Origin: Methylibium sp. NZG
GTDB taxonomy: Bacteria; Pseudomonadota; Gammaproteobacteria; Burkholderiales; Burkholderiaceae_C
DNA length: 64,000 bases
Direction of reading: 5' to 3'
NCBI GenBank assembly: GCA_001263235.1
Contig: LGRD01000001.1
Location: forward strand, 1 to 64,000
The translations under genes and the position numbers were made by a program. This document shows, one piece after another, positions 1 to 64,000 of this stretch (the stretch's first letter is position 1; every line of letters begins with the position of its first letter). Below the pieces are notes generated by a model. That model was not told where the DNA came from, searched no databases, and saw only the letters and a program-made list of their open reading frames with translations.

Positions 1-20
1 CGGGCGGGCGGGCGGGCGGG
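1..20. repeat. CGGG tetranucleotide repeat, five copies
   Basis: Five uninterrupted copies of CGGG open the window, directly beside a fragment of the 243-bp element described at 34631 and 35498. The array may continue to the left of the window. Confidence 0.7.
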
Positions 21-71
21 CCGCGAGACCGAGCACCGCAGCGCAGTCGGCTGTACCCAGCCGACCGACCC
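18..71 (+). repeat. Fragment (54 bp) of the 243-bp TIR element
   Basis: This stretch matches the right-central part of the 243-bp elements at 34631-34873 and 35498-35740 with only a few mismatches by eye. Similarity stops at about 72, and the outer parts with the terminal inverted repeats are absent. It lies between the permease gene and whatever precedes the window, so it is a degraded third copy of the family. Confidence 0.7.
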
Positions 72-174
72 AGCATGAGCCCCCGCCGAATACCGCCCGC
101 CGCGAGCCGCTCAGCCGCCGACGGTCAACTGGAACGCCAACGCAACACCACAGCGTCAACAGAACGAAAGCGGC

Positions 175-1323
175 ATGACCTCCGCCCCACCCCTCCCCCG
201 CTGGGCCGACCTGATCCTGCTGCCGATCATCAACCTGATGGTCGCGATGCTGGCCGCCGCGGTCGTGGTGGCACTCGTCGGGCAAGACCCGTTGCAGGTG
301 CTCAGCGTGCTGGTGCAAGGCGCGTTCGGCACGCCGCGCGGCTTGAGCTACACGCTGTATTACGCCACCACCTTCATCTTCACCGGCCTCGCCGTCGCGG
401 TGGCCTTTCATGGCGGGCTGTTCAACATCGGTGGTGAAGGCCAGGCCGTGCTGGGCGGGCTCGGCACCGGGCTCGTCGGCATCTGGCTGTCGCACACGCA
501 ACCGGCCTGGGTGGTGCTGCCGCTGATGCTGCTGGCCGGCGCGGCCTTCGGCATGGTGTGGGCGGCGGTGCCGGGGTACCTGCAGGCGTACCGCGGCAGC
601 CACATCGTCATCACGACGATCATGTTCAACTTTCTCGCCAGCAGCTTGCTCGTGTACCTGCTCGTCAACCACCTCAAGCCGCCGGGGCTGATGGCGGTGG
701 AGACCGAGCCGTTCGGCCCCGGCGCGTTGCTGCCCGGCGCACAGCAGGCGCTGGGGTGGCTCAGCATCGCGTGGCCCAACTCGCCGCTGAACCTGAGCCT
801 GCTGATTGCGCTTGCTGCGGCCGTGGGCGTGTACCTGCTGTTGTGGCGCACGCGTGCGGGCTACGGGCTGCGTGCGGTGGGCTCGAGCCCGAGTGCGGCG
901 GCCTACGCCGGCATCAGCCCGCAGCGCCAGATCGTGTTCTCGATGGGCCTGTCGGGCGCGCTCGCGGGCATGGTGGGCATGAACGAGATTGCCGGCGTCA
1001 ACCACAAGCTGTTGCTCGACTTCATCAACGGCGCCGGCTTCACCGGCATCGCGGTGGCGCTGATGGGACGCAACCACCCGGTGGGCATCGTGCTGGCGAG
1101 CGTGTTGTTCGGCGCGCTGTTCCAGGGCGGGGCGGAGGTGAGCTTCGAGGTGCGCGGCTTCAGCCGCGACATGGTGGTGATGCTGCAGGGCTTCATCGTG
1201 CTCTTCTCGGGCGCGATGGCGTATGTGATTGCACCGCACGTGGGCCGGCTCGTGGCGTGGCTGGGCGTCCGGTTGTCGCGGGGCACGGTGGCATCGGCCG
1301 CGACCGGAGGCCCGAATGGATGA
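175..1323 (+). CDS. Nucleoside-type ABC transporter permease (first of two)
   Basis: This is a 382-residue inner-membrane permease of the BPD_transp_2 family. It has many hydrophobic segments and the family hallmark FNIGGEGQ at residues 83-90. Its length and its pairing with a second, different permease of the same family match BmpA/NupABC-type nucleoside importers. The ATPase and the binding lipoprotein that such systems need are not in the window and are presumably to the left. The gene overlaps the next permease by 8 bases and heads a run that ends in deoA, so a nucleoside is the likely cargo (inferred from context). The start is the first ATG before a typical N-terminal membrane segment; the ribosome binding site is weak. 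Confidence 0.88.
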   Translation: MTSAPPLPRWADLILLPIINLMVAMLAAAVVVALVGQDPLQVLSVLVQGAFGTPRGLSYTLYYATTFIFTGLAVAVAFHGGLFNIGGEGQAVLGGLGTGLVGIWLSHTQPAWVVLPLMLLAGAAFGMVWAAVPGYLQAYRGSHIVITTIMFNFLASSLLVYLLVNHLKPPGLMAVETEPFGPGALLPGAQQALGWLSIAWPNSPLNLSLLIALAAAVGVYLLLWRTRAGYGLRAVGSSPSAAAYAGISPQRQIVFSMGLSGALAGMVGMNEIAGVNHKLLLDFINGAGFTGIAVALMGRNHPVGIVLASVLFGALFQGGAEVSFEVRGFSRDMVVMLQGFIVLFSGAMAYVIAPHVGRLVAWLGVRLSRGTVASAATGGPNG

Positions 1324-2284
1324 CGCGCTGCTCGGCGCGCTGCTCGCGTCCACACTGCGGGTGGCCACACCGCTCATGTTGTGCGCACTCGCGGGCTTGA
1401 TCGCCGAGCGGGCCGGCGTGATCGACATCGGCCTGGAAGGCAAGATGCTGTTCGCCGCATTCGCCGCCGGAGCGGCCGGCGCGGCGTGGGGCTCGACCAC
1501 GCTGGCGCTGGGTGCGGCGATGCTCGTGACCATCGCACTCTCATGGCTGCACGGCTGGGCCTGCGTCAGCCATCGCGGCGACCAGGTGGTCTCGGGCGTG
1601 GCCGTCAACATCATCGCGGTCGGGCTCACCGCGGTGCTGGGCATCGCGTGGTTTGCGCAAGGCGGGCAGACGCCGCCGGTGACGGCCGAGGTGCGCTTGC
1701 AAGCCATCGCACCCGGCGCCGCCGAGGCGTTGCGCGGCGTGCCGTGGCTCGGCCCGCTGCTTGGCGACGGCTTGCTCAGCCACAACATCATGGTCTACCT
1801 CGCCATCGCGCTGGTGCCCGCAGTGTGGTGGCTGCTCTACCGCACCCGCTTCGGCCTGCGCCTGCGCGCGGTCGGCGAGAACCCGCACATGGTGGACGCG
1901 GCCGGCGTGTCCGTCATCAAACTGCGCTATGCCGCGCTCACGCTCAACGGCGTGCTGTGCAGCCTGGCCGGCAGCTACCTGGTGCTGGCGCAGAACGCCT
2001 CGTTCGTGCCCAACATGACCGCCGGCCGCGGCTTCATGGCGCTGGCGGCGATGATCTTCGGCAAGTGGCACCCGGTCGGCGCGTTCTGGGCCTGTTTGCT
2101 GTTCGGCTTTCTCGACGCGGTGGCCATTCGTTTGCAGGGTGTCAAGCTGCCCGGCATCGGCGAAGTGCCGGTGCAGGCGATCCAGGCGCTGCCGTATTTG
2201 CTGACGGTGATCCTGCTGGCCGGGTTCATCGGCAAGACGACGGCGCCGCAGGCGTTGGGCAAGCCGTATTTGAAGGAGCGGTGA
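1316..2284 (+). CDS. Nucleoside-type ABC transporter permease (second of two)
   Basis: This is a 322-residue polytopic membrane protein of the BPD_transp_2 family. It carries the family signature as IDIGLEGKM at residues 37-45 and a run of hydrophobic helices to the C-terminus. The start ATG lies inside the last codons of the preceding permease, which indicates translational coupling; the longer upstream reading frame overlaps that gene and is not credible. The two permeases would form the heterodimeric channel of a nucleoside importer (family knowledge), and the cytidine deaminase directly downstream supports this. Confidence 0.88.
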   Translation: MDDALLGALLASTLRVATPLMLCALAGLIAERAGVIDIGLEGKMLFAAFAAGAAGAAWGSTTLALGAAMLVTIALSWLHGWACVSHRGDQVVSGVAVNIIAVGLTAVLGIAWFAQGGQTPPVTAEVRLQAIAPGAAEALRGVPWLGPLLGDGLLSHNIMVYLAIALVPAVWWLLYRTRFGLRLRAVGENPHMVDAAGVSVIKLRYAALTLNGVLCSLAGSYLVLAQNASFVPNMTAGRGFMALAAMIFGKWHPVGAFWACLLFGFLDAVAIRLQGVKLPGIGEVPVQAIQALPYLLTVILLAGFIGKTTAPQALGKPYLKER

Positions 2285-2345
2285 GTTTGATGATGAAAGA
2301 GCCTCGGAAAGCGCGCTGCGTGCAGATCGAATTCGTGACCGCCCG

Positions 2346-2771
2346 ATGAGCCAGACCGATCCACTCACAGCCGACCTGGAGCGCCTGCTCACGGCCGCGC
2401 GCGCCGCGCGCGAGCGCGCCTATGCGCCGTACTCGAGGTTCCTCGTCGGCGCCGCGGTGCTCGACGACCAGGGCCGCGTGCACGCTGGCTGCAATGTCGA
2501 GAACGCTGCGTATCCGCAAGGCGTGTGCGCCGAAGCCGGCGCCTTGAGCGCGATGGTGCTGGCCGGCAGCACGCACGTGCGCGCGCTGGTGGTCGTCGGT
2601 GCCGGGCCGGCGTGGGTGACGCCTTGCGGTGGCTGCCGGCAGAAGCTGCGCGAGTTCGCGGCGCCTGACACGCCGGTGATCGTGGCGAATGAAGTTGAGG
2701 TGCAGGCGCGCTTCACGCTGGCACAACTGCTGCCGCAGAGCTTTGGCCCGGAGCACTTGGAGCGTGCTTGA
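2346..2771 (+). CDS. cdd: Cytidine deaminase
   Basis: This 141-residue protein is of the small homotetrameric cytidine deaminase type, converting cytidine and deoxycytidine to uridine and deoxyuridine in the cytosol. Zinc ligands are visible as Cys61 (in GVCAEAGA), Cys94 and Cys97 (in PCGGC), and Glu63 is the catalytic proton shuttle. The usual CAERTA motif reads CAEAGA here, so the conserved arginine after the glutamate is missing; the rest of the fold markers (CNVENAAYPQG) are intact. The gene sits between the importer and other salvage enzymes. Its TGA stop overlaps the TTG start of the next gene. Confidence 0.93.
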   Translation: MSQTDPLTADLERLLTAARAARERAYAPYSRFLVGAAVLDDQGRVHAGCNVENAAYPQGVCAEAGALSAMVLAGSTHVRALVVVGAGPAWVTPCGGCRQKLREFAAPDTPVIVANEVEVQARFTLAQLLPQSFGPEHLERA

Positions 2772-3373
2772 CAACCGACCCCGTGCATCGGCTGGAACGC
2801 CGCTTCATCATCGTCAGCGGCCTGCCCGCGAGCGGCAAATCGGCCGTCGCACGGGCACTCGCGCAGGCGCTGCGAGTGGAGCTGCTGGACAAGGATGAAT
2901 TTCTGGAGTCACGCTTCGAGCAGTGCGGTATCGGCGACGCAGCGCACCGCCGGCAACTGAGCGTTGAAGCCGATGCCGCGTTTCGCCGGCGGGCCGAGCG
3001 ATCGCCGGCCGCGGTGCTCGCGTCGTGGTGGAAGCACCCGCTGTCGCTGGCGGACTCGGGCACGCCCAGCACTTGGTTGGCCGCGCTGCCAGGCACGAAG
3101 GTGGAGGTGCATTGCGAGTGCAGCGCGGACCTGGCAGCGGCACGCTTCATGGCCCGAGCGCGCCACCCTGGCCACCTCGACACACGATGGACGCACGCCG
3201 GACTGGTGGCGGCGTTTGCGCCGCTGGCCTCGTTCGGGCCGATGGGCTTCGGTGCCGTGATTCGGCTGGCGACCGACGTTGCCTGGGACGCCGGCACGCT
3301 GGCGGCCCAAGTGGCCTCCGCACTTGCTACCGGGGCCAGCGCCAACCCAGCATCCAACAACGAGCGGGCATGA
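2768..3373 (+). CDS. P-loop kinase-like ATPase (AAA_33/gluconokinase-like), substrate unknown
   Basis: This 201-residue protein has a clear Walker A motif, GLPASGKS, near residues 19-26, followed by the KDEFLESRF segment expected of small-molecule kinases of the AAA_33 group. No substrate-specific signature was recognised. It lies between cdd and the purine nucleoside phosphorylase, so phosphorylation of a nucleoside or sugar is a reasonable guess only. The TTG start at 2768 overlaps the cdd stop in a TTGA junction, which supports coupling; a GTG at 2783 is the alternative. Confidence 0.72.
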   Translation: MTTDPVHRLERRFIIVSGLPASGKSAVARALAQALRVELLDKDEFLESRFEQCGIGDAAHRRQLSVEADAAFRRRAERSPAAVLASWWKHPLSLADSGTPSTWLAALPGTKVEVHCECSADLAAARFMARARHPGHLDTRWTHAGLVAAFAPLASFGPMGFGAVIRLATDVAWDAGTLAAQVASALATGASANPASNNERA

Positions 3374-3401
3374 TGCAAGTTCGCCATCCCCGGACACCCC
3401 G

Positions 3402-4259
3402 ATGAGCCAGTCCATTTCCTCGCCCTCCCCCGCGATGGCGCAACTGCACAGCCTTGCACCTGGCGCGTGCCCGCGCATCGCCATCGTCCTGGGCTCGGGC
3501 TGGGGTGGCGCCACGGCTCACATCAGCGGCGCTCAACGCATCGCCTACACCGACCTGCCCGGCTTCCCGCAACCCGGCGTCGGCGGCCACTCGGGGGAGT
3601 TGTGGCTCGGCCATATCGGCCCGCACGAGGTGGCGGTGATGAGCGGGCGCCAGCACGCCTACGAAACCGGTGCGGTGGATGGCATGAAGCTGCCGCTGCG
3701 CACGCTGCGCGAACTCGGCTGCGAGGTGCTGGTGCAGACCAACGCCGCCGGCAGCACCGACGCTGCGATTCGCCCCGGCAGCCTGATGCTGGTGGCCGAC
3801 CACCTGAACCTGCCGCAGCGTTCACCGCTGGTGGGCGAGGCAGGTGCCGAGCGCTTCGTCGGCATGGCGAACGCCTACGACGCGGCGCTGCGGGCTGGCG
3901 CGCACGCGGTGGCACGCGAGCGCGGCACGGTGCTGCACGAGGGTGTGTACGCCTGGTTCCTCGGCCCGCAGTTCGAGACGCCGGCCGAGATCCGCATGGC
4001 GCAGCGGCTGGGCGCGCAGGCGGTGGGCATGAGCACGGTGCCCGAAACGATCCTCGCGCGCCACGCCGGCATGCGCGTGCTGGCGATCTCGCTCATCACC
4101 AACATGGCAGCGGGGTTGTCGGACGAAGACTTGAGCCACGCGCACACACTGGCGCAGGCCGGTGCTGCAAGTGAAGCGGCTGGCGCGCTGCTGGCGGCGA
4201 TCATCGCGGGCGTCGAGCTTCCCGCCTCGCGCGGGGTGCCTAGCGCAACGTCCTTGTGA
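3402..4259 (+). CDS. punA: Purine nucleoside phosphorylase (trimeric PNP/XapA family)
   Basis: This 285-residue protein catalyses phosphorolysis of purine nucleosides to base plus (deoxy)ribose 1-phosphate. Family marks are GSGWGG (residues 31-36), the RQHAYE segment with His85, QTNAAGST (112-119), GPQFET (188-193, base-binding Glu192), GMSTVPE (209-215) and TNMAAG with Asn234 at the base-specificity position. An asparagine there fits 6-oxopurines (family knowledge). The ATG at 3402 was chosen because upstream codons run into the preceding gene. The (deoxy)ribose 1-phosphate could enter the pathway of the following deoC after isomerisation; no phosphopentomutase was found in the window. Confidence 0.92.
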   Translation: MSQSISSPSPAMAQLHSLAPGACPRIAIVLGSGWGGATAHISGAQRIAYTDLPGFPQPGVGGHSGELWLGHIGPHEVAVMSGRQHAYETGAVDGMKLPLRTLRELGCEVLVQTNAAGSTDAAIRPGSLMLVADHLNLPQRSPLVGEAGAERFVGMANAYDAALRAGAHAVARERGTVLHEGVYAWFLGPQFETPAEIRMAQRLGAQAVGMSTVPETILARHAGMRVLAISLITNMAAGLSDEDLSHAHTLAQAGAASEAAGALLAAIIAGVELPASRGVPSATSL

Positions 4260-4317
4260 ATCGCCTCACCACGCGCCTCACCACGCGCCTCACCAACCTC
4301 ACCCTGCGACCCGAGCG

Positions 4318-5103
4318 ATGACCTCACCCGACACACTGCCAACCGCCGCGCGCACCGCGCTGGCTTGCCTGGACCTGACCAGCCTGAACGACGCTACCGG
4401 CGAGGCCGACGTGGCGAAGCTGTGCGAACGCGCGCAGGGCCCGCAAGGGTCGGTGGCGGCCGTGTGCGTCTGGCCGCGCTTCGCGGCGTTCGCGCGTGCG
4501 CGGTTGCCGGCGCACATCGGCGTGGCGGCGGTGGCGAACTTTCCCGACGGCAGCGCCGACGTGGCGCGCGCGGTGCGAGATGCGTCAGAGATCGTGCAGG
4601 CCGGCGCGCAGGAGGTCGATGTGGTGCTGCCGTTCGCTGCGTTGATGGCGGGCGATGCGAGCGCCGCGGCGACGCTGCTGCAAGCGGTGCGGCGCGCGTG
4701 CGACGGGCTGACGCTGAAGGTGATCCTGGAGACCGGCGTGCTGGCCGATGCGGCGCTGATCGCCACCGCCAGCCGCATCGCGCTCGACGCCGGTGCCGAC
4801 TTCCTGAAAACCAGCACCGGCAAGACGCCCATCAGCGCCACGCCGCAGGCTGCGCGCGTGATGCTCCAGGCGATTGCGCAGGCGTCGCCACCGACATCGG
4901 GGCGGGTCGGCTTCAAGGCCTCGGGCGGCATTCGCACGGTGGCCGATGCGGCCGTCTACATCGCGCTGTGCGCAGAATTGCTGGGCCTGCAGGCGGCGGC
5001 GCCGGCACGCTTTCGCATCGGCGCGAGCAGCTTGCTGAACGACATCGAAGCGGTGTTGGGCGGGCAAGGTGCCGGCACGAGCGGCGCGCCGGGAAGCTAC
5101 TGA
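4318..5103 (+). CDS. deoC: Deoxyribose-phosphate aldolase
   Basis: This 261-residue class I aldolase splits 2-deoxyribose 5-phosphate into acetaldehyde and glyceraldehyde 3-phosphate. The Schiff-base lysine is Lys164 in DFLKTSTGK, the second active-site lysine is Lys200 in GFKASGGI, and Asp101 in EVDVV completes the triad; all are at the spacing of the E. coli enzyme. The start ATG at 4318 is the first plausible codon after the PNP stop. It is flanked by PNP and thymidine phosphorylase, the enzymes that produce its precursor. Confidence 0.95.
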   Translation: MTSPDTLPTAARTALACLDLTSLNDATGEADVAKLCERAQGPQGSVAAVCVWPRFAAFARARLPAHIGVAAVANFPDGSADVARAVRDASEIVQAGAQEVDVVLPFAALMAGDASAAATLLQAVRRACDGLTLKVILETGVLADAALIATASRIALDAGADFLKTSTGKTPISATPQAARVMLQAIAQASPPTSGRVGFKASGGIRTVADAAVYIALCAELLGLQAAAPARFRIGASSLLNDIEAVLGGQGAGTSGAPGSY

Positions 5104-5134
5104 GCTGAACCGATCTGGCTCGATCGCCACCGCC

Positions 5135-6454
5135 ATGCTCGCGCAAGAAATCATCCGCCACAAGCGCGACCGCGGCACCTTGAGCGCAGCGCAGATCGAT
5201 GCTTTCGTGGGCGGCCTCGTCGACGGCTCATGGAGCGAGGGGCAGGCCGCGGCGCTGGCGATGGCGGTCTGCTTGAACGGCATGACGAAGGCCGAGACGG
5301 TGGCGCTGACGCGAGCGATGACGCACTCCGGCGAGGTGCTCGACTGGGCCGGGGCGAACCTGCCCGGCCCGCTGCTCGACAAGCACTCCACCGGCGGCGT
5401 GGGCGACAAGGTGAGCCTGCTGCTGGCCCCCATCGTCGCGGCCTGCGGCGGCTTCGTGCCGATGATCTCGGGCCGTGGCCTGGGGCACACCGGCGGCACG
5501 CTCGACAAGCTCGACAGCATCCCGGGCTACCAGACCGCAGCCGACGTGTCGCGCCTGCGCGGCGCGTTGCGCACCGCCGGCTGCGCGATCGTCGGGCAAA
5601 CGGCGGCGCTGGCGCCGGCCGACCGCCGGCTCTACGCCGTGCGCGACGTGACGGCGACGGTCGAGTCGGTGCCGCTGATCGTGGCCAGCATCCTGTCGAA
5701 GAAGCTCGCCGCCGGGCTGCACGGCCTGGTGATGGACGTGAAGACCGGCAACGGCGCGTTCGCCGCCGAGATCGGCATGGCGCAGCAACTGGCAAGTTCG
5801 ATCGTGCAGGTGGCCCAAGGCGCGGGCCTGCCCACACGCGCTTGGATCACCGACATGAACCAGGTGCTCGGCCATGCGTGCGGCAACGCCGTCGAGGTGC
5901 TTGAGGCCGTCGAGTTCTTGCAAGGCACGCGGCGCGACCGGCGCTTGCTGGACGTGACGCGTACCTTGAGCGCCGAACTGATGACGCTGGGCAAACTGGC
6001 GCATGACAGCGACGCCGCCCTCGCCCGCGTGGACGAAGCCCTCGCCAGCGGCGCGGCGCTGGAGCACTTTGCGCGCATGGTGGCAGCGCTCGGCGGCCCC
6101 GCTGATTTTTGCGATCACCCGGCGCGGCATCTGGCCGGCGCGCCAGTGCAGCGGCCGGTGCTCGCGCCGCGCGGCGGCTGGGTGCTGTGCATGGCCACGC
6201 GCGACATTGGCTTGGCCGTGATCGAACTCGGCGGCGGCCGTCGTCGCACAGGCGATGCCGTGGACGCGCGTGTCGGCTTCTCGGCCGTGGCCGGCATCGG
6301 CCAGCGCGTGGAGCGCGGCGAGCCGCTGGCCTGGGTGCATGCCGCCGGCGCCGTGGCTGCCGAGCAGGCCGGCACCACACTGCTCGGGCTGATCGAGCTC
6401 GGCGACGAGCCACCCCCCGCGCCGCCGGTGCTGCTGGAGCGGATCGGCGGTTGA
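5135..6454 (+). CDS. deoA: Thymidine phosphorylase
   Basis: This 439-residue protein has the length of E. coli DeoA. It converts thymidine or deoxyuridine plus phosphate into the base and deoxyribose 1-phosphate. The phosphate-binding signature KHSTGGVGDK is at residues 83-92, and GRGLGHTGGTLDK and VMDVKTGNGAF follow in the expected order, with the C-terminal alpha/beta domain present. It is the last gene of the salvage run; with cdd it completes a route from deoxycytidine to deoxyribose 1-phosphate. The start at 5135 follows the deoC stop by 31 bases. Confidence 0.95.
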   Translation: MLAQEIIRHKRDRGTLSAAQIDAFVGGLVDGSWSEGQAAALAMAVCLNGMTKAETVALTRAMTHSGEVLDWAGANLPGPLLDKHSTGGVGDKVSLLLAPIVAACGGFVPMISGRGLGHTGGTLDKLDSIPGYQTAADVSRLRGALRTAGCAIVGQTAALAPADRRLYAVRDVTATVESVPLIVASILSKKLAAGLHGLVMDVKTGNGAFAAEIGMAQQLASSIVQVAQGAGLPTRAWITDMNQVLGHACGNAVEVLEAVEFLQGTRRDRRLLDVTRTLSAELMTLGKLAHDSDAALARVDEALASGAALEHFARMVAALGGPADFCDHPARHLAGAPVQRPVLAPRGGWVLCMATRDIGLAVIELGGGRRRTGDAVDARVGFSAVAGIGQRVERGEPLAWVHAAGAVAAEQAGTTLLGLIELGDEPPPAPPVLLERIGG

Positions 6455-6616
6455 AGCGGCCGCCGGGGTGGCTCGGAACGGCAGGGCACCGCACCGCAGC
6501 GCGGCCGCCGCCGGCTCAGGTTTTTCAGAACCCCACGTCACGAACATCCTGCTGTGTCGGTGTGGACGGCCGCCCTATCTTTCGGATGTGTTTCAACCCC
6601 GATGGAGCTCTTGACC

Positions 6617-7009
6617 ATGAAAGTTCTGTTCGAATCCCGAGACCCTCAGGCCGCCGAACTCCGCGAGCTGGCCGAGCGCCGAACCAGCTTCGTGATGCGC
6701 CGCCTGGGTTGGCTGGTGCCCAGCGCCAGGGTGCAGATGTCGGACGTGAACGGCCCGCGCGGCGGCGTGGACAAGCGCTGCCAGGTGGAGCTCAAGACCG
6801 AGAGCGCAGGCACCGTCGTCATCACCTCGTTGGCGCGCGATTGGCGCAGCGCGCTGGACAGCGCGCTGATGCGCGCGGCCCGCGCCTTGGTGCGCATGTG
6901 GCGGCGCGGCCGCCAGCGCGACCAGGCGCAGCGTGCGCCCCGCAACGCGCCCGCCCTGACGCTTCGCCAGCACCGTGCGCTCGCATGGAACACCAAAGAC
7001 GTTTCCTGA
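6617..7009 (+). CDS. Ribosome-associated HPF/RaiA-like protein
   Basis: This 130-residue protein has an N-terminal region resembling the ribosome hibernation S30AE domain (a short beta strand, a helix with RELAERR, strands with RVQMSDVNG and a helix with ALDSALMRAARAL), followed by an arginine-rich tail. Short members of this family bind the small ribosomal subunit under stress (family knowledge). The sequence is divergent, so the assignment rests on pattern and length. The ATG at 6617 starts the conserved strand. A TerB-like gene follows after 8 bases. Confidence 0.65.
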   Translation: MKVLFESRDPQAAELRELAERRTSFVMRRLGWLVPSARVQMSDVNGPRGGVDKRCQVELKTESAGTVVITSLARDWRSALDSALMRAARALVRMWRRGRQRDQAQRAPRNAPALTLRQHRALAWNTKDVS

Positions 7010-7017
7010 AAGGAAAG

Positions 7018-7458
7018 ATGACCATGCGCCACTACCCCAAAAACAGCCCGCAAGCCGCGGCCCGCATCGTGGCACTCGCCCTGCTGGCCGACGGCCACGT
7101 CTGCAAACGCGAACTCCAGTTGCTCGACCAGGCCGGTGCGCACGAGCAGCTGGGCCTCACGCGGCAGGAGCTGCACACCGTGGTTCAGACCTTCTGCGAA
7201 GACCTGCTCATCGCTGCCCAGCTTTCGTGGGACACCGCCTGCCGCGTTGACGCGGCGACCATGGCCGAGATGATGGCCGAGGTGGACGACCCGGCGCTGT
7301 GGAGCAAGGTCATGCACCTGTGCGGCGAGGTGATCGACTCCGACGGCCACGTGTCGGACGGCGAATCCATCGTGATCCGCGCGGCGTCCGAGCACTCGCA
7401 GCGCCAGGCGCCGTACTGGGCACTGCATGCCCGGGAGTCGCAGGCGATGGCGGCCTGA
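7018..7458 (+). CDS. TerB-like domain protein
   Basis: This 146-residue, mostly helical protein has two acidic metal-site-like loops typical of the TerB/DjlA-N fold: LADGHVCKRE near residues 23-32 and DSDGHVSDGE near 107-116. The molecular function of stand-alone TerB proteins is not established. A strong ribosome binding site (AAAGGAAAG) lies just before the ATG at 7018. It is probably co-transcribed with the HPF-like gene, which suggests a stress role (inference). A distant paralogue is at 24140-24607. Confidence 0.7.
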   Translation: MTMRHYPKNSPQAAARIVALALLADGHVCKRELQLLDQAGAHEQLGLTRQELHTVVQTFCEDLLIAAQLSWDTACRVDAATMAEMMAEVDDPALWSKVMHLCGEVIDSDGHVSDGESIVIRAASEHSQRQAPYWALHARESQAMAA

Positions 7459-7584
7459 CCACGCGGTGCGACCGGCCGTGTTGCGGAGCACGCTCCGCAG
7501 TACGGCGCGCAAGGTCGCTCGGGTATGCTCGCACGCGATGCCGTGGCAGCCGCACCGGCGCTGCTGCCCACCCGAGACCGCCCC

Positions 7585-8526
7585 ATGACCTTGCGCGCCG
7601 CCATCGCCGCCTCCATGGCCTACGACACCATCATGGTGTTCGAAGGCAAATTTACCGACCACATCCTCCCGGACCAGATCCACAAGATCAACCTGTCGTT
7701 CCTGTCCCCGCGCATGCGGCGTGAGTACGGCGGCTGTGCCGGCAACATTGCCTACAACTACAAGCTGATCGGCGGCGAGCCGGTGCCCATGGGCATGGTG
7801 GGCGACGACTTCGGCCCCTACCGCGAGCACTACAAGCGCTGCGGCATCGACGACAGCTGCCTGCCCGAGGCGAAGGACTCGTACACCGCGCAGTGCTTCA
7901 TCGTCACCGACCTGCACAACAACCAGCTCGCCGGGTTTCACCCCGGCGCGATGGGGCTGTCGGCGCAGATTCCGCTCTCGCAGGCCGGCACGGTGGCCTG
8001 CGGCATCGTCGGCCCCGACCCGAAGGACGCGATGCAGTTGCACACGCAGCAGATGGCCGACGCCAAGCTGCCGTTCATCCTCGACCCGGGCCAAAACATC
8101 CTGCTCTTCGACGGGCCTGAGCTGCTGGCGTTGATCGAACGCGCGCCGGTGCTGGTGTGCAACGACTACGAGGCCGAGCTGATCGCCGACAAGACCGGCC
8201 TGTCGCTGACCGAGCTGGCCCAACGCGTGCCGGCGCTGATCGTGACGCTCGGCGCCGAAGGCTCGATCGTGCGCGAGCGCGGCACCGAAACGCGCGTCGC
8301 GCCCGTGCCCGCCCAGGCCGTGAAAGACCCGACCGGCTGCGGCGACGCCTACCGCGCCGGCCTGCTGCTGGCGCTCGCCAAGGGCGTGCCGCTCATCCAA
8401 GGAGCGCAACTCGGCAGCGTGCTCGGCTCGATCAAGATCGCGGTCCAGGGTTGCCAGAACCACCAGCCCACGCTGGCGGAGATTCGCGCGCTGTACGAGG
8501 CTCACTACGGCGCATGGCCGTTTTGA
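7585..8526 (+). CDS. PfkB-family carbohydrate/nucleoside kinase (adenosine-kinase-like)
   Basis: This 313-residue protein is a ribokinase-fold kinase. The glycine-rich substrate segment is GGCAGNIAYNYKLIGG near residues 51-66, and the ATP and catalytic-base motif DPTGCGDAYRAG lies near residue 250. The N-terminal sequence FEGKFTDHI and NLSFLSP is typical of the subgroup annotated as adenosine kinase-like in Burkholderiales. The ATG at 7585 was chosen; an in-frame ATG at 7615 directly before the first conserved strand is possible. It is followed after 10 bases by ribokinase. Adenosine is the most likely substrate given the nucleoside genes nearby, but this is not proven. Confidence 0.8.
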   Translation: MTLRAAIAASMAYDTIMVFEGKFTDHILPDQIHKINLSFLSPRMRREYGGCAGNIAYNYKLIGGEPVPMGMVGDDFGPYREHYKRCGIDDSCLPEAKDSYTAQCFIVTDLHNNQLAGFHPGAMGLSAQIPLSQAGTVACGIVGPDPKDAMQLHTQQMADAKLPFILDPGQNILLFDGPELLALIERAPVLVCNDYEAELIADKTGLSLTELAQRVPALIVTLGAEGSIVRERGTETRVAPVPAQAVKDPTGCGDAYRAGLLLALAKGVPLIQGAQLGSVLGSIKIAVQGCQNHQPTLAEIRALYEAHYGAWPF

Positions 8527-8536
8527 AGGCAAGCCG

Positions 8537-9505
8537 ATGAGCGCATCGCCCATCGGCGTGTTGGTGGTCGGCAGCCTCAATGTCGACCTGGTTGTGCGGG
8601 CACCGCGCCAGCCTCGCCCCGGCGAAACGCTGATCGGCGACGGCTTTGCCACCGACCAGGGCGGCAAAGGCGCCAACCAGGCGGTGGCCGCGGCGCGCAT
8701 GGGCGTGCGGGTGGCGATGATCGGCCGCGTCGGCGACGACGACCACGGCCGGCGCATGACGGCTGCGCTGGCGCGCGAGGGCATCGATATCGGCGCGGTC
8801 AGCACCGACGACGCGCTGCCGACCGGCGTGGCGGCCATCGTCGTGTCGCACGACGGCGAGAACAGCATCGTCGTCGTGCCGGGCGCCAACCACGCGCTCG
8901 GCTTGCAGCACATCGACGCGGCGGCCGCGCGCCTGACGGTGGCGCACGTCGTCGTCGCACAGCTCGAGGTGCCGACCGCCGCCGTCTTTCATGCGCTGCG
9001 ACTTGCACGCAGCGCCGGTGCCGTCACGCTGCTGAATGCCGCACCCGCGGCCGCGCCCGCAGCCGCACCCTCAGCCGCACTAACGCCCGAACAACTGCAA
9101 AGCGTCAACTGGCTCGTCGTCAACGAAGGCGAGGCCGCCACGCTGCTGGGCACGCCGGTGGTCGAGATGTCGCAGGCCCGCGCCGCCGCGCGCGCGCTGC
9201 TGGGCTGGGGGCCGGGCGACGTGGTCGTCACCGTCGGCGCCCGCGGGCTGGTGCACGCCAATGCGGCCGGCGTGACGCACCACGCCGCCAGCGCCGTGAA
9301 GGCGGTGGACACCACCGGCGCCGGCGACACTTTCGTCGGCGTGCTGGCCGCCGCGCTCGCGCAGGGCCTGTCGGCCGACGAAGCACTGCGCCGCGGCCAG
9401 GCCGCCGCGGCGATTGCCGTCACACGGCGCGGCGCGCAGTCGGCGATGCCGAGTGCGGACGAGGTGGCCGCCGCACTGGCCGATCTGCGGCCACCGATTC
9501 ACTGA
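8537..9505 (+). CDS. rbsK: Ribokinase
   Basis: This 322-residue PfkB kinase shows the ribokinase hallmarks: GSLNVDLV near the N-terminus, the GGKGANQAVAAARMG substrate-binding stretch, and DTTGAGDTFVG with the catalytic aspartate. It phosphorylates ribose to ribose 5-phosphate in the cytosol. An alanine/proline-rich stretch (residues about 173-185) is a small low-complexity insertion. A nucleoside hydrolase two genes downstream would release ribose from ribonucleosides, giving this kinase its substrate (inference from context). Confidence 0.92.
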   Translation: MSASPIGVLVVGSLNVDLVVRAPRQPRPGETLIGDGFATDQGGKGANQAVAAARMGVRVAMIGRVGDDDHGRRMTAALAREGIDIGAVSTDDALPTGVAAIVVSHDGENSIVVVPGANHALGLQHIDAAAARLTVAHVVVAQLEVPTAAVFHALRLARSAGAVTLLNAAPAAAPAAAPSAALTPEQLQSVNWLVVNEGEAATLLGTPVVEMSQARAAARALLGWGPGDVVVTVGARGLVHANAAGVTHHAASAVKAVDTTGAGDTFVGVLAAALAQGLSADEALRRGQAAAAIAVTRRGAQSAMPSADEVAAALADLRPPIH

Positions 9506-9511
9506 CGTCTC

Positions 9512-9955
9512 GTGAAGCAGCTCGTTCTTGAAGGCGGTTGCCTTTGCGGCCGGATCCGGTTTCGAGCCACCGGCCAGCCGGCTCGGCCGCACACCTGCTC
9601 GTGCGCGAGCTGTCGCCGGCACTCGGGCTCCCTCACGCTGACCTGGGTGGAGTTTCCGGCCCCCCATGTCCAATGGATCGGCCCGGGTGGCGCACCCGCC
9701 ACGTGGCGTTCTTCGCCGTACTCAAGCCGTGCCTTCTGCAACGCCTGCGGAAGCACCGTCGGCGCGATCGACGACGAGCCGACCGTCGCGTTGGCGACCG
9801 GCGCGTTCGACAAGCCGCACCTCAACGCGCTGGCTCCCACCCATCACTCGTACACCTCGCGCAGGCCGCGTTGGTGGCATGTCCGGTCTGACTACGAAGC
9901 GCTTGGCGCAGACACCGCCGCCGGGCAACCCGTCCTCGGCGCCTTGCCACGATGA
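9512..9955 (+). CDS. GFA family (glutathione-dependent formaldehyde-activating-like) zinc protein
   Basis: This 147-residue protein has the cysteine pattern of the GFA/Mss4-like beta fold: Cys10-x-Cys12 in GGCLCGRIRF, a CSCASC cluster near residues 29-34 and FCNACGST later. These bind structural zinc. The function of individual family members is mostly unknown. It starts with GTG six bases after rbsK, and its stop overlaps the ATG of the nucleoside hydrolase, so the three genes are probably one transcript. Confidence 0.85.
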   Translation: MKQLVLEGGCLCGRIRFRATGQPARPHTCSCASCRRHSGSLTLTWVEFPAPHVQWIGPGGAPATWRSSPYSSRAFCNACGSTVGAIDDEPTVALATGAFDKPHLNALAPTHHSYTSRRPRWWHVRSDYEALGADTAAGQPVLGALPR

Positions 9956-10899
9956 AAATCCTGTTCGACACCGACCCCGGCATCGACGACGCGATGGCGC
10001 TGCTGATGCTCGCGCGCGACCCGCGGGCCGAACTCGTCGGCATCACCACCGTGTTCGGCAACGCGCCGATCGCGACCACCACCGCGAACGCCCTGGCGCT
10101 GTGCGAGCACTTCGGCATCGACGCGCCGGTCTCGCGCGGCGCGGCACAGGCGCTGGCGCTGCCGCCGCGCGGCTTCCCGGAAGACATCCACGGCCGCGAT
10201 GGGCTGGGCAACGTCGGCCTGCCGGCGGCGCGGGTGCGCGGCGTCGAGGCGTTGCCCGCGCCCGAGTTCATCAGCGCGCTGGCACGCCGCCATTCGGGCG
10301 AGCTGACGCTGGTGGCTGTCGGCCCGCTGACCAACCTGGCGCTGGCGCTGCAGTTCGACCCCGGCCTGCCGCAGCACGTGAAGCAGGTGGTGGTGATGGG
10401 CGGTGCGTTCGGCCTGCGCGGCCACGGCGGCAACGTGACGCCGGTGGCCGAGGCCAACATCTTCAACGACCCGCATGCTGCCGACCGCGTGTTCACCACG
10501 GCCTGGCCGGTCACGCTGGTCGGGCTGGACGTGACGCACGAGGTGCTGATGCACACCGGCTACCTCGACGCGCTCGGGCGCGACGGCGGCAATGAGGGCC
10601 GCTTCATCCGCGATATCACGCACTGCTACGAGGCCTTCTACAACGCGCGCACCGGCGGCGGCATCTTCTCGCACGACGCGAGCGCGGTGGCGTGCGCGCT
10701 CGACCCGTCTGCCTTCACGTTGCGGCGCGGCGCCGTGCGCGTGGTCACCGAGGGGCTGGCGCTCGGGCAGACGATCCAGTCGCCGCTGGGCTTGAAGTTC
10801 GGTTCGACCGACTGGCACGGGCACCCCGCTCAATCGGTTTGTGTCGACGTTGACGCGCCGCGGTTGCTGGCCGAATTCAGCGCGCTGTTCGTGCGCTGA
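9952..10899 (+). CDS. Nucleoside hydrolase (inosine/uridine-preferring family)
   Basis: This 315-residue protein begins with the calcium-binding hallmark DTDPGIDDAMAL (residues 6-17). It continues with GNAPIATTTANAL and the EANIFNDPHAA segment near residue 165, which contacts the ribose, and a late GGGIFSHDASAVA stretch with the calcium-binding aspartate. It hydrolyses ribonucleosides to base and ribose. The ATG overlaps the GFA gene stop. Together with rbsK it provides a ribonucleoside branch beside the deoxynucleoside operon at 2.3-6.5 kb. Base preference cannot be read from the sequence. Confidence 0.92.
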   Translation: MKILFDTDPGIDDAMALLMLARDPRAELVGITTVFGNAPIATTTANALALCEHFGIDAPVSRGAAQALALPPRGFPEDIHGRDGLGNVGLPAARVRGVEALPAPEFISALARRHSGELTLVAVGPLTNLALALQFDPGLPQHVKQVVVMGGAFGLRGHGGNVTPVAEANIFNDPHAADRVFTTAWPVTLVGLDVTHEVLMHTGYLDALGRDGGNEGRFIRDITHCYEAFYNARTGGGIFSHDASAVACALDPSAFTLRRGAVRVVTEGLALGQTIQSPLGLKFGSTDWHGHPAQSVCVDVDAPRLLAEFSALFVR

Positions 10900-10926
10900 T
10901 CGAGCCGCACCGACCGCCGCGCGGCA

Positions 10927-12270
10927 TCAGCGCTGCGGCATGTCCTTGACGGAATAGCCCAGGCTCACCGTCGCATCGGCCGGGATCGGCGGCATGGAGT
11001 CGTTCCAGCGCAGCCAGTCTTCGCGCATGCGGGCCAGGCGCTCGCCGTCGCGCCCGGCGTGGTTGGCGCGCTCGCGTTCGTCGGCGTCGATGTCGAACAG
11101 GTACTCGTGGCCATCGACCTGCAGGTACTTCCAGCGGCCGTGGCGGAGTGCGCGCTGGCCGCGGTGGTTCATGCGCCAGTGCAACACGCGCTCGAACTCG
11201 GGCGCGCCGCGCAGCACGTCCATCAGCGACACGCCGTCGAGCGGATGGTCGGCCGCGGCCGACACGCCGGCCGCGGCCAGCACCGTGGCGGTCCAGTCCA
11301 TCGTCATGCAGTGCTGCGCGCTCACGCACCCGGGTGCGATGACCGCCGGCCACTGCGCGATCCACGGCACGCGGATACCGCCTTCGGTCAGGTCCATCTT
11401 GCCGCCCACCAGCGGCCAGTTGTCGGAGAAGCGCTCGCCGCCGTTGTCGCTGGTGAAGATCACCAAGGTGTTCTCAAGCACCCCCCGCACCGCCAGCGCC
11501 GCCAGCACGCGGCCGATGCCTTCGTCCATGTGGTGGATCATGCGGTGGTAGGTGTGGATGTTGCCGCCGTGCAGGTGGAACAGGTTGTCGCGCACCTCGG
11601 CGGCCAGCGCGGCGTCGTCGCGCGTCTCCCACGGCCAGTGCGGTGCGGTGTAGTGCAGGCTGAGCAGGAAGGGCGCGCTGCCGCCCGCACGTTTGTCGGC
11701 CATGCGTTCGATGAAGTCGACCGCGCGTTGCGAGATGAGGTCGGTGAGGTAGCCGGTGTCGTGCACTTCCTCATCGCCCTGCCACAGGTCGTGCGCACCG
11801 CTGCTGGCGCAGTGGCTGAAGTAGTCCACACCGCCCGACATCGGGCCGAAGAACTCGTCATAACCCGAGCGCAGCGGGCCGAAGTGCGGCGGGTAGCCCA
11901 GGTGCCACTTGCCGACCAGCGCGGTGCGGTAGCCGGCCGCGCGCAGCAGCGACGGCAGGCTCGGGTGCTCGAGTGGCAGGCCCAGCGTGGCGCTGCCGCG
12001 CGAGCGGCTGTTGATCGGCTCCTCGGCCGCACCGCGCAGCCGGTACTGGTAGCGCCCGGTCATCAGCGCAAAGCGCGTGGGCGAACAGACCGGCGAGTTC
12101 GAGTAACCCTGCGTGAAGCGGATGCCGCGCGCCGCCATTGCATCGAGCACCGGCGACACCGCACCGAATGCCGCCGGCCGGCCGCCGTAGCAGCCGAGGT
12201 CGGCGTAACCGAGGTCGTCGGCGACGATGAAGACGATGTTGGGGCGCTGCGCGGCCGTGGTGCGCGCCAT
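10927..12270 (-). CDS. Type I sulfatase (formylglycine-dependent)
   Basis: This 447-residue protein belongs to the alkaline-phosphatase-like sulfatases. The cysteine to be converted to formylglycine is Cys62 in the motif CSPTR, followed by LMTGR. Metal ligands include Asp18-Asp19 (VADDLG) and TSDNGGE; GKWHLGY carries Lys121 and His123. There is no signal peptide, so it should act in the cytoplasm on an imported sulfate ester. The start at 12270 was chosen because the longer frame overlaps the upstream gene. It lies two bases after the TauD-like gene and is the last gene of a three-gene minus-strand operon. No dedicated maturase is present in the window. Confidence 0.9.
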   Translation of the reverse strand: MARTTAAQRPNIVFIVADDLGYADLGCYGGRPAAFGAVSPVLDAMAARGIRFTQGYSNSPVCSPTRFALMTGRYQYRLRGAAEEPINSRSRGSATLGLPLEHPSLPSLLRAAGYRTALVGKWHLGYPPHFGPLRSGYDEFFGPMSGGVDYFSHCASSGAHDLWQGDEEVHDTGYLTDLISQRAVDFIERMADKRAGGSAPFLLSLHYTAPHWPWETRDDAALAAEVRDNLFHLHGGNIHTYHRMIHHMDEGIGRVLAALAVRGVLENTLVIFTSDNGGERFSDNWPLVGGKMDLTEGGIRVPWIAQWPAVIAPGCVSAQHCMTMDWTATVLAAAGVSAAADHPLDGVSLMDVLRGAPEFERVLHWRMNHRGQRALRHGRWKYLQVDGHEYLFDIDADERERANHAGRDGERLARMREDWLRWNDSMPPIPADATVSLGYSVKDMPQR

Positions 12271-12272
12271 GT

Positions 12273-13160
12273 TCACATGGCGTAGGTCGACGCGAGCACC
12301 GCCGGCGCCACCGCATCCCGCGACTCTTCGAGCACGGTCACGCGCCACAGGGTGCGCGCGTCGTTCGGGTCGATCAGCGTGGCCGAGTGCAGCAGCGCGG
12401 CGTTGTCCCACACCACGATGTCGCCGACGCCGTACTTGAAGCTCAGCTGGTACCCGGCCTGCGTCGAATGCGCCGCGAGTTCGTCGAGCAGGCTGCGCGC
12501 TTCGTCGTCGGGCATGCCGACGATGCCGAACGAGCTGCCCGACACCGCATACAGCGACTTGCGCCCGGTGACCGGGTGCGGCCGTGCGATGCGGTGCGTG
12601 ATGACCGGCATCTTCGCCTTCTGCTCGGCGCTGAGCACCGAGGCGGCGGTGCGGCTGCTCTCGTTCACGTCGTGGCGGTTGCCGTACTGGTGCACGGCCA
12701 TCAGCGGGTCGATACGCTTCTTCATCGCATCGGGCAGGTCGTCGTACGCGGCCTGCTGGTTGGCAAACAAGGTGTCGCCGCCGACCTGGGGCACAACGCG
12801 CGAGTACAGCGTGGTCGCACGGGCCGGCACCTGCAGGTACGAATAGTCGGTGTGAAAGTACGAGCCGGCGTCCTGCAGGCCGGTCGGTTGGCCGGCGACC
12901 TTCACGTTCGACAGGATCAGGATGTTCGCGTCGTCCGGGTGATGGAACTGGTCGATCACGTGCGGCTGTGGCGGCCCGAAGCGGCGCGCGAACGCCAGGA
13001 ACTGCGTGGCGGTGAGGCGTTGGTTGCGCAGCGCCAGCACCTGGTTCGCATAGAAGGCCTGTTCGAGTTCCTTGAAGGTGGCATCAGACAGCGGCTGCGA
13101 CAGATCGACGTCGAAGGTCTCGACGCCGAACAGCGGGGACAGGGGTTTGAAAGTGGCCAT
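12273..13160 (-). CDS. TauD/TfdA-family 2-oxoglutarate-dependent dioxygenase
   Basis: This 295-residue Fe(II) dioxygenase shows the facial triad His103-x-Asp105 (in FHTDYSY) and His258 (in ALLHSA), with the 2-oxoglutarate-binding Arg273 in LWRVTV. The family oxidises sulfonates, alkyl sulfates, aryloxyacetates and similar compounds. Its position between a flavin monooxygenase and a sulfatase suggests an organosulfur or related substrate, but specificity cannot be assigned. The C-terminus ends at the junction with the sulfatase gene. The ATG at 13160 precedes the conserved N-terminal strand. Confidence 0.88.
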   Translation of the reverse strand: MATFKPLSPLFGVETFDVDLSQPLSDATFKELEQAFYANQVLALRNQRLTATQFLAFARRFGPPQPHVIDQFHHPDDANILILSNVKVAGQPTGLQDAGSYFHTDYSYLQVPARATTLYSRVVPQVGGDTLFANQQAAYDDLPDAMKKRIDPLMAVHQYGNRHDVNESSRTAASVLSAEQKAKMPVITHRIARPHPVTGRKSLYAVSGSSFGIVGMPDDEARSLLDELAAHSTQAGYQLSFKYGVGDIVVWDNAALLHSATLIDPNDARTLWRVTVLEESRDAVAPAVLASTYAM

Positions 13161-13186
13161 GAGAGGGAGAGGCAGTGAAGTCGAAC

Positions 13187-14989
13187 TCAGCCTTTGTGGT
13201 GCACCTTCTGCAAGCCGTAGACCTCGGTGGCCAACCCCTCGTGCCGCGCCTTCAACTGCAGCGACAGGAACTGCGAGTAGTGCCGGCTCTGGTGCAGGTT
13301 GCCGCCGTGGAACCACAGCGCCGCTTGCTGCGTGGGCTTCCACATGTTGCGCAACTCGCCTTCCCACGGCCCCGGGTCTTTCGTGGTGCCTGAGCCGAGG
13401 CCCCAGCACTTGCCCACCTTGTCGGCCACTTCTTTGGAGATGAGCTGCGCGGCCCAGCCGTTCATCGAGCCGTAGCCGGTGGCGTAGACGATCAGGTCGG
13501 CCGGCAGTTCGGTGCCGTCGGCGAAGCTGATCGAGTTCGCATTGATGCGCTCGACCTGCGCACGGCTCTTGAGCTTGATCTTGCCGTCGGCCACCAGCTC
13601 GGACGCGCCCACGTCGATGTAGTAGCCCGAGCCGCGGCGCAGGTACTTCATGAACAGGCCCGATTCGTCGTCGCCAAAGTCGAGCATGAAGCCGGCTTTC
13701 TCGAGCCGCGCGTACAGGTCGGCGTCGCGCTTCTTCATCTCGTCGTACACCGGCACCTGGAAGGTGTGCATGATCTTGTACGGGACGGAGGCAAAGATCA
13801 GGTCGGCCTTGTGGTGGTCGATGCCGTTCTTGACCGCGTCCTCGGAGTACAGCCCACCGAGCGCCAGGTCCATCAGCGAGTCCGACTTGGCGATGTGCGT
13901 GCTCGTGCGCTGCACCATCGTCACGTCGGCGCCGTGCTCCCACAGCGCGGCGCAGATGTCGTGCGCGGAGTTGTTGGAGCCGATCACGACCACCTTCTTG
14001 CCGCGGTATTTGTCGGGCCCCGGGTGTTGGCTGGAGTGGTGCTGCTCGCCCTTGAAGTTCTCGGCGCCGGGGAACGTCGGGATGTTGGGCACCGCGGACA
14101 TGCCGGTGGCCAGCACGAGTTGCTTCGGCTTCAACGTGATCGTCTTGCCGCCGCGTTCGACCTGCACCGTCCACGCTTGCGTCTTCTCATCGAACGTCGC
14201 GCTCTTGCAGGTGGTCTGCGTCCAGTAGTTCAGCTCCATGACCTTGGTGTACATCTCGAGCCAGTCGCCGATCTTGTCCTTCGGCGCGAACACAGGCCAG
14301 TGGTCGGGGAAGGGCAGGTACGGCAGGTGGTCGTACCACACCGGGTCGTGCAGGCACAGGCTCTTGTAGCGCTTGCGCCAGGAGTCGCCGGGTTTGTCGT
14401 TCTTCTCGACGATCAGCGTGGGCACACCGAGGCGGCGCAAGCGCGCGCCGAGCGCAATGCCGCCCTGCCCGCCGCCGACGATCAGCACGTAAGGCTGTGT
14501 CGTGTCGCCGAAGCCGGCCTCTTCGGCCTGACGCTTCTCCAGCCAGCTCTGGCGCCCGGGCTGCACGCCGTGCTCCACGCCCTTGGGCCGCGCGCCGCCC
14601 TTGGGTTCTTCATGGCCCTTCAGCTCGACCATCGTGGTCAGCAGCGTCCAGCACTTGTCGCCCTTCAGCCGCAACTGCCCGCGCCCGCGCGACACGCCGG
14701 TCTCGAAGGTGAACCACGCTTCGGTGACGCCGCCGGCTTCGGTGGCGTCGCCCTCGATCTGCCAGTTCGCAGGCTTCGTGCTGGCGAGCGTGGCCTTCAG
14801 CATCGCTTCGATCTGCGCCTTGCCCTCCATCGTCTTGATGTTCCAGGTGAAGCTCACCAGGTCGCGCCAATAACAGTCGTCGTCGAACAGCGCCAGCGCG
14901 CCGGCGATGTCGCCCTTCTCCAGCGCCGCGCCCAGGCCGGCGAGCCAGCCCTTGACGGACTGGGTGTGGGGGTTGGTCAGTTCGGTCAT
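13187..14989 (-). CDS. Flavin-containing monooxygenase with N-terminal NTF2-like domain
   Basis: This 600-residue protein has two parts. Residues about 10-130 resemble an NTF2/SnoaL-like cone fold. Residues about 165-600 form an FAD/NADPH oxidoreductase of the FMO/Baeyer-Villiger type, with FAD-binding GGGQGG at 172-177, the FAD-helix partner KPGDSWRKRY, and the NADPH-binding GSNNSA at 337-342. The reaction would be oxygenation of a nitrogen, sulfur or ketone substrate. It heads the operon with the dioxygenase and sulfatase, starting at 14989, with a 265-base divergent promoter region to the PQQ-type dehydrogenase. Confidence 0.88.
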   Translation of the reverse strand: MTELTNPHTQSVKGWLAGLGAALEKGDIAGALALFDDDCYWRDLVSFTWNIKTMEGKAQIEAMLKATLASTKPANWQIEGDATEAGGVTEAWFTFETGVSRGRGQLRLKGDKCWTLLTTMVELKGHEEPKGGARPKGVEHGVQPGRQSWLEKRQAEEAGFGDTTQPYVLIVGGGQGGIALGARLRRLGVPTLIVEKNDKPGDSWRKRYKSLCLHDPVWYDHLPYLPFPDHWPVFAPKDKIGDWLEMYTKVMELNYWTQTTCKSATFDEKTQAWTVQVERGGKTITLKPKQLVLATGMSAVPNIPTFPGAENFKGEQHHSSQHPGPDKYRGKKVVVIGSNNSAHDICAALWEHGADVTMVQRTSTHIAKSDSLMDLALGGLYSEDAVKNGIDHHKADLIFASVPYKIMHTFQVPVYDEMKKRDADLYARLEKAGFMLDFGDDESGLFMKYLRRGSGYYIDVGASELVADGKIKLKSRAQVERINANSISFADGTELPADLIVYATGYGSMNGWAAQLISKEVADKVGKCWGLGSGTTKDPGPWEGELRNMWKPTQQAALWFHGGNLHQSRHYSQFLSLQLKARHEGLATEVYGLQKVHHKG

Positions 14990-15254
14990 GGGGGGAAGTC
15001 TCCGCGTTCAGGTGTTGATACGGGTCCGGACCTCAGGGGGGCCCGGCGCGAAGGAGAGAGGGAAACGCCGCACAGCGTGCGCCCGATCGGCTCCGGCGTC
15101 ATGCGGGATTGCACGAGTGGTTGCCGCCTTGCATCTGCTGTCTTATCAGGGCGGTGACTGCCTGCACCAGCGCGACTGGAAGAGGCTCCACCGTTGGTCG
15201 GATGGATCGCAAACCATCGTCGGCCACTTCACCCACCACAAGGAGACACGAGAC

Positions 15255-16517
15255 ATGGCACAGATGTTCAGGAAAGTGTTGGTAGCCTCCATCGGCCTGG
15301 GGCTGACGGGCAGCCTGTTGGCTGCGGCACCGACCGTGACGACGGAGGACGTGGTCGACAAGCTCGATTCACCCTGGGACATGGCCTTCATGAAGGACGG
15401 CACCATGTTCTTCACCGAGAAGTGCAAAGGGCTTTCGGTCCGAACGGCAGCGGGCGCCATCAACAAGCTGCACGGCGTCGGCGCGACCACCGGCTATTCG
15501 TCGGCAAGCGCTGATCTGTTTTGCGACGGCCAGGCCGGCATGATGGGCGTGGCGATCGACCCGCAGTTCGCCACCAACCGCTTCATCTACGTCTACTCCA
15601 GCTCCAAACTCAACGACAAGCTGGGCAACCGGGTGATGCGCTTCAAGCTCAACGACGCGATGACGGCGGTGTCGGACCGCACCGATATCGTCGCCGACAT
15701 CGGCTACAAGCCCAAGGCCAGCAAGCACCCGTTCGGCGGCCCCGGCGCGCACAACGGCGGCCGCATCCGTTTCAGCCCTGGCGATGGCTACCTTTACGTG
15801 ACGACGGGCGACAACCACCTCGGCATCGGCCCGCAGGGGCCGACCTACATCGGCGGCAAGGTGCTGCGTGTTGATCGCGACGGCAAGCCGGCCGCAGACA
15901 ACAAGCCGCCGGCCGGCTTCGACCCGCGCGTGTTCACCTACGGGCACCGCAACCCGCAGGGCATCGCCTTCCGCCCTGGCGACAACCGCCCGTTCACCGC
16001 CGAGAACGGCCCGTGGCACAGCGATGAAGTGACCGCACTCGTCAACGGCGGCAACGCCGGCTGGGACCCGCGACCCAACGTAGGCGGCCGCAAGGACTGC
16101 CCCGACGACTACTGCGGCTACTCGCCCAACCAGATGGGCGCGATGGAGCCGAAGAAGCGCGCCGCCTTCATGCCGATGACCGACCTCAAGACCTACCCGA
16201 AGGCGATGAAGCCGGCGTTCAACAACAAGGGGCTGTCGCAGGGGATGTTCTGCAACACCTTCTTGTCGGGCGCGCAGTGGAAGGACTGGAACGGCCAGAT
16301 GGTGGTCGGCTATGCCGGCATCGGCATTCACGGCACGACCGTGGGCAACCGGCTCGACCTGCTGAAGGTCAGCGCCGATGGCTCGTCTGCCACCAAGACC
16401 GACTTCCCGTGGCCGACGGTGGCCGGCCGCTTCCGCGCCTGTGAAACCGGCACCGATGGCAACCTGTACGTCGCACTCGAAGACCAGGGCAAGATCATCC
16501 GCGTGAAGCCGCAGTAA
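15255..16517 (+). CDS. Soluble PQQ-type sugar dehydrogenase (GSDH/YliI family), secreted
   Basis: This 420-residue protein has a signal peptide (residues 1 to about 24, ending LLAAAPT). Its beta-propeller carries family motifs LDSPWDMAF, GGMMGVAIDP-like QAGMMGVAI, a GAHNGGRIRF stretch with the catalytic-type histidine, and FTYGHRNPQGIAF. This fold uses PQQ to oxidise aldose sugars in the periplasm; the exact substrate is unknown. The ATG at 15255 has an AAGGAG ribosome binding site nine bases upstream. A terminator-like hairpin and then a cytochrome c gene follow, a likely electron acceptor pair. Confidence 0.85.
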   Translation: MAQMFRKVLVASIGLGLTGSLLAAAPTVTTEDVVDKLDSPWDMAFMKDGTMFFTEKCKGLSVRTAAGAINKLHGVGATTGYSSASADLFCDGQAGMMGVAIDPQFATNRFIYVYSSSKLNDKLGNRVMRFKLNDAMTAVSDRTDIVADIGYKPKASKHPFGGPGAHNGGRIRFSPGDGYLYVTTGDNHLGIGPQGPTYIGGKVLRVDRDGKPAADNKPPAGFDPRVFTYGHRNPQGIAFRPGDNRPFTAENGPWHSDEVTALVNGGNAGWDPRPNVGGRKDCPDDYCGYSPNQMGAMEPKKRAAFMPMTDLKTYPKAMKPAFNNKGLSQGMFCNTFLSGAQWKDWNGQMVVGYAGIGIHGTTVGNRLDLLKVSADGSSATKTDFPWPTVAGRFRACETGTDGNLYVALEDQGKIIRVKPQ

Positions 16518-16529
16518 AGCACCGAGCGG

Positions 16530-16572
16530 ACGCGCCGCCCTCCGATGGCGATGGCGGCGCGTTTGTCTCTTG
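16530..16572 (+). terminator. Hairpin terminator after the PQQ-type dehydrogenase
   Basis: A 10-base perfect stem (ACGCGCCGCC at 16530-16539 with GGCGGCGCGT at 16553-16562) encloses a 13-base loop and is followed by a T-rich TTTGTCTCTT tract. It sits 13 bases after the dehydrogenase stop and just before the cytochrome c gene, so it may attenuate rather than end the transcript. Confidence 0.7.
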
Positions 16573-16591
16573 CCCGAAGAAGGAGACCCGT

Positions 16592-16903
16592 TTGCGAACC
16601 ACACTTCTATGGATGGCATTGATCGGCTTGTGGGGCAGCGCAGCGCCGGTGCAGGCAGACCAAGACCTCGCGATGAAGAAGAACTGCTCCGCCTGCCACT
16701 ACGTCGACAAGCGCAAGTACGGGCCGAGCTTTCAGCAGATCGCTGCCAAGTACGCCGACCAGAAGAACGCAGAGGCCTTGCTCGCCAAGAAAATCAGGCG
16801 TGGCGGCACCGGCGTTTGGGGCCAGGACGTGATGCCCCCGCAACCGCAGGTGTCGGCCGCCGAAGCGCGCACGCTCGCGACTTACGTGCTGTCGGTGAAG
16901 TGA
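16592..16903 (+). CDS. Class I cytochrome c (c551/c552-like), periplasmic
   Basis: This 103-residue protein has a signal peptide ending near residue 22 (VQA), one heme-binding CSACH at residues 32-36, and a distal Met81 in DVMPPQ. This is the layout of small c551-type electron carriers. It starts with TTG at 16592 preceded by GAAGGAG. Being directly downstream of a periplasmic PQQ-type dehydrogenase, it probably takes electrons from that enzyme (inference). Confidence 0.9.
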   Translation: MRTTLLWMALIGLWGSAAPVQADQDLAMKKNCSACHYVDKRKYGPSFQQIAAKYADQKNAEALLAKKIRRGGTGVWGQDVMPPQPQVSAAEARTLATYVLSVK

Positions 16904-16963
16904 CGCTTCGGTGCCTGCAAGGCGGCTCATGACCCGAGCGATGGACGTGCTGCGACCGGTGGC

Positions 16964-17404
16964 ATGACGATGACGCCGATGGCTGCTTGCCGAACCCTGC
17001 TGGCGATCGCCTGGGTCGCCGCTGCGGTGCCTGCACGCGGCCAGGACTTTCACTACGTCGAGCCCGGCGTTGCCGCATGTGGAGCGCCTCCGGTGGCCAG
17101 CGCCGCACCGCCGAAAGCGGTGTCGCCGGGCGTTCCCGTGCCGGGCCGCATCAGCGTCTCGTGCGGGTTCGACCAAGGCTCCTACACCGTGAGCCTGAGC
17201 TCGACCGACCCCGGCGCGACGTTCGCGCCGAAGACCTTCCTCGTCAACTTCGGCCGCATTGCCGGCAACGGGGCCTATGCCGTCACGTTCTCGACGGTCG
17301 GCATGCACAGCCTCTCGACGACCATCACCTCGAACATGGGCAGCCCGGCGGTGGCCGGGCAGTTCGTCAGCCCGGCCAATCGGTTCAACGTCGTGAATCG
17401 TTGA
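16964..17404 (+). CDS. Exported protein of unknown function
   Basis: This 146-residue protein has a signal peptide (about residues 1-26, ending ARGQ), then a proline/alanine-rich linker and a beta-rich region with SVSCGFDQGSYTVSLSS and a late NRFNVVNR end. No family was recognised. Two cysteines after the signal could form a disulfide. It lies between the cytochrome and the large propeller lipoprotein on the same strand. Confidence 0.6.
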   Translation: MTMTPMAACRTLLAIAWVAAAVPARGQDFHYVEPGVAACGAPPVASAAPPKAVSPGVPVPGRISVSCGFDQGSYTVSLSSTDPGATFAPKTFLVNFGRIAGNGAYAVTFSTVGMHSLSTTITSNMGSPAVAGQFVSPANRFNVVNR

Positions 17405-17590
17405 AGGGTCGCCGCCGGCGACCGCCCGCAAGGACCGGAAGCCCTGACTGCGCCGATCGCCCAGACCCATCCAGCGCCCTTGCAAGGTCGGGCCGGGACA
17501 GGCCCACGCGCGGTTCGGGTCGGCCCGGTGGCGGGCCCCAGCGGCGTGCGCCCACAATCAATCCCCACCCTTCCGAAGAAACCGCTGACC

Positions 17591-20500
17591 ATGACTTGCA
17601 AGCGACTCGCCGCCTTGTTGCTCTCCATTCTTACGGTCGGGCTCGCGGCCTGCGGCGGCGGGGGTGGGGATGCGCCGGCACCGGCGCCCGCGCCTGCGCC
17701 TGCGGCCAGCATCACCGCCCAGCCCACCGACCAGAGCGTCGTCGAAGGCAGCAGCGCCAGCTTCAGCGTGACCGCGGCCGCGGCCACCGGCTACCAGTGG
17801 CAGCGCAGCACCGACGGCGGCACCAGCTTCGCGCCGCTGGCCGGTGCCACCGCCAACACCTACTCGACGCCGGCCACGGCGCTGGCCGACAACGGGCAGC
17901 AGTTCCGCGTGGTGGTGTCGGGCGCCGGTGGCAACGCCACCAGCTCGGCGGCCACGCTGACCGTGACGGCCACCGCGGTGGCGCCGACCATCGGCGTGCA
18001 GCCGGCCGACCAGTCCGTCACCGAAGGGCAGAACGCGCAGTTCAGCGTCACCGCCAGCGGCACGGCGCTGGGCTACCAGTGGCAGCTCAGCACCGATGGC
18101 GGCGCCACGTTCAGCAACGCCACCGGGGCCAGCGCCACCACGGCCACGCTCACCCGCGCCGCGGTGGCGCTGGCAGACGACGGGCAGCGCTTCCGGGTGG
18201 TGGTGAGCAACACGCTCGGCACGCTCACCAGCAATTCGGCGATGCTGGTGGTGACGCCGGCACCCGTGGCGCCTGCGTTCAGCGCGCAGCCGGCCAGCAC
18301 CTCGGTGGTCGAAGGCCAGAGCGCCGGCTTCACGGTCGCCGCCACCGGCACGCCCGCGCCGACCCTGCAATGGCAAACCAGCACCAACAGCGGCGGCACC
18401 TGGGCCGACGTGGCCGGCGCCACCGCCGCCGCGTACAGCTTCGGCCCTACTGCACTGGCCGACAACGGTCGGCAGTTCCGCGCCGTGGCCACCAATGGCA
18501 CGGGCACGCTCGCCAGCAACGCCGCCACGCTCACCGTCACACCCGCTCCGGCCGCGCCGGGGTTCAGCACGCAGCCGGCCAGCGTGTCGGTGCTCGAGCG
18601 CCAGAACGCCGCGCTGACGGTGGCCGCCACCGGCACGCCCACGCCCACGCTGCAGTGGCAGCTCAGCACCGACGGCGGCACGACCTGGACCAACATCAAC
18701 GGCGCGACCGACGCGCGCCTGGACATCGTGCGGCCGGCGCTTGCCGACAACGGCCGCCGCTACCGCGCGCTGGCCAGCAACGCCAGCGGCTCGACCCCCA
18801 GCAATGCGGCCGTGCTGACGGTGGCGGCCGTGGTGCCGCGCTTCGCCTATGTGGCCGACGAAAGCGGCAGCAACATCTCCACCTACGCGCTCGACGCGGC
18901 CACGGGCCGTTTGAACCTGGTGGGCCGGGTCGCCACGTTTCCTTCGCCCCGCTCGGTCACGCTGGACCCCACGAGGCGCTACGCCTACGCGGTGGAGCCC
19001 CTGTTCAACTTCGTGCTGCAGTTCGCCGTGGGCGCCGACGGCCGGCTCACGCAGATGGTGCCCCACCTGGTTCCCACCGGCGCGGCGCCGCTGTCCATCT
19101 CCATCGACCCCTCGGGCCGCTACGCCTATGTCGCCAACTCGAACGGCAACTCGATCTCGCAGTACGTGATCGGTGCCAGCGGAGGCCTGACGCCGATGGC
19201 GAGCGCCACGGTCGCGGCGGGCACGAAGCCGAGTTCCGTCGTCATCGACGCCGCCGGTCGTTTTGCCTACGTGGCCAACGAGGACAGCAACAACGTCTCG
19301 CAGTACCGGCTCGGCGCGGACGGCGCGCTCACGCCGTTGGCGAGCGCGACGGTCGCGGCCGGCGCGGGCGCCCATGCCGTGGCGGTCGATCCGACGGGCC
19401 GCTATGCGTTTGTTGCCAACAAGCTCGCCGGCAGCGTCTCGCAGTACACGATCGGGGCCGGCGGCTCGCTGACCGCGATGTCGCCGGCCACGGTGGCGGC
19501 CGGTGCCGACCCGTTTGCACTCACCATCGATCCCGCGGGCGCGCGCCTGTACGTCGCCAACCGCGGCAGCAGCGACGTGTCGCAGTACGACATCGGCGCC
19601 GGGGGCGCGCTGGTGCCGATGGCCACCGCCACGGTCGCGGCTTTCGGAAACCCGAATGGCATCACGGTCGATCCGTCGGGGCTTTACGCCTATGTCGCCA
19701 CGGGCGGCAGCGGCCAGGTTCATCAATTCACCGTCGGTGCCGGTGGGGGCTTGGTCGCGATTGCCCCTTCCGCTGTGAATGCAGGATATGGACTCTCGTC
19801 CATCGCCATCAGCGGCGGCAGCGCAGCGCTGCAGGTCGTGCCCAAGTTTGCCTACGCCACCAACTCAGGCAGCAACGACGTCAGCCAGTACGCCATCGGC
19901 ACCGGCGGCTCGCTGACGCCGCTCGCGGTGGCCTCCGTCGCGGCAGGCACCAACGCCAATGACGTGGCCTTGGACCCGGCCGGCCGCTTTGCCTACGTGG
20001 CCAACTTCGACAGCAACAACATCTCGCAGTACACGGTCGGCGCCGATGGCGGGCTGACGCCGCTGGCCACGGCCACGGTGGCGTCTGCCAACAACCCCAT
20101 CGCCATTGCCATCCACCCGTCGGGGCGGTTTCTCTACACGGCCAGCTTCAATGCTGCCTCTGTCCTGCAATACACCATCGGCACCAACGGAGCACTCACG
20201 CCGCTGGGTAGCGTGGTGCCGACGGGTGGGAGCTTCCCGTACGCCATCACGATCGACCCGTCGGGCCGCTACGCCTACGTGGCCAACCGCGGCGCCGACA
20301 CGGTGTCGCAGTTCACCATCAACAACCAAGGCGAGATGACGCCGATGACGCCGGCCACGGTGACCGCTGGCACGAGCCCGCAATCGGTGACGGTGGACCT
20401 GTCGGGGCGCTACGCCTACGTCGCCAACGGGACGAGCGGCAATCTGTCGCAGTACCTGATCGGCGCCAATGGTGCGCTGACGCCGATGGCCGTGCCGACC

Positions 20501-20845
20501 GTGGCGTCGGGCGCCAACGCGTTCTCGGTGGCGATCGACCCGCGCGGCCGATACGCCTACGTGGCCAACCGCGATGGCCTCAACCCGGCGACGGTGACGC
20601 AGTACGCGCTCGGCGCTGGCGGCGAGCTGACCCCACTGACGCCCGCGTTCCTGACCACCGGCGGCTCGCCCAACGACGTCGCCATCGATCCTTCGGGCAA
20701 TTTCGTCTACATCACGAACACGTTCACCAGCAGCATCCTGCTCTACTCGATCAGCGCTGGTGGTGCGCTGGCGCCGCAGGCGCCAGCCTCGGTCGGCGCG
20801 GGCTCGTCGACCCGCAACATCGTCATCACGGGCGCGTACCAGTAG
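17591..20845 (+). CDS. Large surface lipoprotein: Ig-like repeats plus two seven-bladed YVTN-type propellers
   Basis: This 1084-residue protein has a lipoprotein signal with lipobox LAAC at about residues 18-21, then a glycine run and a proline/alanine linker. Four Ig-like repeats follow (about residues 37-410), each starting with a QPxxQSVxEG-like strand and containing a YQWQ or LQWQ tryptophan strand. From residue 416 there are fourteen roughly 48-residue blades with the pattern IDPSGRYAYVAN...SQY.IGA.G.LTP. By count these form two seven-bladed propellers (416-750 and 751-1084), the second starting with the same PKFAY/PRFAY entry strand. The lactonase/YVTN fold is known; the function here is not. 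The ATG at 17591 directly precedes the signal peptide. Confidence 0.82.
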   Translation: MTCKRLAALLLSILTVGLAACGGGGGDAPAPAPAPAPAASITAQPTDQSVVEGSSASFSVTAAAATGYQWQRSTDGGTSFAPLAGATANTYSTPATALADNGQQFRVVVSGAGGNATSSAATLTVTATAVAPTIGVQPADQSVTEGQNAQFSVTASGTALGYQWQLSTDGGATFSNATGASATTATLTRAAVALADDGQRFRVVVSNTLGTLTSNSAMLVVTPAPVAPAFSAQPASTSVVEGQSAGFTVAATGTPAPTLQWQTSTNSGGTWADVAGATAAAYSFGPTALADNGRQFRAVATNGTGTLASNAATLTVTPAPAAPGFSTQPASVSVLERQNAALTVAATGTPTPTLQWQLSTDGGTTWTNINGATDARLDIVRPALADNGRRYRALASNASGSTPSNAAVLTVAAVVPRFAYVADESGSNISTYALDAATGRLNLVGRVATFPSPRSVTLDPTRRYAYAVEPLFNFVLQFAVGADGRLTQMVPHLVPTGAAPLSISIDPSGRYAYVANSNGNSISQYVIGASGGLTPMASATVAAGTKPSSVVIDAAGRFAYVANEDSNNVSQYRLGADGALTPLASATVAAGAGAHAVAVDPTGRYAFVANKLAGSVSQYTIGAGGSLTAMSPATVAAGADPFALTIDPAGARLYVANRGSSDVSQYDIGAGGALVPMATATVAAFGNPNGITVDPSGLYAYVATGGSGQVHQFTVGAGGGLVAIAPSAVNAGYGLSSIAISGGSAALQVVPKFAYATNSGSNDVSQYAIGTGGSLTPLAVASVAAGTNANDVALDPAGRFAYVANFDSNNISQYTVGADGGLTPLATATVASANNPIAIAIHPSGRFLYTASFNAASVLQYTIGTNGALTPLGSVVPTGGSFPYAITIDPSGRYAYVANRGADTVSQFTINNQGEMTPMTPATVTAGTSPQSVTVDLSGRYAYVANGTSGNLSQYLIGANGALTPMAVPTVASGANAFSVAIDPRGRYAYVANRDGLNPATVTQYALGAGGELTPLTPAFLTTGGSPNDVAIDPSGNFVYITNTFTSSILLYSISAGGALAPQAPASVGAGSSTRNIVITGAYQ

Positions 20846-20871
20846 CCCGGTTCACTGCACAAGGAGACACC

Positions 20872-21864
20872 ATGTTCAAAGCCCTGCTGGTCGAAAAGGA
20901 CGACGCCGGTTACCGCGCGAGCGTGAAAGACATAGCCGACGCGCAACTGCCCGAAGTCGCCGAAGGCGCGGTGACGGTGCGCATCGACTACTCCACCATC
21001 AACTACAAGGACGGCCTGGCGATCACCGGCAAGTCGCCGGTGGTGCGCAAGTTCCCGCTGGTGGCCGGCATCGACTTCGCGGGCGTCGTCGAAACCAGCC
21101 ACCACGCCGCGTGGAGCCCCGGCGACAAGGTGGTGCTCAACGGCTGGGGCGTCGGCGAAAGCCACTCCGGCGGCCTGGCGCAGCGCGCGCGCGTGAAGGG
21201 CGATTGGCTGGTGGCGTTGCCCGACGGCTTGAGCACGCGCCAGGCCATGGCCATCGGCACGGCCGGCTACACCGCGATGCTGAGCGTGCTGGCGCTCGAA
21301 GGCCACGGCCTCACACCAGCGTCGGGCGATGTGCTCGTGACCGGTGCGAACGGCGGCGTGGGCAGCGTGGCGATTGCGCTGCTGTCCAGGCTCGGCTATC
21401 GCGTCGTCGCCTCCACCGGCCGGCCGGAAGCCGCCGACGCGCTGAAGCAACTCGGCGCCGCCGAAGTGATCGCACGCGACGAGCTCAGCGCACCGGGCAA
21501 ACCGCTCGCCAAGGAGCGCTGGGCCGGCGTGGTCGACGCCGTGGGCAGCCACACGCTGGCCAACGCCTGTGCCGCCACCAAGCTGCGCGGCGCGGTGGCC
21601 GCCTGCGGGCTGGCGCAGGGCATGGACTTCCCGGCGTCAGTGGCGCCGTTCATCCTGCGCGGCATCACGCTCTACGGCATCGACAGCGTGATGGCGCCAC
21701 TGGCCCTGCGCCGCCGCGCGTGGGAGCGGCTGGCGCGCGATCTGGACGCAGCCAAGCTGGAGGCGATGACGCGCGAGATCGGGCTGGCCGACGCCGTTGC
21801 TGCCGGCAGTGACATCCTGGCGGGCAAGGTCGCAGGGCGGCTGGTGGTGAATGTGAATGCGTGA
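20872..21864 (+). CDS. acuI: Acrylyl-CoA reductase AcuI/YhdH-type MDR oxidoreductase
   Basis: This 330-residue zinc-free medium-chain reductase has the YhdH/AcuI signatures YSTINYKDGLAITG, VAGIDFAGVVE, GTAGYTAMLS and the NADPH-binding GANGGVGS. Known members reduce acryloyl-CoA to propionyl-CoA with NADPH. It has a strong AAGGAG ribosome binding site before the ATG at 20872. The neighbourhood gives no further hint of the substrate, so the general name quinone-oxidoreductase-like is a fair alternative. Confidence 0.85.
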   Translation: MFKALLVEKDDAGYRASVKDIADAQLPEVAEGAVTVRIDYSTINYKDGLAITGKSPVVRKFPLVAGIDFAGVVETSHHAAWSPGDKVVLNGWGVGESHSGGLAQRARVKGDWLVALPDGLSTRQAMAIGTAGYTAMLSVLALEGHGLTPASGDVLVTGANGGVGSVAIALLSRLGYRVVASTGRPEAADALKQLGAAEVIARDELSAPGKPLAKERWAGVVDAVGSHTLANACAATKLRGAVAACGLAQGMDFPASVAPFILRGITLYGIDSVMAPLALRRRAWERLARDLDAAKLEAMTREIGLADAVAAGSDILAGKVAGRLVVNVNA

Positions 21865-21922
21865 CCGACGCAGCGCCGGCAAGCCGAGCAGGCGCTGAGC
21901 CGCGCTCCGCCGAGCTCGCCGG

Positions 21923-22573
21923 CTACTTCGGTGCGGCTTCTTTGGGCATCGGCGCCGATGCCGCTGCGGGCAGCGGAGGCGCGCTCAAGCCTTGGGCCTG
22001 GATCGTCGCCACGCGCGCATTCATGTGCGGCACCTCGAATCTGATCAGGTCCATGGCCTTGTTGAACCGCTCGTCCTTCATGCGCACGTAGGTGTCGCGG
22101 TCCTTGATCCAGCCGTTCATGTAGTCGACGCACAGCGAGAACGCGCTGTCGCGCAGGATCTGCAAACCCTGCGTGCGCGCCATCAGCGGCGCGATGGCGG
22201 TGGCGACGCGGTCGTCGATGCCGCCGGCCAGCCGGGCAGGGCCGCCGGTGACCGGCGCGCTCAACTCAAGCTGCGCGGCCAGCGCCTTGGCGAAGGTCTC
22301 GCCCACATCGGGCGGCGGCTCGGCGCAGATCACGAGCTCGGAGTTGCCTTGCTCGTCCTTGCGGTGCGACATCAGCGCGAGGCGGCGGCTGGCCGTGGTG
22401 CTCAACACGCTGTCCTTGCTCAACCAGCGGTGGGCAAAGTCCTGGATCACCGGGTTCGTCGTGCGCGAGGCCAGCAGCGTCGTGCCGCAGCCTTGCATCG
22501 AAAACGCAAGCGTCAGCAGTGCCAGGGTGCGGCAAGTCGATGGCAGTTTCACGTCGGCCTCCATGCGGTGCAA
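21923..22573 (-). CDS. Putative lipoprotein of unknown function
   Basis: This 216-residue protein has a signal peptide with a lipobox-like SMQGC near residue 29, followed by a mature region of about 185 residues rich in helix-forming residues, and a proline/alanine tail. No family was recognised. Two in-frame ATG codons, at 22573 and 22564, are possible. It is convergent with acuI and divergent from the TTC38-like gene. Confidence 0.6.
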   Translation of the reverse strand: MHRMEADVKLPSTCRTLALLTLAFSMQGCGTTLLASRTTNPVIQDFAHRWLSKDSVLSTTASRRLALMSHRKDEQGNSELVICAEPPPDVGETFAKALAAQLELSAPVTGGPARLAGGIDDRVATAIAPLMARTQGLQILRDSAFSLCVDYMNGWIKDRDTYVRMKDERFNKAMDLIRFEVPHMNARVATIQAQGLSAPPLPAAASAPMPKEAAPK

Positions 22574-22684
22574 GCGGGCATTGGAAGATAGGCGCCCGGC
22601 ATCGAGCCGTCATCCTCTGCTTTGGTGAGGCACTGCGTTTGACGTACGCTTGCGCGGACTCTGCGGACTCTGCGGACACTCGAC

Positions 22685-24016
22685 ATGAATCTCATCGACT
22701 CCACCAGCCACCGCGTCTCGGGCGCAAACGCACACAGCCTCGCGCTGTTCGAGCAAGCCTCGCGCGAACTGCTGTGCCTGGTCGACGACCCCGTCGCTAG
22801 CGTCAACGCCGCCCTCGCGGCCAGCCCACAGATGACGATGGCGCACGTGCTGAAGGCCTGGATGCACCTGCTGGCCACCGAGCCCAAGTTGGTGCCGGTG
22901 GCGGTGGCTTGTCTCGACGCGGCCGACGCGCTCGACGCCGACGACCGCGAGCGCGCCCACATCAGCGCCGCCCGCGCGCTCGCACAAGGCCGCTGGCACG
23001 AGGCCGGCCTGCGGCTCGAAGACCTCAGCGCGCGCTGGCCGCTCGATGCGCTCGCGCTGCAGGCCGGCCACCAGATCGACTTCTTTCGAGGCGACTCGCG
23101 CATGCTGCGCGACCGCATCGCTCGCGCGCTGCCGGCGTGGGATTCGAGCGTGCCGGGCTGGCACGCGGTGCTGGGCATGCACGCCTTCGGTTTGGAGGAA
23201 ACCAGCGACTACGCCGCGGCGCAATCGCAGGGTGAGCGCGCTGTGGCGCTGCAACCGCGCGACAGCTGGGCCTGGCACGCGGTGGCGCATGTGCACGAGA
23301 TGCGCAATGCGGTGGGCGACGGCATCGCCTGGCTGGCGCCGAACCGCGCGGTGTGGTCTCGTGGCAGCCTGCTGGCCACGCACAACAGCTGGCACCTCGC
23401 GCTGTTCTACCTGGAGCAGGGCGACCACGACGCCGTGCTGCGCCTGTACGACGAGGCCATCGGCGGCACCGGATCAAGCGTGGTGCTGGACCTCGTGGAC
23501 GCCAGCGCGATGCTGTGGCGCTTGCACTTGTGCGGCGTGGCGGTCGGTGACCGCTTCCAAGCCCTCGCCGACCGCTGGACCACCGCGTGGGCGCAGGCCG
23601 GCGGCCCCGGCCACTACGCCTTCAACGACCTGCACGCGATGATCGCCTTCGTCGGTGCCGACCGCGCGCCACTGCAGCAGCAGGTGATCGACGCTCAGGC
23701 GGCTGCGCTGGACAGCGGCCTCGACAACGCCGGCTTCACGCGCGACGTGGGGCAGGCCGCCACCTCGGCCATCCAGGCCTTCGGCCGCGGCGACCACGCG
23801 CGCGCGGTGAATCTGCTGCGTGGCGTGCGCAGCGTGGCGCACCGGTTCGGCGGCAGCCATGCGCAGCGCGACCTGCTGGACCTGACGCTGATCGAAGCCG
23901 CTGCACGCTCGGGCGAAAAGCCGCTGACCGCGGCACTGGCCGCAGAGCGGCTGGCGATGAGGCCGCGCAGTCCGCTGGCGCAGCAGTTGGCGGCCAGGTG
24001 CAGCGTGGTGGCGTGA
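22685..24016 (+). CDS. Tetratricopeptide-repeat protein of the TTC38 type
   Basis: This 443-residue protein is built of helical pairs, with segments such as SWAWHAVAHVHEMRN and NSWHLALFYLEQGDHDAVLRLYDE that are characteristic of TTC38-like proteins in bacteria and eukaryotes. It has no signal peptide. The biochemical role of the family is unknown. It is transcribed alone and followed by a pair of inverted palindromic repeats that separate it from a convergent TerB gene. Confidence 0.78.
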   Translation: MNLIDSTSHRVSGANAHSLALFEQASRELLCLVDDPVASVNAALAASPQMTMAHVLKAWMHLLATEPKLVPVAVACLDAADALDADDRERAHISAARALAQGRWHEAGLRLEDLSARWPLDALALQAGHQIDFFRGDSRMLRDRIARALPAWDSSVPGWHAVLGMHAFGLEETSDYAAAQSQGERAVALQPRDSWAWHAVAHVHEMRNAVGDGIAWLAPNRAVWSRGSLLATHNSWHLALFYLEQGDHDAVLRLYDEAIGGTGSSVVLDLVDASAMLWRLHLCGVAVGDRFQALADRWTTAWAQAGGPGHYAFNDLHAMIAFVGADRAPLQQQVIDAQAAALDSGLDNAGFTRDVGQAATSAIQAFGRGDHARAVNLLRGVRSVAHRFGGSHAQRDLLDLTLIEAAARSGEKPLTAALAAERLAMRPRSPLAQQLAARCSVVA

Positions 24017-24024
24017 AGCGGGTT

Positions 24025-24133
24025 GCTCCCTCCCCCCTTTGGGGAGAGGGTTGGGGTGAGGGGCGCGCGCGGGCATGGGGAGGCGTTGGCCCTCGGCCCT
24101 CACCCCCGCCCTCTCCCAGAGGGAGAGGGAGCC
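24025..24133. repeat. Pair of inverted REP-like palindromes (CTCCCTC...GAGGG family)
   Basis: Two units face each other at about 24025-24063 and 24095-24133. Each is itself a palindrome of the form CTCCCTCTCCC, short loop, GGGAGAGGG, followed by a TGGGGTGAGGG tail. Single units of the same family are at 28741, 37100 and 43423. Lying between convergent genes, this pair could act as a bidirectional terminator. Confidence 0.85.
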
Positions 24134-24139
24134 AAGCCC

Positions 24140-24607
24140 TCAGGTCGAGTCCAACGCCGCCAGCGCCCGCATCCGCGCATGCACATACGCGCCCTGCGGC
24201 ACGTGCAGCAGGTCGGCAATGCGCCACAGCACGTGGCGTTCATGGTCGCTCAGGTGGCCGTCGGCCAGGGCCACACGCCACATGTGTTCGACCATGCGCA
24301 GCTTCTGCGGCATGTCGAAGCGGTCGTTGATGCGTGAGGTGAAGCTGAACAGGTCGGTCGCCTGCCCGGCGGCGGCTTCGGCCAGTTCGGCCAGGCGCTG
24401 GGCCTCGTCGTCGGCGAGTTCGAACTTGTCGCGCAGCGCGGCCAGCACCGCCTCGCGTTCGCCGGCATGAAAGCTGGTGTCGGCGCGCATCACCTCGACC
24501 AGCATCACCGCGGTGGCGAGTTGCAGCAGGTGCTCAGCACTCTGCGGGCTGGCCTGCGGCGCGGGGGCGACGAGGCTGTCGAACAGATCCTTCAGCGACT
24601 TGAGCAT
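24140..24607 (-). CDS. TerB-like domain protein
   Basis: This 155-residue helical protein has the TerB pattern: VMLVEVMRADTSFHAGERE in the first half and VALADGHLSDHERHVLWRIADLL in the second, the paired acidic loops of the fold. The family is named after tellurite resistance, but stand-alone members have no settled function. It is not close in sequence to the TerB-like gene at 7018. It ends six bases from the inverted REP pair. Confidence 0.8.
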   Translation of the reverse strand: MLKSLKDLFDSLVAPAPQASPQSAEHLLQLATAVMLVEVMRADTSFHAGEREAVLAALRDKFELADDEAQRLAELAEAAAGQATDLFSFTSRINDRFDMPQKLRMVEHMWRVALADGHLSDHERHVLWRIADLLHVPQGAYVHARMRALAALDST

Positions 24608-24682
24608 GGGTTCATCATGGCATGGCGCGCATCGCCCCGCTTGATGTGGGACGGTGGGCCGGGCCGGTGGCGCAGGCGCACG

Positions 24683-25408
24683 CTACGCCATCGCAATGTC
24701 GCCCGATTGGATGCGCCTGACGCCCTTGGCCGCCATCTGCTTCCACGCCGCGGCGACCGAGCCGTTCAGGTCGATGCCGCGCGTGGCGTCTTCGATCACG
24801 TAGGCCTCGAAGCCGGCCTTGCGCGCGTCCATCGCTGTCCACGCGACGCAGAAGTCGGTGGCGAGACCCGTGACGAACACGGTCTTGATGCCGCGTGCTT
24901 TCAGGTAGCCGGCCAGGCCGGTGGTGGTCTTGCGATCGGCTTCTTCGAAGGCGGAGTAGCTGTCCACGCCTTTGCGAAAACCCTTGCGGATGATGAGCTG
25001 CGCGGTCGGCAGCTTCAGGTCCTTGTGCAACGCGGCGTCGTCGGTGCCTTGCACGCAGTGGTCGGGCCACAGCACTTGCATGCCGTACTTCAGTGTCGTC
25101 GTTTCGAACGGCTTCTTGCCCGGGTAGGTGGTGGCAAACGACGCGTGGCCGGGGGTGTGCCAGTCCTGCGTGATGACGATGTTCTCGAACGCGGCCGAGA
25201 TCTTGTTGATGACGGGCACCACCTCTTCGCCCTTGGCCACGGGCAGCGTGCCGCCGGTGACGAAGCAGTTCTGCACGTCGACCACGATCAGCGCGCTGTT
25301 GGCGGCGGGCTTGACCTTGCCCGCCGCCAGTGCGGGCAGCGGCAAAGCGGCGCTGAGGCCGACCAGCGTGAGGGAGTTCAGAAAGCTTCTGCGGTCTTGC
25401 GGTTTCAT
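24683..25408 (-). CDS. pncA: Nicotinamidase (isochorismatase-like hydrolase) with Tat signal
   Basis: This 241-residue protein hydrolyses nicotinamide to nicotinate and ammonia by family. The catalytic triad is Asp44 (VVDVQN), Lys142 (IIRKGF) and Cys187 (TDFCVAW); metal ligands are Asp82 and His84 (QDWH) and His117 (WPDHCVQGT). The VDSYSAF stretch is typical of true nicotinamidases. The N-terminus reads DRRSFLNSL followed by a hydrophobic segment ending ALAAG, a Tat-type signal, so the enzyme is probably periplasmic, which is unusual. The ATG at 25408 has an AAGGAG site; the longer frame is not needed. It lies downstream of the molybdenum hydroxylase on the same strand. Confidence 0.9.
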   Translation of the reverse strand: MKPQDRRSFLNSLTLVGLSAALPLPALAAGKVKPAANSALIVVDVQNCFVTGGTLPVAKGEEVVPVINKISAAFENIVITQDWHTPGHASFATTYPGKKPFETTTLKYGMQVLWPDHCVQGTDDAALHKDLKLPTAQLIIRKGFRKGVDSYSAFEEADRKTTTGLAGYLKARGIKTVFVTGLATDFCVAWTAMDARKAGFEAYVIEDATRGIDLNGSVAAAWKQMAAKGVRRIQSGDIAMA

Positions 25409-25524
25409 CGGAACAGCTCCTTCTGCGTTGGGGAGGTTGTCTTGTGGTGGGGCTCGATCTGCTCGCGGGCTCGGCAGCCGGATCGACACAGAGCCAAAGC
25501 AAACGGCGGGCCCGCGATTTCAGT

Positions 25525-28500
25525 CTATCGCCGCGCCAGCAGCGCTGCGCGTAACCGTGCGGGCGTCACCGGCACGGCCTTCATGCGCACGCCGACGGCG
25601 TCGTGGATTGCATTCAGGATCGCTGGCGCGGTAGCCACCAGCGCCGGCTCGCCCACGCCCTTGGCGCCCCAGGGGCCGAGCGGCTCGGGGTCTTCGACGA
25701 GGTGCACGGTGATCGGCGGCACATCGCCGAAGGTGGGAATCAGGTAGTCGTGCAGGTTGTCGGTCTGGCCGTTGATGTATTCCTCCATCAACGCCAGCCC
25801 GATGCCTTGCGCGATGCCGCCATGCACCTGGCCTTCGACCTGCGTCGGGTTGATGGCGCGGCCCACATCGTGCGCGGCGTGGATGTGCAGCAGCTTCACG
25901 GTGCCGAGTTCGATGTCCACTTCGAGTTCGGCGATCTGCGCGGCGAAGCCGTAGGTGGCGTACGGCACGCCTTGACCATCGGCGTCGAGCGGCACGGTGG
26001 GTGGGTCGAAGTAGCCGCTGCCGGTGAAGAGGTCGCCGTGCTCGTCGGCGGGCAGCGTGCGCAGGTCGAGGGTGTGGCGCGTGCCGGCCGACGCACCGGC
26101 ACGGCCACCCGCGCCGCCAACGCCAACGCAAACGCAAACGCCACCGGCATCGACATCGGCCACGACGGCATGCAATTCACCGCCGACGAGGCTGAGCTGC
26201 ACCTGCGCGCTCGGCACATCGCCCAGCCCCAGCGCGGCCAGCAGCTTGCCGCGCAGCTCGATGCCGGCCGCACGCACCGCATTGCCCGACACGAAGGTCT
26301 GGCGCGATGCCGACGACTTGCCGGCATCGGCCGTTCGGTCGGTGTCGCCCATCAGCTGCTCCACGCACGCCACCGGCAGCCCGACCGCATCGGCAAACAT
26401 CTGCGGCATGACCGTCGCGGTGCCCTGGCCGATCTCTTGCGCGCCGTTGTAGAGGAAAAGGTCGGCGTCGCCACTTCGATTCAGTCGCAGGCTGCCGCGC
26501 ATCGTCGATGGGTTGGCGATCACGGTGTTGCCGATGCCGTACCACATGCACGCGATGCCGGCGCCGCGGCGCACCGGGCTGCCGTTCAGTTGGGCCTGCG
26601 TGTTGTGCACGAGCGCGGCCTGCCTTGCGGCCGACCACGCCGGCCGCAGCGCATCGAGGCACGCTTGCAGCCCGACGCTGGCGTGCAGCACCTGGCCGGT
26701 CGGCGTGCTGTCGCCGGCGCGCAGCGCGTTGCGGTGGCGAAACTCCAGCGCGTCGATGCCGCTTTGTGCCGCCAGCTCGTCGATCAGCGTTTCGTTCAAC
26801 AAGGTGGACTGCGGCACACCGAACCCACGGAACGCACCGGCCACGCTGTTGTGCGTGTGCACCGCGCGCGTCAGCGCCCGCACGTGGTCGAAGCGGTACG
26901 GGCCGCTCGCATGGATGGGCACGCGGTTGGCCACCGTCGGGCCCCAACTCGAATAGGCGCCGGTGTTGAAGTCGCCCTCGAAGTCGTACGCACTCAAGCG
27001 GCCTTGCGCGTCGCAGCCCATGCGCGCGCTCATGCGCGACGGGTGGCGCTTGGTGCTGGAGCGCATCGACTCGGGCCGGTCGTAGACCAGGCGCACCGGG
27101 CGCTTCAGCTTGAGCGCCGCGACCGCCAACAGCGGCTGCACCGACAAATCGAGCTTGCCGCCGAAGCCGCCGCCGATGGCCGACGGCACGATGTGCACCT
27201 GCTCCGGCGCCAGGCCGGTGATGTGCGCGATCTCGTCGCGGTCCATGTAGGGCGTTTGCGTGCAGGCGAAGATGCGCAGGCGCTGGATGGCCGGCGCACC
27301 CGGTGGCGAACCCGGCGGCACCTCGTGCACCAGCTCGGCGTAACCTGCTTCGGGCTCGATGTAGGCGTGCTCGACGTACGCGGTCTCGAAGCCGGCCGAC
27401 GCGACGAGCGCCGACTGTTCGAGCGCCTGCTCGGGCGCGCCGCGCAGCACGCGGCCGCGGCACAGCACGTTGTCGGGGTAGCGCGCGTGGATCGCGTGGC
27501 CGCGCTCGGCGGCGGCCAGTGCGTCAGGCGAATCAGCGAAAGCGTCGAGCACGGTCCATTTGATCGGCAGGTCTCGATCGGTGATGGCCTGCACGGCTTG
27601 CGCGTCACCGACCAGCGCCAGCACCGCCTCGCCCCGAAAGCGCGCCACGCCGTCGGCCAGCACCGGCTGGTCGCGCAGGTGGGCAAAGATGGCGAATGCG
27701 TTGTGGGGCACGTCGGCCGCGGTGACCACATCGACGAGGCCGGGCCAGCGGGCCTTGAGGGCGCCGAAGTCGCCGAGCGCGAAGCGCGCGTGCGGGTGGG
27801 GCGAGCGCACGATGCGCATCGTGAGGCCGGTGGCCTCGGTGCCGGCCGCACCCTTCGACAAGCTCAGGGCGAACGGTGGGTTCGTGGCGGCGATGGTCGT
27901 GGCCGCCGTGCTCTTGGCGGCCGTGCTCTTGGCGGTCAGACCTGCGTTTGGATCATCGTTCGCCGCAGCACCCGCCTTCGCGTCATCGCTGCCTGGCGCG
28001 CGCGAGCGCAAGGCATGCGGCCACTCGTCGGCGCCGAACTTCTCATCGCCGCGCACTTTGCTCGGCGCGTCCAGGCGGGCCAGCCGTGCGCCAACAGCGC
28101 AGCCGGCGGCGGGCGCGTCGAGCGGCATCACCTGCCCCGCCGCCACAGCGAGCACCGCCTCGACGATCTTGCGATACCCGGTGCAGCGGCACAGCACGCC
28201 GCCCAGCGCATCGAGCACTTCGGCTTCGCTCGGTTGCGGGTTGGCGCGCAGCAGCGACTCGGCGCTCATCAACATGCCCGGCGTGCAGATGCCACATTGC
28301 GCCGCGCCGTGCGCGACGAAAGCCTGCTGCAGCGCCGACAACTCGCCGCCCGGCCCGGCCAGGCCCTCGACGGTGGTGACTGCGCGGCCCTCGCACTGGC
28401 CGACGGCGACGATGCAGGAGCACACCTGTTCGCCGTCGAGCAGCACGGTGCAGGCGCCGCAGTCGCCAGCGTGGCAGCCGATCTTGGTGCCGGTCAGGCC

Positions 28501-28644
28501 GAGCTCGTCGCGCAGCACGTCGGACAGGCGCTGCGCGCGGTCGGTGCTCACGTCGTGCGGGCGTTGGTTGACGGTGAAGCGGATCACTGAGGTGCCAACG
28601 TCTGGCGCTTTCTCGACGGCGAGTTGAGGGTCACGCAGGTTCAT
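25525..28644 (-). CDS. Molybdenum hydroxylase, fused [2Fe-2S] and molybdopterin subunits (nicotinate/xanthine dehydrogenase family)
   Basis: This 1039-residue protein joins two normally separate subunits. Residues 1-170 are the CoxS-like part with two [2Fe-2S] sites: Cys57, 62, 65, 77 and Cys117, 120, 152, 154. Residues about 185-1039 are the molybdopterin-binding part, with GGGFGGK near residue 490 and the catalytic glutamate near 999 in GAKGVGEPA. Such enzymes hydroxylate N-heteroaromatics with water. An insertion of about 55 residues (about 216-273), rich in Ala/Thr/Lys and containing FALSLSKG, interrupts a conserved stretch just before IVRSPH. A second low-complexity stretch (VCVCVGVGG...) lies late in the Mo domain. 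The FAD subunit is directly upstream. Nicotinate is the proposed substrate from context only. Confidence 0.88.
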   Translation of the reverse strand: MNLRDPQLAVEKAPDVGTSVIRFTVNQRPHDVSTDRAQRLSDVLRDELGLTGTKIGCHAGDCGACTVLLDGEQVCSCIVAVGQCEGRAVTTVEGLAGPGGELSALQQAFVAHGAAQCGICTPGMLMSAESLLRANPQPSEAEVLDALGGVLCRCTGYRKIVEAVLAVAAGQVMPLDAPAAGCAVGARLARLDAPSKVRGDEKFGADEWPHALRSRAPGSDDAKAGAAANDDPNAGLTAKSTAAKSTAATTIAATNPPFALSLSKGAAGTEATGLTMRIVRSPHPHARFALGDFGALKARWPGLVDVVTAADVPHNAFAIFAHLRDQPVLADGVARFRGEAVLALVGDAQAVQAITDRDLPIKWTVLDAFADSPDALAAAERGHAIHARYPDNVLCRGRVLRGAPEQALEQSALVASAGFETAYVEHAYIEPEAGYAELVHEVPPGSPPGAPAIQRLRIFACTQTPYMDRDEIAHITGLAPEQVHIVPSAIGGGFGGKLDLSVQPLLAVAALKLKRPVRLVYDRPESMRSSTKRHPSRMSARMGCDAQGRLSAYDFEGDFNTGAYSSWGPTVANRVPIHASGPYRFDHVRALTRAVHTHNSVAGAFRGFGVPQSTLLNETLIDELAAQSGIDALEFRHRNALRAGDSTPTGQVLHASVGLQACLDALRPAWSAARQAALVHNTQAQLNGSPVRRGAGIACMWYGIGNTVIANPSTMRGSLRLNRSGDADLFLYNGAQEIGQGTATVMPQMFADAVGLPVACVEQLMGDTDRTADAGKSSASRQTFVSGNAVRAAGIELRGKLLAALGLGDVPSAQVQLSLVGGELHAVVADVDAGGVCVCVGVGGAGGRAGASAGTRHTLDLRTLPADEHGDLFTGSGYFDPPTVPLDADGQGVPYATYGFAAQIAELEVDIELGTVKLLHIHAAHDVGRAINPTQVEGQVHGGIAQGIGLALMEEYINGQTDNLHDYLIPTFGDVPPITVHLVEDPEPLGPWGAKGVGEPALVATAPAILNAIHDAVGVRMKAVPVTPARLRAALLARR
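27851..27876. repeat. Dispersed palindromic repeat inside the Mo-hydroxylase gene
   Basis: The 26-base stretch starting CCCTTCGACAAGCTCAGGGC is a repeat unit widely seen in proteobacterial genomes, where its translation gives FALSLSKG (established knowledge). Here it is read in frame as residues 256-265 of the hydroxylase, within the 55-residue insertion. Only one copy was noticed in the window. Confidence 0.75.
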
Positions 28645-28740
28645 GGCTTACCCCGTCAGAAGTCATGGTTCCTCCTCCTGAAAAGGGCGAGGGCAAGGGC
28701 AGCGAGGCTGAGCCACACGCAATGCTGGTTCAAGGTAGCA

Positions 28741-28776
28741 GCCCTCACCCCTGCCCTCTCCCAGGGGGAGAGGGAG
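28741..28776. repeat. REP-like palindrome at the end of the FAD-subunit gene
   Basis: One unit of the CTCCCTCTCCC/GGGAGAGGG family. The stop codon of the FAD-subunit gene at 28745 lies inside it, so its last roughly ten residues (SPSPPGRGQG) are encoded by the repeat. Confidence 0.85.
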
Positions 28777-29632
28777 AAACACAGGCCAAGGCTCGCAAGG
28801 CACGGCGCAGCAAAGTGGCGGTCGCGTCGAGCCGGTAGGCGGCGCTGGCGCGCACGTCGGCGATGGGGGACAGTGGCGCGAGGTCCGAAGGGTCGATAGC
28901 CGTCCCAGCGAGCGCGAGCAGCGGCTGGCCCCGCAACCGCGCCTCCAGCGCCGGCAGGCGCTGCGCACGCGCCGAACAACTGCCGACCGCGGCGGCGAGT
29001 TGCGCAACGCGGCCTGAACCGTCAACGTCGGTATCCACGTCGATCACCACCGCCACCATCGTCACCGAGATCACCAGGTAGCGCCGCCCGCCGAGCTTCA
29101 AGAACACCGAACGCGCCCGCGCGCTGCGGCGCGGCACGTGCAGGCCGGTCACCAGCTCGTGCGGCGCGCGTGCGGTGCGGCGGTTGGCGAGCACGAACTC
29201 CGCCACCGGCATGCGGCGCTCACCAGCCTGGCTTTGCAGCAGCACCTGCGCATCGAGCGCCATCCACACCGGCGTGCCGTCGGCCGCGGGCGAGGCGTTG
29301 CACAGGTTGCCGGCAACGGTGCCGGTGTTCTGGATCTGCACGCCGCCGACTTCACGCGCGGCTTGCTTGAGTGCATCGAACAGCGGCGGCAAATCGGCGC
29401 GCAGCACGTCGGTCCAGGTGGTGGTGGCGCCAAAGGTCCAGCCGTGTTCGTCCTCGCGCACACCGCGCAGGCCGCCCACGCGCGTGAGGTCGATCCACGC
29501 GCCATCCATCGCGCGGCCGACGCGCGCCGGGTACACATCGGTGCCGCCGGCCAGCAGCGACCAGCCGCCAGCGGCGAGCAGGTCGGTCACTTGCGACAGC
29601 GAGGCGGGTTGTTCGAAACGGGCTGTGGCCAT
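28745..29632 (-). CDS. Molybdenum hydroxylase FAD-binding subunit (CoxM family)
   Basis: This 295-residue protein carries the FAD-binding LLAGGTDVYPA near residues 25-35 and the QNTGTVAGNLCNASPAAD segment near residues 100-117, both diagnostic for the medium subunit of xanthine-dehydrogenase-like enzymes. It passes electrons from the FeS clusters to the final acceptor. The normal C-terminus would end near RRALRAL; the remaining SPSPPGRGQG tail comes from a REP-like repeat. It ends 100 bases before the fused FeS-Mo gene and belongs to the same minus-strand run. Confidence 0.9.
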   Translation of the reverse strand: MATARFEQPASLSQVTDLLAAGGWSLLAGGTDVYPARVGRAMDGAWIDLTRVGGLRGVREDEHGWTFGATTTWTDVLRADLPPLFDALKQAAREVGGVQIQNTGTVAGNLCNASPAADGTPVWMALDAQVLLQSQAGERRMPVAEFVLANRRTARAPHELVTGLHVPRRSARARSVFLKLGGRRYLVISVTMVAVVIDVDTDVDGSGRVAQLAAAVGSCSARAQRLPALEARLRGQPLLALAGTAIDPSDLAPLSPIADVRASAAYRLDATATLLRRALRALACVSPSPPGRGQG

Positions 29633-29734
29633 GGGGGAGCGTGTTGAGGTGGGCTGGGGTGCGGCGGCGTTGCGTTGATCTGGCGTTGATCTTGCGGCGT
29701 GCGTCGGGCGGATCGTGCGGTGTCGCGGGCCGGC

Positions 29735-30514
29735 TCAAACGCTCAAGTAGGCGCGCCGCACTTCTTCATTCGCAGACAGCTCCGCCATCGTCGCCGAATA
29801 GCGAATCTGCCCTTTCTCAAGCACATAAGCGCGGTCCGACACCAGCTCGGCGAAGTGCATGTTCTGCTCCGACAGCAGGATGCTGACGCCCTGGCTCTTC
29901 AACTCGACGATCGTCTGCGCCATTTGCTCGACGATGATCGGCGCGACGCCTTCCGAAGGTTCGTCGAGCAGCACGACGAACGGGTTGCCCATCAGCGAAC
30001 GCGCGACGGTGAGCATCTGCTGCTCACCGCCGCTCATGCGGCCGCCGGGGCGCTGCGGCATTTCGCCGAGGTTGGGGAAGAGCTTGAACAAACGTTCTGG
30101 AGTCCACACCGGCGCCTCGCTGCCGTCGGGCCATCGGCGCGGCGGCTGGCGGCCGACGGCCAGGTTCTCCATCACCGTCAGGTCGGTGAAGATGCGCCGG
30201 TCCTCAGGCACGAACGCGAGACCCAGCGCCGCGGCCTGGTGCGGCTCGCTCTTGCTGATGTCGCGGCCCATGAAGTTCACGGCGCCGCGCCGCTTGGCGA
30301 GCATGCCCATCAGCGCCTTCAGCGTCGTGGACTTGCCCGCGCCATTGCGGCCCATCAGCGCGACGACCTCGCCGCGATGCACTTGCAGATCGACATCGAA
30401 CAGAATTTGCGCGGCGCCGTACCAGGCGTTGAGGCCGCGGGCTTGGAGCAGCACGTCGGCGTGCGCCGTCGACGTGGCGGCCGAGACGGCAGGCGTTGCA
30501 ATGATGGCCGTCAC
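29735..30514 (-). CDS. livF: Branched-chain-type ABC transporter ATPase LivF
   Basis: This 259-residue ATPase has Walker A GRNGAGKST, the signature MSGGEQQ, Walker B VVLLDEPSEG and a switch region SEQN, in LivF spacing, with an N-terminal leader of about 20 residues rich in alanine. It starts with GTG overlapping the livG stop (GTGA), so the two are coupled. With livG, the fused permease and the binding protein it forms a full importer of the hydrophobic-amino-acid transporter class, whose members also carry aromatic acids and amides (family knowledge). The cargo here is probably the substrate of the adjacent catabolic genes. Confidence 0.92.
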   Translation of the reverse strand: MTAIIATPAVSAATSTAHADVLLQARGLNAWYGAAQILFDVDLQVHRGEVVALMGRNGAGKSTTLKALMGMLAKRRGAVNFMGRDISKSEPHQAAALGLAFVPEDRRIFTDLTVMENLAVGRQPPRRWPDGSEAPVWTPERLFKLFPNLGEMPQRPGGRMSGGEQQMLTVARSLMGNPFVVLLDEPSEGVAPIIVEQMAQTIVELKSQGVSILLSEQNMHFAELVSDRAYVLEKGQIRYSATMAELSANEEVRRAYLSV

Positions 30515-31290
30515 GCGCCCTCCTTCATGGCATTCGCTTTCTCGAAGGTCTTGCCGGTGCCGAAGTAGACCTCCTGCACCTTTGCATGGTCGCGAATCTC
30601 GGCCGGATTGCCCTCGGCGATGAGCCGCCCGCGCGCCAGCACGATGATGCGGTCGGCATACGCAAACACCACGTCCATGCTGTGCTCGGTGAACAGCACT
30701 GCCATGCCACGCTCGACCACGAGCTTTTTCGTCAGCGCCATCAAGTCGTTGCGCTCCTTGGGCGCCATGCCGGCGGTGGGCTCGTCCATCAACAGCAGCT
30801 TCGGGCCGTTGGCCATCGCAATCGCCAGCTCCACGCGCTTCACGTCGCCGTAGGCGAGCTCGCTGCACGGCCGGTCGGCCTGCGCGGCCATGCCGACTTG
30901 CGCCAGCAGCGCCAGCGCATCGTCCCGCCGGTGCGCCGCGGCGCGCCGCCACAGCGAGAAGATGCGACCGTCGGCCGAGAGCAACGCCATCTGCACGTTC
31001 TCGACCACCGTGAGCGAGGCAAACGTCTCGGCGATCTGAAACGTGCGCCCCACCCCGAGCCGCCATATCTCTCGAGGCTTGCGGCCGATCAACTCATGCC
31101 CCGCCAGCTTCACCGAACCGCCGTCGGCCGCGAGCTGCCCGTTGACCATGTTGAAGGTCGTCGTCTTGCCCGCGCCATTTGGGCCGATCAACGCCAGCAA
31201 CTCGCCCGCGGCGACGCCGAAGCTCACGCCATCGACGGCCTTGATGCCGCCGAAGGTTTTGCCGAGGGCAGATACGTTGAGGAGGCTCAT
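30511..31290 (-). CDS. livG: Branched-chain-type ABC transporter ATPase LivG
   Basis: This 259-residue ATPase shows Walker A GPNGAGKTT, the LivG-type GRTFQIAETF segment, a signature region reading LAYGDVKRVELA, Walker B LLLMDEPTAG and the MAPKE segment that follows it. The LSGGQ-type signature is altered to ELAYGD, as is common in LivG proteins. The C-terminus has about 15 extra residues (KTFEKANAMKEGA). It is preceded by a 385-base gap holding a large inverted repeat that separates it from the permease gene of the same system. Confidence 0.92.
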   Translation of the reverse strand: MSLLNVSALGKTFGGIKAVDGVSFGVAAGELLALIGPNGAGKTTTFNMVNGQLAADGGSVKLAGHELIGRKPREIWRLGVGRTFQIAETFASLTVVENVQMALLSADGRIFSLWRRAAAHRRDDALALLAQVGMAAQADRPCSELAYGDVKRVELAIAMANGPKLLLMDEPTAGMAPKERNDLMALTKKLVVERGMAVLFTEHSMDVVFAYADRIIVLARGRLIAEGNPAEIRDHAKVQEVYFGTGKTFEKANAMKEGA

Positions 31291-31365
31291 GTCGAATGAA
31301 CTTTGGCTGTGCTGGTGATGATCGGCACACCCAGCGGTGAGGGACGCGAGCGGCGGGTAGGCAAC

Positions 31366-31574
31366 TCCGCGAATGTCCTCCGGGCCGAAAAGAGCCTCGG
31401 CCCTCCCCCTTTACTTCGCTGCGTTGCCCACCCACCGCTCGCGTCCGGCGCAACGCATTTGGCCCTTGTCCCAAAGACAAACACCAGCGGCAAGATGGGT
31501 TCGGTGGGGCGTGTCGCGCAGCGAAGTAAAGGAGGAGGGCCGAGTCCTTTCTCGGCCCGGGGGACATTCGCGGA
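31366..31574. repeat. Large imperfect inverted repeat (58-bp arms) between livG and the permease
   Basis: The arm at 31366-31423 (starting TCCGCGAATGTCCTCCGGGC) is the reverse complement, at about 50 of 58 positions by eye, of the arm at 31517-31574. The two are separated by 93 bases. Weaker symmetry extends outward and inward. The 385-base intergenic stretch 31291-31675 contains no convincing gene; this element fills most of it. It looks like a non-autonomous mobile repeat and would form a strong RNA hairpin within the operon transcript. Confidence 0.8.
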
Positions 31575-31675
31575 GTGGCATGCCCCGGCGGACCCATCTC
31601 GCGCGGTCGACGCGAACGGGCTGGCATCCTCACGACCCCGAACGAAACAGCCGAGGAGGCGCACCGCACCCCGCC

Positions 31676-33607
31676 TCATGCCGCCTCCTTCTTGGCGACC
31701 ACACCAGAGTCCACCGCACGCCGCTCCGCACTCCGCCGCCCGTACACAACCTGCCGCACGAAGCCCGCAATCCCCTGCGGAAACAACAGCACCAGCAACA
31801 AGATGATGCCGCCCAGCATCGCGCGCCAGTAGTCGGTGTTGCGCGCCACCGTGTCGTGCAGCCAGGTGAACGTGACCGCGCCGACCACCGGCCCAGCGAG
31901 CGTTTGCACGCCGCCCAGCAGCACCATCACCAGGCCATCGACCGACTTGCTCACGTGCAGGCTGTCGGGCGAAATGCTGCCCTTGGAGAACGCGAACAGC
32001 GCGCCCGCGAGACCGGCGAACACACCGGCGATGACGAACGCGGCCCACTGCACGCGCTTCACGTCGATGCCGATCGCGTCGGCACGCAGGAACGAGTCGC
32101 GCCCCGCGCGCATCGCATACCCGAACGGCGAAAACAGCATGCGCCGCAGCAGCAGCACGCCTCCCACCACCAGCACGAGCGTGAGGTAGTAGTAGCTGCG
32201 CTTGTCGCTCAACCACTCGGCCGGCCAGACGCCGGTGAGGCCGTTGCTGCCGCCGGTGAAGCCGTCCCACTGGTAGACGACGGCCCAGGCGATCTGCGCG
32301 AAGGCCAAGGTCAACATCGCCAGGTACACGCCCGACAGCCGCACGGCGAACCAACCGAACAACAGTGCGCCGATGGCAGCCACCAGCGGCGCCATCACCA
32401 GCGCCGCCTCCATCGGCAGGCCAAGTGCGCGCACCAGCAGCGCCGCGCCATAGGCACCGAGCCCGAAGTAAGCCGCATGCCCGAACGAATGCATGCCCGC
32501 CGGCCCCATGATGAAATGCAGGCTGGTGGCAAACAGCGCGGCGATCAGCAGGTCGATCATCAACACCGTGAGGTAGGGCGACTGAACGCTGATGATCGGC
32601 AGCACCGCGAGCAGCACCAACAGCGCCGCACCACTCCACAGCACGAGCTTGTCGGCCGGCCGCAGCGGCTCTTCCACTGTGCCCGCGTGCCGGCTCGGCG
32701 CCTGCGCGCGGCCGAGCAGGCCCCAGGGCCGCACGATGAGCACTGCAGCCATCACCAGAAACTCCACCACCAGCGTGAGCTTGGAGAACGACAGGCTCAC
32801 GCCCATCACTTCCACCAGCCCGATGGCGATGCACACCGCCTTGATCTCTGCGATGAGCAGCGCCGCGACGAACGCGCCGGGGATCGAGCCCATGCCACCC
32901 ACCACCACCACGACGAAGGCCGCGCCGATGGTCACCAGGTCCATCTCCAAGTTGGCCGGCTCGCGCGGCAACTGCAGCGCCCCACCCAGCCCGGCCAGAA
33001 AGGCGCCGAGCGCAAACACGCTGGTGAACAGCCACGCCTGATTGACGCCGAGCGCACTGACCATCTCGCGGTCCTGCGTGGCCGCGCGCACCAGCGTGCC
33101 CCAGCGCGTGCGCGTGAGCAGCAGCCACAGCAGCCCCAGCACCACAGGGCCGACGACGATCAGGAAGAGGTCGTACTGCGGGAACTGCCGGCCGAGGATC
33201 ATCACCGACCCCGCCAACCCCGGCGCACGCGGGCCCAACAATTCTTCGGGCCCCCAGAACCACAATACCGCATCCTTGATGACCAGCACCAACGCAAACG
33301 TCGCCAGCAACTGGAACAACTCCGGCGCGTGGTAAATGCGCCGCAGCAGCAGAACCTCGACCAGCGCGCCCAGCACCCCCACCGCCACCGCCGCCAGCAG
33401 CAGCGACGGCCAGAAGCCGATGCTGGGCCCGAGCCGTTCGACCAACGAGTAGGCCGTGTAGATGCCCACCATGTAGAACGACCCGTGCGCAAAGTTGACG
33501 ATGCGCGTGACGCCGAAGATCAGCGACAGGCCCGCTGCGACGAGGAACAGCGAGGATGCGCCGGCCAGGCCGTTGAGGAGTTGGACGAGGAGGGCGGAGA
33601 GGGTCAC
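31676..33607 (-). CDS. Fused LivH-LivM permease of a branched-chain-type ABC importer
   Basis: This 643-residue membrane protein joins both permease subunits. Residues about 1-290 match LivH (GLSLIFGVTRIVNFAHGSFYMVG near residues 26-48 and GGMGSIPGAFVAALLI). Residues about 325-625 match LivM (GPAGMHSFGHAAYFGLGAYGA and FGYAMRAGRDS), ending with the GGVQTLAGPVVGA segment. A linker of about 30 hydrophilic residues (RAQAPSRHAGTVEEPLRPAD) joins them. The start is GTG at 33607 with a GGAG site in the 13 bases after the preceding gene. The binding protein of the system lies 3.5 kb away beyond an accessory island. Confidence 0.9.
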   Translation of the reverse strand: MTLSALLVQLLNGLAGASSLFLVAAGLSLIFGVTRIVNFAHGSFYMVGIYTAYSLVERLGPSIGFWPSLLLAAVAVGVLGALVEVLLLRRIYHAPELFQLLATFALVLVIKDAVLWFWGPEELLGPRAPGLAGSVMILGRQFPQYDLFLIVVGPVVLGLLWLLLTRTRWGTLVRAATQDREMVSALGVNQAWLFTSVFALGAFLAGLGGALQLPREPANLEMDLVTIGAAFVVVVVGGMGSIPGAFVAALLIAEIKAVCIAIGLVEVMGVSLSFSKLTLVVEFLVMAAVLIVRPWGLLGRAQAPSRHAGTVEEPLRPADKLVLWSGAALLVLLAVLPIISVQSPYLTVLMIDLLIAALFATSLHFIMGPAGMHSFGHAAYFGLGAYGAALLVRALGLPMEAALVMAPLVAAIGALLFGWFAVRLSGVYLAMLTLAFAQIAWAVVYQWDGFTGGSNGLTGVWPAEWLSDKRSYYYLTLVLVVGGVLLLRRMLFSPFGYAMRAGRDSFLRADAIGIDVKRVQWAAFVIAGVFAGLAGALFAFSKGSISPDSLHVSKSVDGLVMVLLGGVQTLAGPVVGAVTFTWLHDTVARNTDYWRAMLGGIILLLVLLFPQGIAGFVRQVVYGRRSAERRAVDSGVVAKKEAA

Positions 33608-33620
33608 GGCGCAGCTCCGT

Positions 33621-34529
33621 TCACGTCGCCGCCTTGCGGCTTCGGCGCCTGCGTCTTACCTTCGGGGAAGGCGGGGCAATGACTGGAGCAGCCGCATCGC
33701 CGTTTTCATCGGTGAGCTCTAGCAATGGCTCGACGGGGGTCGCCGGCAGCTGTGACGGTCGATTTCGACTGTCCTCGAGTTCGGAACTGTGCCAGTGCTC
33801 ATGAAGCTCGCTCTCGAGCCACTCTGTGAGTTGGAGGCAGTACTCGTAGGACTCCAGGAAGTATGGGATGTCTACAGGTAAAGGCCGACCAACCTTGGCT
33901 TGAGCGTGAGAGCCGGACTTGCGGGCGTATGTGTCGTTAGCAGTGCCGCGGTTGTGAATGAAGATGTCCCGCGTTGCCTTGATTTCGATGTATCTGTGAA
34001 AGGCGGGGCACTCCAACAGATTGATTGACAGTAGGGAATCGAAGGATTCGGCGAACTCGTTAGGGGACTTGTATGAAAGGTCGTTAAGAAGCGCGTCTGT
34101 CGCTCGAAGATGAATGTCCTCGAGGGTTTGTGCTTCAAGCACAAGTTGAAGTGAAACGGTTCGCTTTGCCCCCAGCTTCTGCGGGTACCTTGTAATCACC
34201 GTGCGAACCACATCTCCGAGGAGTGCTTCAACGATCGTGACGAGTTGGACCAGCCCATTCACCGGCATCTGATGAAACGCTAGATGCTGATACCTGCGTA
34301 TTAGTTCGTCCTTTGCATATTTGCGTGTGCTGAGGATCGAAGTCTTGTTCGGACGGTAGCCCACGGGAAAGGAAACTTCGACCACTTCACTCTCGCCTGA
34401 ACTGACGTTATCCGCTGTGACATCGAAGGCGCCGTAGGTCAGCTGCGCTAGTTCGCCTTGGTCAAAGAGTGCATTGCGCGCTGACGACGTCAGTCGATAG
34501 AGGACATTGCCAATGTTGGGCGTACTCAT
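33621..34529 (-). CDS. HEPN-like protein of unknown function, probably acquired
   Basis: This 302-residue protein was not assigned to a named family. Residues 187-193 read RDIFIHN, the R-x4-H form of the HEPN ribonuclease motif, in a helical context (HRYIEIKATRDIFIHNRG), after a helical region containing LVTIVEALLGDVV near residue 100. HEPN domains often act as toxins or in phage defence (family knowledge). The C-terminus is proline-rich and then strongly basic (RRRRRSRK). Base composition is visibly AT-richer than the flanks. The stop is only 13 bases from the permease start, so it sits inside the importer operon. Confidence 0.6.
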   Translation of the reverse strand: MSTPNIGNVLYRLTSSARNALFDQGELAQLTYGAFDVTADNVSSGESEVVEVSFPVGYRPNKTSILSTRKYAKDELIRRYQHLAFHQMPVNGLVQLVTIVEALLGDVVRTVITRYPQKLGAKRTVSLQLVLEAQTLEDIHLRATDALLNDLSYKSPNEFAESFDSLLSINLLECPAFHRYIEIKATRDIFIHNRGTANDTYARKSGSHAQAKVGRPLPVDIPYFLESYEYCLQLTEWLESELHEHWHSSELEDSRNRPSQLPATPVEPLLELTDENGDAAAPVIAPPSPKVRRRRRSRKAAT

Positions 34530-34630
34530 ATCAATGCTGGCCGCGCAATTGCTATCGACCCGTACGCCTCGCTCTGAGGGCGTTCGGAAGGGAGACCGCT
34601 ACGCGTCTCGCTCCGACAAACCACATAGCC

Positions 34631-34873
34631 AGCAAAGCCGCGAGCGGCAGCCGGGCGCAGCGCCTCTTCGGCGTCGAGGAGCGCAGGGCTCGCGGCCCGC
34701 GCGCGCAGCGCGCTTCGTGGACTGACTTGTCGCCGACTGTTTGAACGCAGCGCAAGCAGGGCGCGGAGTGAGTTTCGGCGACGGGCCGCGGGACCGAGCA
34801 CCGCAGAGCAGTCGGCCGTACCCGGCCGACCGCCGAAGTGAAGCGGAGCACGGCTGGCGCTCGCGGGTTTGCT
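34631..34873 (+). repeat. 243-bp element with 22-bp terminal inverted repeats, copy 1
   Basis: The element begins AGCAAAGCCGCGAGCGGCAG and ends with the near-perfect reverse complement (GGCTGGCGCTCGCGGGTTTG...), giving 22-bp terminal inverted repeats with two mismatches. It is the same length as copy 2 at 35498 and differs from it at nine positions by eye. It contains no gene and fills most of the 386-base gap 34530-34915, next to the 3' end of the antitoxin gene at 34916. Similarity to copy 2 continues about 25 bases past the right end. Confidence 0.85.
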
Positions 34874-34915
34874 CGCGCAGCCGGTCAAGGTGAACCCTTC
34901 AAAACGTGACCGCTT

Positions 34916-35158
34916 TCAAGCCGCGGCGCGCTTGCGCGCAGGGGCTTTCGGTGGCGGGGCGCGCCGTGTCACGGCGACCGCCTGCGCGAGAGCACGCAAA
35001 GCGGCGTTCACTGCTGCCGAGTCGGGGAACAGGCTTTGCACGTCCCTGTCGAGCACGACGACGTTGCTGCCTTTGGCCATCCGGGCCACATACTTTCCGC
35101 GTACACCCTTCGAAAAGTCGTACTCGGGCATCAAGTCGTTGTCAGGTACTTTCGTCAT
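34916..35158 (-). CDS. Antitoxin-like protein paired with a BrnT-type toxin (paralogue 1)
   Basis: This 80-residue protein contains EYDFSKGVRGKY and GSNVVVLDRDVQSLFPDS and ends in a basic KAPARKRAAA tail. Proteins with the YDFSKGVRGKY start commonly follow BrnT/DUF497 toxin genes. Here the ATG at 35158 lies inside the last codons of the BrnT-like gene, as expected for such a module. It is about 85% identical to the orphan copy at 36775-37014. Confidence 0.75.
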   Translation of the reverse strand: MTKVPDNDLMPEYDFSKGVRGKYVARMAKGSNVVVLDRDVQSLFPDSAAVNAALRALAQAVAVTRRAPPPKAPARKRAAA

Positions 35159-35423
35159 AGGTTTTGCGCTCCTTGCGGGTGGCGGTTCTGGCGCTGATGA
35201 GACGGATCGTATCGCCTCGGTCAGTGTGTACAACAGCGAGCATGCGCCCCGCTTGAGAGCGCCCGAGCAACACGAAGCGCGACTCGCCTTCCGAGTGCAG
35301 CGGGTCGGCAATAGCGAGCGAGCGCGGATCGGCGAATGCGGTGGTGGCCTCCTCGAACGCGACGCCGTGCTTGCGCAGGTTGAGAACCGCCTTTGCCGGG
35401 TCCCACTGAAACTCGATGCTCAT
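35142..35423 (-). CDS. brnT: BrnT-family toxin
   Basis: This 93-residue protein starts with the DUF497/BrnT pattern FQWDPAKAVLNLRKHGVAFEEA and ends with the conserved IRLISARTATRKERKTYDE. BrnT is a ribonuclease toxin of the RelE-like fold. The gene overlaps its antitoxin by 17 bases. The first residues, MSIEF, fit the family start. It is one of two BrnT genes in this island; the other is at 36407. Confidence 0.88.
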   Translation of the reverse strand: MSIEFQWDPAKAVLNLRKHGVAFEEATTAFADPRSLAIADPLHSEGESRFVLLGRSQAGRMLAVVHTDRGDTIRLISARTATRKERKTYDEST

Positions 35424-35497
35424 GGCGACGCTGCTCGACGATGCGCCGATGCGCTTCTCGGCTGGGGGCCTTGCTCGGTGCGAGCGTCAACGTCTCC

Positions 35498-35740
35498 AGC
35501 AAACCCGCGAGCGGCAGCCGGGCGCAGCGCCTCTTCGGCGTCGAGGAGCGCAGGGCTCGCGGCCCGCGCGCGGAGCGCGCTTCGTGGACTGACTTGTCGT
35601 CGACTGTTTGAACGGAGCGCACGTAGGGCGCGGAGTGAGTTTCGGCGACGGGCCGCGAGACCGAGCACCACAGAGCAGTCGGCTGTACCCGGCCGACCGC
35701 CGAAGTGAAGCGGAGCACGGCTGGCGCTCGCGGGTTTGCT
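35498..35740 (+). repeat. 243-bp element with 22-bp terminal inverted repeats, copy 2
   Basis: Same orientation and exact length as copy 1, with nine substitutions and no gaps by eye. Its terminal repeats (AGCAAACCCGCGAGCGGCAG and the reverse complement ending GGGTTTGCT) match at 21 of 22 positions. It fills the 367-base gap 35424-35790 and lies next to the 3' end of the orphan antitoxin at 35791, where a toxin gene would be expected. Confidence 0.85.
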
Positions 35741-35790
35741 CGCGCAAGCCGTCGCAGTGATCTCTTCCCATGACGGAAGCCAATGCGTCA

Positions 35791-36039
35791 TCAAGGTGCG
35801 AGGCGGCGCGCCTCGTCCATGACTTCGTCCAGGTGGTAGACCTTCCCCTCGCCCCGCTCATGCGCGGCGATTCGACGCTCGATCTCCTTGTCCCACGCCT
35901 CCTTCACATCGCTCGGCGTCGACTGTTGCAGAGACTCCAGCAGAAGGTCGACAAGCCTCACCCGCTCTTCACTCGGAAAAGCGCGGCCTCTCTCGGCGAG
36001 TTCCAGGACGGGGTCAGGCATGGCGCTCGTTGTCAGCAT
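35791..36039 (-). CDS. Addiction-module antitoxin without a partner toxin
   Basis: This 82-residue protein matches the addiction-module antitoxin family whose members read LLESLQQS and KEAWDKEIERRIAAHERGE, ending in an acidic helix (VYHLDEVMDEAR). These proteins normally precede a RelE/ParE toxin gene. Here no toxin follows; the DNA downstream is copy 2 of the 243-bp element. An in-frame ATG at 36021 (MPDPVLEL) is an equally good start. Confidence 0.82.
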   Translation of the reverse strand: MLTTSAMPDPVLELAERGRAFPSEERVRLVDLLLESLQQSTPSDVKEAWDKEIERRIAAHERGEGKVYHLDEVMDEARRLAP

Positions 36040-36081
36040 TAAGCGAAGGTAAGTCGATGGCAGAACGTGGGCGACTGGCCG

Positions 36082-36444
36082 TCAGGCCGGGGTATGGGTC
36101 TTGAGCCAGTCCTGCAGGGCCCCATCGACCTTGGTTTGCCAACCTTCACCGGTTGCCTTGAACGCATCCAGAACTTCGGGCGACAACCGAATGTTGATGG
36201 CGACCTTGGGCGGACGGCGCCCAGGCCCGCGCTGGCCGGGCTTCCGCTTCTCGGCCAAAGCCGCGCGAACGGCCGCATAACCCCCGCCGTTCACGACCAC
36301 GGCGTTCTTCCAGAACGCATTCACTGCCTTTTCATCGCTCGGGTCGTAAGGACTGTCCGGATCGGCGACCTGCTCCGGCGCAGCATCGATCAGGGCCTTG
36401 ACTTGCTTAGCGCTCAACTTGGGAGAAGTAGTGCTTCGTTTCAT
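36082..36444 (-). CDS. brnA: BrnA-family antitoxin
   Basis: This 120-residue protein has a C-terminal ribbon-helix-helix-like segment typical of BrnA: KVAINIRLSPEVLDAFKATGEGWQ, then IDGAL-like VDGALQDWLKTH. The N-terminal half, with DPDSPYDPSDEKAVNAFWKNA, is also characteristic. BrnA binds its toxin and represses the operon (family knowledge). The start overlaps the end of the BrnT gene at 36407. Confidence 0.88.
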   Translation of the reverse strand: MKRSTTSPKLSAKQVKALIDAAPEQVADPDSPYDPSDEKAVNAFWKNAVVVNGGGYAAVRAALAEKRKPGQRGPGRRPPKVAINIRLSPEVLDAFKATGEGWQTKVDGALQDWLKTHTPA

Positions 36445-36679
36445 ATCTCGTGGCCTTGCGGAGAGAGATGACGTGCAAACCGTCTCCCCGCTCTGTGTAA
36501 GTCATGTGCACGACCTGCCCGGCCAACAAACCAATCAGATTGATTCGTTGCTCGCCGTAAGCCAGGCGATCGTCTTCCTGTGTGATGACTGGTCCGTCGA
36601 AAACGCGCTCACAACCGATGAAGTCAAGCCCGTGGTCCTTGAGGTTGCTCCTGCGCTTCGGCTCGTCCCAGGTCAGCAT
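36407..36679 (-). CDS. brnT: BrnT-family toxin
   Basis: This 90-residue protein has the BrnT pattern LTWDEPKRRSNLKDHGLDF and a C-terminal HVISLRKATRYETKHY. It is followed with a 38-base overlap by brnA, the standard order. Together they form a complete module, distinct in sequence from the one at 34916-35423. Confidence 0.9.
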   Translation of the reverse strand: MLTWDEPKRRSNLKDHGLDFIGCERVFDGPVITQEDDRLAYGEQRINLIGLLAGQVVHMTYTERGDGLHVISLRKATRYETKHYFSQVER

Positions 36680-36774
36680 ACTTTAATTGTATCCACGAAA
36701 AGCTTCTGGGAGCCCGCGCCGACTGCGCGCAGGCGGTTGCTCGCGACGACACATTGCACACGGCTGCAGCTTCC

Positions 36775-37014
36775 TCAAGCCGCGGCACGCTTTCGCGCAA
36801 CGGCTTTCGGGTGAGGGGAGCGTCGTGTCACGGCGACCGCTTGCGCGAGGGCGCGCAGCGCGGCATTGAAGGCGGCCGAGTCGGGGAACAGGGTCTGCAC
36901 GTCCTTGTCGAGCACGACGACGTTGCTGCCTTTGGCCATCCGGGCCGCATACTTTCCGCGCACGCCTTTGGAGAAGTCGTATGCGGGCAGCAGATCTTTG
37001 TCGGGCGCTTTCAT
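36775..37014 (-). CDS. Antitoxin-like protein, orphan paralogue 2
   Basis: This 79-residue protein is about 85% identical to the one at 34916-35158 (shared AYDFSKGVRGKY, GSNVVVLD and LAQAVAVTRR segments and the KRAAA end), and the DNA is also very similar. No BrnT-like gene lies upstream: the 156 bases up to the binding-protein gene contain only a REP-like palindrome. An AGGA site precedes the ATG. It is probably a duplicated antitoxin that lost, or never had, its toxin. Confidence 0.72.
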   Translation of the reverse strand: MKAPDKDLLPAYDFSKGVRGKYAARMAKGSNVVVLDKDVQTLFPDSAAFNAALRALAQAVAVTRRSPHPKAVARKRAAA

Positions 37015-37099
37015 GCGCTTCCTATCTGTCGCGGATGGTTGGAGTGAAATGCTCGGCTCTTACTTTGTCCGAGCGAGTTCTTCATGCGTGAGGCTGCGG

Positions 37100-37134
37100 C
37101 CCTCACCCCTGCCCTCTCCAAGAGGGAGAGGGGG
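37100..37134. repeat. REP-like palindrome
   Basis: One unit of the same family as at 24025, 28741 and 43423 (GCCCTCACCCCTGCCCTCTC, loop, GAGGGAGAGGG). It sits 36 bases past the 3' end of the binding-protein gene, at the border of the accessory island. Confidence 0.85.
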
Positions 37135-37170
37135 CCAATACAAAGCGCGGGGCCGCGGACGAACACGTGA

Positions 37171-38382
37171 TCAATCCGCCGGCCGCAGCTTCTTCACCTC
37201 CGCCGCCGACGGCAGCACCTTGGCGCCGTCGATGAAGACGTAGTCGACCATCGTGCCCTTGCCGTTGTCGTTCTTGGTCTTGCCGACGAAGGCGCCCATG
37301 GTGGACTGGTGATCTTCCGGGCGGTACACGACGGGGCCGAACGGCGTGACGACCTTCAGGCCCCTGAAGGCAGTGATCAACTTTTCGGTGTCGCTGCTCT
37401 TGGCCTTCTTCATGCCTTCGGCGAGCGAGTGGATGAGGGCGTAGCCGACGACCGAGCCGAGGCGCGGGTAGTCTTGGTACTTGGCGTGGTAGGCTAGGAA
37501 GAAGGCCTTGTGCTCGGGCGTCTGGATGCCGTACCACGGGTAGCCGGTAACGACCCAGCCGTTGGGGGTTTCGTCTTTCAGCGGGTCGAGGTATTCGGGC
37601 TCGCCGGTCAGCAGGCTCACCACTTCACGGTCCTTGAACAGGCCGCGCGTGTTGCCCTCGCGAACGAACTTCAACAGGTCGGCACCGAACAGCACGTTGA
37701 ACACCGCGTCGGGCTTGGCGTCGGCCAGGGCCTGCACCACGCTGCCGGCGTCGAGCTTGCCCAGCGGCGGCGCCTGCTCGGCGACGAACTCGACGTCGGG
37801 TTGCGCGGCCTTGAGCAGCGTCTTGAAGCTGGCCACGGCCGACTGGCCGTATTCGTAGTTGGGGTAGACGATGGCCCAGCGCTTCTTCTTCATCTTGGCG
37901 GCCTCGGGCACCAACATCGCCACCTGCATGTAGGTGGAGGTGCGCAGGCGGAAGGTGTAGCGGTTGCCGTTGGCCCAGACGATTTTGTCGGTGAGCGGCT
38001 CGCCGGCCAAAAAGAACATCTTCTTCTGCTTGGCAAAGTCGGTCAGCGCCAGGCCGATGTGCGACAGGAACGAGCCGGCCAGCACGTCGACCTTTTCGCG
38101 CGACAGCAGTTCTTCAGCAGCGCGCACCGCGTCGCCAGGGTTGGCGTTGTCGTCGCGGATGATCAGCTCCAGCTTTTTGCCATTCACGCCGCCGGCCGCG
38201 TTGACCTGCTCCAGCGCCAGCTCCATCCCCTTTTTGTAGGGCTCCAGGAACGCAGGCTGTGCCTTGTAGCTGTTGATCTCGCCGATCTTGATGGTGCCTT
38301 GCGCGTGCGCGGCCAGGCTGGACGCCAGGCTCAGGCCCGCCGCGATGGCAACGGCTGGGACGATCTGTCGGAGTGAAGTCAT
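37171..38382 (-). CDS. Periplasmic binding protein of the branched-chain-type ABC importer
   Basis: This 403-residue protein has a signal peptide cleaved after AAHA (about residue 27). Its two-lobed receptor fold has IKIGEINSYKAQPAFLEPYKKG at the start and LELIIRDDNANPGDAVRAAEELL near residue 70, as in LivK/amide-binding proteins. It would capture the substrate for the LivHM-G-F components downstream. The DUF1185 gene upstream ends 154 bases away. Ligand identity cannot be read from the sequence; a pyridine carboxylate or amide is suggested by the surrounding enzymes. Confidence 0.9.
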   Translation of the reverse strand: MTSLRQIVPAVAIAAGLSLASSLAAHAQGTIKIGEINSYKAQPAFLEPYKKGMELALEQVNAAGGVNGKKLELIIRDDNANPGDAVRAAEELLSREKVDVLAGSFLSHIGLALTDFAKQKKMFFLAGEPLTDKIVWANGNRYTFRLRTSTYMQVAMLVPEAAKMKKKRWAIVYPNYEYGQSAVASFKTLLKAAQPDVEFVAEQAPPLGKLDAGSVVQALADAKPDAVFNVLFGADLLKFVREGNTRGLFKDREVVSLLTGEPEYLDPLKDETPNGWVVTGYPWYGIQTPEHKAFFLAYHAKYQDYPRLGSVVGYALIHSLAEGMKKAKSSDTEKLITAFRGLKVVTPFGPVVYRPEDHQSTMGAFVGKTKNDNGKGTMVDYVFIDGAKVLPSAAEVKKLRPAD

Positions 38383-38536
38383 CGAGGGCTCCTGGTGATG
38401 AGGGGAAAGATTGTGAAGCGGCGCGTAGGCGCGCGGTGGTGAGAACGGGTGGGGTGGTGAATGCGTTGTCGGGGTCGCGGGGGCTCGGCAAGTTCGGCGG
38501 GTTCGGCAGGCTCGTCTTCGGCGTAGGGCGCGCGCT

Positions 38537-39121
38537 TCAGCGCAAGCCGTCCTCGCCCTTGGCTTCATGCGCTTGCAGCCCGCCCACACGCGGCAGCGGC
38601 CGGCCGCTGTCGGTGACGACGACGGCCACCACGATTTCGCCCGCGCGCGGCGCGTCGTGCACGCGCGCTTCCATCGCGTCGAAGTGGCTGCGCACGAAGG
38701 CGGCGTCCTTGTGGCCGAGCGGCACGTCGATGGCGGTGCCCAGCGTGCCGAGCTTCTTGGCCGAGGGAACCAGCGCCGCGCCCTTGCTCACCGCCTTGCG
38801 CAGCGGCGCGCCGAGCTTGGGGTGCAGGATGGCGGCGGCGTGTTCGATCTCGCCGGCCTCGCCGACGATCGCCGCCTTGCCGTAGCTCTGCGCCGCGCCG
38901 GGTTCAATGCCCAATGCCTGCACGCACTTCTGGCCGAGCAGCGCGCCGAGTTCTTCGCCGATGGCGATCAACTCGTCGAGGTTCTCGACGTAGCGGCCGG
39001 CGCAGGGGTTGGCGATCACGGCCATCGCCAACGCGCGGCGGGTGGGCGGGTTGACGGCGCGGCCCATCTCGACGCGGGTTTCGTCGACCTGAACGATCAG
39101 CTTGCGGATCTGGGCGGGCAT
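38537..39121 (-). CDS. DUF1185 family protein (so-called amino acid synthesis family), copy A
   Basis: This 194-residue protein carries the family features NPCAGRYVENLDELIAIG near residues 38-55, SYGKAAIVGEAGEIEHAAAILHPKLGAPLR near residues 79-108, and HKDAAFVRSHFDAMEARV. The family name implies amino acid synthesis, but no activity is established. It shares the same segments with copy B at 39153-39812. Its position between a 6-hydroxynicotinate-reductase-like gene and a transporter argues for a role in ring-compound catabolism. Confidence 0.85.
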   Translation of the reverse strand: MPAQIRKLIVQVDETRVEMGRAVNPPTRRALAMAVIANPCAGRYVENLDELIAIGEELGALLGQKCVQALGIEPGAAQSYGKAAIVGEAGEIEHAAAILHPKLGAPLRKAVSKGAALVPSAKKLGTLGTAIDVPLGHKDAAFVRSHFDAMEARVHDAPRAGEIVVAVVVTDSGRPLPRVGGLQAHEAKGEDGLR

Positions 39122-39152
39122 GGGTCGGTTCCTCTTGGGTGTCTTCGTTGTG

Positions 39153-39812
39153 TCAGCGCAGGCCGTTCCACTGCGCGATGTCGGCCGCTTTCAGCCCACC
39201 CACGCGCTCGTGCACACGCGCGCCGGTGCTCATCACCAGGATGAAGACGATCTCGTCGGCCGTCGGTGCACCAGGCACACGCACTTCCATCGCGTCGAAG
39301 TGGCTGCGCACATAAGCCGCGTTGATGTGCGTCAGCGGCACATCCAGCGCCGCGCCGGGCGGGCCCACCTTCTTGGTGGACGGCACGATGGCCAGGGCAT
39401 TGCCAGGTTGATTCGCCGGCTGACCGGTGGGTTGCGGCGCGCTGCCTCCCCCCTGAACGTAGGCGCTGCGGTCGCCCTTCCAGCCCAGCAGTTCGCGCAT
39501 GGCATAGCCGCCGGGCACGTGCCACAGCGCGCCGTGTTCCAACTCGCCGGCCGCACCGACGATGGCGCCTTTGCCGTAGCTGACGAGCCGCTCGATGGGT
39601 ACGTCCATCGCCACCTGCAGGCGGCGGGCCATGTCGATGCCGAGGGGCTGCAGGGCGTCCATCATCGGCAAGATGTCGGCCACGTAGCGGCCGGCGAACG
39701 GGTTGGTGAGCACCGCAGCGATCGACCCACGCCGCAGCGGCGCCGCGGCGACCGGGCCGAATTCGTGGTGGATGTCTTCCACATGGGTGAAGGTGCGGCG
39801 AATCTCGATCAT
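39153..39812 (-). CDS. DUF1185 family protein, copy B
   Basis: This 219-residue protein is homologous to copy A: NPFAGRYVADILPMMDAL, SYGKGAIVGAAGELEHGALWHVPGG and HINAAYVRSHFDAMEVRV. It has an extra stretch of about 25 residues (YVQGGGSAPQPTGQPANQPG) that looks like a recent low-complexity insertion. It lies 31 bases upstream of copy A. Two divergent members side by side suggest a heteromer or two related steps (inference). The ATG at 39812 starts the conserved sequence. Confidence 0.85.
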   Translation of the reverse strand: MIEIRRTFTHVEDIHHEFGPVAAAPLRRGSIAAVLTNPFAGRYVADILPMMDALQPLGIDMARRLQVAMDVPIERLVSYGKGAIVGAAGELEHGALWHVPGGYAMRELLGWKGDRSAYVQGGGSAPQPTGQPANQPGNALAIVPSTKKVGPPGAALDVPLTHINAAYVRSHFDAMEVRVPGAPTADEIVFILVMSTGARVHERVGGLKAADIAQWNGLR

Positions 39813-39832
39813 CGTGAACCCAGTTGCAGTAT

Positions 39833-40798
39833 TCAGGCCAGCGCCCGATGACATGGCTCGGCGTCGCGTTGCAACGCCGCCGCGCCGTTGCCAGCATCGG
39901 CTGCCGAGGCGCAATTGTCGACCGCCTTCACCTGGCCCTGGCAGACGAGCACCGCCGACCAGATGAGGCCGCGCATTTGCAGGTCGTGGGCCACGCGCGC
40001 ACCTGCTGCCAGTGCGCGCTGCAACGACTCGCGGTCGAGCGCGGGTACATCGACCGTGACAGGGATCGTGCCCAGGTCGCTGTCGTCTTTCAACTCGCTG
40101 GCGGGGCGGCGACCGATGCGCGCGTCGTCCAGGTTCACCGCATTGGCCACCACCGTCGCCGCGGCGTCGGCCATGGCGGCGGTGCGGGCGAGCACGGTCA
40201 CGCTGTCGGCGATGCCGAGCGAGAAGCTGCGCCCCCGCCAGCCGCTGGTGGCGACGCCGCGCACGGGCCGGTGCGAGGCGACTTCGAAAGCGCCGTCGAT
40301 GGCGAGGCCACCGGGCGGACCGGCGCCGCGGCGTGGGACACCGAGGCAGTCGCGGGCGGCATTCGCATCGAAGCGCGCCAAATCGGCGAACAGGCCGACG
40401 CGCAGCGACGCTCCATCCGCCAAGTGCAGGGCAATGTCGCCGCCGTTGTTGACCCAGGCGCGGCTCACGCCCTCGCGCTGGTAGCAGCCGATCAACTCGT
40501 CGGCCACCGAACCGGCCACCGCCGCCATCGGCGTGATGAAGCCCGCGCGCACCGCGCCGCAGGCATGCCACATGCGGCGCGCCACCACACCTTGCAGTGC
40601 GCAGGGGCCTGCGATCGGCGCGCGCAGCCGCGGCAGCTCGTCGACGAGTTCGCCCAGCACGGTCTGGAAGCGTTGCCACGCAGCGCCGTGCGCCGCAGCG
40701 ACAGCGGCTGCATACCCATCGGCGCCGATCACGATGTCGATCGGGCCGTGCTGAAAATGCCAGCGGCCGTTCGGCAGCGGGGCGCGATGGGCGGTCAT
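39833..40798 (-). CDS. UPF0280 family protein (ApbE-like fold)
   Basis: This 321-residue protein shows the UPF0280 features GPIDIVIGADGYAAAV near the N-terminus, FITPMAAVAGSVADEL near residue 100 and AWVNNGGDIALHL. These resemble the FAD-pyrophosphate and metal site of ApbE-type flavin transferases. Its role is unknown; covalent flavin or metal insertion into a neighbouring enzyme is one possibility. The ATG at 40798 was chosen; a GTG at 40831 immediately after the upstream stop is the alternative. Confidence 0.82.
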   Translation of the reverse strand: MTAHRAPLPNGRWHFQHGPIDIVIGADGYAAAVAAAHGAAWQRFQTVLGELVDELPRLRAPIAGPCALQGVVARRMWHACGAVRAGFITPMAAVAGSVADELIGCYQREGVSRAWVNNGGDIALHLADGASLRVGLFADLARFDANAARDCLGVPRRGAGPPGGLAIDGAFEVASHRPVRGVATSGWRGRSFSLGIADSVTVLARTAAMADAAATVVANAVNLDDARIGRRPASELKDDSDLGTIPVTVDVPALDRESLQRALAAGARVAHDLQMRGLIWSAVLVCQGQVKAVDNCASAADAGNGAAALQRDAEPCHRALA

Positions 40799-40831
40799 GG
40801 CGTGATCGATGCTTCGACTCAACCGAGCCAC

Positions 40832-42421
40832 TCAACCCAGCAAGGGCGGCTGGCCCAGTGGCCACGCATTGCCGGCGGGGTTGGGCAGCCAGCGGCGGCC
40901 GGTCGGTGCGCCGTCGTCGTGCCACGCGCCGCGGCGCAGCACCTGCTCCAGCGTGCGCACATGCTCCAGGTGCCCGCCGAGCGCGCGGTAGTCGGCCATG
41001 CGCATGCTGAACTCGATCGGCGCCACGATGGCCGGCGTGGGCACCGTGCCGAAACTGCGCTCGGGCATGCGCATCACGTCGGCCATGACGGTGATGCCGC
41101 CGCCCGGCCACACATAGGCCGGTGCGCCGCCGCAGGTCACGTTGACGAGAGCTTGCTTGATGGCGCGCGTGAGCTGCACCGGGTTGTCGGTCACGCCCGC
41201 ACGCAGGCTGCCGCCCGCACCGCCGAGGAACAGCACGGTGGTGAGCGACGGCTCGCAGTTCTCGCCGATGCGGTCCACCACCGTTTGTGCCGCTGGCGGC
41301 AGGGCCTGCTCGATGGGGTTGAGCGCGTCGTCCAGCACATACCAGCTGCAATGCTCGCCGGTCGTCGAGGTCATCAGCAGGCGCAGGCCCGGCCAGGCGG
41401 CGGTGGCGTCCCAGCGTTCGATGATCGACAGCGGGTCCGCGATGTCGGTGCCGCCCCAGCCGGTGCCGGGGTTGGCCACCTGAAAGTAGCGCCCTGGCGT
41501 GCTCTTGCGGCCACGCAGTTTGATGCCCGAGGCGCGCATGTCCAGGCAGCGCCCGGCCTGGTGCTCGGTGAGCACGCCGGTGATGTGGTCGTCCACCACC
41601 ACCACCTCGTCGGCCAGCCCATAGAACTGTTTGGCAAAGATGCCGATGGTGGCCGAGCCGCAGCCCACGCGCATGCGCTGTTCTTCGACGCCGTTGACCA
41701 CCGGCGCGCGACCGGCCTGCAGCAGCAATTGCGCGCCACCGTCGATGGTGAACTCGACCGGCTGCTTGTTGCCCAGCAACTCCATCATCTCGACGGTGAC
41801 GCGCCCCTCTTTCTTGCTGCCGCCGGTCAGGTGGTGCACGCCGCCGAGCGAGAGCATCTGCGAGCCGTACTCGGCGGTCGTCACGTGCCCCACCACCTCG
41901 CCCTTGCAGCGCACGTTGGCCTGCTCGGGGCCGAGGTAGCGGTCGGTGTCGATCTTCACCTTGAGGCTGCAGTAGCTGAAGATGCCTTCGGTGACGACGG
42001 TGACCATGTCGACCCCGGCCGATTGCGAGGCGACGATGAACGGCGCGGGTTTGTAGTCGGGGTAGGTGGTGGAGGAGCCGACGCCGGTGACGAAGACTTC
42101 ATCGGCGAGCAGCAGGTCGCCGCTCCAGTCGGCCGGCTCGTCGCTCGCGAATGGAACGACGGCTGCGATGCCCGCGCTGCCGCCGAGGCTGCGCCGCAGC
42201 ATCACCACCGGGTCGACGCGGACCAGCGTGCCGTCGCGGTTGGCGTAGCGGTCGCAGGCGCCGACCTTGCCCACGCTGATCTGGCACAGCACCGGGCAGG
42301 CGTTGCATTCGATCTTGTCGCCGGCCATGCGCTCGTTGCGCGGGCGCGAGCGCTCAAGAACGACCGGCTGAGCCGGGGCTTCGTCGCCAGGCAAACCGTC
42401 GGTCTTGGTGTGCTCGGTCAT
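40832..42421 (-). CDS. hnr: 6-hydroxynicotinate reductase-like Fe-S protein
   Basis: This 529-residue protein belongs, as far as I recognise it, to the family of the Eubacterium barkeri enzyme that reduces 6-hydroxynicotinate to 1,4,5,6-tetrahydro-6-oxonicotinate with reduced ferredoxin. An Fe-S cluster motif is visible as Cys39, Cys42, Cys46 and Cys56 (CNACPVLC then GACDRYAN). Further conserved-looking segments are FVTGVGSSTTYPDY, VTEGIFSYCSLKVKIDT and GCGSATIGIFAKQF. No membrane segment or signal is present. It is the first gene of the long minus-strand run and is divergent from a ferredoxin-NADP reductase that could supply electrons. Confidence 0.8.
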   Translation of the reverse strand: MTEHTKTDGLPGDEAPAQPVVLERSRPRNERMAGDKIECNACPVLCQISVGKVGACDRYANRDGTLVRVDPVVMLRRSLGGSAGIAAVVPFASDEPADWSGDLLLADEVFVTGVGSSTTYPDYKPAPFIVASQSAGVDMVTVVTEGIFSYCSLKVKIDTDRYLGPEQANVRCKGEVVGHVTTAEYGSQMLSLGGVHHLTGGSKKEGRVTVEMMELLGNKQPVEFTIDGGAQLLLQAGRAPVVNGVEEQRMRVGCGSATIGIFAKQFYGLADEVVVVDDHITGVLTEHQAGRCLDMRASGIKLRGRKSTPGRYFQVANPGTGWGGTDIADPLSIIERWDATAAWPGLRLLMTSTTGEHCSWYVLDDALNPIEQALPPAAQTVVDRIGENCEPSLTTVLFLGGAGGSLRAGVTDNPVQLTRAIKQALVNVTCGGAPAYVWPGGGITVMADVMRMPERSFGTVPTPAIVAPIEFSMRMADYRALGGHLEHVRTLEQVLRRGAWHDDGAPTGRRWLPNPAGNAWPLGQPPLLG

Positions 42422-42475
42422 GGGTCGCTGGGTTGGCGGGACGGCGGCTGGCGGCGGTTGCCCGGGTTGTTCGGT

Positions 42476-42519
42476 TCATGTAGCATTCGCTCAACTTTCA
42501 TGTTGTGCCCGCTACATGA
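42476..42519. promoter_or_regulatory. Nested inverted repeats in the hnr/fpr divergent promoter region
   Basis: TCATGTAGC at 42476-42484 is repeated inverted as GCTACATGA at 42511-42519. Between them lies CAAC-TTTCAT-GTTG at 42492-42505, a second symmetric site. The 205-base divergent region is AT-richer here than its surroundings. A transcription factor, for example the TetR protein encoded at 43477, could bind here and control both directions (inference). Confidence 0.45.
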
Positions 42520-42626
42520 GAAGCAAATCTAGCGGAACCGCACTCGCTGTGCAACCGGATTTGCCCAGCACACCACGCCGCACGCCAAAATGGCGGTTGG
42601 AGCCACCTTTCGCCGACTGAACCACC

Positions 42627-43400
42627 ATGAGCGCATTCAACGAAGAACGCGTGCTGAGCGTCCACCACTGGACCGACAAGCTCTTCACCTTCACCACCAC
42701 GCGCGACCCCGGCTTACGTTTTTCCAACGGCCATTTCACGATGATCGGCCTGAAGGTCAACAACAAGCCGCTGCTGCGCGCCTACAGCATCGTCAGCGCC
42801 AACTACGAGGAGCACCTCGAGTTCCTCAGCATCAAGGTGCCCGACGGGCCGTTGACCTCACGGCTGCAGCACATCCAGGTGGGCGACACGGTGATCGTCG
42901 GCAAGAAGCCCACCGGCACCTTGGTGGTGGACTACCTGCTGCCGGGCAAGCGGCTGTACATGCTGTCCACGGGCACGGGCCTGGCGCCCTTCATGAGCAT
43001 CGTGCGCGACCCGGAAACCTACGAGCAGTTCGAGCAGGTGATCCTGGTGCACGGCGTGCGCGAGGTCGATGAACTGGCGTACCACGACCTGCTGGTCGAA
43101 CACCTGCCACACCACGAGTTCCTGGGCGATCTCGTCACGAGCAAGCTGCGCTACTACCCCACCGTCACACGGCAGGCCTACCGCAACATGGGCCGCGTGA
43201 CCGAGCTGATCGACACCGGCAAGCTGTTCGAGGACCTGCAGGTGCCGCCCTTCGACCCCGCGCACGACCGCGTGATGATCTGCGGCAGCCCGGGCATGCT
43301 GCGCGACCTGAAGCAGTCGCTGGAGGCGCGTGGGTTCAAGGAGGGCAACACGTCCACGCCGGGCGACTTCGTGATCGAGCGAGCGTTTGCGGAGCAATGA
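42627..43400 (+). CDS. fpr: Ferredoxin/flavodoxin-NADP+ reductase
   Basis: This 257-residue flavoprotein matches bacterial Fpr in length and motifs: FAD-binding RAYSIVSANYEE near residues 51-62, the NADP-binding STGTGLAPFMSIVRDPETYE and ICGSPGMLRD, and the C-terminal FVIERAFAEQ. It moves electrons between NADPH and ferredoxin. Fpr genes are common housekeeping genes, but here it is divergent from the ferredoxin-dependent-type reductase gene at 40832 and followed by a regulator and an enamidase-like gene, so a dedicated supply role is likely (inference). Confidence 0.93.
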   Translation: MSAFNEERVLSVHHWTDKLFTFTTTRDPGLRFSNGHFTMIGLKVNNKPLLRAYSIVSANYEEHLEFLSIKVPDGPLTSRLQHIQVGDTVIVGKKPTGTLVVDYLLPGKRLYMLSTGTGLAPFMSIVRDPETYEQFEQVILVHGVREVDELAYHDLLVEHLPHHEFLGDLVTSKLRYYPTVTRQAYRNMGRVTELIDTGKLFEDLQVPPFDPAHDRVMICGSPGMLRDLKQSLEARGFKEGNTSTPGDFVIERAFAEQ

Positions 43401-43422
43401 AACGCACCGCGACCGCCCTGCG

Positions 43423-43459
43423 GCTCCCTCTCCCCCTGGGAGAGGGTTGGGGTGAGGGC
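43423..43459. repeat. REP-like palindrome between fpr and the TetR gene
   Basis: Unit of the same family as at 24025, 28741 and 37100 (GCTCCCTCTCCCCCTGGGAG with a GGTTGGGGTGAGGG tail). It fills the 76-base gap and may act as a transcript-stabilising or terminating hairpin. Confidence 0.85.
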
Positions 43460-43476
43460 GCAGCGCCGAACGAAGA

Positions 43477-44244
43477 ATGACCGCACGCCAAGCACGAGCC
43501 GCGCTGCCTGAGCGACGCTCCCCCGCCAGCGCTCAACGCGCCGGTCCGCCGGGTGCGCGTGAGCTTGCTGCCAAAGCCACACGCGACAGCATCCTGCGCG
43601 CAGCGATCAAGGTCTTCGCCAAGCACGGCTTCGACGGCGGCAGCGTCGAGAAGATCAGCCAGGCCGCGAAGTCGTACGACCGGATGATCTATTACTACTT
43701 CGGCAGCAAGGAAGGTCTGTTCATCGAGGTGCTGGAAGAGACCTACCGGCGCTTCAACGAAGCCGAGTCGAAGCTGGTGCTCGATGCGTCGCGCCCGGTC
43801 GAGGCGCTGACCGAAGTGACGCGCTTCATGTGGGGCTACTACCAGAAGAACCCCGAGTTCATCACGCTGCTGAACACCGAAAACCTGCACCGCGGCGTGC
43901 ACATCGCCAAGTCGCTGCGCGCGCGCGACTATTCGTCTGACGCGATCGCGGTGCTGGCGCGGGTGCTCCAGAGCGGCGCGGCGCAAGGGGTGTTCCGCGC
44001 AGACGTAGCGGCGCGCGATGTGTACCTGATGATCGCGTCCATGGGCTACTTTTACTTGTCGAACCGGTTCACGCTGTCGGCGTTTCTGGGGCAGCCGCTG
44101 GAGTCGGCCGACGCGCTCGCGCACTGGGAGTCGTTCCTGATCGACTCGGTGCTGCGCACGGTGGCGGTGCGCGCTGCCGTCGCACCTTCAAACACACCGG
44201 CCGGCCCGCGCAAGCGTGCGACCGCGCGCACCGTCGCCGCCTGA
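43477..44244 (+). CDS. TetR-family transcriptional regulator
   Basis: This 255-residue protein has an N-terminal extension of about 30 residues rich in Arg/Ala/Pro, then a TetR DNA-binding domain (residues about 33-80: ATRDSILRAAIKVFAKHGFDGGSVEKISQAA, then MIYYYFGSKEGLF), and a helical ligand domain with a TetR_C-like GYYQKNPEFITLLNTENLHRG. The basic C-terminal tail is atypical. It lies 13 bases upstream of the enamidase-like gene and is the only regulator in the locus. Confidence 0.9.
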   Translation: MTARQARAALPERRSPASAQRAGPPGARELAAKATRDSILRAAIKVFAKHGFDGGSVEKISQAAKSYDRMIYYYFGSKEGLFIEVLEETYRRFNEAESKLVLDASRPVEALTEVTRFMWGYYQKNPEFITLLNTENLHRGVHIAKSLRARDYSSDAIAVLARVLQSGAAQGVFRADVAARDVYLMIASMGYFYLSNRFTLSAFLGQPLESADALAHWESFLIDSVLRTVAVRAAVAPSNTPAGPRKRATARTVAA

Positions 44245-44257
44245 GCAAGGAGATCGC

Positions 44258-45454
44258 ATGGCAGAAGCAGCCGCCGACGGCAAGTCGGGCAAGGTCGTCA
44301 TCCGCAATGTCGGGCTGATGCTGTCGGGCGACATCGACCGGCCCATCCTCGATGCCGATACGGTCGTTGTGGTCGACGGTGTGATCGTTGCCGTTGGCAA
44401 AGAGAAAGACTGCGACACCAGCCAGCCCCGCACGCTGATCGACGCGCGCCAGACCTGCCTCGCGCCCGGCCTGATCGACAGCCACGTGCACCCGGTCTTC
44501 GGCGACTGGACGCCGCGCCAGAGCCAGCTCGGCTGGATCGACAGCACGATGAACGGGGGAGTCACCACGATGATCTCGGCCGGCGAGGTGCACCTGCCGG
44601 GGCGGCCGAAAGACATCGTCGGCCTGAAGGCGCTGGCCATCACCGCGCAGCGCGCCTTCCACAACTTCCGCCCCGGCGGCGTGAAAGTGCTGGCCGGTGC
44701 GCCGGTCATCGAAAAGGGCATGGTCGAGAGCGACTTCAAAGAGCTGGCCGCAGCCGGCGTGGGGCTGCTCGGCGAGATCGGGCTGGGTTCGGTGAAGGGC
44801 GGCGCCGAGGCGGCGACGATGGTGAAGTGGGCTCGTGCGCACGGCATCCAGAGCACCATCCACACCGGCGGCCCGTCGATCCCGGGCTCGGGGCTGATCG
44901 ACAAGGACGTGGTGCTGGAGGCCGATGCCGACGTGATCGGCCACATCAACGGCGGCCACACCTCGCTGCCCGAAGCACATGTGTGCGAGCTGTGCGAAAA
45001 AAGCAGCCGCGCGATCGAGATCGTTCACAACGGCAACGAGCGTGTAGCGATTGCTGCGGCCAAGATGGCGCTGCAACTCAAGTGCCCGCACCGCGTGATC
45101 CTGGGCACCGACGGGCCGGCCGGCTCGGGCGTGCAACCGCTGGGCATCCTGCGCATGGTGGCGTTGCTGTCGAGCCTGGCCGACATTCCGGCCGAGCTGG
45201 TGTTCTGTTTTGCCACCGGCAACACCGCACGCATCCGCAAGCTGAACTGCGGGTTGATCGAGGCGGGCCGCGACGCCGATTTCGTGTTCATGGACCGGGC
45301 CCAACACACGGCCGGCAAGACGCTGCTGGAGAGCGTTCAGCTCGGCGACATTCCCGGCGTGGGCATGGTGATGATCGACGGCATCGTGCGCTGCGGCCGC
45401 AGCCGCAACACGCCGCCGGCGACCGAGGTGCCGGTGGTGGTGGGCGCCCACTGA
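44258..45454 (+). CDS. ena: Enamidase-like amidohydrolase
   Basis: This 398-residue protein is an amidohydrolase-superfamily member with the first metal site DSHVHP (His76, His78), a GHINGGHTSLPEAH segment, HNGNERVAIAA, and a late LGTDGPAGSGVQPLG with the active-site aspartate. The overall pattern agrees with enamidase of the E. barkeri nicotinate pathway, which opens tetrahydro-6-oxonicotinate to 2-formylglutarate and ammonia. The assignment is by recognition, not by alignment. A GGAG site precedes the ATG at 44258. Confidence 0.78.
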   Translation: MAEAAADGKSGKVVIRNVGLMLSGDIDRPILDADTVVVVDGVIVAVGKEKDCDTSQPRTLIDARQTCLAPGLIDSHVHPVFGDWTPRQSQLGWIDSTMNGGVTTMISAGEVHLPGRPKDIVGLKALAITAQRAFHNFRPGGVKVLAGAPVIEKGMVESDFKELAAAGVGLLGEIGLGSVKGGAEAATMVKWARAHGIQSTIHTGGPSIPGSGLIDKDVVLEADADVIGHINGGHTSLPEAHVCELCEKSSRAIEIVHNGNERVAIAAAKMALQLKCPHRVILGTDGPAGSGVQPLGILRMVALLSSLADIPAELVFCFATGNTARIRKLNCGLIEAGRDADFVFMDRAQHTAGKTLLESVQLGDIPGVGMVMIDGIVRCGRSRNTPPATEVPVVVGAH

Positions 45455-45541
45455 ACGGTGGGTGCCGAGCCTCGCGCACCCTGTGGTGATTCATACCGTT
45501 GCTGGCGCCGCTCGACAGCGGCCCCCGCCGCAGCCGACCAG

Positions 45542-45937
45542 CTACGCAAGTTGCAGCGCCGGCTCCACGCGCGCGATCGCCTCGAAGTCGCGGTCTTGCG
45601 CCAGCACCGGCAGGTCGCTGGCGATGGCACACGCTGCCACCACGCAGTCGTTCGGGCTGCGCACCGTGAAGCCCTGCCAGCGGCAGCGCGCGTAGAGCAT
45701 CGCAGCGTCGCGCGCCAGGTCGCGCGGGCTCAGGTTGTCGAGGCTGGGCAGGCGTTCGAGCTGTGACTCCAGGCGCGTGAACTGAGCCGGGTTGCGCGCG
45801 CCTTGCAGCAGTTCCTGCAGCACCACCGACGGCACCCACACCGTCTGCTCGGCGCGAAACGCCTTGCGCAGGCGCAGGTCGCAGCGCGAGCCAGTGGACC
45901 GCAGAAACTCGACCCAGGCCGAGGTGTCGGCAATCAC
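45542..45937 (-). CDS. vapC: VapC-type PIN-domain toxin
   Basis: This 131-residue PIN ribonuclease has the first acidic residue in IADTSAWVEF (Asp4), a glutamate in VLQELLQG and the late aspartates in SPNDCVVAACA and LAQDRDFEAIA. It cleaves RNA when free of its antitoxin. Its start overlaps the end of the vapB gene. Confidence 0.92.
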   Translation of the reverse strand: MIADTSAWVEFLRSTGSRCDLRLRKAFRAEQTVWVPSVVLQELLQGARNPAQFTRLESQLERLPSLDNLSPRDLARDAAMLYARCRWQGFTVRSPNDCVVAACAIASDLPVLAQDRDFEAIARVEPALQLA

Positions 45938-46278
45938 TTGCGGCGGGGCTTGGTTGCAGGCTTCGTTGCTGGCTTCGTGACGGGCTTCGAGGCCACTTTG
46001 GCGGCACCGCTTGCCGGCCCGAGACGCGTCACTCGATAAGCTGCACTCGGCTGCGACACCATCGACTGCGAAGGCGCATCAGCGAACAAGTTCGCCGGGT
46101 CGTAGTCGTCGGCCAGCACGCCGGAGCCGGCCAACGCCAGCAGGCCTTGCCAATCGGGCTCGCGCACGTAGGCGCGCAATGCGGTGTCGATGGCTGCCTT
46201 CTTGGTCGATACGCCGGCCTTGGCCATGGCCTTGGCGACGAGGTCATCGTCGAGCACGATGTTGGTTCGGGTGTCCAT
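45934..46278 (-). CDS. vapB: VapB-type antitoxin with long basic tail
   Basis: This 114-residue protein begins with the VapB pattern MDTRTNIVLDDDLVAKAMAKAG and STKKAAIDTALRAYV, followed by an unusually long C-terminal region ending in repeated KPATKP units and RRK. The start ATG at 46278 has a GGAGG site eight bases upstream. It is coupled to vapC by a short overlap. The repeated codons at the 3' end look like recent slippage. Confidence 0.85.
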   Translation of the reverse strand: MDTRTNIVLDDDLVAKAMAKAGVSTKKAAIDTALRAYVREPDWQGLLALAGSGVLADDYDPANLFADAPSQSMVSQPSAAYRVTRLGPASGAAKVASKPVTKPATKPATKPRRK

Positions 46279-46348
46279 CCAGACGCCTCCAAGTGAGTGA
46301 GTACACATCGAATGTGTATGACTCGATTGTGCAACGGCACGCCCAGAA

Positions 46349-46378
46349 AAGCAAAACCCGGCCGAGGCCGGGCTTTGC
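46349..46378 (-). terminator. Rho-independent terminator after fba
   Basis: A GC-rich stem GCAAAGCCCGGCC/GGCCGGGTTTTGC with a three-base loop, read on the minus strand, is followed by a T-rich stretch (TTTTGCTTTTCT). It begins 18 bases past the fba stop. Confidence 0.8.
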
Positions 46379-46395
46379 CCGCAGAGAAGCGAAGC

Positions 46396-47460
46396 TCAAA
46401 CCACCGTCTGCGCCAACTCACCCTTGGCATAGCGCTCGGCCACCTGCACCAGCGATTGCGCCTTGATCTTGCCGGCCTGCCCTTCGCAGCCGAACTGCAC
46501 GTAGCGCTGCTTGCAGATCTGCTTGGCCGCCTCGCGCGCGGGCTTCAGGTAGTCGCGCGGGTCGAACTTGTCGGGGTTCTGCGCCATGTACTTGCGGATC
46601 GCGCCGGTCATGGCAAGGCGCACGTCGGTGTCGATGTTGATCTTGCGCACGCCGTGCTTGATGGCCTCTTGAATTTCTTCGACCGGCACGCCGTACGTTT
46701 CCTTCATGTTGCCGCCGTACTGGCGAATCTCGGCCAGCAAATCCTGCGGCACGCTGGAGCTGCCGTGCATCACCAGGTGAGTGTTTGGAATGCGCTTGTG
46801 GATCTCTTTGATGCGGCCGATGGCCAGGATGTCGCCGGTCGGCTTGCGGGTGAACTTGTACGCACCATGGCTGGTGCCGATGGCGATCGCCAGCGCGTCG
46901 AGCTGGGTGCGCTTGACGAACTCGGCTGCTTCTTCCGGGTCGGTCAGCAGCTGCTCCATCGTCATCGTGGACTCGGTGCCGTGGCCGTCTTCCTTGTCGC
47001 CCTTCATCGTCTCCAGCGAGCCCAGGCAGCCCAGTTCGCCTTCGACGGTGACGCCCAGCTTGTGCGCCATGTCGACCACCTTGCGCGTCACGTCGACGTT
47101 GTAGTCGAAGCTCGCGATGGTCTTGCCGTCGGCCTGCAACGAGCCGTCCATCATGACCGAGCTGAAACCCAGTTTGATGGCGCCGCTGCACACGTCCGGG
47201 CTCTGGCCGTGGTCCTGGTGCATCACCAGCGGGATGTGCGGCCAGCTCTCCACCGCCGCCTGGATCAGGTGCTTGATGAAGGGCTCACCCGCGTACTTGC
47301 GGGCGCCCGCGCTGGCCTGCAGGATGACCGGCGCGCCGACCTCGTCGGCTGCAGTCATGACCGCCTGAACCTGCTCGAGGTTGTTGACGTTGAAGGCCGG
47401 AATGCCATAGCCGTTGGCGGCAGCGTGGTCCAGCAATTGGCGCATCGAGACGAGTGGCAT
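46396..47460 (-). CDS. fba: Fructose-bisphosphate aldolase, class II (CbbA type)
   Basis: This 354-residue enzyme splits fructose 1,6-bisphosphate into two triose phosphates. Zinc-site and active-site segments are [14 protein letters not shown] (near residue 80), [41 protein letters not shown] and NIDTDVRLA, all in class II order. The length and the insertion near residues 150-165 ([11 protein letters not shown]) are typical of the subgroup used in the Calvin cycle and glycolysis of betaproteobacteria. In many relatives it follows pgk and pyk directly; here about 5 kb of other genes separate them. Confidence 0.95.
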
Positions 47461-47623
47461 GGTGGTCTTTCGGAAGTTGAGGTGGGGGCGCTAGCACGAT
47501 GGACTTACGGAAAGGAGTTTAGCCAGCCAACTTAGCCCGCCGTCGTGCCTCTGTCTCCGCTGGTGCGGCACTCTTTCACAGACAGGAACCGCGATTCGCA
47601 ACGGGCCTCGGCGAGTAGGTTCA

Positions 47624-48208
47624 GTGAAGTCTTTGCATTCGTTCAGGGGTCATGAGCTCAGCCTCGTTAAGTGCAAACGCCTAGAAAGCGCATCACTACG
47701 CCGCAGCACAATCGCACACAAATTTTTAAGCTCGGGGAGTGGAGAGTTGCTAGACTTACCTCGGTTAGAGGAGGTAGGCACGTTCATTGCTGGCGTGCTT
47801 GAGTCTCCGTATGTACAAGCGCTTGTCGCACCCTGCATCTTTTACTTTGTTGGGGCGTTCGGCAAGAAGCTGATTCGTGGCAATGACGGTTCTTTTTTTG
47901 CGATCTCCGATTGGTATCTTGCTCCCGACGCTGTTCTTGCAACGATTGGTGGATTGATTCTTCAGTCGGTTGACCTACTTTCGAAGTTTGACCCCAGCTC
48001 GGATTCTGGCAAGACACGCGGGCTCTTGATCTTGACGAGCGTCACCATTTGCGTGTACATCGCGGTACTCGCGCTTCACGCTCACTTTGAGAAGCCATCA
48101 ACCCCGAGCGCGAAGAAGTTCTGGTTCTTGGCATTCTTTGCGAACTTGCTCGGCTTCGGAACGTTGTGCATCTCAACACTTGCCTATAAGGGCGTCGGCC
48201 AGCCATGA
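47624..48208 (+). CDS. Membrane protein of unknown function, AT-richer, probably acquired
   Basis: This protein of up to 194 residues has about four hydrophobic segments (LVAPCIFYFVGAFG, VLATIGGLILQ, LLILTSVTICVYIAVLALH and FWFLAFFANLLGFGTLCIS) and no recognised family. The first 40 codons look weakly coding; a TTG at 47747 preceded by GGAGTGGAGAG may be the true start. Codon use is far more AT-rich than the flanking genes. Its stop overlaps the start of the next small gene (ATGA). Confidence 0.55.
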   Translation: MKSLHSFRGHELSLVKCKRLESASLRRSTIAHKFLSSGSGELLDLPRLEEVGTFIAGVLESPYVQALVAPCIFYFVGAFGKKLIRGNDGSFFAISDWYLAPDAVLATIGGLILQSVDLLSKFDPSSDSGKTRGLLILTSVTICVYIAVLALHAHFEKPSTPSAKKFWFLAFFANLLGFGTLCISTLAYKGVGQP

Positions 48209-48450
48209 TTAATCTCGTTCCCGCCGCCGTCGCACTTTTGCACAAGCCGCTGTTGATCGGGCAAGCCGGATACGTTGCTTCTTGTGTCTCGGAGGTAGTA
48301 GCCATCTTCTTTGCGGCTTCTATCACTCGCGAAATTTCGACGATTCATTCGTTTAGCGAAATCGCCGCGCAGAGTTACGCTGGTTTGGCTGCGGCAGCGC
48401 TCGGAGCCTTCATTGCCGTGGTGACTCTGAGAACTGAGACTAGCGGTTAG
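48205..48450 (+). CDS. Small membrane protein of unknown function
   Basis: This 81-residue protein has hydrophobic stretches near residues 20-40 and 58-75 and no recognised family. It overlaps the preceding gene by four bases and shares its low GC content, so the two form one unit, probably acquired together. Confidence 0.5.
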   Translation: MINLVPAAVALLHKPLLIGQAGYVASCVSEVVAIFFAASITREISTIHSFSEIAAQSYAGLAAAALGAFIAVVTLRTETSG

Positions 48451-48524
48451 TCCAATGCAGGACCCGTTTCGCTTAGGCGGGCCTGGCCTCTCGTAACGTG
48501 CGCTGTCCGAGGCGCTTGGCAAAG

Positions 48525-49736
48525 TTAACCCACCCGCTCTGCACGATACCCCCGCGCGCGCATCGCGAGCAGGATCTGCTCGATGTGCGCCACGCCGCGC
48601 GTCTGCACCACCACCTCGATCTGCGCGCGCTCGACCGAGAGCGAGCTGAACGCGCGCTGGTGCTGCACCTCGTCGATGTTGGCGCCGAGCTTGCCCAGCA
48701 GCGTGGCCACGTCGGCCAGCGCGCCGGGCACGTCGCGCACGTCGAGCCGCAAGCGCGCCAGCCGGCCCGACTTGACCATGCCGCGCTCGATGATTTCGGC
48801 CAGCACCAGCGGCTCGATGTTGCCGCCGCACAGGATGAGCCCGACCTTGCGGCCGGCAAACCGCTCGCGGTGCTTCAGCAGTGCCGCCAGGCCGACGGCG
48901 CCTGCGCCTTCGACGACCGTCTTCTCGATCTCCAGCAGCATCAGGATCGCCTGCTCGATGTCGTCTTCTCCGACCAGCAGCACGTCGGCCACGCGCTCGC
49001 GGATCAGCGGCAGTGTCAGCGCGCCCGGCGCCTTGACCGCGATGCCGTCTGCGATGGTCGCCTGCGCGCATTCGCGCTGCTCGCCGTGCGCCGCATTCCA
49101 CACGGCGGGGAAGCGCTCGGTCTGCACGCCGATCACCTGCAGGCCCGGCTTCAACGCCAGCGCGGCGGTGGCCACGCCACTGATGAGCCCGCCGCCGCCG
49201 ATGGCCACGACCAGCGTGTCGATCTGCGGTTGTGCGCTCAGCATCTCCAGCGCGATGGTGCCCTGCCCCGCCGCGACCGCCAAGTCGTCGTAGGGGTGCA
49301 CGACCGTGAGGCCGCGCTCGCGCGCGAGCGTCAGTCCGTGCGCGCGGGCGTCGTCGAAGGTGTCGCCTTCGAGCACCACGCTCGCGCCGAAGCCGCGTGT
49401 GCGCTCGACCTTCACGGCCGGCGCAAAACGCGGCATGACGATCGTCGCGGCGATGCCGAGGCGCTGTGCGTGGTACGCCACGCCCTGCGCGTGGTTGCCG
49501 GCCGACACCGCGAGCACGCCTTGCGCGCGTTCGGTGGCGGTCAACTGGGCCATCTTGTTGAGCGCGCCGCGCTCCTTGAACGACGCGGTGAATTGGTGGT
49601 TCTCGAACTTCAGGAACACCTCGCAACCGGCGATGGCCGACAAGGTGCGCGAGGGCAGGCACGGCGTGTTGATCACCTGGCCTTGCAGGCGCGAGGCGGC
49701 GGCGCGGATGTCGTGGATGTCCAAGGTGGTGCTCAT
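48525..49736 (-). CDS. ilvA: Threonine ammonia-lyase (threonine deaminase)
   Basis: This 403-residue PLP enzyme converts threonine to 2-oxobutyrate and ammonia. The PLP lysine is Lys54 in ASFKERGA, the phosphate loop is GGGGLISGVA, and AVSAGNHAQGVA is present. The C-terminal 75 residues (RLRLDVRDVPGALADVATLLG) form an ACT-type regulatory domain. The length matches the shorter 400-residue form that is often catabolic rather than biosynthetic. It follows the AceE-type gene after ten bases. Confidence 0.92.
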   Translation of the reverse strand: MSTTLDIHDIRAAASRLQGQVINTPCLPSRTLSAIAGCEVFLKFENHQFTASFKERGALNKMAQLTATERAQGVLAVSAGNHAQGVAYHAQRLGIAATIVMPRFAPAVKVERTRGFGASVVLEGDTFDDARAHGLTLARERGLTVVHPYDDLAVAAGQGTIALEMLSAQPQIDTLVVAIGGGGLISGVATAALALKPGLQVIGVQTERFPAVWNAAHGEQRECAQATIADGIAVKAPGALTLPLIRERVADVLLVGEDDIEQAILMLLEIEKTVVEGAGAVGLAALLKHRERFAGRKVGLILCGGNIEPLVLAEIIERGMVKSGRLARLRLDVRDVPGALADVATLLGKLGANIDEVQHQRAFSSLSVERAQIEVVVQTRGVAHIEQILLAMRARGYRAERVG

Positions 49737-49746
49737 GTCGCTCTGG

Positions 49747-52410
49747 TCAGTTCGCGCCCAGCGCCCGCAGTGCCGCCTGCACGATCGCCGCGGCGCTCAC
49801 CTCGAAGTGCTCGCGCAGCGCCGCGCGCGTGTCGCTGCGGCCGAACCCGTCGGTGCCGAGCGTGACGCACCGCCGACCGGCCGGCAGCCACGCACGAATC
49901 TGCTCGGGCACGGCACGCACGTAGTCGGTGGCGATCACGATGGGGCCTTGCGTCGGTTCGAGCTGCTGCGTCAGGTAGGCGTCGATGCTGTCGGCTTCTC
50001 CACGTCGCCAGGTCGCCTCGCGCGCCACACCGTCGCGCGCGAGTTCGCTGAAGCTGGTCACGCTCCACACGTCGGCGGCCACGCGGTGTTCGGCCTGCAG
50101 CACATCGGCCGCCTTGATCACCTCGCCGAGGATCGCGCCCGAGCCCAGCAATTGAACACGCTTCTTCGCTTTCGACGTCGACTTGCGGAAGCGGTACATG
50201 CCGCGCAGCACGCCCGCGTGGGCGTCCACCGGCAGCGACGGTTGCGCGGCGTTCTCGTTCATCACCGTCACGTAATAGAAGACGTCGGCTTGGCTCTCCA
50301 GCATCTCGCGCATGCCGTGGTCCACGATCACTGCCATCTCGCCGGCAAACGCCGGGTCGTAGGCCTTGCAGTTGGGCACCGTCGCGGCCACGAGGTGGCT
50401 GGTGCCGTCTTGGTGTTGCAGGCCCTCGCCGCCGAGCGTGGTGCGGCCCGAGGTGGCGCCGATCAGGAAGCCGCGCGCACGCTGGTCGGCCGCCGCCCAG
50501 ATGAGGTCGCCCACGCGCTGAAAGCCGAACATGCTGTAGTAAATGTAGAACGGCAGCATGGGCAAACCGTGCGTCGAGTACGACGTGGCGGCCGCCGTCC
50601 AAGACGACAGCGCACCGGCTTCGGTGATGCCTTCTTCCAGAATCTGGCCGGTCTTGTCCTCGCGGTAGTACAGCATCGAGCCGGCGTCTTCGGGCTGGTA
50701 GAGCTGGCCCAGCGGCGCGTAGATGCCGGCGGTGCGGAAGAGGCTGGCCATGCCGAAGGTGCGCGCCTCATCCGCGACGATCGGCACCACCCGCGGGCCC
50801 AGCGCCTCGTCCTTCAGCAGCGCGCCGAGCAGCCGCACGAAGGCCATCGTCGTGCTCATTTCCTTGCCGTCGGCGTTCAATGCGAACGATGCGGTGGCCT
50901 CCAACGCCGGCACTGGCAGCACGGGGCAATCGCTGCGGCGCGCCGGCAGGTAGCCGCCCAGCGCCTGGCGGCGGCTGTGCAGGTACTTCAGTTCGGCGCT
51001 GTCGGGTTCGGGTTTGCAGAAGGCGAGCTTGTCTACCTGCGCATCGGTGAGCGGCAGCGCAAAGCGGTCGCGGAAGGTGCGCAGCGCGTCGCTGTCGAGC
51101 TTCTTGTGCTGGTGCGTGGTCATGCGGCCTTGCGCCGCGTCGCCCATCGCGTAGCCCTTCATCGTCTTGGCCAGCACCACGGTGGGCTGGCCGGTGTGGC
51201 GCGCGGCCGCCGCAAACGCAGCGTGGATCTTCACCGCGTCGTGCCCGCCGCGGCGCAGGCGGTCGATGTCTTCGTCGCGCAGGTCGCCCACCAGGGCGCG
51301 GAGCGCATCGTTCTGGCCGAAGAACACGTCGCGGTTGAACGCACCGTCCTTGGCCGACAGCGTCTGGAACTGGCCGTCCACCGTCTGCGCGAAGGCGCGC
51401 ATCAACGCATGGTCGTGGTCGCGCGCAAACAGCACGTCCCAGTCCGAACTCCACAGACACTTGATGACGCGCCAGCCGGCACCCGCGAACACCGATTCGA
51501 GTTCATCGACGATGCGCCCGTTACCGCGCACCGGGCCGTCGAGCCGCTGCAAGTTGCAGTTGATGACGAACGTGCAGTTGTCGAGCTGCTCGCGCGCCGC
51601 GAGCGACAGCGCAGCGATCGACTCCGGCTCGTCCATCTCGCCGTCGCCGAAGAAGCCCCAGACGCGGCGCTGCTGCGGGCCCGCCGTGGCCGCAGGCAAC
51701 AAGCCGCGGTGCTGCAAGTACCGCATGAAGCGCGCCTGGTAGATCGCGTTGATCGGGCCGATGCCCATCGAGCCGGTCGGGAACTGCCAGAAGTCGGGCA
51801 TCAGCTGCGGGTGCGGGTACGAGCTCAGGCCGCGCGCGCCGCGGGCCGGTGCGGTCAGTTCCTGGCGGTAGTGCGCCAGATCGTCGGCCGACAAGCGACC
51901 TTCGAGGAAGGCACGCGCGTACACACCCGGCGCCGAGTGCGGCTGAAAGTAAACCAGGTCGCCGCCGAAATCGTCGTTGCGCGCGCGGAAGAAGTGATTG
52001 AAGCCGACCTCGAACAAGTCGGCCGCCGACGCATAACTCGCGATGTGCCCGCCCAGATCGGCCGAGCCGCCGGACTCGACGCGGTTCGCGCGCATCACCA
52101 TCGCCAGCGCGTTCCAGCGCATCAGCGCGGCCAGGCGCTGCTCCATCGCCAGATCACCCGGGAACGGCGGCTGCGCTTCGAGCGCGATGGTGTTGACGTA
52201 GGGCGTGACCATCGACGGCTGCCAGTTCACGCCGCGCCGGCGTGCATGCGCGAGCAGCGCATCCAGCAACCATCGAGCGCGGTCAGGGCCGTGCGCGGCG
52301 GTCAGCGCGTCGAGCGCTTCGCACCACTCGCTTGTTTCGGCGGGGTCGGTGTCGGCGCTGCGGCCAGGCAACAGCGCGGCAATGTGATGGGCCAGGGAGA
52401 GATCGGTCAT
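49747..52410 (-). CDS. aceE: 2-oxoacid dehydrogenase E1, homodimeric AceE type (possibly 2-oxobutyrate-specific)
   Basis: This 887-residue protein has the full AceE length. The thiamine-diphosphate motif begins GDGEMDEPES and ends with NCNLQRLDGPVRG; other marks are ESGGSADLGGHIASYAS and GRTTLGGEGLQHQDG. It decarboxylates a 2-oxoacid and loads the acyl group onto a lipoyl E2. No E2 or E3 gene is adjacent, unlike a standard pdh operon; instead threonine deaminase follows after ten bases. MdeB of Pseudomonas putida, an AceE homologue acting on 2-oxobutyrate, is the precedent for the alternative role (established example; the application here is inferred). Confidence 0.88.
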   Translation of the reverse strand: MTDLSLAHHIAALLPGRSADTDPAETSEWCEALDALTAAHGPDRARWLLDALLAHARRRGVNWQPSMVTPYVNTIALEAQPPFPGDLAMEQRLAALMRWNALAMVMRANRVESGGSADLGGHIASYASAADLFEVGFNHFFRARNDDFGGDLVYFQPHSAPGVYARAFLEGRLSADDLAHYRQELTAPARGARGLSSYPHPQLMPDFWQFPTGSMGIGPINAIYQARFMRYLQHRGLLPAATAGPQQRRVWGFFGDGEMDEPESIAALSLAAREQLDNCTFVINCNLQRLDGPVRGNGRIVDELESVFAGAGWRVIKCLWSSDWDVLFARDHDHALMRAFAQTVDGQFQTLSAKDGAFNRDVFFGQNDALRALVGDLRDEDIDRLRRGGHDAVKIHAAFAAAARHTGQPTVVLAKTMKGYAMGDAAQGRMTTHQHKKLDSDALRTFRDRFALPLTDAQVDKLAFCKPEPDSAELKYLHSRRQALGGYLPARRSDCPVLPVPALEATASFALNADGKEMSTTMAFVRLLGALLKDEALGPRVVPIVADEARTFGMASLFRTAGIYAPLGQLYQPEDAGSMLYYREDKTGQILEEGITEAGALSSWTAAATSYSTHGLPMLPFYIYYSMFGFQRVGDLIWAAADQRARGFLIGATSGRTTLGGEGLQHQDGTSHLVAATVPNCKAYDPAFAGEMAVIVDHGMREMLESQADVFYYVTVMNENAAQPSLPVDAHAGVLRGMYRFRKSTSKAKKRVQLLGSGAILGEVIKAADVLQAEHRVAADVWSVTSFSELARDGVAREATWRRGEADSIDAYLTQQLEPTQGPIVIATDYVRAVPEQIRAWLPAGRRCVTLGTDGFGRSDTRAALREHFEVSAAAIVQAALRALGAN

Positions 52411-52538
52411 GGGCTTGCCTCGCGCTTGCTAATGCGCATCGAACGCCGAATGGTAGAGCCGGCGAGGCGGCCGCCCGGAGCGGGCCGGGCGCTGCCAACC
52501 GACGCCGCCCGCCGACGCCCCCGCCGATACCACCCGCT

Positions 52539-53969
52539 TCAGGCCACCCGGCCCACCTTCAGCATGTTCGTCCCGCCGGGGTAGCCCATCGGCTCGCCGC
52601 AGGTGATGGCATACGTGTCGCCGGGCTTGAGCACCCCGCGCGAGACGAGCAGCGCCTCGGCGCTGGCGAGCGCTTCGTCGCGGTCGCGAAAGCTCGGCAT
52701 CAGCAGCGGCCGCACGTTGCGGTACAGCGTCATCTTGCGTTGCGAGAACGGCTGCGACGTGAGGCCGTAGATCGGCACCTTGATGTTGTGCCGGCTCATC
52801 CACAGCGCCGTCGAGCCCGATTCGGTCAGCGCCAAAATCGCCTTGCAGCCCAGGTGGTGGGCAGTGAACAGCGCGCCCATCGCGATCGCCTGGTCGATGC
52901 GGCCGAACTTCTTGTTGGTGAAGTCGGCTTCCAGCGTCACGTCGTCGGCAGCCTCGGCTTCGAGCGCGATGGCGGCCATCTGCGTGACCGTCTCGACCGG
53001 GTACTTGCCGGCGGCGGTCTCGGCGCTGAGCATCACCGCGTCGGTGCCGTCGAGCACGGCGTTGGCCACGTCGCTCACCTCGGCGCGGGTGGGCACCGGG
53101 TTGACGATCATCGACTCCATCATTTGCGTGGCGGTGATGACCACCTTGTCCATCTCGCGCGCCATGCGGATCATGCGTTTTTGCAGCGCCGGCACCGAGG
53201 CGTTACCCACCTCCACCGCCAGGTCGCCGCGCGCGACCATGATGCCGTCGGACGCGCGCAAGATTTGGTCGAGCACCGGAATCGCTTCGCTCCGTTCGAT
53301 CTTGGCGATGAGGGCCGGCTTGTGACGCCACTGCTCTCCGGCCACGTTGGCGAGCTGGCGCGCCATTTCCATGTCGGTCGCGCTCTTCGGGAAGCTCACC
53401 GCCAGATACTCGGCCTGGAAGGCCATCGCGGTCTTGATGTCCTCCATGTCCTTGGCCGTCAGCGCCGGTGCGGTGAGGCCGCCACCGGCCTTGTTGATGC
53501 CCTTGTTGTTGGAGAGTTCGCCGCCGACGACCACCGTGGTGTGTACTTCTTCGCCGCGCACCGCGTCCACCACCAGCTTGAGCAGCCCATCGTTGAGCAG
53601 CAGCGTGTCGCCGGGCTTCACGTCGCGCGGCAGCTCTTTGTAGTCGAGGCCCACACGCTCGTTCGTGCCGAGCTCGGCGGTGGCGCCGTCGAGGATGAAC
53701 TTCTGCCCGTTCTCGATCACCGTCTTGCCGCCGACGAACTTGCCGACGCGGATCTTCGGGCCTTGCAGGTCGGCCATGATCGCGACCTCTTTGCCAGCGC
53801 GCTTGGCCACCTCGCGCACCAGCGTCGCGCGGTCGATGTGGTCTTGCGCTGTGCCGTGCGAGAAGTTCAGCCGCATCACGTCGACACCGGCGCGAATCAT
53901 CTGCTCCAGCACCTCGGGGGAGCTCGACGCGGGGCCGAGCGTGGCGACGATCTTGGTGGCGCGTTGCAT
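52539..53969 (-). CDS. pyk: Pyruvate kinase
   Basis: This 476-residue enzyme shows KIVATLGPAS at the N-terminus, MRLNFSHG, IMADLQGPKIRVG, the catalytic MVARGDLAVEVG segment and VMLSAETAAGKYPVE. It makes pyruvate and ATP from phosphoenolpyruvate. The ATG at 53969 has a GGAG site six bases upstream, preferred over the ATG four codons earlier. It follows pgk on the same strand after 90 bases. Confidence 0.96.
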   Translation of the reverse strand: MQRATKIVATLGPASSSPEVLEQMIRAGVDVMRLNFSHGTAQDHIDRATLVREVAKRAGKEVAIMADLQGPKIRVGKFVGGKTVIENGQKFILDGATAELGTNERVGLDYKELPRDVKPGDTLLLNDGLLKLVVDAVRGEEVHTTVVVGGELSNNKGINKAGGGLTAPALTAKDMEDIKTAMAFQAEYLAVSFPKSATDMEMARQLANVAGEQWRHKPALIAKIERSEAIPVLDQILRASDGIMVARGDLAVEVGNASVPALQKRMIRMAREMDKVVITATQMMESMIVNPVPTRAEVSDVANAVLDGTDAVMLSAETAAGKYPVETVTQMAAIALEAEAADDVTLEADFTNKKFGRIDQAIAMGALFTAHHLGCKAILALTESGSTALWMSRHNIKVPIYGLTSQPFSQRKMTLYRNVRPLLMPSFRDRDEALASAEALLVSRGVLKPGDTYAITCGEPMGYPGGTNMLKVGRVA

Positions 53970-54059
53970 GGGGGTCTCCATTCTTGTTGTGTCGCTCGTC
54001 GAACCGCTTGTTGTAGGAGCGAACCGGGCGGCTCGCAGTGCCGATGGCGCGCCCCGGCT

Positions 54060-55253
54060 TCAGCCCTGCGCGCGCTTTTGCAGAATCTCGAAAGCGGGCA
54101 ACGTCTTGCCCTCCAGCACTTCGAGGAAGGCGCCGCCGCCGGTGGAGATGTAGCCCACCTGCTGCTCAATGCCGTACTTGGCGATGGCAGCCAGTGTGTC
54201 GCCACCACCGGCGATGCTGAACGCGCTCGAACTCGCGATGGCGCGCGCAATGGCTTCGGTGCCGTGTGCGAACGCGTCGAACTCGAACACGCCGACCGGG
54301 CCGTTCCAGACGATCGTGCCAGCGGCCTTCAGCTGATCGGCCAGCAGTTGCGCGGTCTTCGGGCCGATGTCGAGGATCAGGTCGTCGTCAGCGACATCGG
54401 TCGCGGCTTTCACGGTGGCCGGCGCGTCGGCCTTGAACGCTTTGGCGGTGACCACATCGACGGGAATCGGCACCGCGGCGCCGCGCGCCTTCATCGCGTC
54501 GATCACGGCCTTGGCCTCACCGACCAGGCTCGCTTCGGCCAGGCTGTTGCCAATTCTCATACCCGCCGCCAGCATGAAGGTGTTGGCAATGCCGCCACCG
54601 ACGATCAGCCCATCGACGTTTTTTGCGAGCGCCTGCAGGATGGTCAGCTTGGTGCTGACCTTGCTGCCCGCGACGATCGCCACCAGCGGCCGTTTCGGGT
54701 TGGCCAGCGCCTTGTTGATCGCATCGATCTCGGCCGCCAGCAGCGGGCCGGCGCATGCGATCTTGGCAAACTGCGCGATGCCGTACGTGCTGGCCTCGGC
54801 GCGGTGCGCGGTGCCGAAGGCGTCGTGCACGAAGATGTCGCACAGCGCGGCCATCTTCTTGGCCAGCGCTTCATCGTTCTTCTTCTCGCCTTTGTTGACG
54901 CGGCAGTTCTCGAGCATCACCACATGGCCCGGCGAGACCTTCACGCCGTCGACCCAACTGGCAACCACCGGCACCTCGAAGCCGAGCAGTTCGCCCAGCC
55001 GTTTGGCCACCGGCGCGAGCGAGTCGGCGGGTTTGAACTCGCCCTCGGTCGGCCGGCCCAGGTGCGACGTGACCATCACTGCCGCACCCGCCTTCATCGC
55101 CATCTGAATGCACGGCACCGAAGCGCGAATGCGCGTGTCTTCGGTGATCTTGCCGGCGTCGTCCTGTGGCACGTTGAGGTCGGCGCGGATGAACACGCGC
55201 TGGCCAGCGACCCGGCCAGCCTGGATCAAGTCGGTGAATCGAATGACGTTCAT
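54060..55253 (-). CDS. pgk: Phosphoglycerate kinase
   Basis: This 397-residue enzyme has the family marks [14 protein letters not shown], the substrate-binding [32 protein letters not shown] and the late GGGDTLAAI and [14 protein letters not shown]. It transfers phosphate between 1,3-bisphosphoglycerate and ADP. Length and order are standard, and pyk follows. Confidence 0.97.
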
Positions 55254-55354
55254 GAACGATGAAACTCCAGCGTGGAATTTAAGGCAAGCCAGTTACGGCG
55301 GTGGGTCAAGATGGCGTGAAGCCGAGGACCCCGACCTTCGTGAGGCACCGCACC

Positions 55355-55696
55355 TTACCAGCCCCAGACCAGCCGCAACGGCAGGAATGCCAGCATGCCC
55401 GCCAGCAGCGGGCCCAGCACGCCGGACCGCCACAGGTAGTACAGCGTGGCGGCCAGGGCGGCGGCCAGGCGAGCGTCCTGCCAGGTGGTGACGAGCTCAC
55501 CGCGCGTCAGCACGATCTCGGGCACGACGATGGCGGCCAGCGCCGCCAGCGGCGCGACCTTGAGGCTGCGCTGCAGCCACGCAGGAATCGGCACCTCGCG
55601 GTCGGGGAACAAGAAGAAGCCGCGCGTCACCACGCTGATCACAGCCAGACCGGCGACGGCCAGTGCCGCCTCGGCGGCGCTGAACGATGAACTCAT
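55355..55696 (-). CDS. azlD: AzlD-family branched-chain amino acid exporter subunit
   Basis: This 113-residue protein has about four hydrophobic helices (LAVAGLAVISVVTRGFF, then VAPLAALAAIVVPEIVLT) and the AzlD length. It pairs with AzlC; the ATG at 55696 overlaps the azlC stop (ATGA). Confidence 0.88.
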   Translation of the reverse strand: MSSSFSAAEAALAVAGLAVISVVTRGFFLFPDREVPIPAWLQRSLKVAPLAALAAIVVPEIVLTRGELVTTWQDARLAAALAATLYYLWRSGVLGPLLAGMLAFLPLRLVWGW

Positions 55697-56430
55697 GGGC
55701 TGCCTCGCAAGCGTTGCGCCGCGCGCTCGGCCTGCTCCACCAGCAGACCCGCCGCCACCGCCGCGGCAATCGCCACCACGATGTTGAGCTTGAGGGGCAA
55801 CGAGAATGCCGCCACCGCCGCGGTGCCGGCGACGATGGCCGCCGTCCAGGTGCTGCGGTCGGTCAGCAGCCCGTAGGTCAGGCCCAGCATGGCCAGCGTG
55901 CCCGCAAAGCCGAAGCCCCATTGGGTCGGGATCGTGTCGGCCAGGAAGATGCCCAGCAGTGACGGGATCTGCCAACCCACCCACAACGTGAGAGCGCCGC
56001 CGACGTAGTAGGGGATCTGCCCCGGCTCGGGCTGCCCACGCGGATAGGCGCGCTGGAACGACACCAGGTTCAGGTCGGCCGCGAAGTAGCTCAATGCCAC
56101 GCGCCGCGCCCGCGGCAGGTGCCCGAAGTAGGCGCGCCACTGCGCGCTGTACAGCACGAAGCGCAGGTTGACGCAGCACGCCGCGGCCCACACCACCCAC
56201 AGCGGCGCGCCGGCCACGATCAAGGGCAAGGTGGCAAGCTGCGCCGAGCCGGAGAAGACCACGAGCGACATGAACAGCGCCAACGGCACGCTCAACCCGC
56301 CCTTGACCATCGCCACGCCAGTCACCAGCCCCCAGGCCGCGATACCGGGAAGGAACTCGAGCACGTCGCGCACGCCACGGCGCACGTCGGCGTTGTTGGC
56401 AAGCGCGCGGGTCGCGGTGAGCAGGCTCAT
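55693..56430 (-). CDS. azlC: AzlC-family branched-chain amino acid exporter subunit
   Basis: This 245-residue protein has about seven hydrophobic helices and the AzlC patterns FLPGIAAWGLVTGVAMVKGGLS, SLVVFSGSAQLATLPL and VNLRFVLYSAQW. Together with AzlD it exports branched-chain amino acids or analogues across the inner membrane (family knowledge). Confidence 0.92.
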   Translation of the reverse strand: MSLLTATRALANNADVRRGVRDVLEFLPGIAAWGLVTGVAMVKGGLSVPLALFMSLVVFSGSAQLATLPLIVAGAPLWVVWAAACCVNLRFVLYSAQWRAYFGHLPRARRVALSYFAADLNLVSFQRAYPRGQPEPGQIPYYVGGALTLWVGWQIPSLLGIFLADTIPTQWGFGFAGTLAMLGLTYGLLTDRSTWTAAIVAGTAAVAAFSLPLKLNIVVAIAAAVAAGLLVEQAERAAQRLRGSP

Positions 56431-56463
56431 CGACCTATTGTGGTGTGACGCGCGATGGCGCTT

Positions 56464-56490
56464 CGGCCCGGGGTCGATCGACCGGGCCGG
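56464..56490. terminator. Strong GC hairpin between fmt and azlC
   Basis: CGGCCCGG pairs with CCGGGCCG around the palindromic GGTCGATCGACC core. There is no T tract. It lies about 75 bases past the fmt stop and could end the def-fmt transcript in a Rho-assisted way. Confidence 0.35.
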
Positions 56491-56562
56491 CCTTCAGCGG
56501 ACGGGGGTGTTGAAGCGCCCGACAAGCCGTCGCAGTGAATCCCTGCGGTCAGCCACGGCCCC

Positions 56563-57519
56563 TCAAGTCGCGTCACCCAAGCGCGCTCCAGCCTCAACCG
56601 GGGTTCCCTTCAGGAACTGTTTTGCACTCAGGCGCTTCCCGCCGGGCCGCTGCAGTTCGGTCAGGCGCAGCGCGCCCTCGCCGCAGGCCACGGTGATGCC
56701 GGCGTCGTCCACCGCCAGCACCAGGCCGGGCTCCCCGTGATGGGCGGTCACTTCGCCGCGCCAGCACTTGAGCACGACGTCGCCGAGCGTGGTGGTGGCG
56801 CCGGGGAAGGGATCGGACGCGCGCAGGCGACGCTCGATCACGGTGGCGGTGTCGAACCAGTCGATCGCTGCTTCGGCCTTGTCGATCTTGTGCGCGTAGC
56901 TCACGCCCTCAAGCGGTTGGGGCGTGGCAGTCAGCCCGCCGCAGGCCGCGATTTCGAGTGCCTCGACGATCAGCCTGCCGCCGAGCGCGGCCAGGCGGTC
57001 GTGCAGCGTGCCGGTGCTGTCGTCGGCGGCAATCGCCACGGGCTCGACCAACAGCATCGCACCGGTGTCCAGGCCGGCGTCCATCTGCATGATGGTGATG
57101 CCGGTCTGCGCATCGCCCGCTTCGATCGCACGATGGATCGGCGCCGCGCCGCGCCAGCGCGGCAGCAGCGAGGCATGGATGTTGAGGCAACCCAGGCGCG
57201 GCAGCTCAAGCACCCACGCGGGCAGGATCAAGCCGTAGGCAGCCACCACGATCACGTCGGGCCGCGCGCTGAGCAGGCGCTGCTGCGCGGCGCGGGCATC
57301 GTCAGGGTACTTGCCGTCCAGCCGCAGGCTGCGTGGTTGATCGACGGCGATGCCGACCTCGACCGCGAGCGCCTTGACGGGCGAAGCCTGCAGCTTCATG
57401 CCGCGGCCGGCGGGCCGGTCGGGCTGCGTCAGCACCAGCACCACGTCGAAGCCGGCGGCGCGCAACGCAGCCAAGGCGGCGCGGGCAAACTCTGGCGTGC
57501 CTGCGAAGGCAAGCTTCAT
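56563..57519 (-). CDS. fmt: Methionyl-tRNA formyltransferase
   Basis: This 318-residue enzyme formylates initiator Met-tRNA. It shows [12 protein letters not shown] at the start, the folate-site [16 protein letters not shown] (Asn113, His115) and [13 protein letters not shown] with the catalytic aspartate. The ATG at 57519 begins the conserved sequence. It follows def on the same strand, the usual pairing. Confidence 0.96.
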
Positions 57520-57605
57520 GAATCGCGCTTCATGCAACGCACGTCAGACGAGAGCCTGATGACGCGGGCCGGCGAGTGTTCGTGCGGAAGCGTTTGTGCA
57601 ACGGA

Positions 57606-58121
57606 TCAGGCATCGCGCATCTCGTCGCGAGCGCGCTTGACCATCTTCGTCTTGATGCGCTCGCGCTTGAGCAGGCTCAGGTACTCGACGAACACCTTGC
57701 CCAGCAGGTGGTCCATCTCGTGCTGCACGCACACAGCCAGCAGCCCGTCGGCGTCGAACTGCCGCACCTCGCCGGAGCGGTCGAGCGCACGCACCGTGAC
57801 GCGCGCGTGCCGCTGCACCTTGTCGTAGATGGTCGGCACCGACAGGCAGCCTTCGTCGCTGACGGTCATTTCGTCGCTGCGCGCCACGAGCTCGGGGTTG
57901 ATGAGCACGCACGGTTCGTCGCGCGACTCCGAGGTGTCGATCACGATCACGCGCTCGTGCACGTCGACTTGTGTGGCGGCCAGCCCCACACCTTCAGCGT
58001 CGTACATGGTTTCGAGCATGTCGTCGACGAGGCGGCGAATGCGGTCGTCCACCTGCGCGACGGGTTTGGCCACAGTGTGCAGGCGGGGGTCGGGATAGCG
58101 GAGGATCGGGAGCTTGGCCAT
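57606..58121 (-). CDS. def: Peptide deformylase
   Basis: This 171-residue metalloenzyme has all three motifs: GVGLAATQ (residues 44-51), EGCLS (90-94, metal ligand Cys92) and QHEMDH (133-138, ligands His134 and His138). It removes the formyl group from nascent proteins. The ATG at 58121 starts at the conserved [14 protein letters not shown]; the longer frame runs into the promoter region. Confidence 0.97.
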
Positions 58122-58223
58122 GGGGTCGAAGAAGAGAGGCAAACGGGCAACGAGGCAACGTCCAGAGCAGGGCAAACCACCAAGCACAAGCCACGCCTGG
58201 AGGTGGCCTTTTGCAGGCTCGCC

Positions 58224-58245
58224 GGGTGTGACACGTCTCACACCC
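58224..58245. promoter_or_regulatory. Perfect inverted repeat in the def/LysM divergent region
   Basis: GGGTGTGA and TCACACCC, eight bases each, are separated by CACGTC. This symmetric site lies in the 289-base gap between divergent genes (58122-58410), which holds no gene. It may be an operator or a structured leader element. Confidence 0.4.
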
Positions 58246-58271
58246 TGCGGGCGACGCGGGGCTCACTTTCG

Positions 58272-58300
58272 TTGCGACATCAAGGGTTTAGGGGCAAAAT
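58272..58300 (+). promoter_or_regulatory. Possible sigma-70 promoter for the LysM gene
   Basis: TTGCGA at 58272 and CAAAAT at 58295 are 17 bases apart, in an AT-richer stretch about 110 bases upstream of the LysM-protein ATG. Confidence 0.3.
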
Positions 58301-58410
58301 CTGTCAAAGTGAATGAGGATTTTCGCCGAACTGCCGCGCTTGCGTCACGTTCAGCCCAGCAACCCCACCGCGCCGGCTGTCGCTGCCGACACGCACCGAG
58401 ACCACCCCAC

Positions 58411-59589
58411 ATGACGCCTCGCACTCGAAACGATCTTCAAGCTCGCCGGGTGGCGCGCAATGTGTGTGGCGGTGTGGTGCTGGCGTCGGTCCTTCTCGGC
58501 GCGCTGCACGCCGGCGCCACCACCTGGCCGGTCACGCCTCAGCAGCGCGGCACGGCGCAACAAGTGGCGCAGACCGGCGTGCCGCTGTCCGAGCTGGCCG
58601 CCAACGCGCCGGACCAGTACACCGTGAAGCGGCGTGACACGCTGTGGGACATCTCCAAGCTGTTCCTCAAGAGCCCGTGGCGCTGGCCCGAGCTGTGGGG
58701 CATGAACCTCGACCAGATTCGCAACCCGCACCTCATCTACCCAGGGCAGGTGCTGTTTCTCGACAAGTCGGGCGGCCGTGCCCGGTTGCGCGTGGGGCAG
58801 TCGCCCGACGGCACGTTGAAATTGTCGCCACGCGTGCGCGGCGAGGGGCTGGACACTGGCGCGATCGCGTCCATCCCGTTCCACCTGATCGAGCCCTTCC
58901 TGAACGAAGCGGTGATCTTCCAGGCCAACGAGCTCGAGTCCGCACCGCGTATCGTGGCCGCGCGCGAAGGCCGCGTGCTGATGGGCCGTGGCGACACCGC
59001 CTACGTCCGTGGCGACCTGAGCAGCCCGCAACGCGAGTACCGCGTCTTCCGCGAGGCCCGGCCGCTGCTCGACCCGACGACCAACGAGTTGCTCGGCTAC
59101 GAGGCCAGCTACGTCGGCACAGCCGAATACGTGCGCCCTGGCGACACCGTGAACGCCACCTCGGGCAAGGCAGAGACGGTGCCGGCCACCTTCACGCTGA
59201 CCAACCTGAAGCAGGAAGCCGGCATCGGTGACCGCCTTGCCGCGGTGCCGCCGCCGCAGTTCACCAACTACACGCCGCGTGCGCCGACGGGCAGCATGTC
59301 AGGGCGCATTGTGTCGGTCTACGGCGAGGGCCTGAACGCGGGCCAAAACCAGATCGTCTCGCTCAACAAGGGCTCTCGCGACGGCATGGAGCGCGGCCAC
59401 GTGCTGGCGCTGTGGCGCGCGGGCAAAGAAGCGGTGGACAAGACCGACCCACGCCGCCCGACCATGAAGCTGCCCGATGAGCGACACGGCACGCTATTCG
59501 TGTTCCGCGTGTTCGATCGCATGTCGTACGCACTCATCATGTCGGTGCAGGAGCCCGTCGGCCGGGGCGACCGGTTCACCGAGCCCTGA
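58411..59589 (+). CDS. Exported LysM-domain protein
   Basis: This 392-residue protein has a signal peptide (about residues 1-36, ending LHAGAT) and a LysM domain at about residues 67-112 (YTVKRRDTLWDISKLFLKSPWRWPELWGMN, ending NPHLIYPGQVLFL). A long region with no recognised domain follows. LysM binds peptidoglycan, so the protein is probably periplasmic and wall-associated. The same gene is usually found before dprA in Burkholderiales, as here. Confidence 0.88.
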   Translation: MTPRTRNDLQARRVARNVCGGVVLASVLLGALHAGATTWPVTPQQRGTAQQVAQTGVPLSELAANAPDQYTVKRRDTLWDISKLFLKSPWRWPELWGMNLDQIRNPHLIYPGQVLFLDKSGGRARLRVGQSPDGTLKLSPRVRGEGLDTGAIASIPFHLIEPFLNEAVIFQANELESAPRIVAAREGRVLMGRGDTAYVRGDLSSPQREYRVFREARPLLDPTTNELLGYEASYVGTAEYVRPGDTVNATSGKAETVPATFTLTNLKQEAGIGDRLAAVPPPQFTNYTPRAPTGSMSGRIVSVYGEGLNAGQNQIVSLNKGSRDGMERGHVLALWRAGKEAVDKTDPRRPTMKLPDERHGTLFVFRVFDRMSYALIMSVQEPVGRGDRFTEP

Positions 59590-59601
59590 CGCACCGGGCC
59601 G

Positions 59602-60768
59602 TTGCCGAGCCCCGATGAACCGCCCGTCGGCACGCGCCGCGTGATCGACCGCGACGAACTGGCCGCCTGGCTGCGGCTGATCGAAACACCGAAGGTGGGC
59701 CGCGAGTCGGCCCGCCGTCTGCTGGCGGCGTTCGGTTCTCCGCAGGCTGTCTTCGACGCGCCCACGCGCGCGATCGGCGAGGTCGTGGGTGCGGCGGCTT
59801 CCGACGCTTTGGCCGCCGCGCCCGAGACCCTGGAAGCGCTGATCGAGCTCACCTGGTCGTGGCTCGGTGCGAAGGCCGACGAGGCGCGCCACATCATCAC
59901 GCTGGGCGATCCGTTGTACCCGCCTGCCTTGCTCGAAACAGCCGACCCGCCGCTGCTGCTGTATGCGCAGGGCCGCGCCGAGTTGCTCCGCGCCGCCGCC
60001 ATCGCCGTGGTGGGCAGCCGCAACCCGACACGCCAGGGCACCGACAACGCGCGAGCCTTTTCCGAGCAACTGAGCCGGGCCGGCCTGACGGTGGTCTCCG
60101 GTCTGGCGCTGGGCGTTGACGCGGCCGCCCATGAAGGCGGGCTCGAAGGCGCCGCCAGCACGGTGGCCGTGGTGGGCACCGGGCTGGACCGCGTCTACCC
60201 TCGCCGCAACCTGGCGCTGGCGCACCGGATCGCGTTGCGGGGACTGATGGTGAGCGAGTACCCGATCGGCATGCCACCACTGCCGGCCAACTTTCCGATT
60301 CGCAATCGAATCATCGCCGGCCTGGCGCGCGGCACGCTCGTGGTCGAAGCCGCCCTGCAATCGGGCTCGCTGATCACCGCCCGGATGGCGCTGGAGGCCA
60401 GCCGCGACGTGTTCGCCATCCCCGGCTCGATCCACTCGCCGCAGTCGCGCGGTTGCCATGCGCTGATCAAGCAAGGCGCCAAGCTCGTTGACAGCGCGCA
60501 GGACATTCTCGAAGAACTCAAGCTGCCGGACGCGCCCGGTGCGGCGCCGTCCGCCGGGTCCGCGCCTTCTGCTGCGACATCTTCCGCAACGCCGCCGGAG
60601 GAGCCGCTGCTCGCCGCCCTCGGCTTCGACCCGGTCACGCTGGACGCGCTGGTGGCGCGCACGGGGTGCTCGCCGGCCGAACTGAGCATTCGGCTGCTGG
60701 AACTGGAACTGGAAGGGCGCGTGGCCCGGTTGCCCGGCCAGCTCTTCCAGCGTGTCGGCCACGGATGA
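59602..60768 (+). CDS. dprA: DNA-processing protein DprA
   Basis: This 388-residue protein has the DprA Rossmann-like core with VGSRNPTRQGTDNA, SGLALGVDAAAHEG, VVGTGLDRVYPRRN and IAGLARGTLVVEAA, an N-terminal helical region with LIETPKVGRESARRLL, and a C-terminal winged-helix-like end. It loads RecA on incoming single-stranded DNA during transformation. The start is TTG at 59602; an in-frame GTG at 59641 is also possible. Confidence 0.93.
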   Translation: MPSPDEPPVGTRRVIDRDELAAWLRLIETPKVGRESARRLLAAFGSPQAVFDAPTRAIGEVVGAAASDALAAAPETLEALIELTWSWLGAKADEARHIITLGDPLYPPALLETADPPLLLYAQGRAELLRAAAIAVVGSRNPTRQGTDNARAFSEQLSRAGLTVVSGLALGVDAAAHEGGLEGAASTVAVVGTGLDRVYPRRNLALAHRIALRGLMVSEYPIGMPPLPANFPIRNRIIAGLARGTLVVEAALQSGSLITARMALEASRDVFAIPGSIHSPQSRGCHALIKQGAKLVDSAQDILEELKLPDAPGAAPSAGSAPSAATSSATPPEEPLLAALGFDPVTLDALVARTGCSPAELSIRLLELELEGRVARLPGQLFQRVGHG

Positions 60769-60848
60769 CACCTACCGAATACGAGACCGGGTTCGCCACT
60801 TCGGCATGAAACCCCGCCGCCCCGCGCGGGTTGGCAAAGCGGCTGCGG

Positions 60849-60854
60849 TATAGT
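60849..60854 (+). promoter_or_regulatory. -10-like TATAGT directly before smg
   Basis: TATAGT lies seven bases before the smg ATG and would place a transcription start at the first codon. A TTGGCA at 60831 is only 12 bases upstream, too close for a normal -35, so the call is weak. No ribosome binding site is visible before the ATG. Confidence 0.25.
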
Positions 60855-60861
60855 CAATTTC

Positions 60862-61314
60862 ATGTTTGACGTGCTCGTCTACCTGTACGAAAACTACTGG
60901 CGGCCCGACGCCTGCCCGGCCCACGATCAACTGACGCGCAAGCTCACGTCGGTCGGTTTCGAGTCCGACGAAATCCAGGAAGCGCTGCTCTGGCTCGACG
61001 GGCTGTCCAAGACGGCCGAGGCCTATGTGGGCGAACAGAGTGCAGGCAGCCTGCGCGTCTACTCACCGCAGGAGCACGAACTGCTCGGCGAAGAGTCGAT
61101 CGGCTTCATCAGCTTCCTCGAGTCCGCCGGCGTGCTGCCACCGCCGATGCGAGAGATGGTGGTCGACCGGGCCACAGCCATCGGCGGCAACCCGCTCGAC
61201 CTGGAAGACCTGAAGATCATCGTGCTGATGGTCTTCTGGTGCCTCGGCGAAGAGCCCGACGCGTTGATCCTGGACGAGTTGTTCGTCGACGCAGAAGACC
61301 GGCTGATCCACTGA
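60862..61314 (+). CDS. smg: Smg family protein (DUF494)
   Basis: This 150-residue protein matches Smg from start (MFDVLVYLYENYW) to end (EEPDALILDELF). The family lies next to dprA across proteobacteria. Its molecular role is not settled. Confidence 0.93.
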   Translation: MFDVLVYLYENYWRPDACPAHDQLTRKLTSVGFESDEIQEALLWLDGLSKTAEAYVGEQSAGSLRVYSPQEHELLGEESIGFISFLESAGVLPPPMREMVVDRATAIGGNPLDLEDLKIIVLMVFWCLGEEPDALILDELFVDAEDRLIH

Positions 61315-61347
61315 CGCCGCGGCCGAAGACAGCCGGGTCAGACGACG

Positions 61348-63633
61348 TCAGTTCAGCAAGCGGCTCGGATCGCCGTTGAGCTTTTCCAGTGCGTCGCGTG
61401 TGGCGCGCACCGTGAGCGACTCGTCCTGCGCCGGCACGAGCAGCCCCGCTTGAAGGAACGACGCGAGCCGGTGCTTCTGGAACAAGATGCCGCGGCCCTG
61501 TGGCGACACGAACAGCGTCAGCTGCTTGCGCAGCCCTTGCCACGACAGCTGCACCGCCTCGTTGCGGCTGCGGTAGTCGAGCATGTACCAGCCACCGACC
61601 TGCAGCTCCTTGGCCCACGACAGCATCGCCGGCGTCGGCATCGAGCCGCCCTCGCCCACGACCTCGAGTTCTTCGCTTTCATGCCCCGACAGGTCGAGCA
61701 CGAGCGACTCGTCGATTTCCACGTCTTCAGCGTCGGGCAGCAACTCTTCCAGTGTTTCGAGGCGCGCCATCAATTCGACCAGACGATCGTGCGGGATCGC
61801 CGCGGTCTTTGCGGTGAAGGCCGCCGCCAGCGAGTTGTTCAGCTTGCCGATGTGCTCGTCCTGCTTGTCCGCGGCCACGCCGGCCTGCTCCATGCCGTCG
61901 CGCAGCGACTTCAGCAGCGGCGGCAGGCGCCGGATCACGTCGGCCCGCTCTTCGCGCGAGACCTTGGCGCTGGCCGACCAGATGAGGTCGGCCGCGGCGC
62001 GCTTCATGGCCTTGATGGCCTCGCCCTGCACGCCTTCCTTCACCGCGGTGACGGCCAGCACGTCGGCCCAGACCTGGAACAGGAAGTCGCGCACGCCCTC
62101 TTGCACCGGCATCTCGTTGAGCATCTTGCGCAACTCGATCGTGTACTGGATCGCCATCGTCTCGCGCTGCTCGACCTGCTGGGCCAGCGACACGCCGCGG
62201 CGCGAGGCCTCGTTCTCGTTTTTGAAGTAGTGCTCCAGGAAGCGCTCGAACTCCGTCAGCACGGTCTGGAAGACGCGCCGCCCGGTGTCGGGGTACGCCT
62301 CGACGACCTGCACGACGCGCTTGATTTCCTTCTGCAGCATGTCGCCCACCGCGCGCGTCGTCGCGTCGAACCCCATCACGCACGCGCCCATGCGGTCGAT
62401 CAGGCGGCGCGCCGGGTGATCCACCGTAGCGAAGAAGTCAGGCTCGCTGACCGCCACGCGCAGCACCGGCATCTGCAGCCGCGCAAACCACACGCGCACC
62501 GTGGCCGGGATGCGCTCTTCGGTCAGGATGCTCTGGAACAGAAGCGCCACGATCTCGATCGTGGCTCGCTCTACCGGGGTCGCCGCGGCCTGCTTGAGCA
62601 CTTGCTTGCGCTGGTTCAACTCTTCCAGCAGGGCCGGCGTGCTCATCGCCACCGAAGGCCCGCCGCCGCCCGCCGGGGTCGCCAGGCGGTTGGCGATGCC
62701 CTGCTGCGCCACCGCGATGGCGGCGTTCAGCCCGGCCGACGCTGCCGGCGCCTGGTTGGCCGTGACCGCGAACTCGGGCAACTGGCGGCCGATCAGCCGA
62801 TTCAACCGGCCGAGTACCTCGCTCGAATGGTCTGAGCCGCGCACCAGCGGCGCCGGGTGAGTGAGCATGCGCGTTTCTTCGCCCACCTCACCGCGACCGC
62901 CCATCGAGTGCGGGCCCGATTGCGCAAAGCCGCCGCCCGACGAATTGGTGCTGGCCAACCAGGCCGAATTGCGGGAGCGCCGGATGAAGGGGCGCAAATC
63001 GACCTCGGGCAGCACCTGGCGCTGCATCAACCAGCGGTTCGTCTCGTGGTAGCCCTCTTCGGCGAAGTGTGAGAACTCGTCGTGCAGCACGGTGTGCAGC
63101 GTGCGCCACGCTTCGAGCGTCAAACCGGCAGCGCGCCAGGACGTGATGACCACCCGGGCCAGCACGTGCGGGCGCAACACGTCGTTGGCTTCGAGTTCTT
63201 CGCGCCCTTCGAGCACATTCATGCGGGCGCGAAGGTCGGTGAACTCCCACGACGCACGGTCCATCACCGACAGCGCCAGTCGCGAACTGAGTATTTCGTT
63301 CTCGATCGTGTCGTCGTCCACCAGGCTCATGTTGCCGGCGCGTGGCGCGGGCAAGGGCAGGTCGCCCGGCTTGGACATGGCCACGTTGCCGCTGCGCACC
63401 GCACTGCGCAGCATCTGCGTCATGCCCTGCAGCCAGAAGGCGCGCGAGGTGTTGAGGTCTTGCACGGCGTCGCGCCGCTTCATCGTGACCGAGCCTTCGG
63501 CCACTTGACTCAGCAGCACGCGAGCGCCCTGGTCGATCGCCTGGACGACCGCCGGCATGCCGTTGAGCAACCCCTCCGCATAGGCACGACGTGCCTGCTG
63601 GGCCAGTGCCGTCGGATTGCCGGGGGTTGCCAT
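61348..63633 (-). CDS. DUF1631 family protein
   Basis: This 761-residue protein is mostly helical and acidic and has no signal peptide. Segments such as RALSVMDRASWEFTDL-like ALSVMDRASWEFTDLR, VRVWFARLQMPVLRVAVSEPDFFATVDHPARRLIDRMG and a C-terminal LQVGGWYMLDYRSRNEAVQLSWQG are typical of DUF1631 proteins of betaproteobacteria. The last of these resembles a PilZ-like barrel. The function is unknown. It is convergent with smg. Confidence 0.85.
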   Translation of the reverse strand: MATPGNPTALAQQARRAYAEGLLNGMPAVVQAIDQGARVLLSQVAEGSVTMKRRDAVQDLNTSRAFWLQGMTQMLRSAVRSGNVAMSKPGDLPLPAPRAGNMSLVDDDTIENEILSSRLALSVMDRASWEFTDLRARMNVLEGREELEANDVLRPHVLARVVITSWRAAGLTLEAWRTLHTVLHDEFSHFAEEGYHETNRWLMQRQVLPEVDLRPFIRRSRNSAWLASTNSSGGGFAQSGPHSMGGRGEVGEETRMLTHPAPLVRGSDHSSEVLGRLNRLIGRQLPEFAVTANQAPAASAGLNAAIAVAQQGIANRLATPAGGGGPSVAMSTPALLEELNQRKQVLKQAAATPVERATIEIVALLFQSILTEERIPATVRVWFARLQMPVLRVAVSEPDFFATVDHPARRLIDRMGACVMGFDATTRAVGDMLQKEIKRVVQVVEAYPDTGRRVFQTVLTEFERFLEHYFKNENEASRRGVSLAQQVEQRETMAIQYTIELRKMLNEMPVQEGVRDFLFQVWADVLAVTAVKEGVQGEAIKAMKRAAADLIWSASAKVSREERADVIRRLPPLLKSLRDGMEQAGVAADKQDEHIGKLNNSLAAAFTAKTAAIPHDRLVELMARLETLEELLPDAEDVEIDESLVLDLSGHESEELEVVGEGGSMPTPAMLSWAKELQVGGWYMLDYRSRNEAVQLSWQGLRKQLTLFVSPQGRGILFQKHRLASFLQAGLLVPAQDESLTVRATRDALEKLNGDPSRLLN

Positions 63634-63673
63634 GTTGGGGGTCGGGAACTGCCTTTGGGATTCGCCTTGGACT

Positions 63674-64000
63674 CTACACCACCGCCCCGGCGTTGGGGTC
63701 GTCTGGATCGGTCTCCTTCGGGCCTGTCTTGATCAGATCCTCGCGCTTCACACCGAGCCACATCGCGATGGCGGCAGCGACGAACACCGAGGAGTAGATG
63801 CCGAACAGAATACCGATGGTCAGCGCGATCGAGAACTCGCGCAACGTGGGGCCGCCAAACAGCAGCATCGACAACACCATCATCTGCGTCGAGCCGTGCG
63901 TGATGACGGTGCGGCTCATCGTGCTGGTAATGGCGTGGTCGATGACCTCGGGCGTGGTCATCTTGCGGAAGCGCCGGAAGGCCTCGCGGATCCGGTCGAA
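63674..64000 (-). CDS. secF: Protein translocase subunit SecF, C-terminal part
   Basis: The gene runs off the right edge; 108 codons are visible. They begin FDRIREAFRRFRKM and continue with STMSRTVITHGSTQMMVLSMLLFGG and FSIALTIGILFGIYSSVFVAAAIAMWLG, the last membrane helices and DRIRE loop of SecF, then an acidic tail. SecF assists SecYEG-driven export using the proton gradient. Confidence 0.95.
   Translation of the reverse strand, partial: FDRIREAFRRFRKMTTPEVIDHAITSTMSRTVITHGSTQMMVLSMLLFGGPTLREFSIALTIGILFGIYSSVFVAAAIAMWLGVKREDLIKTGPKETDPDDPNAGAVV

Follow-up and report, generated by a model that had tools for sequence, protein, structure and literature searches.

The Locus and Its Repeats

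The window, by which we mean the whole 64,000-nt stretch of Methylibium sp. NZG DNA analysed here, carries a transporter operon in which a UrtA-like gene and a fused UrtB/UrtC-like gene are separated by a 3.56-kb insertion (Table 1). Of 79 named relatives with both genes, 78 have a gap of -4 to 249 bp here and the remaining one a gap of 527 bp. Two BrnT-type toxin genes, BrnA, another antitoxin, and genes without an assigned family lie within the insertion; the 79-aa gene next to the first toxin has a paralogue at 36775-37014. Most of these genes fall below the score of our gene caller, which is home-made and overlooks foreign genes.

Table 1. Coordinates of the repeat units and neighboring features in the window
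Feature	Position	Strand	Remarks
Truncated B-subtype unit, contig start	17..120	+	97% to B unit
Fused UrtB/UrtC-like permease	31676..33607	-	below NCBIfam cut-offs
3.56-kb insertion between UrtA-like and UrtBC-like genes	33608..37170	.	both units and toxin-antitoxin genes inside
Copy 1, lone A-subtype unit (W variant)	34631..34873	+	core 34671-34812, model R1 145.4 bits
Gene of 79 aa, presumed to encode the antitoxin to BrnT	34916..35155	-	without Pfam or NCBIfam match
BrnT-type toxin	35142..35423	-	PF04365, E 2e-28
Copy 2, lone A-subtype unit (W variant)	35498..35740	+	core 35538-35679, model R1 147.9 bits
Putative addiction-module antitoxin	35791..36039	-	PF09720, E 6e-14 over 35791-36024
Second module, BrnA antitoxin and BrnT toxin	36082..36679	-	PF14384, PF04365
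UrtA-like substrate-binding protein	37171..38382	-	below NCBIfam cut-off

Two repeats lie in this insertion, each about 42-50 bp past the stop codon of a small gene on the minus strand (the genes end at 34916 and 35791), that is, at the 3' ends where the earlier note had placed them. As that note also described, they measure 243 bp each, share one orientation, and are 96% identical. Their alignment is free of gaps, and the likeness continues for a few bases past the right edge (TTTGCT-CGCGCA). The 22-bp inverted ends are present as well, pairing at 20/22 and 21/22 positions when counted by eye, and arms of 43 nt recur in inverted form at 84% both within copy 2 and between the two copies. With filters off, the final model exceeds 20 bits at these two copies only in the whole window. 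The third fragment that had been seen at the window start is indeed a related piece, 92-94% like the window copies over 17-67, but it is not of the same subtype: over 17-120 it agrees at 97% with a unit of subtype B, the sister form, and so represents a truncated B copy at the contig end; the gene downstream of it is, as judged from its sequence, a putative ABC-permease-like gene.

The toxin-antitoxin genes probably entered the same permissive gap, which would make the neighborhood incidental. A cassette of gene plus repeat, as first proposed, is not the rule of the family, most examined loci adjoining transporter and metabolic genes. A link between W units (the variant found in the window) and accessory genes is nevertheless conceivable, and another W pair of the source genome (L092, left out of one of the locus sets together with the second L115 copy) lies close to a ParE-type toxin gene.

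Other repeats were seen in the window as well. A different, near-perfect inverted repeat of ~230 bp occupies 31355-31585 in the UrtBC|UrtD gap (fold of -178 kcal/mol for 270 nt), with no second copy among the loci examined; the UrtBC|UrtD gap is also doublet-bearing in L144, in L357 of genome G065, and in three Variovorax loci. Short CCCTCACCCC...CTCTCCC...GGGAGAGGG repeats at 24088-24129, 28733-28774, and 37091-37132 resemble the intrastrand-triplex motifs outlined in PMC4666352.

The Element Family: Units, Subtypes, and Doublets

Each window repeat is one unit of a hairpin family that is dispersed between genes and folds strongly. At E<=0.001, copy 1 finds 50 matches across the source genome, of which some are short or cover a single arm; a B unit finds 72, an overlapping set that also includes single arms. 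The copies are thus not confined to the window, and the outcome that the earlier note named as refuting, these copies alone and no signs of mobility, did not occur. Single-strand folding, proposed at the same time, revealed a strong fold for the window unit (z = -7.1 as DNA and -5.6 as RNA), with none of 200 shuffled sequences equally stable either way. Taken together, these z-scores and the 50 genome matches rule out chance.

The units come in two subtypes with a common core and differing ends, namely A, to which the window variant W belongs, and B. They usually occur as an inverted doublet of about 510-620 bp, made up of two ~240-nt units, B on one strand and A on the other, that are set apart by a short spacer (~20-90 bp in the source genome). 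All 14 source-genome loci shown have A and B head to head, 13 of them spanning 514-620 bp and one, which bears an internal deletion, 389 bp. Head-to-head doublets occur in several genera, and the window copies are lone A units within an island where the typical doublet form is absent. No conserved reading frame was found, the longest stop-free runs differing widely among copies in all six frames. Several source-genome contigs start or end in or near a copy (C1, C5, C21, C28, C32, C34, and C38).

A small hairpin repeat of varying sequence, CCGGAC...ACAGTCC...GGACTGT...GTCCGGGC, is nested in or beside doublets of different genomes (L234, L236, L238, L239, L100, and L028). A different dispersed repeat of ~120 bp, found in many places of the source genome, lies at L102:728-851 (contig C15). 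The source-genome pairs L094/L097 and L102/L104 are recent segmental duplications of 2.5 and ~4 kb (95-99.9%), each starting at, or a few bases from, a doublet's outer A end and extending to a contig end.

Distribution

Within the family, 399 genomes were sampled, and the model matches 240 of them (60%) and 93 of 141 genera, a tally that includes the source genome and other genomes that supplied model sequences, in which some of the weak matches (E 1e-6 to 1e-8) may be to more distantly related elements and, with ~8 candidates scored per genome, copy numbers are lower bounds. In a phylum-wide sample, 9 of 299 genomes were matched, seven of them (source genome included) from the same family.

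Among 80 named loci from a search with UrtA, model matches were obtained in four, namely L144 and three Variovorax loci. The first belongs to Burkholderiaceae bacterium TGS_PRO28 (genome G060) and carries a full doublet within the same transporter operon as the window, one gap further on, and the three Variovorax loci have a pair with shorter cores between UrtBC and UrtD. G060 contains about 40 loci (43 before L232, L237, and L238 were superseded by the wider L252-L254), mostly full doublets with 80-94% identity to the L144 copy. Together with G064 and G065 it represents one genus (g122), the three genomes being G321, G395, and G220 of the family sample; L376, from genome G062, was left out of the analysis.

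On plasmids, neither the source-genome unit nor the G060 doublet had a match. The Variovorax form matched 18 plasmid records; among the best 10 of these, a 2.5-Mb V. paradoxus replicon was matched over 85% of the query and the others over 10-27%. In phages this form had no match. An exact-pattern search of genome contigs gave no match, and literature keyword searches, whose partial coverage is no proof of novelty, found no description of this element. The family is apparently uncatalogued.

Folded Structure and Strand

Structure is kept throughout the unit core, where compensatory changes occur in 25 of the 30 predicted pairs (61 aligned unit cores from 12 genomes). A search against Rfam yielded no match up to E<=1 in window positions 34000-37200, and over L212, L225, L111, and L103 a lone match (E 0.69) that falls under the gathering score and outside the element.

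The two strands of the unit were compared by counting only pairs predicted when either strand is folded. For this comparison and that of copy likeness, partial copies were excluded, leaving 36 of 40 in G060, 12 of 17 in G064, and 17 of 22 in G065; from the source genome, 19 A and 17 B units, with ends as cut in the analysis, served for the strand comparison and the end-tag test given below. On the plus strand of the unit, G-U-type mismatches outnumber A-C-type mismatches in the source genome and in G060, and pooling these with G064 and G065 gives 58:29 pairs in favor of G-U (p 0.0025). The bias is absent in the B halves of G064 and G065, and in the B half of G060 it favors the antisense strand, which speaks against selection on sense mRNA alone. 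These patterns hint, though not decisively, that one folded single strand per unit is what matters.

Placement within Operons

In the three g122 genomes, most copies lie in sense orientation between co-directional genes. This holds for 35 of the 40 copies in G060 (with 2 antisense, 2 between divergent genes, and 1 between convergent genes), for 14 of 17 in G064 (2 antisense, 1 unknown), and for 21 of 22 in G065 (1 antisense). Over the three genomes, both flanking genes were called at 78 loci, and at 75 of these they run in the same direction (70 copies sense, 5 antisense). Of 341 control gene pairs, which come from G060 throughout, 245 are co-directional, 48 divergent, and 48 convergent (Fisher 5e-7 for the difference in co-direction). 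When shared sites are merged by hand, 61 distinct gaps remain, of which 52 are sense and 2 antisense (p 2e-13); three others have opposite orientations between species, two are divergent, one is convergent, and one is unknown.

The three biased genomes belong to one genus and therefore stand for a single lineage. The source genome is without orientation bias (5 sense, 6 antisense, and 6 convergent, assigned by hand and with two duplicated pairs included), and four other genomes are near background, with 14 of 20 loci co-directional, 4 convergent, and 2 divergent. Replication strand was considered as the cause of orientation and rejected, as the orientation flips within ~12 kb (C1:423578 on the plus and C1:435334 on the minus strand of G060). 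In some gaps the doublet is found in opposite orientation across species (L340 vs L248/L362, L354 vs L343, L349 vs L359, and L095 vs L355).

Genes for transporters are common neighbors. The domains ABC_tran, BPD_transp_1, and BPD_transp_2 account for at most 25 of 80 genes flanking copies vs at most 10 of 79 controls (p 0.007; one duplicate gene was removed from the original 80), the counts being sums over families in which a fused protein would count twice. Set against the same G060 control, the source genome has these domains in up to 19 of 43 flanking proteins, a set from which one L101 gene was dropped (44 before) and in which one ATPase is doubled via duplication.

Within one genome, copies have a mean likeness of 0.83-0.88, and those in the same gap of different species 0.74-0.87; in only 3 of 15 same-gap pairs is the partner the first or second most similar copy of the other genome, and the remaining pairs are no closer than other copies. 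This pattern fits either concerted evolution or repeated insertion into the same gaps. It is also what turnover predicts for a purely selfish hairpin, which would insert into transcribed gaps, be purged elsewhere, and have no role in expression. Nested insertions and truncations, which are frequent among copies, and the lack of orientation bias in the source genome agree with that explanation. Each pair among G060, G064, and G065, however, has seven gaps in common, seemingly above what random insertion into thousands of gaps would give, and 70 sense against 5 antisense copies call for a directional cause. On balance, we hold pure selfishness to be a serious possibility, if one to which we would not give the larger share of our belief.

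Gain, Loss, and Mobility

Filled and empty versions of the same gap can be found among relatives. The doublet at G060 C1:1201825 is missing from G062 and G063, in which the flanking genes nearly touch (as read, stop and start overlap in G062). Likewise, ~690-720 bp separate two genes in Variovorax L182, L193, and L197 that overlap in L174, L186, L188, and L189. In V. beijingensis (L211) a ~19-nt palindrome similar to the element's outer ends remains in a 130-bp gap, and the three filled Variovorax loci carry about 560-590 bp more; from its sequence, the remnant looks like a deletion between inverted ends. Dozens of scattered copies, sharp ends, and these filled and empty sites support the non-autonomous mobile element that the earlier note had offered as one of two possibilities.

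The inverted ends and the composite size would suit a miniature element (MITE) derived from a classical terminal-inverted-repeat transposon of the DDE type, as would the long matching outer ends that Variovorax doublets show by eye. Against this, the target-site duplications that had been looked for as a sign of transposition were not detected around 36 G060 copies (mean longest flank repeat of 3.33 nt vs 3.40 nt in shuffled sequence), no full-length relative with a transposase was found among the loci read (the survey covered Y1 transposases), and structure is conserved across the unit core. We therefore regard a MITE origin as improbable.

The other possibility, a very long recombination site, would make the units giant attC-like sites of a scattered integron. 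Both are palindromes that fold as single strands, toxin-antitoxin genes adjoin some copies, and IntI (TIGR02249, above cut-off) is encoded in all four genomes tested. Nonetheless, the arrays beside IntI in G064 and G065 (L436:10545-16763 and L437:12046-19058), genuine cassette arrays to all appearance, look different, consisting of 10 and about 9-10 repeats, respectively, of ~80-95 nt with TAAC...GTTAG ends, whereas the units are 243 bp long and dispersed as singles or inverted doublets. In G060, IntI has no evident array in the stretch read, and that of the source genome sits at a contig end. No R1 unit occurs in ~20 kb around each of the four IntI genes (on one side only in the source genome), GTTRRRY has 0 matches on either strand of both window units and their 20-nt flanks, and the conserved parts of the real G064 and G065 sites find nothing above chance in the window. 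As far as these tests reach, an attC identity for the units was thus rejected, and we give the integron reading next to no credence.

Comparison with Described Repeats

The closest functional parallel is offered by REPIN/BIME elements, which PMC3116915 and PMC2817692 describe as extragenic inverted doublets of palindromic units, high in copy number and species-specific. Our element shares with them the inverted doublet of palindromes, the extragenic spread, the high copy number, the species specificity, and a structure that is kept despite sequence change. The REPIN/BIME unit, however, is 20-40 bp long, and that of the element ~240 bp. Also, the sense placement within operons, seen here in one genus, sets it apart.

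The parallel could be extended to the motor, with the family viewed as a REP/BIME/REPIN system mobilized by a RAYT (Y1) transposase. The source genome has a single RAYT-like gene (L118:2945-3810), and Y1 genes are found in four more carriers (G012, G020, G029, and G006), with 20 matches in G014. In REP/BIME/REPIN systems, however, the cognate RAYT is flanked by units, and here the source gene is isolated: it is apparently frameshifted, scores below the cut-off of NCBIfam REP_Tyr_transpos, and lies ~25 kb from the nearest listed unit. The Y1_Tnp profile has no match at E<=1e-3 in G032 or in G060, despite the ~40 copies of the latter. The units are ~10 times the length of a REP, and the end tags are missing from nearly all of them: within the terminal 12 nt, GTAG or its complement occurs in 0 of the 19 A and 17 B source-genome units, and CGTC or its complement in 1 of 19 A and 2 of 17 B. 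Mobilization by RAYT therefore seems unlikely to us, even if it fares better than the transposon and integron explanations. In short, the element works like REPIN/BIME doublets yet departs from them in unit size, in the RAYT of G060, and in the end tags.

Within this bacterial group, the closest described repeat is the Beta-proteobacterial repeat element (BRE). As PMC3110155 describes it, it is likewise intergenic and GC-rich, with up to 29 copies (Polaromonas), but differs in being ~90 bp long (75-91 bp in Bordetella) and often tandem; the comparison covers sizes and contexts.

ERIC, NEMIS, and RUP are structured intergenic repeats with traits of mobile elements, some of them tied to mRNA stability. 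Compared by description, all three occur in other hosts, and our element differs as a doublet of large units. They are named in PMC3110155, and bacterial stem-loop families are treated in PMC2267715.

Interpretation and Significance

The family is most likely a BIME/REPIN-like non-autonomous hairpin element that acts, we infer, on polycistronic mRNA. Specifically, we favor dispersed hairpin doublets in operon gaps that are non-autonomous and serve to separate the expression of operon genes, a reading that we put at slightly better than even (roughly 0.55). The element would spread non-autonomously, its hairpins being read as folded single strands by some factor, and a doublet could be lost through near-precise deletion. 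Once transcribed, two very stable hairpins would part the upstream from the downstream message, break translational coupling, and shield the upstream 3' end from exonucleases. The doublet would be kept at operon gaps because its transcribed hairpins separate the two messages in this way.

The result would be unequal levels for the genes of one operon, as with the structure between malE and malF. According to PMC5927463, intergenic RNA structure of the malEFG type controls mRNA decay and thereby sets unequal expression in ABC-transporter operons. Both cases involve structured RNA between the genes of such operons, but the element differs in being a large dispersed doublet. Its hairpins may tune the expression of neighboring genes.

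A bolder version of the preferred reading, which we offer tentatively and with clearly less confidence, is that of mobile doublets that act at the RNA level, are kept in sense orientation in the same operon gaps across species, and serve as insulators that can be installed to reset stoichiometry within transporter operons, being moved without a RAYT by a strand-specific factor.

The finding raises the question of what moves such large palindromes in a genome like G060, where no RAYT was found. If the preferred reading is true, a single family of structured elements rewires operons in a good part of a large bacterial family (60% of sampled genomes), and filled vs empty gaps would constitute a natural experiment on operon-internal RNA structure and gene dosage.
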